A DNA stretch of 34,039 nt from a bacterium. Its GTDB lineage: Bacteria; Patescibacteriota; SICC01. This document shows, piece by piece, positions 1 to 34,039 of the stretch (position 1 is the first letter of the stretch; each line of letters starts with the position of its first letter). The stretch spans positions 1 through 34,039 of the forward strand of contig JAUYKS010000024.1 of the NCBI GenBank assembly GCA_030699935.1, written 5' to 3'. The position numbers and the translations under genes are program-made. The notes beneath the pieces were generated by a model. That model did no database searches. It saw only the letters and a program-made list of their open reading frames with translations, and was not told where the DNA came from.

Positions 1-3000
1 ACCCACTCGCGCTACTACTACAATAAGACGAACAGCGACGGTGGGGCGATGAGTGCCGCGTACTTCAACGGGGTGGACCAGGGTACACGGTTCGACAGCT
101 CGACTTACCCCAACCTGAACGGCAACTACGTGTTCTTGATCAAAGTGGTTAACTTCCAGGACCGGTTCAATGGATACGTGACTGACTACACGACAATTGA
201 CAAAGACGATTTTGATAAGGGATGCGTCGAAGGAAGTGCAGGGAATACGGTCGGGTGCCCTGATGCTATCCTGAAGTACGCCAAGTCACGCGGCATCGAA
301 GGACCACTGGTACAGGACGGATATTACCTCAGGACTCCGAAAGATTTAGCGGGCGGGAGGCAACACCTCGCCAGCGCCCCGAACCGGGTAGCTTTCAACG
401 TGAACTACGGTCCGGTGACCGGTGCCGGCAACCCCGGACAGGAACACGAGTACGAGGAAATGGCCGGCCAGACCTATCGGGGTTTGCGCTTCCAGACAGG
501 AGGGGCGGGATGCCGGAACGACGGCTTTTCCCAGCGGCCGGGCAAGCCTGATTACTTGACGGGTTTTCCTTTCTTCGGAGTCGGAAATGCCGATTGGGAT
601 AACAGCGCCTTTAACTATGGAGGGTTCGAAGGTCCGCCGCCATCCTCCCCGAACTACGACCATGACATCCATGCCAGTATCTCGAGGCTTGGCACTAGTG
701 ACGACTACGGAACACTGACGAGCAATCCGCAAGGTCCTAAAAATGTCGCGGTTGGCACCATCAGCGGAAGCTGGCAGGATTATCCCGGATTCGCCATAAG
801 CCTGGATAACCCCGGAGGACCTGGTGGCTTTGGCGGCGGCGGCGGCGTTTTCCAACCGTATTGGTATAAGAACGAGCAATACGCCGGAGATGTCAGTATT
901 TCCGGATGGAACGACGGTAACAACATTGCCCAAGGCGGCGCCCCCTTCACCTGGGGCTACTGGCCGACGTGTCTGCGCGACGGGACCGGCGGCGAAGATG
1001 AATTTAAAGTCACAGCCCACACCCCCAAGTCGATCTTCAATAGCTACAAATACAACGGCCGCGACACCTTCAACCAGACCAACAACGCCAACGACGCCGT
1101 CGTGGACTTCGCGTTCCAGTACACGCTGCCGGAAACCCGCGGTCAGGTGAAATACTACGTCGTCGTGAACCGTGCCTCCGACGGGGCGCAAATGGCACGC
1201 TCCGATCAGACGGCCGATAACGTCGGGCCAGGCCCGCACCAGGTCCGCTTCCCGATCCAGACGAATTCCTTCGAGAAAAACACCAATTACACCTGGAAAG
1301 CCTGCGTGGATCCGGGTCCTCAACCGGCTCCGGGTACATGTACGAGTCCCATCACCTTCCAGGTCAACAAGGGCCCGACCGCCGAAGTCGTCTCCGGCGA
1401 CCCGGACTACAACACCAACACCGGCAACGTGAACTACAACTGTTCCAAACTGGCGGTCAAGCTGACCGATCCCGAAGCCGGGACCACGTCCGGGTCCCAA
1501 GTCCGGCCGTACTTCGCGGTCAGCTGGACCAAGGACGGAAAGACCAACGTCGTCACCAGCTTCAACCGCGGCGGCCTGAACAGCGACAGCTGGGGCAAAT
1601 GGGTGAACAGCAGCGGCTCGGCCACCAACGGCTACAAAGCCAGCGGCAGCACCTTCACCAGCGACGAGGTGAAGCCGGTGACCTGGACGGTGACCAGTCC
1701 GACCGGTTCGGTCACCAGCAAGAGCGTCCCGAACAAGACGCTCACCCAGTTCCTGCAGCAGGACGTGCCTGAAGGCGCGGACGTGAACTGGACGGCCAGC
1801 GGCGAAGACCGCTACGGCGCCTCCGACGTGGGCACCAGCGCCAGCGACACGTTCTACAGCCTTTTCTCGACTCCGCGGGCAACGCACCACGCCTCGTCAC
1901 TGGGCGACGTCACGAAGCAGGTTTCCATGAACTACCGCCGCTTCGGCGCGCCGACCGGTGCCGGCTTCCACAAGAACACCCGGCCCAACCTGCTGCCGCC
2001 GGGCTCCACCAAGAAGTTCTTCGACCTGAACGGCGCCGTGACCGAAGACATCACGGACGGGCAGCTGGTCCGGGTCGAGACCAAGCTCAAGAACACCGGC
2101 GAGACGCCGACCAAGAAGTACGAGATCTACGACTACCTCGGCTCGATCCGCGACTTCGAGCCGCCGATCACGACCAGCTCGGACTTGCCGATCACCGTCC
2201 AGTACAACGACGGCGCGGAGCGGGCGGTCGAGCCGCTGATCAGCCGGGTGATCCCGAACCGCTCTAACGGAAACCTCGACCAGGTCGAGAACGTTATCAG
2301 CTCCGACGACGACCGCCGGGCCAGCTACAAGCTGGACTTCGGTACGAACCCCGACCAAGCCGCGAACGTGTCGGTCACCAAGAACGGCAAGGACTACTCA
2401 AGCTGCTCGTACGCGAGCACCGGGCTCTACTGCGCGACCGACTACGCCGCCTACCCGAATTCGGTCTACTTCTACTGCGGATTCGATGGGCGGTGGGTAG
2501 GTGGCTGCAACGGGGGTTACGACGCGTCGGCGGTCTGGTCCTACCGGCTCGACGGCGCCCCCACCGGTACGTATGACCTGACATTGAGCTATTACAACCG
2601 TCCGAACCCGGACTATCCGCCGCCTAACTACGGAAGCTATCACGTCAAGGTCGATTACCCGGGCGGGTCACGGACGGTCAACTTGCCGATCGAGTCAAAC
2701 AGCCAGGCGAACGGCCTGCACACGTTCGTCCTGCAGGGCCTGGACATCACCGGTGCCAACCCGACCGTCACCCTCACCTGGGACAACGATGCCTGGAATC
2801 CCGGCGACGCCAACTTCGGCCTGAACTCGCTGCGCCTGGCCACCGCCGAGGACGACACGTCCGATTCGATCCTGCGCCGCGGCCAACTGAACCCAGGCGA
2901 GACCGTCGCGCTCCGTTACTACGTCCGCGCCAACCGCAACCGGACGACCACCGACGACTCCGACCCGAACAACAACTTCCAGCGGCGGCTTAAGGTGGGT

Positions 3001-3954
3001 TCGGCCACCGGCCCGATCGTACCGCAGCCCGACCCCAAGGGCGGCACGGTCGACGTCGGCGACGCCCACGTGTTCGTGCCGTACTCCGAGGACTACTGCA
3101 ACCGGTCCAACCCGCTGCTCAACCACACCTGCGAGTTCGAGCCGGGAGACGTCCTGGCGCCGTGGCTCCGCGGGCAGCGCGGCTCGATCGCCTCGAACGA
3201 GGGCATCTTCGGCTACGACCCGCTGGCCGGCGAGGAGAACGCCACTTTCCTGGTCCAGGCCAACGGCGTCCTGTCGCACTTCAGCGGCGGGGCCGGTAAC
3301 CTCGGCGGATACCAGGCGGCGCCGGCCACCTGCGCTCCGTCCGGCGACCTCGACTGGCGCAAGGAGATGTACAAGAACATCCAGAAGCTGGTGGCGGGAG
3401 ACACGCACAACATGGGGTCGACAGTCCCCGCGGTGATGAACTTGGAGTCCGGCGGCAACGTCTGGTATCGCGACGGCGACCTGACGCTTCCCGCCCGTCC
3501 GGACCCGGCCCGGTTCCGCGGCGTCGGGACGATCGTCGTGAAGGGGAACCTCACGATCGAGGGCGAGATGGCCTACGACACCAATAACACCGCGATCAAC
3601 TCGCTCGGCATCATCGTGCTCGGCAACATCAACGTGAAGGATTCGGTCACCAAGATGGTCGGGACCTACTACGTCTCCGACATCGACCGCGACCTGGCCG
3701 GCCAAAGCAACGGCTGCCCGGTAGTCGACGCCGCCAACGGGGTCTTCACGACCGGCAGCTCGAAGACGCGTCTGGACGTGAGAGGCGCGCTGGTGGCGAG
3801 GCAGTTCAACTTCCAGCGGTACTTCGTCGACCCGAGCGACTCGGTCGCCGATCCGGCCGAGAACGTCTACTACGACGGCCGCGTGGTCGCCAACACGCCG
3901 CCCGGGTTCGGCGTCTTCCGCGATACGGCATCGTGGTATGAGATAGCGCCGTAG
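1..3954 (+). CDS. Large secreted/surface protein, 5'-truncated by window edge, upstream of pilMNO (possible pilus-associated adhesin)
   Basis: Frame is open from base 1 (THSRYYYNKTNSDGGAMSAAYF...), so the ATG at 49 is unlikely to be the true start. Ser/Thr/Asn/Gly-rich; C-terminus has beta-strand-like GTIVVKGNLTIEG...IIVLGNINVKD. Only 61 nt before pilM. Confidence 0.75.
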   Translation, partial: THSRYYYNKTNSDGGAMSAAYFNGVDQGTRFDSSTYPNLNGNYVFLIKVVNFQDRFNGYVTDYTTIDKDDFDKGCVEGSAGNTVGCPDAILKYAKSRGIEGPLVQDGYYLRTPKDLAGGRQHLASAPNRVAFNVNYGPVTGAGNPGQEHEYEEMAGQTYRGLRFQTGGAGCRNDGFSQRPGKPDYLTGFPFFGVGNADWDNSAFNYGGFEGPPPSSPNYDHDIHASISRLGTSDDYGTLTSNPQGPKNVAVGTISGSWQDYPGFAISLDNPGGPGGFGGGGGVFQPYWYKNEQYAGDVSISGWNDGNNIAQGGAPFTWGYWPTCLRDGTGGEDEFKVTAHTPKSIFNSYKYNGRDTFNQTNNANDAVVDFAFQYTLPETRGQVKYYVVVNRASDGAQMARSDQTADNVGPGPHQVRFPIQTNSFEKNTNYTWKACVDPGPQPAPGTCTSPITFQVNKGPTAEVVSGDPDYNTNTGNVNYNCSKLAVKLTDPEAGTTSGSQVRPYFAVSWTKDGKTNVVTSFNRGGLNSDSWGKWVNSSGSATNGYKASGSTFTSDEVKPVTWTVTSPTGSVTSKSVPNKTLTQFLQQDVPEGADVNWTASGEDRYGASDVGTSASDTFYSLFSTPRATHHASSLGDVTKQVSMNYRRFGAPTGAGFHKNTRPNLLPPGSTKKFFDLNGAVTEDITDGQLVRVETKLKNTGETPTKKYEIYDYLGSIRDFEPPITTSSDLPITVQYNDGAERAVEPLISRVIPNRSNGNLDQVENVISSDDDRRASYKLDFGTNPDQAANVSVTKNGKDYSSCSYASTGLYCATDYAAYPNSVYFYCGFDGRWVGGCNGGYDASAVWSYRLDGAPTGTYDLTLSYYNRPNPDYPPPNYGSYHVKVDYPGGSRTVNLPIESNSQANGLHTFVLQGLDITGANPTVTLTWDNDAWNPGDANFGLNSLRLATAEDDTSDSILRRGQLNPGETVALRYYVRANRNRTTTDDSDPNNNFQRRLKVGSATGPIVPQPDPKGGTVDVGDAHVFVPYSEDYCNRSNPLLNHTCEFEPGDVLAPWLRGQRGSIASNEGIFGYDPLAGEENATFLVQANGVLSHFSGGAGNLGGYQAAPATCAPSGDLDWRKEMYKNIQKLVAGDTHNMGSTVPAVMNLESGGNVWYRDGDLTLPARPDPARFRGVGTIVVKGNLTIEGEMAYDTNNTAINSLGIIVLGNINVKDSVTKMVGTYYVSDIDRDLAGQSNGCPVVDAANGVFTTGSSKTRLDVRGALVARQFNFQRYFVDPSDSVADPAENVYYDGRVVANTPPGFGVFRDTASWYEIAP

Positions 3955-3983
3955 CTGGTATCATCAATAAGGAAAAGGGGAAC

Positions 3984-4019
3984 ATGACACACACACGAAA
4001 CGACAGGGGGAGCCGGTGA
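3984..4019 (+). other. Candidate mini-ORF (MTHTRNDRGSR*) whose TGA overlaps the GTG start of pilM
   Basis: ATG 3984, stop TGA 4017-4019 overlapping GTG 4016; purine-rich aaggaaaagggg upstream. Confidence 0.35.
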
Positions 4020-5155
4020 CCTTGTTCGGCAAACAGCAGGAGTTCTTCGGGCTGGATATCTCCGGTACCTCGGTGAAGGTCGTCCAACTGAAGCCCGGGC
4101 CGTCGAAGCCATCGCTGGTCGCCTACGGCGGGATGGTGCTGCCGGTCGGCTCGATGCAGTCCGACTCCGAGGTCGACCTCCAGAACGTCTCCAACGCGAT
4201 CCGGCAGGTCGTCAAGAAGGCCAAGATCTCGGCCACCCAATGCGTAGCGGCGCTGCCCGGCTCCGGCGTGTTCACTAGCATCATCCGGATGCCGGCGATG
4301 CCGAAAGGCGAGCTGGCCGATTCGATCCGCTGGCAGGCCAAGCAATACGTCCCGTCGCCGCTGGAAGAGGTGATCCTCGACTGGCACGTGGTCGGCGAGC
4401 ACGTCAAGAAACCGGCGCCCGGCCAGAAGGCGGCCGGCACGGCGGGCACGGCCGACGCCGCGGACTCCGCCGGCCAATCCGGCGGCTCCGGCACCGCGGC
4501 CACGGCCGGCGACAAGGAGATCGAAGTGATGCTGATCGCCGCCCCGATCGCCCTGGTCCGCAAATACGTGAAGATCATCGGCGGCGCCGGGCTCAAGCCG
4601 CTGGCGCTGGAGATCGAACCGCTCAGCCTGGCGCGCAGCGTCGTCGGCGTGCGGCAGGAACCGGTGGTCGTGCTCGACGTCGGGCAGGCTGGCTCCGAGA
4701 TCTCAATCGTCGAGAACGGCATCATCCGGCTCAACCGGAACACCACGGCCGGCGGCGGCGCCCTGACCCGCGCGATTTCGCAGAGCCTCGGCGTGGACGC
4801 CAACCGTGCCGAGCAGTTCAAGCGGGACTTCGGCCTCCGCGAGGACAAGCTCGAGGGTCAGATCCCCAAGGCGGTGAAGCCGGTGCTCGACACGATGGTC
4901 GCCGAGATCCGGCGGTCGCTCGACTTCTACCGCGAACAGCCGCACCCGCAGGGAGACATCCGCGAGATGGTGGTGGTCGGCGGCACGGCCCGCATGCCGG
5001 AATTGCTGCCGCTGCTCTCCGGCACCTTCGGCGTGGAGGCGAAGATCGGCGATCCCTGGGCGAACGTCAACTACGCGTCCGCGCTCAAGCAACAGCTGCA
5101 CGAGCTGGCCCCTTCGTTCTCGGTGACCGTGGGCTTGGCCATGCGGGAAATGTAA
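4016..5155 (+). CDS. pilM: Type IV pilus assembly protein PilM (GTG start)
   Basis: FGLDISGTSVKVVQL and VVVGGTARMPELLPLLS actin-like ATPase motifs; followed by pilN/pilO; SD-like aggggga. Confidence 0.9.
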   Translation: MTLFGKQQEFFGLDISGTSVKVVQLKPGPSKPSLVAYGGMVLPVGSMQSDSEVDLQNVSNAIRQVVKKAKISATQCVAALPGSGVFTSIIRMPAMPKGELADSIRWQAKQYVPSPLEEVILDWHVVGEHVKKPAPGQKAAGTAGTADAADSAGQSGGSGTAATAGDKEIEVMLIAAPIALVRKYVKIIGGAGLKPLALEIEPLSLARSVVGVRQEPVVVLDVGQAGSEISIVENGIIRLNRNTTAGGGALTRAISQSLGVDANRAEQFKRDFGLREDKLEGQIPKAVKPVLDTMVAEIRRSLDFYREQPHPQGDIREMVVVGGTARMPELLPLLSGTFGVEAKIGDPWANVNYASALKQQLHELAPSFSVTVGLAMREM

Positions 5156-5167
5156 CTGCTAGCTACC

Positions 5168-5917
5168 ATGCCGCTTATCAACATCAACCTCCTGCAGCGC
5201 GAGCAATCGACGGTCAGCCGGCTCTCGCAAGCCACCACGATCGTCGGGGTGGTGTCGGGATCGATCGTGGTCCTGCTGCTGTTGGTGGTGGTGTTCCTGT
5301 ATACGACGATCGCGATCCGGTCGGGTCAGAAGGACGGATTGGTGCAGGAGCAGACGGAACTGGCCAAGAAAGCGGACGCGATCTCCGAATTCGAGCAAGT
5401 GTTCTATCCCGAGATGACGCTCAGCGAGCAGGCCGGAGCGTACCAGAAACAAGTCGACGGCGTCAAGGAATTAGTCGATAACCATAAGTATTTCTCGCTG
5501 TACCTGACCGAGATCGCGGTGAACACGCCGCCCACCGTGGTGTACCAGTCGTTCGGCTCGGACAGCGCCGACCGGCTGATCGTGACCGGCACCGCGTCGA
5601 CCTATGGCGACGTTTCCAAATTGGCGAATCGGTTCGAGGGGCTCTCCTTCGCGAAGGGGGCGTCGATCCAGGACGCGCGGCTGAACCGCGACCCCGGCAA
5701 GAAGCCGATTCAGTTCACGCTGGTGATCGAGTTGAAGTCGGCGGCGGAACTCGACAAGCTGCCGGCGCCGGACCGGCCGTCCGGGTCCTCGGCCGGCGAT
5801 GCCGACGGCAAGGCTCCGAAGGAAGGTGCCTCGCCGTCGCCGTCCGCTTCCGGATCTCCGGACTCGGCCGGTCCGCCCGGACTCGGCACCAGCTCGTTAC
5901 CGTTGGGGGGTGAGTGA
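5168..5917 (+). CDS. pilN: PilN-like type IV pilus assembly protein
   Basis: N-terminal MPLININLLQRE motif followed by one TM helix; between pilM and pilO. Confidence 0.85.
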   Translation: MPLININLLQREQSTVSRLSQATTIVGVVSGSIVVLLLLVVVFLYTTIAIRSGQKDGLVQEQTELAKKADAISEFEQVFYPEMTLSEQAGAYQKQVDGVKELVDNHKYFSLYLTEIAVNTPPTVVYQSFGSDSADRLIVTGTASTYGDVSKLANRFEGLSFAKGASIQDARLNRDPGKKPIQFTLVIELKSAAELDKLPAPDRPSGSSAGDADGKAPKEGASPSPSASGSPDSAGPPGLGTSSLPLGGE

Positions 5918-6630
5918 TGGCCCGGCGTCCGATCATCAGCCTGAGCGGCAAGTACAACACCATCGCCGCGATCATCGGAGTGGCGCTGTTGCTCGGCATC
6001 CTGATCCTATTGTTCCTGGTCCGCCCGGCCTGGGCCAAGCTGCAGGACCTGGGCAAGCAGATCCCGGTCGAACAGCAGAAGCGGGACCTGGCCAAGCAGG
6101 ACTTCGAGAACCTGGAAGTCGCCAAGCAGTTCTTCGACGATCGGACGGACAACGTGGAACTGGTGAATACGTCGCTGCCGATCGAGCCGGAAGTGCCGTC
6201 GATCCTCCTGATTCTCGAGGGGCTGGCGATCGACTCCGGCGTGCAGTTGGACGGATTCACGCCGCAGCAGCTCGGCGTGGAGAGCGGGGTCGCGGAACAG
6301 CAGGACCGTCCGGCCGGCGTCGATTCGCTGGAAGTCACCGCCAACTTCAGCGGCCGATATCCGCAGTTGATCAGCTTCCTGTACAGCTTGGAGCGGAGCC
6401 TGCGGCTCGTCGACGTGAAGTCGATCAACGTGAACGCGGTGAAAGGCTCTTCCGAAGACCCGGTGATCACGGGTAACATTTCGTTCACCGCGTATTACAA
6501 GACCGTCGAGGGCGGGCCGAAGCCTTCGGGAGGCAGTGACGCGGGCGGCAGTACGGGCACGGGTGCTGCCAGCGGCGGCAGCAGCGGTAGCGCCGCGCCA
6601 CCCCCACCGCCACCGGGAGGAGCGACCTGA
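5914..6630 (+). CDS. pilO: PilO-like type IV pilus assembly protein
   Basis: Single TM plus coiled coil, position after pilN, start overlapping pilN stop; Gly/Ser/Pro-rich tail. Confidence 0.8.
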   Translation: MMARRPIISLSGKYNTIAAIIGVALLLGILILLFLVRPAWAKLQDLGKQIPVEQQKRDLAKQDFENLEVAKQFFDDRTDNVELVNTSLPIEPEVPSILLILEGLAIDSGVQLDGFTPQQLGVESGVAEQQDRPAGVDSLEVTANFSGRYPQLISFLYSLERSLRLVDVKSINVNAVKGSSEDPVITGNISFTAYYKTVEGGPKPSGGSDAGGSTGTGAASGGSSGSAAPPPPPPGGAT

Positions 6631-6914
6631 TGGATATGCTGCGCAAACTGGCGCCCTGGCAGATCATCGCGGCCGCGGTCGGCGTGCTGATCGTGATGCT
6701 GGTCGGCGGCTACTTCCTGGTAGCGTTCCTGACCACCACGCCGGTACCGGAAGCGGCCCGGAGCAACGTTCCGGCCGACCTGGACAGCAAGTCGAACGGT
6801 GAGACCCTGAAGAAGCTCGAGGTATTCGAAGCGCCCAAGGACGGCCCGCTGGCGCCGCAGCCGGTCGAGACCGTCGACCCGAACGAGCCGAGCACGGTCA
6901 ACCCGTTCCAATAG
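6630..6914 (+). CDS. Small single-TM protein of the pilMNO operon (PilP-position, identity unknown)
   Basis: TGATG overlap with pilO; one TM helix and Pro-rich tail. Confidence 0.65.
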   Translation: MDMLRKLAPWQIIAAAVGVLIVMLVGGYFLVAFLTTTPVPEAARSNVPADLDSKSNGETLKKLEVFEAPKDGPLAPQPVETVDPNEPSTVNPFQ

Positions 6915-6932
6915 GCGGGACGGCTATCGCGC

Positions 6933-6961
6933 TTCATAACTGATTAGCAACCTTCTATAAT
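6933..6961 (+). promoter_or_regulatory. Candidate promoter TTCATA-17-TATAAT, leaderless-type, for ORF at 6970
   Basis: TATAAT at 6956-6961; ATG at 6970 is 8 nt downstream. Confidence 0.5.
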
Positions 6962-6969
6962 TGAAGGCG

Positions 6970-7371
6970 ATGGTCAGGTTGCATGATTTAAAGAAGCGGA
7001 CCCGGGACAACTACAAGAGGATCGGGTCGATAAAATGTCCGATTCTCGGAGAAACCGTGTATTTTACTTCGGAGGGATTCAACCATCTCGTCTATAAATC
7101 TTATGGGCGGCCCCGGACGGTACAGGAGCAATTCATGAAGCTGAAGTGCTTCGAACATGCCACGTCCGTCCTCCGGGACGCGACCCTGGTCAAGGAGGTC
7201 CGCAAAGTCCGGATAAAGAAGAAAGGGAAGTGGAAGAAGGCCATCCAATATGGAATCGTGCACGAAGTGAAGCGAGGCAAAAGGATTCGGGTGGTAGTTG
7301 AGAAAATCGGCAAAACCGGTAAGCACAAGTTCGTCAGCGTAATGCCGGAAGACAACGCTTCGAAATACTAA
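6970..7371 (+). CDS. Small basic protein, possibly RelE/barnase-like nuclease fold (PBECR-like); uncertain
   Basis: MVRLHDLKKRTRDNYKRIGSIKCPILGETVYFTSEGFNHLVYKSYGR...; K/R-rich with C-terminal beta-strand-like segments; visibly lower GC than flanking pil genes. Confidence 0.6.
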   Translation: MVRLHDLKKRTRDNYKRIGSIKCPILGETVYFTSEGFNHLVYKSYGRPRTVQEQFMKLKCFEHATSVLRDATLVKEVRKVRIKKKGKWKKAIQYGIVHEVKRGKRIRVVVEKIGKTGKHKFVSVMPEDNASKY

Positions 7372-7570
7372 AAAGCGAACACTAAAAAGCGCCCGGACGG
7401 ACGCTGATTAGTGTGCCCGCTCTCGGCTTAGACATGTCTTAGCCGAAGAAGGGCTTTGGCCCACGAGCACATTTCGGATACTAGTCGTTTTCACACCGGA
7501 TGTCAATGGGGAAAAACAGTTTATTTTCCTTTGTTAAGTAACTTTTTAAGCAACCTATACTTGTAGTGAT

Positions 7571-8047
7571 ATGCCCAGAATCGCATTGAGAAAAGTTAAG
7601 ACCGCCGATAAGGAGCATTTTGCCCGTTGGTGGAGAGACCGGGATCTGCTCAGGCTGACGAGCGGTGTTTTGCGGCGCGCTACGGACGAGGAAGTCGACG
7701 GCTATTTTAAGAACATTCTGGAAAACGAAGAGGATCACCATTTCGTAATAACTTCAGGCGGGAAAGCCATCGGCCACTTGTCCCTAGCCAAGAGGCGTAA
7801 CGGTTGGCATGAAACTCAGATAGTCATTGGCGAAAAAGGATATCGAGGGAAGGGATATGGCTCGAAAGCGATTAAGCTCCTTTTGCAGAGGGCAAGGCGC
7901 CTCAATATTTCCAAAATTTACTTGGAAGTAAGGCCCGACAATGCCAGGGCGATTCGCGCCTACGAGCGTTGTGGTTTTCGTAAAGTAAGAACCGTTCTCC
8001 ACCCGAAGAACAAACGCTTACCGAAGACGGAACGAATGGAATTGTGA
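7571..8047 (+). CDS. GNAT family N-acetyltransferase
   Basis: IVIGEKGYRGKGYGSKAIKLLLQRA (acetyl-CoA binding) and YLEVRPDNARAIRAYERCGFRKV motifs. Confidence 0.9.
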   Translation: MPRIALRKVKTADKEHFARWWRDRDLLRLTSGVLRRATDEEVDGYFKNILENEEDHHFVITSGGKAIGHLSLAKRRNGWHETQIVIGEKGYRGKGYGSKAIKLLLQRARRLNISKIYLEVRPDNARAIRAYERCGFRKVRTVLHPKNKRLPKTERMEL

Positions 8048-8090
8048 TCACGAATCCCGGCCTCCACAGCACACGGCGCAAAATTCATCG

Positions 8091-8119
8091 TTGACAAAAA
8101 GCATTATTTATGCTATTGT
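8091..8119 (+). promoter_or_regulatory. Sigma70-type promoter TTGACA-17-TATTGT for pilB-pilT-pilC
   Basis: Consensus -35 (8091-8096), 17-nt spacer, -10 TATTGT (8114-8119). Confidence 0.65.
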
Positions 8120-8210
8120 TATCTAATTTTCCGAGATGCGTAGGCGCAGCCGCGTCGCACGATCCGCGGCTCACGCGCGCCAGCACTCCGGAGAAGGAAA
8201 TACAAACACC

Positions 8211-9974
8211 ATGCCCGGTACGTTCAGCAATACATTCGCCTCCGCGCCGACCAAGTTCCAGGACGCCCTGGTCGACCTGAAGCTGCTCACGCCCGAGCAG
8301 GTCGAGAACCTGCGCGTGCAGAGCATCAACTCCGGCCAGACGATCGAGCACATGGCCCGCGAGATGGGCCTGCTTTCCGAAGAGGACGCGGTCAAGGCGT
8401 GGGGCAGGGTGATGGGCCTGCCGTACGTCGACCTCCGCAACGTCGACGTCAACCGCGAGGTGCTCCAAGTGGTTCCCGAGCAGGTTGCCAAGAACTACAA
8501 CGTCGTCGCGTTCGAAAAGGTCGGCAAGCGCTACCAGGTTGCGATGGCCGACCCGCACAACGTCCAGGCGCTGGAGGCGCTGGAGTTCGTCACCAAGAAG
8601 TCGAAGCTGCAGATCGACCTCCACATCTCATCCGTCGCCAGCATCAAGGCGGCGGCCGGGCAGTACGGATCCCTGACCGGCGAGGTCAGCGAGGTGCTCA
8701 AGGAGTCGACGGACGAGATCGCGATCGACGACGTCGAGGAAGACGTCGATTCTGCCAAGAAGCTCGAGAAGATCGTCTCCGACGCCCCGATCGCCAAGGC
8801 GATCGCCGCGATCCTCAAGTACGCCGTCAAGACGAACGCCTCCGACATCCACATCGAACCGACCGAGAAGGAGATCAAGGTGCGATACCGGCTGGACGGC
8901 ATGCTCCAGAACACGCTGAACCTGCCGCGCCGGACGCTGCCGGCGTTGGTTTCGCGGATCAAGATCCTCTCCAACCTGAAGATCGACGAATCGCGGGTCC
9001 CGCAGGACGGACGCTTCAGTTCCAAGTTCGAGAACCGCGAGATCGACTTCCGGGTCTCGACCTTCCCGACCGTCCACGGCGAGAAGGTCGTGATGCGGCT
9101 GCTCGACAAGGCCGGCGGCCTGAAAAGCCTCGAGGACATCGGCGTCTCCGGACGCGGCTTCGACAAGATGGTCGAAGGGCTCGAGAAGCCGTACGGAATG
9201 ACGCTGGTCACCGGCCCGACCGGCTCCGGTAAGTCGACCACGCTCTACGCCTCGCTGAGCCGGCTCAACGACGTCGCCGTGAACATAGTCACCTTGGAAG
9301 ACCCGGTCGAGTACTCGCTCGACGGCGTGAACCAGTCGCAGATCAACCCCCAGATCGGCTACTCGTTCGCCTCGGGCCTGCGGAGCATTCTCCGCCAGGA
9401 CCCGGACATCGTGATGGTCGGTGAGATCCGCGACCAGGAGACCGCCGACATGGCGGTGAACGCGGCGCTGACCGGGCACATCGTGCTCTCCACCCTCCAC
9501 ACCAACGACGCCGCCGGCGCGCTGCCGCGGATGATCGACATGGGGGTGGAACCGTTCCTGTTGGCCTCGTCCATCAACACGCTGATCGCCCAGCGGCTGA
9601 CCCGCAAGATCTGCGAATCCTGCAAGAAGCCGGCCTCGCTCAACAAGGCCGAGCTGGATACGATCCAGGATATCGTCGGCCAGATGCCGAAGGAAGTCCG
9701 CGCCAAGCTGAAGCCGCTCAAGGAATACAAGTTCCTGAAGGGCGCCGGCTGCGATCGTTGCGGCGGCAGCGGCTACAAGGGCCGGATCGGGATCTTCGAG
9801 GTCCTGCCGATGACCGACGCCATCAAGGAGATCCTGCTGAGCCACGGTTCCGGCGACAACATCGCCGACAAGGCCGTCGAGGAGGGCATGGTCACCATGC
9901 AGATGGATGGGATCCTGAAGGTCCTCAGCGGCCAGACCACTCTCGAGGAAGTAATGTTGCGTACCAAGGAGTAA
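8211..9974 (+). CDS. pilB: Type IV pilus assembly ATPase PilB/GspE
   Basis: Walker A GPTGSGKSTTLYA; VTLEDPVEY; GEIRDQETADMAVNAALTGHIVLSTLHTNDA; CxxC...CxxC zinc motif. ATG 8211 after ggagaagg preferred over 8136. Confidence 0.95.
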   Translation: MPGTFSNTFASAPTKFQDALVDLKLLTPEQVENLRVQSINSGQTIEHMAREMGLLSEEDAVKAWGRVMGLPYVDLRNVDVNREVLQVVPEQVAKNYNVVAFEKVGKRYQVAMADPHNVQALEALEFVTKKSKLQIDLHISSVASIKAAAGQYGSLTGEVSEVLKESTDEIAIDDVEEDVDSAKKLEKIVSDAPIAKAIAAILKYAVKTNASDIHIEPTEKEIKVRYRLDGMLQNTLNLPRRTLPALVSRIKILSNLKIDESRVPQDGRFSSKFENREIDFRVSTFPTVHGEKVVMRLLDKAGGLKSLEDIGVSGRGFDKMVEGLEKPYGMTLVTGPTGSGKSTTLYASLSRLNDVAVNIVTLEDPVEYSLDGVNQSQINPQIGYSFASGLRSILRQDPDIVMVGEIRDQETADMAVNAALTGHIVLSTLHTNDAAGALPRMIDMGVEPFLLASSINTLIAQRLTRKICESCKKPASLNKAELDTIQDIVGQMPKEVRAKLKPLKEYKFLKGAGCDRCGGSGYKGRIGIFEVLPMTDAIKEILLSHGSGDNIADKAVEEGMVTMQMDGILKVLSGQTTLEEVMLRTKE

Positions 9975-9987
9975 CCGAGGGAAAACC

Positions 9988-11130
9988 ATGAACCCGATCG
10001 AACAACCCACCGCCACCGGCGAACACGGCATCAGCGTCGGCACCAAGGTCTCGGCCGGCTCGGAAGAGCAGATGTCGCAGCTCTTGCAGCTGGTGGTCTC
10101 GCACGACGCCTCGGACCTCCATCTGACCGTCGGCGTCAAGCCGATGGTCCGGATCGACGGAGTGCTCCATCCGGTCAGCGATTACCAGGTCCTGACGCCG
10201 GAGCGCGCCGAAGGGATGGTCAACGCGGTCCTGTCCCCCGAACAGAAGAAGCGGTTCAAGGAGGAGAAGGAGATCGACTTCTCGCTGGCCTACGAGGACA
10301 AGGCCCGCTTCCGGGTGAACGTCTTCCACCAGCGCGGCTACCTGGCCGCCGCCCTCCGCCTGATCCCGATGGCCCTCCGGGGTTACAAGGAACTGCAGTT
10401 GCCCGGCGAGATCGCCGGCTTCGCGCAGATGAAGCAGGGACTGGTCCTCTTCGCCGGACCGACCGGCCACGGTAAGTCGACAACCCAGGCGGCGATCATC
10501 GACGACATCAACACGAACCGCGCCGAACACATCGTCACGATCGAGGACCCGGTCGAATATACGCACGTCCACAAGAAGTCGATCGTCGACCAACGCGAGG
10601 TCGGTGAGGACACCAAGAGCTTCGCGATGGCGCTACGCAGCGTGCTCCGCGAGGACCCCGACGTCGTGCTGATCGGTGAGATGCGCGACCCCGAGACCAT
10701 GGCGGCCGCGATGACGATCGCCGAGACCGGACACCTCGTCTTCGCCACCGTCCACACCAACGACGCGCCGCAGACGATCGACCGGATCGTCGACAGCTTC
10801 CCGAGCTACCAGCAGAACCAGATACGTTCGCAGCTGGCCCAGGTGCTTTCCGGCGTCGTCAGCCAGCGGCTCCTGCCGCAGATCGGCGGCGGCCGCGTGC
10901 CGGCGGTGGAGATCATGATCGCCGACATGGCGATCCGCAACCTGATCCGCGAAGGGAAGTCCCATCAGATCCCGAGCGCGATCCAGACCAGTTCCGAACA
11001 GGGCATGGTCTCGATGGAGAAGGCGCTGGCGGAACGGATCCAGCAGGGCCTGATCAAGTACGACGACGCGGCGATGTACGCCAACGACCGCAAGACGCTG
11101 TCCAAGTTCGTGAAGGGATACGAAAGTTGA
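9988..11130 (+). CDS. pilT: Twitching motility ATPase PilT
   Basis: VVSHDASDLHLTVGVKPMVRIDG; GPTGHGKSTTQAAIID; EDPVEYTH; GEMRDPETMAAAMTIAETGHLVFATVHTNDA. Confidence 0.95.
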   Translation: MNPIEQPTATGEHGISVGTKVSAGSEEQMSQLLQLVVSHDASDLHLTVGVKPMVRIDGVLHPVSDYQVLTPERAEGMVNAVLSPEQKKRFKEEKEIDFSLAYEDKARFRVNVFHQRGYLAAALRLIPMALRGYKELQLPGEIAGFAQMKQGLVLFAGPTGHGKSTTQAAIIDDINTNRAEHIVTIEDPVEYTHVHKKSIVDQREVGEDTKSFAMALRSVLREDPDVVLIGEMRDPETMAAAMTIAETGHLVFATVHTNDAPQTIDRIVDSFPSYQQNQIRSQLAQVLSGVVSQRLLPQIGGGRVPAVEIMIADMAIRNLIREGKSHQIPSAIQTSSEQGMVSMEKALAERIQQGLIKYDDAAMYANDRKTLSKFVKGYES

Positions 11131-11135
11131 GAGCT

Positions 11136-11156
11136 ATGAGCAAAACCGATGAGTGA
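11136..11156 (+). other. Candidate mini-ORF MSKTDE* overlapping pilC start out of frame
   Basis: ATG 11136, TGA 11154-11156; pilC ATG at 11149. Confidence 0.3.
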
Positions 11157-12363
11157 ATTCGTATACAAAGCGCGCGACGCGGCCGGACACCTCAAGACCG
11201 GCGAGATCAGCGCGGGCACCGAAGCGGCGGCGGCCGAGATGCTCGCCGAACACCGGCTGATCCTCACCAAGCTGGAGATCAAGAAGGAAAAGGGCTTCGA
11301 CATCAGCCAGCTCCTGAACCGGCTGAACCGCGTCACCATGAAGGACCGCGTGATCTTCACGCGGCAGCTCGGCACCATGATCAAGTCGGGACTGCCGATC
11401 GTCCAGGCGCTGAACATCCTCTCCGAGCAGACGGAGAACAAGAAGTTCAAGCAGATCATCGAGGAGATCTCGGGCGGCATCGAGGGCGGCGGCAGCTTCT
11501 CGTCGATGCTGGCCAAGTATCCGAACGTCTTCGACCGGGTCTACGTCAACATGACCAAGGCCGGGGAGGCTTCCGGGCGGCTCGACGATACGCTCGAGCG
11601 GTTGGCGATCCAGCAGGAAAAGGCGTACGGGATCGTCAAGAAGGTCCGCGGCGCGATGCTGTATCCGGCGTTCGTGATGATCGCCCTGGTCGGCGCGACC
11701 ATCCTGATGCTGGTCGTGGTCATCCCGCCGCTCAAGGATATTTTCGAAGGAGCGAACGCCGACCTGCCTTTCGCGACCCAGGTATTGATCAAGCTGTCCG
11801 ACGCGATGCTCCAGTTCTGGTACTTGTTCCTGCTTGGCGGCATTGGGCTGGTAGTGGCGGGCCGCCAATTCCTGAAGACCGAGAACGGTAAGAGCCTACT
11901 CGACCGGGCCAAGCTCAAGGTGCCGATCTTCGGGCCGCTGTTCCAGAAGATCTATGTGGCGCGGTTCACGCGGACGCTGGCTAGCTTGGTCAGCGGCGGC
12001 GTGCCGATTCTTGAAGCGCTGGAGATCGTCGGCGAGTCGATCGGCAACGGCGTGTACGAACGCGCCTTGCGGAAGGCGGCCAAGGATGTCGAAGGCGGCG
12101 TCCAGCTCTCGCAGCCGATCCGCAGCAACCCGGTCTTCCCGCCGCTCGTCTCCCAGATGATCTCGGTGGGTGAGCAGACCGGAAAGATGGACGAAGTTTT
12201 GACCAAACTGGCCGACTTTTACGAGGAAGAAGTCGATAACCTGGTCAAAAACCTGACCACCCTGATGGAACCGCTGCTGATGGTGGTGATGGGAGCGGCC
12301 GTCGGCGGGCTCCTGATCGCCATTTTGATGCCGATCTACAACCTAGGCAGCGTGATTAATTGA
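11149..12363 (+). CDS. pilC: Type IV pilus inner membrane protein PilC/GspF
   Basis: FVYKARDAAGHLKTGEISAGT; two T2SSF domains (FTRQLGTMIKSGLPIVQALNIL; FTRTLASLVSGGVPILEALEI). Confidence 0.95.
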   Translation: MSEFVYKARDAAGHLKTGEISAGTEAAAAEMLAEHRLILTKLEIKKEKGFDISQLLNRLNRVTMKDRVIFTRQLGTMIKSGLPIVQALNILSEQTENKKFKQIIEEISGGIEGGGSFSSMLAKYPNVFDRVYVNMTKAGEASGRLDDTLERLAIQQEKAYGIVKKVRGAMLYPAFVMIALVGATILMLVVVIPPLKDIFEGANADLPFATQVLIKLSDAMLQFWYLFLLGGIGLVVAGRQFLKTENGKSLLDRAKLKVPIFGPLFQKIYVARFTRTLASLVSGGVPILEALEIVGESIGNGVYERALRKAAKDVEGGVQLSQPIRSNPVFPPLVSQMISVGEQTGKMDEVLTKLADFYEEEVDNLVKNLTTLMEPLLMVVMGAAVGGLLIAILMPIYNLGSVIN

Positions 12364-12398
12364 TGGTGTTGCGCGGGGCGCGCTGGCTTTCGGCCCTT

Positions 12399-12532
12399 TA
12401 TATACATCTTTTTCGTTACTTCCGAGAATTGCAGATGTTTTTGAAAAAGATTGGAAATGTTTCTGCAAAACATGTCCAAAACATATGCAAAACATTGGAA
12501 ATGTTCGGAACCAACAAAAAAGACATATATTT
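12399..12532 (+). repeat. Palindromic AT-rich interspersed repeat, copy 1 (long variant)
   Basis: CTTTTTCGTTACTTCCGAGAA ... TTCGGAACCAACAAAAAAG; internal 11-bp units CTGCAAAACAT / GTCCAAAACAT / ATGCAAAACAT at 12463-12495. Confidence 0.85.
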
Positions 12533-12599
12533 AACCCGGCGGCCCATCGAGCCGACCATCGACGCCGACTATCGACTATTGACTATTGACCACCGATTT

Positions 12600-12618
12600 A
12601 GCTACGCTGAGCGCAGCT
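12600..12618. promoter_or_regulatory. Imperfect palindrome AGCTaCGCTgAGCGcAGCT upstream of major pilin
   Basis: Direct reading of inverted repeat. Confidence 0.3.
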
Positions 12619-12746
12619 TAGGCGGTATCGTTTAGGCGAAAAATAACAAACATGCAATCCGATCCGAAGCACGCGTCACGCTGCCACCTTTCGTTAGGTG
12701 CGGATTTCCGTACGCTCACTCATGCGCCTTTTCTTCATAGTTACCC

Positions 12747-12759
12747 GAAAGGAGGTGAT
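12747..12759 (+). promoter_or_regulatory. Near full-length Shine-Dalgarno sequence GAAAGGAGGTGAT for major pilin
   Basis: Matches the complement of the canonical 16S 3' tail; ATG at 12765. Confidence 0.8.
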
Positions 12760-12764
12760 ATCGA

Positions 12765-13205
12765 ATGACACAAGCAATCAAGTCAATGACGAAGCGGAGC
12801 CAGAAGGGTTTCACCCTGATCGAACTTCTCGTCGTCATCGCCATCATCGCGATTCTCGCGGCCTTGATCCTGGCGGCGCTGACCAGCGCCCAGAAGGGTG
12901 CCCGCGACTCTACGCGCCGGAGTGACGTCAGCCAGGTCAAGACGGCGGCCTCGCAATATCAGGCGGACAACAACGGTACCTACGCGGGTACCATCGCCGC
13001 CATGGTGCCGACGTACCTGAGCAAGACACCGGCGGCTCCCCAACAGGGAAACGCCGCTTCCAAGACCTACGCCTACTTCGGGGATAGCGACGGATTCTGC
13101 GTATCGGTCCAAGCCGAGCGCGACTCCAAGTATATCCAGGCGACTCCGCAGGGACAGTCGAACGCTGGGGTGGCCTGCACCTCTTCGACGACCGCCTTGC
13201 CGTAA
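12765..13205 (+). CDS. pilA: Major type IV pilin
   Basis: Class III signal QKGFTLIELLVVIAIIAILAALILAAL; pilin helix ARDSTRRSDVSQVKTAASQYQADNNGTYAG. Confidence 0.9.
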   Translation: MTQAIKSMTKRSQKGFTLIELLVVIAIIAILAALILAALTSAQKGARDSTRRSDVSQVKTAASQYQADNNGTYAGTIAAMVPTYLSKTPAAPQQGNAASKTYAYFGDSDGFCVSVQAERDSKYIQATPQGQSNAGVACTSSTTALP

Positions 13206-13217
13206 GGCTGGTGATAT

Positions 13218-13247
13218 CCCGGCCGCGGATCAGATGCCGCGGCCGGG
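13218..13247 (+). promoter_or_regulatory. Stable GC-rich hairpin (11-bp perfect stem) between pilin and pilD, no U-tract
   Basis: CCCGGCCGCGG-ATCAGATG-CCGCGGCCGGG. Confidence 0.75.
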
Positions 13248-13283
13248 AGAAGTCGGTTTGGCGCCTGAAGCCTGAAGGGACCC

Positions 13284-14135
13284 ATGACTACCGTATTAAT
13301 CTTCATTCTCGGATCGATCTTCGGCAGCTTCCTGTCGACGGTGTTCCATCGCCTGGAAATCGAAGAACCAGGCACGAAACGCCGGCGTAAGAAAGCCTCC
13401 AAGGGCAAGGACAAGGGCAAGCACGAGGGACTGGCCTCCGGACGGTCGCGTTGCGACCATTGCGGGACCCAGATCCCCTGGTACCACAACATCCCGCTGG
13501 TTTCGTTCGCCCTGCTGCGCGGCAAATGCCACCATTGCGGCAAGCCGATCAGCGAGTACCATCCGACGCTGGAACTGCTCAGCGGTCTGGTGCTGGTAGC
13601 GTCGTACCTGGCCTACGGCATCTCCTGGCAGCTGCTGGTGGCCGGCTTCTTCGGGCTGGTGATGGTCTTCCTGCTGGCTTACGACCTGCGGCACCAGATC
13701 ATCCCGAACGTGGTAGTGATCCCCGCGATCGCGTTCGCCTTGGTGATGGTCCTGGCGCAAGCGCTCCTGTTCAACCAGGGGATCCCGGTGCAAGTCGGAC
13801 TGTGGTCTGCGGACCCGGACACGTACCTGCTCGGCGGCGGCGCGGCCGGGCTGTTCTTCCTGGGCTTGTCGGTGCTGTCGCGCGGGCAGTGGATCGGCGG
13901 CGGCGACGTCAAGCTGGGGGTCCTGATCGGGCTGGTCGTCGGCTGGCCGGCCGTCCTGGTCGCCCTGATCTCGGCCTACGTGCTCGGGATGTTGTACGCG
14001 ATCGTCCTGCTGGTCTCGCGCGAGGCCACGCTCAAGAGCTCGGTCCCGTTCGGGCCGATGCTCGCAGCCGGCTACTTCATCGCGGCGTTCTACGCCGACG
14101 CGATCATAGCCTGGTACCAAGGGTTGGTGATATGA
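13284..14135 (+). CDS. pilD: Prepilin peptidase (A24 family)
   Basis: CxxC pairs RCDHCGTQIPWYHNIPLVSFALLRGKCHHCGKPIS; aspartates in DLRHQIIPN and GGGDVKLGVLIGL. Confidence 0.95.
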   Translation: MTTVLIFILGSIFGSFLSTVFHRLEIEEPGTKRRRKKASKGKDKGKHEGLASGRSRCDHCGTQIPWYHNIPLVSFALLRGKCHHCGKPISEYHPTLELLSGLVLVASYLAYGISWQLLVAGFFGLVMVFLLAYDLRHQIIPNVVVIPAIAFALVMVLAQALLFNQGIPVQVGLWSADPDTYLLGGGAAGLFFLGLSVLSRGQWIGGGDVKLGVLIGLVVGWPAVLVALISAYVLGMLYAIVLLVSREATLKSSVPFGPMLAAGYFIAAFYADAIIAWYQGLVI

Positions 14136-14770
14136 AAGCTGTGAGCCATGAGCCGTGGGCTGTGAGCAGAGCGGTCTTGGCCAAGCTCAAAGCTGACCAG
14201 CGCGGGTTCACCCTCATCGAGATGGTCACCGTATTCATCGTGATTGCCGTGCTGACCGCGCTGATCCTGGCCAACACCCAGACGGGAGACCGCCGCCAGG
14301 AGCTTCGCGACAACGCCGCCGGGTTCGTCAACTCGGCCCGGAACGCGGAGGCCCGGGCCAGCGCCGCTGAATCGGTCGGCGGCACTTCGCGGAAGGCGTA
14401 CGGCATCTGCCTTACCTCGACCACTGCCAAGGACAGCCAGGGCAATACGTTCCCGAACTCCAAATGCGCCGCGCCCTCCGGCCAGGCGAACGCCTACCAG
14501 GTATACGCCCGGACCCTGGCGGACTCGACCGCACACCCGACATGGGATACGCCGCCGGTTCTCCCGGACATCCTGGCGTCCCAAAAGTTGCCCAAGGACG
14601 TGCGGTTCTTCGCTTTCGGCCAGGTCTACCTTGATTATGTTCCTCCCCAACCGACGCTGTACGTGAACGGCGGTACGAACGACCGATGGTTGTACCTGTT
14701 CAGCAACAAGGCCAGCTACTACAAGTTGATCCGGATCAGGCCGAAGTCGGGAGAGGTGTATGTCCAGTAG
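14132..14770 (+). CDS. Type IV pseudopilin (GspH/PilE-like)
   Basis: DQRGFTLIEMVTVFIVIAVLTALILA; ATGA overlap with pilD stop. Confidence 0.85.
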   Translation: MKAVSHEPWAVSRAVLAKLKADQRGFTLIEMVTVFIVIAVLTALILANTQTGDRRQELRDNAAGFVNSARNAEARASAAESVGGTSRKAYGICLTSTTAKDSQGNTFPNSKCAAPSGQANAYQVYARTLADSTAHPTWDTPPVLPDILASQKLPKDVRFFAFGQVYLDYVPPQPTLYVNGGTNDRWLYLFSNKASYYKLIRIRPKSGEVYVQ

Positions 14771-15401
14771 CGGCCAGCGCGGTTTCACCTTGGTCGAAGT
14801 CGTCGTGATGATGTCGGTGCTGACGCTCGGCATCCTCGGGACGCTGGCGGTCGCCAACTACGCGGTGCAGGCCGGCTCCCGGAACGAGCAGCAAGCGACG
14901 GCGGTCAACCTGGCCCGCGAGGGGGTCGAGCTGGTCCGGTCCATCCGCGACTCGAACTGGTCCGCCATGGCGGAAGAAACCGGCCCGCGTTGCTGGGACT
15001 ATTATCCGGACACGGAGGAGGAGGCCGGACAGCCGCCGCCGGGTTCCTGCAACCCGAGGTTCCAGGACCTTTCCGCCGCGACCAACTTCACGGCCTATCT
15101 GAACGTCGGTAACGGTTCGCCGTACCTGGTCCAACAGGCGTCCGGCTCGACCTCCGCCGCCGCCTACCGGTTGTGCCAGGACGGCCGCGGGCTCTATGTC
15201 CCGAAGACCGCTCCGTGCGGGTCGGGGCAGAGGACGTATTACCGCCGGGTGACGATCCGCCGGGTCAATGACCTCGGCATCGACGTCGACGACGGCAAGC
15301 GCAAATATTCGATCCTGGTCCAGAGCCGCGTCACCTGGCCGAAGCGCGGCGCCTCCGACGTCATCGTCGAGGAATACCTGACCGACTGGAGGAAATTCTG
15401 A
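14760..15401 (+). CDS. Type IV pseudopilin (PilV/GspI-like)
   Basis: GQRGFTLVEVVVMMSVLTLGILGTLAVANYAVQ; overlaps upstream gene. Confidence 0.85.
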   Translation: MSSSGQRGFTLVEVVVMMSVLTLGILGTLAVANYAVQAGSRNEQQATAVNLAREGVELVRSIRDSNWSAMAEETGPRCWDYYPDTEEEAGQPPPGSCNPRFQDLSAATNFTAYLNVGNGSPYLVQQASGSTSAAAYRLCQDGRGLYVPKTAPCGSGQRTYYRRVTIRRVNDLGIDVDDGKRKYSILVQSRVTWPKRGASDVIVEEYLTDWRKF

Positions 15402-16159
15402 AGTTCGTCACCGACCAGCGCGGCTACTCCCTGCTCGAGCTGATCGTCGCGTCCGCCATCTTCGCGGTGATTTCCGTCGCAGCGGTGGGGGTCCTAGTGA
15501 GCGTGCTCCAGAGTTCCAGCAAGACGGCCGCCCAGCGCTCGGTGCAGCAGGATGCCCGCGTCAACATCGAGGAGATCGCCCGGACGGTACGGGCGTCCAG
15601 TATCGATTATGCGTTCTACAAGAAAGCCGAAGACGAAAACCAGGCGCGATGTGCGATAAGCGGCTACGTGAACGAAACGACGGGAACCACGGAGATCAAC
15701 GGCAGTATCGCCCTCCCGCTGTTCTGGTCCGAAGCGGTAGCCGGCGGTGGCGGCGCGCTGCAAAAGCGGGTGGTCTTCTTCTACGACGGCGGTTCTCCCA
15801 CCGACGATACGGACGGGGCGATCTACCGGTACGAGACCGACGCCGGGGCCCCCACGCCGTCCTGCGACGACGTCTTCGGCTCCGCCGACAAGGTCCGCCT
15901 GTCCGCCCAGAACGTGGCGGCCTCCCGGATGAAGTTCTTCGTCAGCCCGCTCAGCAGCCCCTACAAGGACACCTGCGCGATCAAGAACAGCCTTTGCCAA
16001 GTGCGCCGCAATACCCACCCCCGCGTGACGATACTGATGACGGTCCGGACGCCGGACGAGCCGGATGACGCCGCCTCGCAGTCCAAGTTCAGCGAGACGA
16101 CCCTGCAGACGACCATCGGGACGAGGGCGTATCCGATCACCGGATTGGTGGGGCAATGA
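15398..16159 (+). CDS. Type IV pseudopilin (PilW/GspJ-like), proposed CTG start
   Basis: In-frame KFVTDQRGYSLLELIVASAIFAVISVAAVGV lies upstream of the track's GTG at 15467. Only candidate starts are near-cognate; CTG 15398 follows ggagg (15388-15392) and overlaps upstream TGA. Confidence 0.75.
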   Translation: MKFVTDQRGYSLLELIVASAIFAVISVAAVGVLVSVLQSSSKTAAQRSVQQDARVNIEEIARTVRASSIDYAFYKKAEDENQARCAISGYVNETTGTTEINGSIALPLFWSEAVAGGGGALQKRVVFFYDGGSPTDDTDGAIYRYETDAGAPTPSCDDVFGSADKVRLSAQNVAASRMKFFVSPLSSPYKDTCAIKNSLCQVRRNTHPRVTILMTVRTPDEPDDAASQSKFSETTLQTTIGTRAYPITGLVGQ

Positions 16160-17793
16160 TGAAGCGGCAGCGGGGCAACGCGGTCCTCTTTTCGCTCCTG
16201 ATCATGGGATCGGCACTGGTCGCCAGTGCCGGTATGGCGACGCTGGTGACCGGCGAGATCGCCAACGTGTCGCTGATCCCGCCGTCGGAGCACGCCTATT
16301 ACAAGACGGAGAGCTACGTGGAACAGGGCTTGTGGCAGAAGAAGCAGGACCCGGAGTACCAGATCGAGAATAAGTCCGAACTCCCGGCGAACTTCCTCTG
16401 CACCGGGAACTGCTTCGAGACCGCCCCGCGTAACCAAGCGGGTTCGCTGATAACGTACGAGTCGACCACCTCGGTCCCGGACGGGCAACTGGCTTTGACC
16501 CAGGACAAGGTGGTCCAACTGGACATCGACACCAGCGACACTACCGGATCGACGGGCCGGTTCGACCTTGGCAGCATCAAGGCCGCGAGCGGCCTGCGCG
16601 GCGTCGAGGTGACCGTGATCGCGTATCCGAAGCAAGCGCCGTTCACGGACATCACCGGCGCGTCCGGCGGTTCGGTGGAGACGCCGGTGTTCGTCGAGAC
16701 CCGCCTGTTCACGCCCGGCATGACCGGCTTGCAGCTGATCACCAACCTCGGGCCGCCCGAAACCAACCGGCTGGGTGAGCAGTTCCCGCCGCTTAACACT
16801 TCGTTCTACCGGCTGCGAATCAAGGCGCTCGGCGCGGATACGGTGGTCCAGCCGACCGCGATAGCCAATCCGAACACGAGCCTCCTGCTGCTCACCCCCG
16901 ACTTCCGCGTCACGGCGGTGGCCGAGGACGGCCGGGCCCGGCGGGGGATCGAGGTGCTGGTTCCGGCCACGGAACAGATCGCCAGCGTCTTCGACTTCGT
17001 GATCTTCTCCGACCTGGCCCTGAGCAAGACCGACGCCAAGCAGCAGCGGATCAAGTCGCTGAAGGTGAAAGTGTATGACGACGCCAACCGGAACTGCGTC
17101 AAGGATGCCGGCGAAGCGGGGCAGCCCGGCGTGGCGGTCTCGGCCGGTTCCGCCTATTCTGCTTCGACGGACGCCGACGGGATCGCCAGCTTCCCGGACA
17201 TGCAGCCGGGGAGTTATACGGTCAAACCCACGGTGGGTTCCGGCTCGACCGTGTGCAGTCCGCAGACGCGGAACGTGACGTTCGTGGACGACCAGACTAC
17301 GGAAGTGAAGGAGGCCGTCTTCCTGGTCCAATCGGCGCAGCGGGTGCCGTGGTACCGCGCCTACAATTACGGCTCAATCGACCATTGGTACACCGCGAAC
17401 AAAGCAGAGTACGACTACTGGACGACTCACGGATACACTGCGGAAGGAATCGCCGGATACCTCTACGCCGTCCAAGCTGCGGGCACGCAGCCGCTCTACC
17501 GTAGCTGGAACGGTTCCGAGACGACCCACTACTACACCATGAGTAAGAGCTCGCACGATTACTGGAACGCTCACGGGTACGTTTCGGAAGGAATTACCGG
17601 GTACCTGTATCCGTACAACGCTACTGATGACGCCGCCGGTCGAACGGGATGCCCGACCGGTTCCGACCCGTTGTATGAGAGCTGGTGGCCGGGGGGCGAC
17701 CACCTCTACACGATGAGCAAGGCCGAGTGGGATGCCGTGACCTGGTATGTAAAGCAACCCATCGTCGGCTGTATGTGGACGACGGCCGGATGA
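16156..17793 (+). CDS. PilX-like pilus-associated multidomain protein: N-terminal TM, SdrD_B-like domain, three DUF5648-like repeats
   Basis: MMKRQRGNAVLFSLLIMGSALVASAGMATL; VKVYDDANRNCVKDAGEAGQPGVAVSAG...TDADGIASFPDMQPGSYTV; repeats WYRAYNYGSIDHWYTANKAEYDYW.., LYRSWNGSETTHYYTMSKSSHDYW.., LYESWWPGGDHLYTMSKAEWD... Confidence 0.8.
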   Translation: MMKRQRGNAVLFSLLIMGSALVASAGMATLVTGEIANVSLIPPSEHAYYKTESYVEQGLWQKKQDPEYQIENKSELPANFLCTGNCFETAPRNQAGSLITYESTTSVPDGQLALTQDKVVQLDIDTSDTTGSTGRFDLGSIKAASGLRGVEVTVIAYPKQAPFTDITGASGGSVETPVFVETRLFTPGMTGLQLITNLGPPETNRLGEQFPPLNTSFYRLRIKALGADTVVQPTAIANPNTSLLLLTPDFRVTAVAEDGRARRGIEVLVPATEQIASVFDFVIFSDLALSKTDAKQQRIKSLKVKVYDDANRNCVKDAGEAGQPGVAVSAGSAYSASTDADGIASFPDMQPGSYTVKPTVGSGSTVCSPQTRNVTFVDDQTTEVKEAVFLVQSAQRVPWYRAYNYGSIDHWYTANKAEYDYWTTHGYTAEGIAGYLYAVQAAGTQPLYRSWNGSETTHYYTMSKSSHDYWNAHGYVSEGITGYLYPYNATDDAAGRTGCPTGSDPLYESWWPGGDHLYTMSKAEWDAVTWYVKQPIVGCMWTTAG

Positions 17794-18224
17794 GCTCAGT
17801 GACGGTATTCACTGACGGCGGCGCCCGCGGGAATCCCGGCCCGGCCGGCATCGGCGGCGTGATCGTCCGCGGCGGCGTTGGGGGCGGCAAGGCCGGCAGC
17901 GGCGAGACGCTGGAGGAGTTCTCCAGCTACATCGGCCGGGCGACGAACAACCAGGCCGAGTACCAGGCCCTGCTGGCTGGGCTCGACCGGGCGCGGAAGC
18001 ACACCGACGAGGACGTCGTATGTGTGCTTGATTCCGAGCTGCTGGTGAAGCAGCTGACCGGCGAGTACCGGATCAAGAGTCCCGAGCTGAAGAAGCTCGC
18101 GCACCAGGTGAAGCACCTGGAGGAATCGTTCAAGTCGGTGAGCTACCGGCACACCTACCGCGAAGGGAACGAGCGGGCCGACGCGCTGGTCAACGAGGCG
18201 CTGGACAAGGCCGCTCAGGCTTGA
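17790..18224 (+). CDS. rnhA: Ribonuclease HI
   Basis: VTVFTDGGARGNPGPAGIGGV; NNQAEYQALLAGL; DSELLVKQLTGEYRIKSPEL; REGNERADALVNEAL. ATGA overlap with upstream stop. Confidence 0.9.
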   Translation: MSSVTVFTDGGARGNPGPAGIGGVIVRGGVGGGKAGSGETLEEFSSYIGRATNNQAEYQALLAGLDRARKHTDEDVVCVLDSELLVKQLTGEYRIKSPELKKLAHQVKHLEESFKSVSYRHTYREGNERADALVNEALDKAAQA

Positions 18225-18249
18225 AAAAAGTGCCCCACAGGCATATAAT
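18221..18249 (+). promoter_or_regulatory. Sigma70-type promoter TTGAAA-17-TATAAT for RNase P RNA
   Basis: -35 at 18221-18226 overlaps the rnhA stop codon; -10 at 18244-18249; P1 helix begins 9 nt downstream. Confidence 0.85.
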
Positions 18250-18257
18250 CCGTCATT

Positions 18258-18631
18258 GGTCGGCAGGCTACGCAGTCGCCGGGCCATTAACAGGCCGGGA
18301 GGAAAGTCCGAGCACCTCAGGGCAGCGCGGTCGGTAACGCCGACCCGGAGTGATCCGAGGGATCAGTGCCACAGAAACGATACCGCCGCGACGACGGACC
18401 GATTCGGTTCGCTGGAGCGGTAAGGGTGAAAAGAGTGCGGCAAGAGCGCACAGTCGTCGCCGGTGACGGCGGCGGGTGGTAAACCCAGCGCGGTGCAAGG
18501 CAAACAGGATCAGGACGGCCCGTCCGCTACGATCCGGGTTGCCGCTTGAGTGCCTGAGCAATCAGGTGCCTAGATGGATGACTGCGACGCGCTTCGGCGC
18601 GTACAGAACTCGGCTTATCGGCCAGCCGGCC
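18258..18631 (+). ncRNA. rnpB: RNase P RNA, bacterial class A
   Basis: GAGGAAAGTCCG, GCCACAGAAA, GGTGAAAAG..GGTAAGAGCGCA-like region, GGCAAACAGGATCAGGACGGCCCG, ACAGAACTCGGCTTATCGGCCAGC; P1 GGTCGGCAGGCT pairs with GGCCAGCCGGCC. Confidence 0.95.
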
Positions 18632-18647
18632 GGATTATCATCGAGAG

Positions 18648-18671
18648 ACGCTCCCTGACGGGGGCGTTTTT
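18648..18671 (+). terminator. Intrinsic terminator of rnpB
   Basis: GACGCTCC-CTGACG-GGGGCGTTTTT. Confidence 0.8.
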
Positions 18672-18697
18672 CGTTGTGGCGCTGATACGATGGTGAG

Positions 18698-19108
18698 GTG
18701 AAAATATTTATCTGTTGTAGCCGGTCGTTTTACCCGAAGGTCGACGGGATCAAGAAGGCGCTCGAGGAGTCCGGCCACCAGATCACGCTTCCGAACAGCT
18801 TCGAGGAACCGGGCAGGGAAGACAAGCTCAAAGCCGGCGATCCACGGCGACACGCCAAATGGAAGGCCGAGATGCTACGCGAGCAAGAACGGAAGATCAA
18901 AGCGAACGACGCCATCTTGGTCATTAATATCGACAAGCGTGAGCAGCGCAATTACGTCGGCGGTGCGACGTTTCTGGAGATGTTCAAGGCGTTCGAACTC
19001 GGCAAAAAGATTTTTCTCTGGAACGACATACCGGAGGGAATGTTGCGGGATGAGATCCTAGGATTCGAGCCGATCGTCATCAAGCAAGACCTCTCGCTTG
19101 TGAGCTAA
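18698..19108 (+). CDS. Nucleoside 2-deoxyribosyltransferase-like/TIR-SLOG-like fold protein (tentative; GTG start)
   Basis: MKIFICCSRSFYPKVDGIKKALEESGHQITLP; DAILVINIDKREQRNYVGGATFLEMFKAFELGKKIFLWN. Confidence 0.5.
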   Translation: MKIFICCSRSFYPKVDGIKKALEESGHQITLPNSFEEPGREDKLKAGDPRRHAKWKAEMLREQERKIKANDAILVINIDKREQRNYVGGATFLEMFKAFELGKKIFLWNDIPEGMLRDEILGFEPIVIKQDLSLVS

Positions 19109-19120
19109 GCTAAGTAATAA

Positions 19121-20515
19121 GTGAAACGTTCCGAACTGGCCATTTCCGCCCTGCTGGTGCCGCTCGACGCGGCCGCGGTGTACTGGGCGTTCATACTCTC
19201 GTACTACGTCCGGGTGGAGTCCGGCGCGCTGCCGGTGGCCTACGTCCTGCCGTTCGACCAGTACGCGCTGTTCGCGGCCGCCGCGACCGCGCTATGGCTG
19301 GTGGTCTTCGCGCTGCTCGGGATGTACCGGCTGCGCAGCACCCGCCGCGGCCTCAACGAATTCGCGCGGATCGTCGCCGGATCGTTCATCGGGACGCTCT
19401 CGATCGTCGCATTGATCTTCTTCCTCCGGATCGACTTCTTCTCGCGATTCGTGGTGATCTTCGGATTCCTGGCCGCCATCGTCCTGCTGGCCGTGGTGCG
19501 CGGCGCGGTCCGACTGGCCCAGCAGGCGCTGTTCCGTTACGGCGTCGGCGTCCGGCGGGCGATCATCGTCGGGACCGGCGCGCCGGCCAAGACGCTGGCC
19601 CACGAGTTGGCCGCCGGAGGGCGCGGCTACCGGATCCTCGGGTTCGTCGCGACCAAGCCAGGCGCGAAAGCGAAGGTACTCGGCCGACTCAAGGACGTCC
19701 CGGCGCTGCTGGCGCGGTACCGTCCGGACGAACTGATCGACGCGGACCCGGGCCTCACCGGCGCGCAGAAGCTGGTGATCATGGATGCCGCCGAGGACAT
19801 CCATACCGACTTCCGGTTCGTGCCGAGTACGCCGGAGCTGGCGACCGCCCGCGTCGGCGTGGCCGCGGTCGGCGGCATCCCGCTGATGACGATCCTGCGC
19901 ACCCCGCTCGAAGGCTGGGGCCGGATCGGCAAACGGACCTTCGACCTGGCGGGCGGACTGCTGGCGTTGCCGTTCTTCCTCGTGCTGTATCCCTTCGTCG
20001 TGCTGGCGATCAAGCTGGACTCCCGCGGCCCGGCCGTCTTCAAGCAGGTCCGGGTCGGACGGGCGGGCCAGCCGTTCGTCTCATACAAGTTCCGCGGCAT
20101 GGTGGACGACGCCGAGAAGCAGCTCTCGAAACTCCGCAAGTACAATGAGGTCTCCGGCCCGGTCTTCAAGATGAAGGACGATCCGCGGGTGACGCGGGTC
20201 GGGCGTTTCATCCGCAAGACCAGCCTCGACGAACTGCCGCAGATCCTCAACGTCCTGAAGGGCGATATGAGCTTGGTCGGTCCGCGGCCGCCGCTGCCGA
20301 GCGAGGTCAAGAAGTACAACCGCCAGCAACGACGACGCCTGACGATCAAGCCGGGGATCACCGGGCCGTGGCAGGTGTCGGGGCGCTCCAACGTGAGCTT
20401 CGACGAATGGGTCCGGCTCGACCTCTACTACATCCAGCACTGGTCGCTGTTGCTCGACCTGACGATCCTGCTCAAGACGGTCGCCGTGGTGCTGGGACGG
20501 AAGGGCGCGTACTAA
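19121..20515 (+). CDS. Undecaprenyl-phosphate sugar phosphotransferase (polyprenyl glycosylphosphotransferase)
   Basis: N-terminal TMs; C-terminal bacterial sugar transferase motifs KRTFDLAGGLLALP, KFRGMVDDAE, TRVGRFIRKTSLDELPQILNVLKGDMSLVGPRPPLPSE, KPGITGPWQVSGRS. Confidence 0.92.
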   Translation: MKRSELAISALLVPLDAAAVYWAFILSYYVRVESGALPVAYVLPFDQYALFAAAATALWLVVFALLGMYRLRSTRRGLNEFARIVAGSFIGTLSIVALIFFLRIDFFSRFVVIFGFLAAIVLLAVVRGAVRLAQQALFRYGVGVRRAIIVGTGAPAKTLAHELAAGGRGYRILGFVATKPGAKAKVLGRLKDVPALLARYRPDELIDADPGLTGAQKLVIMDAAEDIHTDFRFVPSTPELATARVGVAAVGGIPLMTILRTPLEGWGRIGKRTFDLAGGLLALPFFLVLYPFVVLAIKLDSRGPAVFKQVRVGRAGQPFVSYKFRGMVDDAEKQLSKLRKYNEVSGPVFKMKDDPRVTRVGRFIRKTSLDELPQILNVLKGDMSLVGPRPPLPSEVKKYNRQQRRRLTIKPGITGPWQVSGRSNVSFDEWVRLDLYYIQHWSLLLDLTILLKTVAVVLGRKGAY

Positions 20516-20606
20516 GCGGGGCGGGTGCGGCGGGTGCAGCAGGTGCAGAGGGCATTCCGAGCGCCTGACTCCGGGACTCTGCCTGACTTCGGGACTCTAA
20601 TTACTT

Positions 20607-20677
20607 CTTTTTCGTTACTTCCGAGAATCTGCAAAACATCTGCAAAAGATTGCAGATGTTTGGAAGTAAGGAAAAAG
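20607..20677 (+). repeat. Palindromic AT-rich interspersed repeat, copy 2
   Basis: TIR CTTTTTCGTTACTTCC (20607-20622) / GGAAGTAAGGAAAAAG (20662-20677), 15/16 complementary; inner hairpin AAACATCTGCAA-AAGA-TTGCAGATGTTT. Confidence 0.9.
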
Positions 20678-20719
20678 GTGTACGAGATTCCTGGAGGGGT
20701 ACCGAGGTAAGCTAGGGGT

Positions 20720-21874
20720 ATGCGCAGAAATTTTCGGAGGCCCAAGGTCGCGCTCGTCCACGACCACCTCGTCCAAGACGGCGGGGCGGAGCAGGTGCTG
20801 CGCGAGCTGATGCGGATCTGGCCGGACGCGCCGGTCTACACCGCCTACTACGACCCGCGGCGGATGGGTCCGGACTTCCGGCGCACCGGTGGCAGCGGGC
20901 GCGCGCACACCGGCGGCAAGGACATCCGGACGAGCTATCTGCAGCGCCTTCCACTGGCGCGGCGTTTCTATAAGTGGACGCTGCCGCTGATCGACGGCGC
21001 CTTCCGCCGGTTCGACCTCTCGGAGTACGACGTCGTCGTCTCGTCGGCCTCGGCTTGGGCGAAGTCGGTCCGGACCGGCCCGGATACTTTGCACGTCTGC
21101 TATTGCCACACCCCGACGCGGTACCTCTGGAGCGACGCGGATCGCTACATCGGCGAGACGGGATACCCGCGCGTACTGAAGTCCGCGTTCCGAGGGATGC
21201 TCGGGCGACTGCGGAAGAAGGACCTCCGCGGTGCCCGCGGCGTCGATGCATACGTCGCGAACTCTCGATACGTCGCGGATCGGATCAAGAAGTACTACCG
21301 CCGTCCGTCCGTCGTGATCCATCCGCCGGTCGACTCGTCCAAGTTCGGCCCTTCGCGTAAGCGCGGGGACTACTTCCTGCTGGCGGGCCGCCTCGAGCCG
21401 TACAAGCGGGGCGACATCGTGATCGAAGCGGCGAACCGGCTCGGCGCCCGCTTGGTCGTGATGGGCGACGGCACCGACCGCCGACGGTTGGAGAAACTGG
21501 CCGGCCCGACCGTGGAATTCACCGGGCGGGTCAGCGACGCGCGGCGGAAGAAACTGTTCGCCGAGGCGGACGCCCTCATCAATCCGCAAGAGGAAGATTT
21601 CGGGATCACGGTAGTGGAGGCGCTAGCTTCGGGCGCGCCGGTGCTGGCGTACCGGCGCGGCGGCGCGGCGGAGATCGTCACCGCCCGGGCCGGCGCGTTC
21701 TTCGAACGCCAGACGCCGGATGCGGTCGCCGCGGCACTGCGGCGGTTCAAGCCGCAGCGATACCGGAAGGCCGACCTCACGGCCCGCGCCCGTGACTTTT
21801 CGGCGGCACGGTTCCGGCGCGCCTTGAAAACGCACGTCGACGCGGAGCTTGGGAGCCATGCGGATCGGCGTTGA
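20720..21874 (+). CDS. Glycosyltransferase family 4
   Basis: VALVHDHLVQDGGAEQVLREL; YFLLAGRLEPYKRGDIVIEA; INPQEEDFGITVVEALASGAPVLAYRRGGAAEIV. Confidence 0.9.
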   Translation: MRRNFRRPKVALVHDHLVQDGGAEQVLRELMRIWPDAPVYTAYYDPRRMGPDFRRTGGSGRAHTGGKDIRTSYLQRLPLARRFYKWTLPLIDGAFRRFDLSEYDVVVSSASAWAKSVRTGPDTLHVCYCHTPTRYLWSDADRYIGETGYPRVLKSAFRGMLGRLRKKDLRGARGVDAYVANSRYVADRIKKYYRRPSVVIHPPVDSSKFGPSRKRGDYFLLAGRLEPYKRGDIVIEAANRLGARLVVMGDGTDRRRLEKLAGPTVEFTGRVSDARRKKLFAEADALINPQEEDFGITVVEALASGAPVLAYRRGGAAEIVTARAGAFFERQTPDAVAAALRRFKPQRYRKADLTARARDFSAARFRRALKTHVDAELGSHADRR

Positions 21875-22976
21875 CGCCCGCCCGTTCGCCTCACCGACCG
21901 GCCGCGGCGTCGGGCACTACGCCGAGCAGCTGGTCGGCGAGCTGGTCGCGCGATACCCGCGGGATACCTGGGTGTTGCTGCAGACCGGGCGGCGCCCGTG
22001 GCGTCCCGGCCCGGCACTGCGCCGCCGGAACGTCGAGATCCGGCGCGTCCGCGTTCCGAACAAACTAATGAATGCCTCGCTGGCCGCCGCCGGAAGGCCC
22101 TCCCTCCGGCAACTGCTCGGCGACGTCGACGTCTTCTTCATGCCGAACCTCGGCTTCCTGCCGCGGCTTCAGGACACGCCGCTGGTCCTCACTGTGCACG
22201 ACCTCTCGTTCGAACGGTCGCCGGAACTCTACACCCGCAAGGAACGCTGGTGGCACGCCGCCGTCCGGCCGCGCCGGTTGGTCGCCGCGGCCGCCCGCGT
22301 CACCACGGTCTCCGAGGAGTCGCGCCGCGAGCTGATCCGCTGGTACGGCGTACCCTCGGCTAAGGTCTCGGCCATCCATCCGGGGATCGACCGGTCACTG
22401 AAGCCTCCGACCGCCGCCGACCGCCGCCGGATCCGCCGGAAATACGGTCTCGGCCCCGCCGGAGACGCGGGCGACTATTTCCTCTACGTCGGCGCGTACG
22501 AACCCCGCAAGAACCTGCCGCGGCTACTCGACGGATATCGACGGGCGCGTCGGCAAGGCCTCCGAGCTGGCCTGGCCCTGGTCGGACCGGGAACCGGATC
22601 CGGGGCCGAGGAAGCCCGCGCCGCCGGAGCGAAGGTCCTCGGTTACGTGCCCGCGGCGGACAAGGCGCCGCTCTACGGCGAAGCGTTGGCGACGGTGCTG
22701 GTCTCGCGCCACGAAGGGTTCGGATTCCCGCCGCTCGAGTCGCTGGCCTGCGGGACGCCGAGCCTGGTCTCGCCGCTCCGGATCTTCGACGAGACCGTCG
22801 GGCCGGGCGCGCTCCGGGCGCGCTCCGCCGCCGGAATCGCCACCGAACTGATACGCTTGGAGCGCAGTCCGGCGTTGCGCCGGCGCCTGGTCGGGAAGGG
22901 GAAACCGCGATTGGACCGCTTCCGCTGGCGCCGCGCCGCGGCCGAGACGTATCGCTTGATCAAGGAAGCCGCATGA
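21858..22976 (+). CDS. Glycosyltransferase family 4
   Basis: MRIGVDARPFASPTGRGVGHYAEQLVGEL; YFLYVGAYEPRKNLPRLLDGYRRA; VSRHEGFGFPPLESLACGTPSLVS. Confidence 0.9.
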   Translation: MRIGVDARPFASPTGRGVGHYAEQLVGELVARYPRDTWVLLQTGRRPWRPGPALRRRNVEIRRVRVPNKLMNASLAAAGRPSLRQLLGDVDVFFMPNLGFLPRLQDTPLVLTVHDLSFERSPELYTRKERWWHAAVRPRRLVAAAARVTTVSEESRRELIRWYGVPSAKVSAIHPGIDRSLKPPTAADRRRIRRKYGLGPAGDAGDYFLYVGAYEPRKNLPRLLDGYRRARRQGLRAGLALVGPGTGSGAEEARAAGAKVLGYVPAADKAPLYGEALATVLVSRHEGFGFPPLESLACGTPSLVSPLRIFDETVGPGALRARSAAGIATELIRLERSPALRRRLVGKGKPRLDRFRWRRAAAETYRLIKEAA

Positions 22977-22989
22977 CCCTCCACCGACC

Positions 22990-25110
22990 ATGAAGTTCCG
23001 AGACGACATCCGGCCCAAAACCCCGGCGGGCGAACCCGTCCGGAACCGGAAGGCCGCCCGCGGCGAAGGTATCCGCCTCGACGGCACCGGCGCGGTCAAA
23101 TACCGGCGGACCGCCCCGGGACTCTCCGAGACGAAGGTGCCCGCCGCTCCGAAGCCGCCGCTCTCGCCGCTCACGCCGCGCCGCGCCACGGCAGCGCAGC
23201 CCCCGCCCGCCCCTCCGACGCCGGGCTGGAAGCTGCTCGCCCGCGGGGCCGTGGCGGCCGCGCTGGTGGTCGGCCTGGCCACCCAGGTCAGCGGCGAGGG
23301 AGCGGACGTCCAAGGCGACGTGGCCGCGAACATCGCAGTCGCCCGCGAGGCGCTCGACGGCGCCCGCGTCGCCTTCGCCAAGGGAGACTTGGCCGCCGCC
23401 GAGGACCGCCTCGGCATCGCCCAACACTCCCTGCACGACGCCAACCGCTCGGTCGCCTCGCTCGGCCAGCAGGGCGGCATCCCGTTCAGCCAAGCCGCCG
23501 GCGACCGTACCGTCGCGGTCGAACTGCTCTCGACCGGAGAACGGTTCGTGGCCACGTCGCGCGACGTGGTCCGCGACGTCCGGACCGTTCCGGAAGCCGC
23601 CTCGGCCGACAAAGAAGGATTCTACGCCACCGGACGCATCCTCAACGAGCGCGTCCCGGCGATCTCAAGCCACCTCTCGGAACTCGATCGCGAACTCGAC
23701 CTCCTGGCCGCCCTCTCCGACCGGGCGGCGGACAGCGGACTCGAACAGCTCCGGTCCGCCGGGACCGAGTTCCAGCGGATCCTGCCCGACGCGCGGAAGG
23801 CCCTGGCCTCCGGCACCGAGATCACCGACCAACTTCCGGGAATCCTCGGCGAACAGGAGTTCCGCCGCTATCTGCTCTGGTTCCAGAATCCGGCCGAGCT
23901 CCGGCCGACCGGCGGGTTCGTCGGGACGTTGGGCGAACTGACGCTCGACCGCGGCGCGGTGAAGGACCTCAAGGTCGACTCGATCTACGCCGCCGCGAAC
24001 CAGGCCAACCGGACGATCGAAGAACCGCCACCCGCGCCGTTCCTGCGCTTCATCAAGACTGATCCGCCGATCTGGGGCCTGCAGAACGCCAACTGGTCGC
24101 CGGACTTCCCGACCGCGGCCCAGCGTTTCCAGGACTTCTACGAGCGGGGCGGGGGCAGCACGACCGACGGCGTGATCGCGCTGACCGTCACGCCGATCGA
24201 GGACATGCTGCGCATCCTCGGCCCCGTCGAGATGCCGGAATACGGCTACACGTTCACGGCGGACAACTTCCAGACGACGATCCAGGACGATCAGAAGGAA
24301 CGCCGCGCCGACAGCGACCAGGATCCCAAGAAGATTCTCCGCGATTTCGTGCCGGCCCTGCTCAAGAAGCTCGGCACGGCGCCGGACCGGCAGCGGACGG
24401 AGGCGCTGGGCGTACTCACCAAGGCGGCCAGCAGCGGCGACGTCCAGCTGTTCTTCAACCGTGAGCGGCACGAGCGCCTGCTCGGGAACAGCAAGGCGGC
24501 CGGCCTGCACCGTCCGTACGCGGGCGGCATCAGCCTGATCGACGCGAACATCGCCGGGTTCAAATCGAGCCACGACGTCTCGACCGTGCTGAAACGCACG
24601 ATCAAGGTCGCCGCCGACGGGACGACGGACGAATCCGTCGAGGTGACGCGGGAGCACTCGGGCGCCACCGAGACGCACGACAACCTCAACTACTCGCGGT
24701 TGTATCTGCCGCCGGACGCCAAGCCCGCCGCGGGCGGTGCGGGCGGTGACGCCGCGGCCGACCGCCGGACTGCCACCGACGGGTGGAACGCCAGCGAACT
24801 GACCGACGAGATCGAGGGCTGGGGCGCGGTCCTCGGCGGTTGGACGGACGTCGCCCGCTTCGGGGAAACGACGTACGGCGCCCGGTTCCGGCGCGGCACT
24901 TCGCTCGACCTCCGCCAGGGCCGCCTCCCGCTGCGCTACGTTGCTCAGCCCGGCACCGCGGTGAAAGTGCGGACCACGGTGACGCTGCCGGACGGGTACG
25001 TTTGGAACGGCCGCCGCGACGCGACGGTGGAAGGCCGCCGGATCACCATCACCGACACCGCCCGCGGCGATCTCGTGTATGATTTGACGTTCACGCCTGC
25101 CGCCGACTAA
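22990..25110 (+). CDS. DUF4012 domain-containing membrane-anchored protein
   Basis: RYLLWFQNPAELRPTGGFVGTLGELTLDRG...; WSPDFPTAAQRFQDFYE; TTDGVIALTVTPIEDMLRILGPVEMPEYGYTFTADNF. Confidence 0.85.
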   Translation: MKFRDDIRPKTPAGEPVRNRKAARGEGIRLDGTGAVKYRRTAPGLSETKVPAAPKPPLSPLTPRRATAAQPPPAPPTPGWKLLARGAVAAALVVGLATQVSGEGADVQGDVAANIAVAREALDGARVAFAKGDLAAAEDRLGIAQHSLHDANRSVASLGQQGGIPFSQAAGDRTVAVELLSTGERFVATSRDVVRDVRTVPEAASADKEGFYATGRILNERVPAISSHLSELDRELDLLAALSDRAADSGLEQLRSAGTEFQRILPDARKALASGTEITDQLPGILGEQEFRRYLLWFQNPAELRPTGGFVGTLGELTLDRGAVKDLKVDSIYAAANQANRTIEEPPPAPFLRFIKTDPPIWGLQNANWSPDFPTAAQRFQDFYERGGGSTTDGVIALTVTPIEDMLRILGPVEMPEYGYTFTADNFQTTIQDDQKERRADSDQDPKKILRDFVPALLKKLGTAPDRQRTEALGVLTKAASSGDVQLFFNRERHERLLGNSKAAGLHRPYAGGISLIDANIAGFKSSHDVSTVLKRTIKVAADGTTDESVEVTREHSGATETHDNLNYSRLYLPPDAKPAAGGAGGDAAADRRTATDGWNASELTDEIEGWGAVLGGWTDVARFGETTYGARFRRGTSLDLRQGRLPLRYVAQPGTAVKVRTTVTLPDGYVWNGRRDATVEGRRITITDTARGDLVYDLTFTPAAD

Positions 25111-25138
25111 CGACCAACGACTGACGACTAACGACTAC

Positions 25139-25846
25139 ATGGACATCTTCAACTTCTTCTTCTACGACGTACTCTATCGGCCGTTGTACAACCTGGTGGT
25201 CTTCACCTACCAGACGCTGCCCGGCCACGACATGGGCCTGACGATCATCTACCTGGCGCTGCTGGTCCGGGTGGCGCTGCTGCCGGCGTCGATGGTCGGA
25301 TCCGCCTCGGCGCGCAGGATGGAGGAGCTCCGGCCGCAACTGGAGAAGCTCCGCCGCATGCCCGAAGTCGGCCGGCGCCGCTCGTTGACGCGGAAGCTGC
25401 TCAAGCAGCATCGCATCAACATCTACGCGACGGCGATGGTGCTGCTCGCCCAGGTGGCGTTCCTGGCGATCCTGTTCCAAGTGTTCCAGTCGGGATTCCA
25501 TCACGACCCGAACGAACTGGCGTACTTCACCGTCCACGGCCCGATCGACACCACGTTCTTCGGGATGTTCGACCTGGCCGAGCGCAACTGGTGGCTGCCG
25601 CTGACTGCCGCCGTCGCGCTGTACGTCCTGCTCTGGCTGACCACGCCCGAGCCCGAGCCCGGCGCCAAGCTCTCCGACGTCTGGTACGTGATCGTGCTGC
25701 CGCTGTTCGTGTTCGGCGTGCTGCTGCTCCTGCCGTCCGCCAAGGCGTTGTTCCTGCTGGTGTCGATCTTGTTCTCGATCGGGTTCTTTGTGGTCGGGAA
25801 GTACGTGTTCAGGGTCGAGCCCAGCCTCGGCGCGGATCCGGAATAA
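25139..25846 (+). CDS. YidC/Oxa1-like membrane protein insertase (divergent)
   Basis: FYDVLYRPLYNLVVFTYQTLPGHDMGLTIIYLALLVRVALLPASM; multi-TM architecture. Confidence 0.75.
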   Translation: MDIFNFFFYDVLYRPLYNLVVFTYQTLPGHDMGLTIIYLALLVRVALLPASMVGSASARRMEELRPQLEKLRRMPEVGRRRSLTRKLLKQHRINIYATAMVLLAQVAFLAILFQVFQSGFHHDPNELAYFTVHGPIDTTFFGMFDLAERNWWLPLTAAVALYVLLWLTTPEPEPGAKLSDVWYVIVLPLFVFGVLLLLPSAKALFLLVSILFSIGFFVVGKYVFRVEPSLGADPE

Positions 25847-25887
25847 GGCGACCGGCCGCGCTCGAGCTGTATTTATCACTTCTGCTA

Positions 25888-25916
25888 TTGTGACGGCGGG
25901 AAATGGGACATAGTAT
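25888..25916 (+). promoter_or_regulatory. Candidate leaderless-type promoter TTGTGA-17-TAGTAT for shikimate kinase homologue
   Basis: -10 TAGTAT 25911-25916, ATG at 25923. Confidence 0.45.
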
Positions 25917-25922
25917 TTTTAT

Positions 25923-26465
25923 ATGAGCTATTCGATCGTATTAGTCGGCATGCGGGGTAGCGGCAAGAGCACCATCGCTGAGATTCTGGGCAAACGGCTG
26001 AATCTTCGCGTAATCGACACGGATGCCAGGAATAACTACCGGCCTTCAAGTTCAAGCTCTAAGGCTTTCCGCGATAAGGAATCCGCCGTTCTCAAAGGTA
26101 TCGGTACGGATATTCCCACGGTCATCGCGACCGGTGGCGGAACGATACTGAGGAAAGAGAATCGTAGGCGTCTCAGAGAGCTTGGCACGGTTTTTTGCCT
26201 CACGGCGCCGGATTCGGTGTTGTACGACAGGATCGGCGAAGACCCCGGCCGGCCGTTGCTTACCAAGGCCAGTGACATGCGGGAAGACCTGCGCAACCTG
26301 GCTAAGCGACGGACTCCTCTCTATCGGGAAGTCGCCGATCGGACGATTGCTACCAAGGGCCGTCGTCCGATCGAAGTAGCCGAGGAGATAGCGAGAATTT
26401 ATAGGCAGGGAAAGCAGGGGTCGAGTCCACGGCGGAAGTTGGTTGCGAAGCTAGCGGCTGCTTGA
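25923..26465 (+). CDS. Shikimate kinase family protein
   Basis: IVLVGMRGSGKSTIAEILGKRLNLRVIDTDA; AFRDKE; VIATGGGTILRKENRRRL; RPLL. Confidence 0.8.
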   Translation: MSYSIVLVGMRGSGKSTIAEILGKRLNLRVIDTDARNNYRPSSSSSKAFRDKESAVLKGIGTDIPTVIATGGGTILRKENRRRLRELGTVFCLTAPDSVLYDRIGEDPGRPLLTKASDMREDLRNLAKRRTPLYREVADRTIATKGRRPIEVAEEIARIYRQGKQGSSPRRKLVAKLAAA

Positions 26466-26488
26466 TAAACTAAGCCGTCCTAACCCAA

Positions 26489-26503
26489 ATGAAACCCTCA
26501 TGA
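26489..26503 (+). other. Candidate mini-ORF MKPS* with stop overlapping next start (ATGA)
   Basis: atgaaaccctcatga; downstream ATG at 26500. Confidence 0.3.
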
Positions 26504-26865
26504 AATCTGAGACAGAGCAGGGTTCTCCCAGGGAACAGTCTCCGAATGAGAGACTTTCTCAGATTTTGAAGTACGGATCCCCCGGGGAAAAGATGTACTT
26601 GGTTTATGAGTTCGATACTGGACAGCTTGAGACGACGGGATGTGACGAGGAATCACTGAAGCAACTACAGACGGAAGCCGCGCGAGGTTGGCAGCAGGTA
26701 GCGAGAACGCTGGCAGCGAATTCCGTTGATTCATACATGGGGTCCCAAGAAGCGGCTGCTCTGAAGATTCTTGCGAGTGAAGGTAAATTTGACCCCGATG
26801 CAGTGGGGATTTCCGAGAAGCAAATGGATCCTCACCGAGTGTATCGTCCGCTGGAAGCGTACTAG
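26500..26865 (+). CDS. Hypothetical protein
   Basis: Complete ORF, plausible composition; no recognised domain. Confidence 0.55.
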   Translation: MKSETEQGSPREQSPNERLSQILKYGSPGEKMYLVYEFDTGQLETTGCDEESLKQLQTEAARGWQQVARTLAANSVDSYMGSQEAAALKILASEGKFDPDAVGISEKQMDPHRVYRPLEAY

Positions 26866-26898
26866 GAGAGTTTCCGTACCTAGAGAGTTCTCATACCT

Positions 26899-26969
26899 CT
26901 TTTTCGTTACTTCCGAGAATCTGCAAAACATCTGCAAAAGATTGCAGATGTTTGGAAGTAAGCAAAAAG
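26899..26969 (+). repeat. Palindromic AT-rich interspersed repeat, copy 3
   Basis: TIRs CTTTTTCGTTACTTCC / GGAAGTAAGCAAAAAG; flanked by ATACCT at 26893-26898 and 26972-26977. Confidence 0.9.
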
Positions 26970-27042
26970 GGATACCTAGAACCTCTTCGCCGCCCACACC
27001 CACACCCACGCCTCGCTCAAAAACGCACAACCAAGGGAAAAC

Positions 27043-27070
27043 TTGCCACCGGTCGCGAAAAGCGTATACT
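27043..27070 (+). promoter_or_regulatory. Candidate promoter TTGCCA-16-TATACT for SPFH gene
   Basis: -35 27043-27048; -10 27065-27070. Confidence 0.6.
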
Positions 27071-27141
27071 TAACGCTTGCGACAGGCCGAAGGCCGCTGA
27101 CGCCGCCGAACGCCGACGCCGCACAAGGCGCACCAGCCAAG

Positions 27142-27705
27142 ATGAACAAATTAGTCGTATCATTCCTGCTCGATGACGTCCTCCTCGGACTGTTCATCTC
27201 CGTCCCGCCCGGGCACGTCGCCTGCGTGTACGACCGTGGCCGCGGCGTGCTCAAGAAGGTCTGGAAACCGGGCCTTCACCTCAAGATCCCGTTCTGGCAG
27301 AAAGCTAAATTGTTCAACGTGCAGACGCTCGAATACCAGATCAAGCGGGGATTCGACCTGTCCGACCCCACGCTGATGGGCGACGACGCGATCCAGGCCA
27401 AGGAGTCCGACAACGACACCGTCGAGATCCAGGGCACGATCCTGTTCCGGCTCGACGAAAGCGAGGTGCCGCGGGTCTGGCAGGAGATCGGCGAGGACTA
27501 CGTGGATAAGATCATCCGCCCGATCACGCGCTCGCGGATTCGCGTGGTGGCCAGCCGGTACGAGTCGCTGGACATCGCCGGCAAGGACCGCGACAAGATC
27601 GAAAGCGAGATCAAGGACGAGCTGGGTCGGAGCTTCAAGGAGAAGGGGATCATCATCGAGGACGTACTGCTTTCGCAAGTCACTAAGACCGCGAGCCGTG
27701 TCTAG
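27142..27705 (+). CDS. SPFH/Band 7 (stomatin/prohibitin-like) protein
   Basis: VPPGHVACVYDRGRGVLKKVWKPGLHLKIPFWQKAKLFNVQTLEYQ...; DRDKIESEIKDELGRSFKEKGIIIEDVLL. ATG 27142 preferred because track start lies in the promoter. Confidence 0.85.
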   Translation: MNKLVVSFLLDDVLLGLFISVPPGHVACVYDRGRGVLKKVWKPGLHLKIPFWQKAKLFNVQTLEYQIKRGFDLSDPTLMGDDAIQAKESDNDTVEIQGTILFRLDESEVPRVWQEIGEDYVDKIIRPITRSRIRVVASRYESLDIAGKDRDKIESEIKDELGRSFKEKGIIIEDVLLSQVTKTASRV

Positions 27706-27754
27706 CGCGAACCGCGTTTAGCGCGAACCGCGTTTAGTACGGTAGGATAGGGAC

Positions 27755-27877
27755 ATGGGACGACTTGTCACCGAGAAAGAGGAGAGCAAAGGGACCGTCG
27801 CAAAAGCGGGTCTGTTCTGGGTTATTTTGGCCCTCCCGTTGCTGATCCTGCGGCGGCTGCGGAAACGCCGCGATTGA
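27755..27877 (+). CDS. Possible 40-aa single-TM small protein
   Basis: MGRLVTEKEESKGTVAKAGLFWVILALPLLILRRLRKRRD*. Confidence 0.4.
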   Translation: MGRLVTEKEESKGTVAKAGLFWVILALPLLILRRLRKRRD

Positions 27878-27979
27878 CGTCCGACGGCCGGACTTGCACC
27901 CGCCTGACCAGGCATGGTACAAACGTGTAGAAGCGCCGTAATTCAGCGGCCGAAATATCAAAAGAAAGAGGAGGACCAT

Positions 27980-28411
27980 ATGGCAGACGACATCAAAGAT
28001 ATCAGCACCCGCGGGGCGTTGATGGCAATCGCAATCTCACTGATCGTGTTGGCGACGGTGACGACGTTCGGGATTTTCGGTGATTACTCGGGCCGGGCTC
28101 CGGACAAGGACAAGTACCAGGCCGTGACGCTGACCAACGGGTCGATTTTCTACGGCCAGCTGACGGGCGTCGGCAGTAACTACGCGACCCTGGAGAACGC
28201 TTACACGATCCAGAACGCCGCTCCGGTCGGTAAGGACGGCAAGCAGCAGACCCCGAACCTGCAACTGGTCGCTCGCGACAAGGCCCTCTACCAGCCGGTA
28301 TCGGCCATGAAGATCAACGTCGAGCAGATCCTGGTCTGGGAAGACCTGTCCGCCGACAGCCCGGTCGCCAAGGCGATCGACAAGCAGAGCAAGAAGGGCG
28401 ACAAGAAGTAG
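27980..28411 (+). CDS. Conserved-looking membrane-anchored hypothetical protein
   Basis: SD-like aaagaggagg then ATG 27980; MADDIKDISTRGALMAIAISLIVLATVTTFGIFG...LTNGSIFYGQLTGVGSNYATLENAY. Confidence 0.75.
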   Translation: MADDIKDISTRGALMAIAISLIVLATVTTFGIFGDYSGRAPDKDKYQAVTLTNGSIFYGQLTGVGSNYATLENAYTIQNAAPVGKDGKQQTPNLQLVARDKALYQPVSAMKINVEQILVWEDLSADSPVAKAIDKQSKKGDKK

Positions 28412-28466
28412 TCCGAGTCGAGTCGAGTCGATTGAAATCGATCGAAGTCGAAATCGCGAATTTGAT

Positions 28467-28495
28467 CCGGCGCTCCCTCGTGGGGCGCCGGTTTC
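28467..28495 (+). terminator. Probable hairpin terminator
   Basis: CCGGCGCTCC-CTCGT-GGGGCGCCGG followed by TTTCG (weak U-tract). Confidence 0.5.
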
Positions 28496-28510
28496 GTGTA
28501 GGCTGGGATT

Positions 28511-29173
28511 ATGCCCTCACATCCGCGCAAGCTCTTCTTTGATATCGAGACGATTCCGGCGCCGAAGCAGCTCGAGCCGCGCCTGAAGGAGCTCTACGAG
28601 ATGAAGAAGGCGAAGAAGGCCGCGCGCGGCGGTAGTAACGGCGCGCCGACAAGCTTCGCCGGATTCCTGCGGATGACCAGCCTGGACGGCAGTTTCGGGC
28701 GGATCTGCTGCCTGGCGTATGCCGTCGACGACGGCGAGGTGCAGGCGTTTGCCGGCGACGAGCGGTCGATCCTGGAGGGTTTCTGGGCCCAGGCGACGCC
28801 CGGCACGCGGTTCATCGGGCACAACGTGTTCGATTTCGACCTGCCGTTCGTGATCAAGCGGTCGCGGATCCTCGGCGTCCGGCCGTCGGTGATGCCGAGC
28901 CTGGCGCGGTACCGCAGCCATCCCGTCTACGACACGATGCACGAGTGGACCGGCTGGGGGCGCAGCAGCGTCAGCCTGCACGCGTTGTCCGTCGCGCTGG
29001 GGTTGCCGACCTCGAAGGACGGCATCGACGGCTCGCAGGTGGCGGACCATTTCGCGGCCGGCAAGCTGGACGAGATCGTCGAATATTGCAAGAAGGACGT
29101 GGCGCTGACGCGTCAGGTGTACCAGCGCATGACGTTCGATGACAGTATCCCGGAGCCCAGCTTCGGGCGGTAG
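28511..29173 (+). CDS. PolB-like predicted 3'-5' exonuclease (DEDD family)
   Basis: LFFDIETIP; FIGHNVFDFDLPFVIKRS; IVEYCKKDVALTRQVYQRM. Confidence 0.85.
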   Translation: MPSHPRKLFFDIETIPAPKQLEPRLKELYEMKKAKKAARGGSNGAPTSFAGFLRMTSLDGSFGRICCLAYAVDDGEVQAFAGDERSILEGFWAQATPGTRFIGHNVFDFDLPFVIKRSRILGVRPSVMPSLARYRSHPVYDTMHEWTGWGRSSVSLHALSVALGLPTSKDGIDGSQVADHFAAGKLDEIVEYCKKDVALTRQVYQRMTFDDSIPEPSFGR

Positions 29174-29312
29174 GCGAAGCGCGCGGTGAAGCGCGCGGTG
29201 CGCGGTGAGCGGTGAGTCGCGCGGTGAGCGGTGGGTAAAGTGGGCATGGTAAACACCGTTTTGGCGGCGAGTCGCGCGGCCCGGGACTTCCGCGGCCCGG
29301 GATTTAGTATTC

Positions 29313-29383
29313 CTTTTTCGTTACTTCCGAGAATCTGCAAAACATCTCCAAAAGATTGCAGATGTTTGGAAGTAACAAAAAAG
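29313..29383 (+). repeat. Palindromic AT-rich interspersed repeat, copy 4
   Basis: TIRs CTTTTTCGTTACTTCC / GGAAGTAACAAAAAAG, 15/16 complementary. Confidence 0.9.
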
Positions 29384-29444
29384 AAGTATAGAGAAACCCA
29401 GAGCAACCCAAAGAAACCCAAAGCAGGGTTCTCCACAGACGGCT

Positions 29445-29562
29445 GTGGCTAACGCCTGGCTAATGCCTGGCTAGTACGTGATAAAACCACGAAAAACCAC
29501 GATAAAACTACGAAATCACGGACCGGCACGCCTGGCTAACGCCTGGCTAACGCCTGGCGCGC
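29445..29562. repeat. Two blocks of short direct repeats (cctggctaacg) flanking accacgataaa-type repeats
   Basis: ctaacgcctggctaatgcctggctag ... cacgcctggctaacgcctggctaacgcctggcg. Confidence 0.7.
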
Positions 29563-29628
29563 CCGCCCTGCTTAGGCATGCCCAAATCACTCAAAAAACG
29601 CCTCAACAAAGGTAAACCCACTCATTTC

Positions 29629-29656
29629 TTGACAGCCTGAAACCGTGTGCTAAAGT
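29629..29656 (+). promoter_or_regulatory. Promoter TTGACA-16-TAAAGT upstream of Rpf-like gene
   Basis: -35 29629-29634, -10 29651-29656. Confidence 0.6.
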
Positions 29657-29663
29657 TTGCATT

Positions 29664-29689
29664 CGTGTGCCATAGAGCACACGTTTTTT
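29664..29689 (+). terminator. Promoter-proximal terminator/attenuator hairpin
   Basis: CGTGTGC-CATAGA-GCACACG-TTTTTT; 7-bp perfect stem plus T6. Confidence 0.65.
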
Positions 29690-29741
29690 AATCAGTCCCT
29701 AGTTCAGTAATCGTATTTCAAGATTTCAAGGAGGTCCCTCC

Positions 29742-30254
29742 ATGAAAACACCACACATCAAAGTCCCTACCGACATTTCCAAGAAAACGATTTCAAAATC
29801 GATTTCTAAATTGAGCCGCGGCGGAGCGGTACTTGCCGCTGCCGTCCTGAGCCTCGGATCGACCGGCGCCGATGCAGCGGCGAACCAGGCGTTCGTCGCC
29901 AACGCGCCCGACCTGAGCCCCGCGGCGGTCGGCGCTCCCAAGGCGGATCCGATCGTCGTCCGCCGGATCGTGAAGGTGCAGCCCGAGCCGGAACCGCAAC
30001 CGGTCGCGCAGCCAGCGGTGCAGCAAGGCGGCGGCGGATGCGGCCTGGATACGATCAAACAGCGCGAGTCAGGCGGCGACTACCGTGCCCAGAACTCGTC
30101 CAGCTCGGCTTCCGGCGCCTATCAGGTCATTGACGGCACCTGGGGCGGCTACGGCGGCTACCAGCGGGCTGGAGACGCCCCGAAGAACGTCCAGGACAAG
30201 TTCGCGCAATCGCTCTACGCCAAGCACGGCTCGAGCCCCTGGATCGTCTGCTAA
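29742..30254 (+). CDS. Secreted Rpf/transglycosylase-like protein
   Basis: N-terminal signal-like helix, Pro-rich linker, CGLDTIKQRESGGDYRAQNSSSSASGAYQVIDGTWGGYGGYQRAGDAPKNVQDKFAQSLYAKHGSSPW. Confidence 0.8.
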   Translation: MKTPHIKVPTDISKKTISKSISKLSRGGAVLAAAVLSLGSTGADAAANQAFVANAPDLSPAAVGAPKADPIVVRRIVKVQPEPEPQPVAQPAVQQGGGGCGLDTIKQRESGGDYRAQNSSSSASGAYQVIDGTWGGYGGYQRAGDAPKNVQDKFAQSLYAKHGSSPWIVC

Positions 30255-30287
30255 GGCTAGAACCGCGGCGAGTTGCGCCGTGAATCG

Positions 30288-30317
30288 AAAAGCCCCGCTC
30301 AACCGAGCGGGGCTTTT
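30288..30317. terminator. Bidirectional intrinsic terminator
   Basis: AAAAGCCCCGCTC-AACC-GAGCGGGGCTTTT, 13-bp perfect stem. Confidence 0.9.
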
Positions 30318-30321
30318 GATG

Positions 30322-30393
30322 TGACCCCACGGGGAATCGAACCCCGGTTTCCAGGATGAGAACCTGGTGTCCTAGCCGCTAGACGATGGGGCC
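30322..30393 (-). tRNA. tRNA-Glu(CTC)
   Basis: Minus strand GGCCCCATCGTCTAGCGGCTAGGACACCAGGTTCTCATCCTGGAAACCGGGGTTCGATTCCCCGTGGGGTCA; anticodon CTC; CCA not encoded. Confidence 0.95.
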
Positions 30394-30445
30394 GGGCGGC
30401 ACCATCCAATTGTACGCAATGCCGCCGTCGTGCACATCCGATTGC

Positions 30446-30464
30446 GCTTGCTTGACAAGCAAGC
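30446..30464. promoter_or_regulatory. 19-bp perfect palindrome overlapping a TTGACA -35 element
   Basis: GCTTGCTTG-A-CAAGCAAGC; TTGACA 30452-30457, TAATCT 30476-30481. Confidence 0.65.
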
Positions 30465-30490
30465 ATACTGAGGAGTAATCTGGATTGACC

Positions 30491-30835
30491 ATGGGAGCGG
30501 CGGTAACCAAACAAGAACTCAAGAAAGCGCTTCGGGATTACGCGACGAAGCGTGACCTCGACAAGTCGATCGATAACGCCCTGAAAAGGCAGGACAAGCG
30601 CTTCGCGAAGCGAATTGTCGAATCCGAGGCGTGGAGCGAGCGCGTCTTCGCGACCAACGAGCGCGTCGACCAACTGGAAGGGAATATGATCCGCCGGTTC
30701 AACGAGACGGACGGCAAGATCGACGCGCTCGAGCATCGGCTGACGGATAAGGTCGAAGGCTCGATCGAAGCTTCGGAGCAGCGCATCATCGGCGCGATGC
30801 AGGCGATCGTGACACAGGTGGCCGCCAAGCTATAG
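30491..30835 (+). CDS. Small predicted coiled-coil protein
   Basis: VTKQELKKALRDYATKRDLDKSIDNALKRQDKRF...RVDQLEGNMIRRFNETDGKIDALEHRL; heptad-like pattern. Confidence 0.65.
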   Translation: MGAAVTKQELKKALRDYATKRDLDKSIDNALKRQDKRFAKRIVESEAWSERVFATNERVDQLEGNMIRRFNETDGKIDALEHRLTDKVEGSIEASEQRIIGAMQAIVTQVAAKL

Positions 30836-31090
30836 GCGCTTATAGACGTCCTTACGGTGGCGTACCCGCAGGATCCGCAGCTCCCGGTCGTCCATGTTCT
30901 TCACGATAATCCGGTAGGTCCCCAGCCGGAACCGATGCGTGGCTTCGTGCGATTTGACCAACGGCGCTGCGAACTGCAGGGGAGTATCTGCCCGCTCCCA
31001 GTAGCGCAGCTTGTCTCCCAAGCGCGACCGGACGGCCCGCGGCAGCTTGTCGATGTCTTTCTTGGCTGAATCCGTAACGGTGAAGAGCAT
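30830..31090 (-). CDS. RelE/ParE family toxin
   Basis: KDIDKLPRAVRSRLGDKLRYW...HRFRLGTYRIIVKNMDDRELRILRVRHRKDVYKRL; paired with upstream Phd-like antitoxin. Confidence 0.85.
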   Translation of the reverse strand: MLFTVTDSAKKDIDKLPRAVRSRLGDKLRYWERADTPLQFAAPLVKSHEATHRFRLGTYRIIVKNMDDRELRILRVRHRKDVYKRL

Positions 31091-31108
31091 TCGGTACGTC
31101 CGGTGGGT

Positions 31109-31351
31109 TCAGCCGAGATCGGAGAAGATCGCATCCAGAGAATGCGTTTTCTCCTGGAGGGCCTTGCGAAGGCTGGCCTGGAACTCCTTATCCTGGGATT
31201 CGAGCAAGTCCTCGAGGTAGTCGAGGTCGATCAGGGCGAGATCCGGGCGGCCCCGCTTAGTGATAACCGTGACGTTCTTTCCGCCGCGAACCCTTTTGGC
31301 AATGGCGGCGTAGGACTTACGCAGTTCGGTACTTTTTACGGCTGAAGTCAT
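31109..31351 (-). CDS. Phd/YefM-like antitoxin
   Basis: MTSAVKSTELRKSYAAIAKRVRGGKNVTVITKRGRPDLALIDLDYLEDLLES. Confidence 0.85.
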   Translation of the reverse strand: MTSAVKSTELRKSYAAIAKRVRGGKNVTVITKRGRPDLALIDLDYLEDLLESQDKEFQASLRKALQEKTHSLDAIFSDLG

Positions 31352-31352
31352 A

Positions 31353-31384
31353 TGTATATCTAAAGTATACACTTTAAATGTATA
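31353..31384. promoter_or_regulatory. Palindromic operator/promoter of Phd-RelE-like module
   Basis: TGTATATCTAAAGTATACACTTTAAATGTATA; minus-strand TTGCTA-17-TATACT overlaps it. Confidence 0.6.
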
Positions 31385-31409
31385 GATAGCAAGGGGGCTG
31401 AGGTTGGTT

Positions 31410-31814
31410 TTACTTCGCTTTCGCCTGGTCGGCGGCCTTGGGCGCCTCAGCCTTCGCCTGGCTGAGTCCCGCCTTGGCCTGCTTGACCAGCGCGGTGAAC
31501 GCTTTCGGCTCGCGGTACGCGAGGTCGGCGAGCATCTTCCGGTTCAGCTCGATGCCGGCCGCCTTGGCGCCGGCCATGAACTGCGAGTAGCTGAGCCCGT
31601 GCTGGCGCGCGCCGGCGTTGATCCGCTGGATCCAGAGGCGGCGGAAGTCGCGCTTCTTGGTGCGGCGGTCACGGTAGGCATAGCTCCAGGCCTTGAGCAG
31701 CGCCTCACGGGCCTTCTTGACCGAATGGCGCCGGAGGCCCTGGTAGCCCTTGGTCTGGCGCAGGACGCGCTTGTGGCGGCGGTGGGCGGTCACGCCCCGT
31801 TTCACGCGAGGCAT
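31410..31814 (-). CDS. rplT: 50S ribosomal protein L20
   Basis: [70 protein letters not shown]. Confidence 0.97.
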
Positions 31815-31816
31815 CC

Positions 31817-32077
31817 TTAGCGCCCCCCTCGTGAGGCGCGGGCCGGGCGGGCGCGTCGTGACGCGCCTGCGCCGCCGGCCAGCAGCTTGCGGGCGCGGCG
31901 AGTGTCGGCCTTGGCGAGGTCGGTCACGCCGTGCTTGGCGCGCTTGCGGGCGACCGATTTGTGCTCAAGCAGGTGGGAGACGTAGGCACGGCGGCGCTTC
32001 AGCTTGCCGCCTCGCTTGCCGCCGCCGGTCAGCTTGATCCGCTTGGCGGTGCCGGAATGTGACTTCATTTTAGGCAT
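31817..32077 (-). CDS. rpmI: 50S ribosomal protein L35
   Basis: [46 protein letters not shown]. Confidence 0.95.
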
Positions 32078-32139
32078 AGTTAACCTTTCGGCATACGGAA
32101 TCCAGCTTACAGCCTGGGGCGCGGTTCGTCACGCTGTTT

Positions 32140-32418
32140 TCAACGCCGGTAGGCGTCCTTGCGGTGGGCGACCCGGATGACCGTCACTACCAACTCGCGG
32201 TCGAGAATCTCATACACGATGCGGTAGACGCCGCTCCGGATCCGATACGCGTTCTCGAGTCCCTTGAGCTTTTCCACGCCGCGGGGGCGGGGGTCCCGGG
32301 CCAATTTCATAATCCGGCCGACCAGCGTGCGGCGGGCCGGGGCGGGCAGGGCCCGGAGTTCCTTCGTGGCGGACCGTTTGATCCGGATCCGATAGGACGC
32401 CGCGTCAGAGGAGCCCAT
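32140..32418 (-). CDS. RelE/ParE family toxin
   Basis: YRIRIKRSATKELRALPAPARRTLVGRIMKLARDPRPRGVEKLKGLENAYRIRSGVYRIVYEILDRELVVTVIRVAHRKDAYRR. Confidence 0.9.
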   Translation of the reverse strand: MGSSDAASYRIRIKRSATKELRALPAPARRTLVGRIMKLARDPRPRGVEKLKGLENAYRIRSGVYRIVYEILDRELVVTVIRVAHRKDAYRR

Positions 32419-32641
32419 CGGCCTTCAGCTTGGCCGTGAACGAATCGAAGGACAACGAGGGTTCCTTGGCGCGCGCGCGAACGGCTTCGGTGTCCTCCAG
32501 GTCCTCCAGGATCTGGTACTTCACGGCTTCCTCGACCAGCCCGGACACTGACCGGTTCGTTTCCGCCGCCCGTACTTTGAGAGCCCGGTAGACCGACTCA
32601 GGCAGCGTGATGGTGGTGCGGGTGAAAGTTGAGGTAGTCAT
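32405..32641 (-). CDS. Ribbon-helix-helix-type antitoxin
   Basis: MTTSTFTRTTITLPESVYRALKVRAAETNRSVSGLVEEAVKYQ; overlaps toxin start. Confidence 0.8.
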   Translation of the reverse strand: MTTSTFTRTTITLPESVYRALKVRAAETNRSVSGLVEEAVKYQILEDLEDTEAVRARAKEPSLSFDSFTAKLKADGLL

Positions 32642-32646
32642 GTAGT

Positions 32647-32677
32647 GCATAATAGCATAAACGCATAAAATCATCAA
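32647..32677 (-). promoter_or_regulatory. Antitoxin promoter TTGATG-17-TATTAT overlaid by three 8-bp iterons
   Basis: Plus strand GCATAATA GCATAAAC GCATAAAA (32647-32670). Confidence 0.6.
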
Positions 32678-32731
32678 TACCTGACGTTTGCTCCCGGAGC
32701 CCTTTCCGGGATGGTTTCGATTTTAGGCGAT

Positions 32732-32784
32732 CTTTTGCAGATGTTTTGCAGATCTTTTGCAGATTCTCGGAAGTAACGAAAAAG
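32732..32784 (-). repeat. Interspersed repeat, copy 5 (one TIR plus three 11-bp modules; second arm missing)
   Basis: CTTTTGCAGAT GTTTTGCAGAT CTTTTGCAGAT tctc GGAAGTAACGAAAAAG. Confidence 0.85.
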
Positions 32785-32867
32785 GACATAGAAAAGGGCG
32801 GAGAGGGCTAAAGAGGGGCCGAACAACATCGATCCTCGGCAAGGCGGGGGCAGCACCCGTATGGGGG

Positions 32868-32896
32868 TTGACATTCGGGTGATCTTTTGGTATTAT
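32868..32896 (+). promoter_or_regulatory. Sigma70-type promoter TTGACA-17-TATTAT upstream of surface protein
   Basis: -35 32868-32873; -10 32891-32896. Confidence 0.75.
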
Positions 32897-32992
32897 TGAC
32901 CAATTTTCTGAGAAGAGCGCGCAGGTCGCGTCACAAGGCGTCACAAGCGATACAAAAAGCTAGAGCAAGCAACAAGGCACCACAAGGCACCA

Positions 32993-34039
32993 ATGCTCGG
33001 AAAAATCAAAACGCAATTCGCGAGGGCAACCAAGACGGCGGTTAAGGCCGTCGATCGCCATGTCGTCCGCCGTTTGCCGCGGGTCCTCCGCCGCCACCTC
33101 CCCGCGAACCCGTTGCTCCGTCTCGCCATCGCCCTGATATCCGGACTGCTCGTGACGGGAGGCGCCGTCGCCGGCGCCACCAAGATTGTCGGCGTCATCG
33201 ACGACCTCACCGGCCCGACCGGACCCGAACTTACCGATCAACTCCCGCAGACCGGCCCCGCGTATCCGGCGCCCGAAGGATCGCCGACGCCGTACCCGCA
33301 GCCCGGCGTGGCCTCGAAGAAAATCCAAATCTACGTTTCCAGCGGCGCCTTCGCCCAGAACCTGCCGTTCGTCACCAACCCGATCCAAAAGAGCGACGGC
33401 ACGCCGGCCAAGGACACGCCGGTGGACTTCGCGCTGATCCGCCCCGACGGCACCACCACCCAGTTCACGATGAACACCAACAACGACGGCCGCGTGATCG
33501 GCGTGATCGTCGGGGACCAACTGGCCAACAATGGCGAATACCAACTGATCGGCCGGCTGAGCCAGGGTCTCCGGCTCGAAGGCCAGACCACCTTCCGCGT
33601 GAAGGACGGCAGCACCGAGGTCACCGAAGGCCCGCGCGGCTCTCCCGGACACTCCGGACAGATCGGAACGGAAGGAACGTCCGGATCGGCCGGTCCGTCC
33701 GGCGTAGCGCAGTGTCCGAGCGGACAGTGCGTCAGTTTGCAGGAGGGCAAGACCGTCGCCGAGAAAGGCAGCATCCGCCTGACTGGATCGATCCGAGGCG
33801 CCAGCCTGAGCGCGAGCACCCTGACCACGGACACCCTGACCGCCGGCACCCTGAGTGGTGACGGATCGCTGCTCACCAACGTCGACGCCGAGAAACTCGA
33901 CGGCCAGGACTCCGCCTACTACCGCGACGCCGGCAACATCAACGCCGGCACCCTGAGCAACGCTCGGCTCGGCGCCGAGGTCTCCTTGCTCGGCCAGAGC
34001 GTCGGGGCCGCCGAGATCGAGGCGGGCGCGATCGGCGAC
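32993..34039 (+). CDS. Membrane-anchored surface protein with collagen-like and tail-fibre-like segments, 3'-truncated by window
   Basis: Open frame to window end (349 codons), absent from the supplied track. MLGKIKTQFARATKTAVKAVDRHVVRR...LRLAIALISGLLVTGGAVAGATKIVGVIDDLTGPTGPE...; GPRGSPGHSGQIGTEGTSGSAGPSG; GDGSLLTNVDAEKLDGQDSAYYRDAGNINAGTLSNARLG. Confidence 0.85.
   Translation, partial: MLGKIKTQFARATKTAVKAVDRHVVRRLPRVLRRHLPANPLLRLAIALISGLLVTGGAVAGATKIVGVIDDLTGPTGPELTDQLPQTGPAYPAPEGSPTPYPQPGVASKKIQIYVSSGAFAQNLPFVTNPIQKSDGTPAKDTPVDFALIRPDGTTTQFTMNTNNDGRVIGVIVGDQLANNGEYQLIGRLSQGLRLEGQTTFRVKDGSTEVTEGPRGSPGHSGQIGTEGTSGSAGPSGVAQCPSGQCVSLQEGKTVAEKGSIRLTGSIRGASLSASTLTTDTLTAGTLSGDGSLLTNVDAEKLDGQDSAYYRDAGNINAGTLSNARLGAEVSLLGQSVGAAEIEAGAIGD

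Follow-up and report, generated by a model that had tools for sequence, protein, structure and literature searches.

Candidate terminator hairpins at the predicted transcription start sites of cell wall hydrolase genes in Patescibacteria

Introduction

Attenuators, attenuation linked to the transcription start site, and stabilizing structures at mRNA 5′ ends are already known. In Bacillus subtilis, the short leader of pyrG contains a terminator, and attenuation is prevented by reiterative addition of G residues at the start site (PMC4448216), a system that links start-site events to read-through. In Streptococcus, the YjbJ motif (WRC-39-1) is a structured leader with terminator-like features that precedes a lytic transglycosylase gene (PMC11109978). 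Stem-loops are also found at the very 5′ end of mRNAs for secreted or envelope proteins, as in B. subtilis aprE and Escherichia coli ompA. Finally, CRP of Mycobacterium tuberculosis controls rpfA via the sequence TGTGA-N6-TCACA (PMC4117774).

Here we describe a leader from a 762-kb, 93% complete Patescibacteria genome, found within a 34,039-nucleotide stretch of DNA (contig JAUYKS010000024.1), which we call the window. Like pyrG-type attenuators, the leader has a promoter and then a predicted intrinsic terminator before the coding region; unlike them, its terminator stem begins at the predicted start site and there is no competing antiterminator. There is also no homopolymer at +1, and reiterative transcription of the pyrG type was rejected on that ground. 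The YjbJ motif is similar in being a structured, terminator-like leader of a lytic transglycosylase gene but consists of two hairpins roughly 30 nt upstream of the Shine-Dalgarno sequence, is confined to Streptococcus, and has no demonstrated sequence relation to the leaders described here. The aprE and ompA stem-loops share the extreme 5′ position, whereas nearly all of the Patescibacteria stems are followed by a U run. A search of open-licence papers returned no description of a class of start-site hairpins on Patescibacteria cell wall hydrolase genes.

Results

A hairpin and T run directly follow the promoter of an Rpf-like gene

An earlier note on this DNA had proposed that a promoter, TTGACA-16-TAAAGT, starts transcription at the foot of a hairpin with a T6 tail, upstream of a gene for a secreted Rpf-like enzyme. 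Direct reading of the plus strand from 29629 to 29689 gave TTGACA-16 nt-TAAAGT-7 nt-CGTGTGC-CATAGA-GCACACG-T6, and a program scan recovered the identical promoter (10/12) and terminator at the locus. The features of the region are as follows, where G001 and G002 are the two related genomes described below.

29629 to 29634, plus strand: −35 element TTGACA, identical at 6/6 positions in G001 and G002
29645 to 29656, plus strand: putative extended −10 element, GTGTGC then TAAAGT (TGC-TAAAGT), with TAAAGT itself at 29651 to 29656
29663 to 29665, plus strand: predicted transcription start at the first stem bases, placed from the 7-nt gap between the −10 element and the stem, which is identical in three genomes
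29664 to 29683, plus strand: start-site hairpin CGTGTGC-CATAGA-GCACACG, with arms at 29664 to 29670 and 29677 to 29683 and the loop at 29671 to 29676
29684 to 29689, plus strand: U run of the terminator-like element, T6 in the window and T6 and CT5 in the relatives
29724 to 29747, plus strand: small hairpin TTTCAAGGAGGTCCCTCCATGAAA over the Shine-Dalgarno sequence and start codon, identical within the genus and absent in G002
29742 to 30254, plus strand: gene for a secreted Rpf-like transglycosylase of 170 amino acids (PF06737, E = 2e-12)

The gap between the −10 element and the stem reads TTGCATT, and the ATG start codon at 29742 lies 52 nt 3′ of the element, after AAGGAGG. The hairpin had a folding energy of −10.6 kcal/mol (z = −4.5) that was equaled by 0 of 200 shuffles, and 0.2% of shuffled versions of the upstream region (301 nt) contained a perfect 7-bp stem followed by at least five T residues. 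Taken as an intrinsic terminator, the stem and U run gave −10.6 to −11.3 kcal/mol across the three genomes, with T6, T6, and CT5. The leaders of the window (11.7) and G001 (12.7) also passed a d'Aubenton-Carafa-type score, which that of G002 (−11.3) failed because its run begins with C. In the window and both relatives, the terminator was located in the leader, between promoter and gene. No mutually exclusive antiterminator, leader peptide, or aptamer was found, the hairpin was retained in both minimum free energy and centroid folds, and an Rfam 15 scan of 29560 to 29800 matched no model. We conclude that the arrangement of promoter and hairpin is not due to chance.

The identity proposed for the downstream gene was likewise borne out. 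Besides its PF06737 domain, the protein has the catalytic glutamate in an E-SGG motif (E109-SGG) that is invariant, together with C100 and C170, and its nearest solved structures in the PDB were M. tuberculosis RpfC, RpfE, and RpfB. The hairpin TTTCAAGGAGGTCCCTCCATGAAA was considered as a control point that sequesters the Shine-Dalgarno sequence and was rejected, as it is restricted to the genus and the accessibility of the Shine-Dalgarno sequence is ordinary among genes with GGAGG (29th percentile).

Two other features of the window were recorded. A near-consensus promoter, TTGACA-17-TATTAT, lies at 32868 to 32896 with no start-site hairpin and a long leader after it. Copies of a dispersed element roughly 70 bp long, which is bounded by inverted ends of 16 bp (CTTTTTCGTTACTTCC ... 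GGAAGTAACRAAAAAG) and contains ATCTGCAAAAC as an internal repeat, lie at 29310 to 29380, 20607 to 20669, 26899 to 26967, 12408 to 12500, and 32736 to 32786. The element gave 22 matches in the source genome, several of them overlapping or partial, and none in the two relatives, and looks like a lineage-specific REP/MITE-like repeat.

The stem and its distance from the promoter are conserved

Conservation of the leader was examined in family f1, which comprises the window's genome and the metagenome-assembled genomes (MAGs) Saccharimonadia bacterium CRAIB_MAG60 and Patescibacteria Baikal-deep-G193, the sole sampled members of its order and class. All three genomes encode the Rpf-like protein, one orthologue having only about 40% protein identity. 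The conservation check held in both relatives: each leader has TTGACA, a 16-nt spacer ending in GTGC, TA(A/T)AGT, 7 nt, and the identical stem CGTGTGC/GCACACG. Stem bases were identical at 14/14 positions, and the loops were CATAGA (6 nt, window), GCTTTGA (7 nt), and AGCTA (5 nt). Among the 19 positions of the spacer and discriminator, by contrast, a count by eye found agreement across all three genomes at only about 5, so the identity of the stem indicates strong constraint. Moreover, leader and intergenic lengths varied, whereas the gap from the −10 element to the stem was constant.

When 380 Patescibacteria genomes were searched for this stem with its T run, the three family members had the pattern and 0 of the 377 others did. 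Each of the three has a single copy of the dyad, always at the Rpf-like gene, and in 400 kb of a genome of the same genus, the only convincing combination of promoter, hairpin, and T run was that of the Rpf-like gene.

The upstream repeat is a predicted extended −10 element

The earlier note had also pointed to a second GTGTGC 20 bp upstream of the hairpin and suggested that the DNA could be an operator as well as an attenuator. The repeat is indeed present, at 29645 to 29650; its counterparts in the two relatives are TTGTGC and TCGTGC, such that GTGC alone is retained. TGN preceded the −10 element in 17 of 52 strong promoters in the sampled sequence versus a TG background of about 5%. We conclude that the upstream GTGTGC is a predicted extended −10 element.

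The hairpin dyad was no better suited to an operator. Its half-sites lie 5, 6, or 7 nt apart and so suit a hairpin rather than a fixed DNA site for a dimer, and because there is one copy per genome, there is no operator regulon. The TGTGC-N6-GCACA dyad of the window, near the promoter of an rpf gene, is reminiscent of the CRP site of M. tuberculosis rpfA, but the spacing changes to N7 and N5 in the relatives. Further, a cNMP-binding (CRP-type) protein, PF00027, was found in none of the three and in 10 of 14 control genomes. CRP/cAMP control was therefore rejected, as was an operator built on GTGTGC repeats, whether direct or inverted. We conclude that, of the original proposal, the promoter-proximal terminator or attenuator is upheld in its anatomy and conservation, that the operator half falls, and that the tight control of the enzyme it envisaged is presumptive.

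The arrangement recurs at hydrolase genes of other families

Recurrence was scored as a promoter matching at least 10/12 within reach, a hairpin beginning 5 to 9 nt after the −10 element, and at least four T residues in seven; the promoter and hairpin cutoffs were set after the first examples had been seen. Among other Patescibacteria genes of the PF06737/Rpf type, 5 of 46 had the arrangement, with other stems, against 0.3 expected from shuffles, and most of the 46 were without it. Three of the five (L086, L087, and L088) turned out to be SLT lytic transglycosylases, and the SLT_2 family was therefore tested. Out of 56 distinct lytic transglycosylase or Rpf-type genes, 33 had a promoter, and the start-site hairpin and T run were present at 21 of these 33 and absent from 12. 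Without L086, L087, and L088, which had led to this test, the count was 18 of 30. The cases fell in 13 families (f16, f23, f37, f48, f85, f87, f88, f98, f100, f106, f113, f128, and f146), to which the window's family and f52 (an Rpf-LysM gene, L026) are additional.

Stems in the hydrolase leaders began 5 to 9 nt, mostly 5 to 7 nt, from the −10 element, and hairpins at other distances numbered 0 to 3 per 5-nt bin. A T run followed 21 of 23 start-site hairpins at hydrolase genes versus 2 of 34 at control promoters. Six of 197 neighboring control open reading frames had the arrangement, and these were two glucosaminidase, two LysM-CHAP, and two PF06737 genes. Genome-wide controls were samples of about 140 to 400 kb per genome, mostly from MAGs; in 2.1 Mb drawn from six genomes, the arrangement was present at seven of the 412 promoters that had an open reading frame. 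Five of the seven precede wall hydrolase genes (an Rpf protein, three transglycosylases, and a glucosaminidase), and the other two encode an Hsp20 and a secreted protein with no Pfam match. Fisher's exact test of 21/33 against 2 of about 407 non-hydrolase promoters gave a P value of about 2e-25, which is optimistic given the relatedness of the genomes, although 13 families are represented. Staphylococcus genes for SceD-type transglycosylases had no such leader. The leaders matched no known RNA family in Rfam, and a riboswitch reading was dropped; viral contigs gave 0 matches to the hairpin pattern, and a phage origin was rejected. We conclude that cell wall hydrolase genes across the phylum share an arrangement that is nearly absent from the rest of the sampled sequence. 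This suggests that a common, previously undescribed form of control acts on these genes.

The two sampled cases outside the hydrolases are noted separately. The Hsp20 gene of genome G066 (L118:16052-16113, minus strand) could reflect chance or a link to stress. The secreted protein of genome G061 (L102:18929-19998) has at least 315 amino acids and a weaker start-site hairpin.

Structure and not sequence is shared between families

Stems differed by family (TCTTCCC, GTTGCTTTC, ATTCCCAT, TCCCAA, GCTTCT, GTGCCAA, and CGTGTGC), with CUUC/GAAG stems recurring in families other than the window's, and loops ranged from 3 to 9 nt overall and from 5 to 7 nt in f1. In an alignment of 23 leaders that was fitted to, and thus leans toward, the structure, all six modeled pairs showed two-sided changes. 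The covariation score was 0.62 versus 0.35 in shuffles, was reached by 0 of 500, and dropped when the partners were slid. A covariance model of 21 leaders recovered them among megabases with E values below 1e-3 and did not recover the leaders of the window and its order-mates. Sequence homology of the window's leader with those of other families was therefore rejected, and its membership in the class rests on architecture and gene type. We conclude that an independent origin of the window's element is possible.

Several transglycosylase loci depart from the pattern. Leaders of family f46 (L185, L186, and L161) share a different structured element at the start site, GATCTGAGGG...GGAGGGTGG. It lies 58 nt upstream of the start codon, lacks a U run, and has a Shine-Dalgarno-like 3′ arm. 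At L166:2140-2207 (minus strand), the leader is short and its 3′ hairpin arm, GGGAGGA, probably doubles as the Shine-Dalgarno sequence, so that this hairpin may act on translation. The transglycosylase frame of genome G118 at L142:1815-2276 is broken by one TAA, and a glucosaminidase gene just downstream has a start-site hairpin of its own.

Discussion

A strong promoter directly before a terminator is the usual anatomy of attenuated genes. We give about an even chance to a reading in which a minimal intrinsic terminator sits where a strong sigma70-type promoter starts transcription and attenuates expression of the autolysin gene. The data show the anatomy, its conservation, the covarying stems, the U run, and the confinement to this gene class; termination, its efficiency, and regulated read-through are what we infer. 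The 5′ hairpin arm would consist of the first bases of the RNA, and by the time the hairpin was clear of RNA polymerase, the enzyme would already be on the U run, which spans roughly positions +21 to +26. A fraction of complexes would stop there and release a useless RNA of about 25 to 30 nt, and only those that read through would yield mRNA for the wall enzyme, with its 5′ end base-paired. Output would then be the product of promoter strength and read-through, and a strong promoter with an immediate terminator would make that output adjustable and low. The stem is preceded by no transcribed sequence that could hold an aptamer, a leader peptide, or a T-box, and neither a sensor domain nor an antiterminator fold was found for the f1 leader. 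Any regulation of read-through would thus have to come from a factor acting on the nascent hairpin or on the polymerase, such as an RNA-melting or hairpin-binding protein, and RNA-melting proteins of the cold-shock type are a known way to act on nascent hairpins.

In the main alternative, a stem beginning at +1 would shield the transcript from an RNase J-type 5′ exonuclease and from pyrophosphohydrolase and so give a long-lived mRNA; the U run would then be fortuitous or an unpaired spacer. Such a role is possible, if tentative: the start of the stem is tied to the predicted +1 in every case, RNase J was found in each of the three genomes of the order, the strength of the promoters accords with high expression of an abundant secreted enzyme, and the 5′ stem-loop of B. 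subtilis aprE, as cited in PMC3997798, provides precedent. A stabilizer would have no need of the U run, yet the run followed nearly every hydrolase hairpin and few control hairpins, and stabilization leaves the restriction to wall hydrolases unexplained. The lock to the predicted +1 fits both roles, and the U run favors termination. The two are not exclusive, as mRNA produced by read-through would keep the hairpin at its 5′ end.

Under attenuation, the arrangement would be a common Patescibacteria device for secreted cell wall hydrolases. A stronger version, which we regard as rather unlikely, is that the Rpf-like and SLT transglycosylases, glucosaminidases, and LysM-CHAP enzymes form a common start-site attenuation regulon under a trans-acting antitermination factor, sharing architecture and not sequence. 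Another proposal is that the hairpin is a recognition element, at which a dedicated protein bound to the RNA, or less likely to the DNA dyad, blocks or frees transcription or translation. The family-invariant stem of f1 exceeds what a terminator alone needs, and the recurrent CUUC/GAAG stems and the restriction to one gene class point in the same direction. We nonetheless consider recognition improbable: the variable loops are at odds with a fixed DNA dimer site, the CRP-type match fails, stem sequences differ among families, and the binding protein is itself hypothetical. It is very improbable that the hairpin merely ends read-through from upstream genes and lies at the start site by accident, as intrinsic terminators do occur in these genomes but the −10 gap is constant in three genomes despite differing leader and intergenic lengths, the arrangement recurs in 13 other families at hydrolase genes that are unlinked, and the gene upstream in G002 possesses its own terminator.

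Gene regulation is almost unexplored in the Patescibacteria (CPR), epibionts that live on other bacteria. If termination is real, hardly any attenuator could be more compact, as the stem, loop, and U run together take up only the first 25 to 30 transcribed bases. As a simple RNA element, it would be open to direct tests outside organisms that are hard to grow. A device confined almost entirely to enzymes that cut peptidoglycan would show how such dangerous enzymes are dosed.
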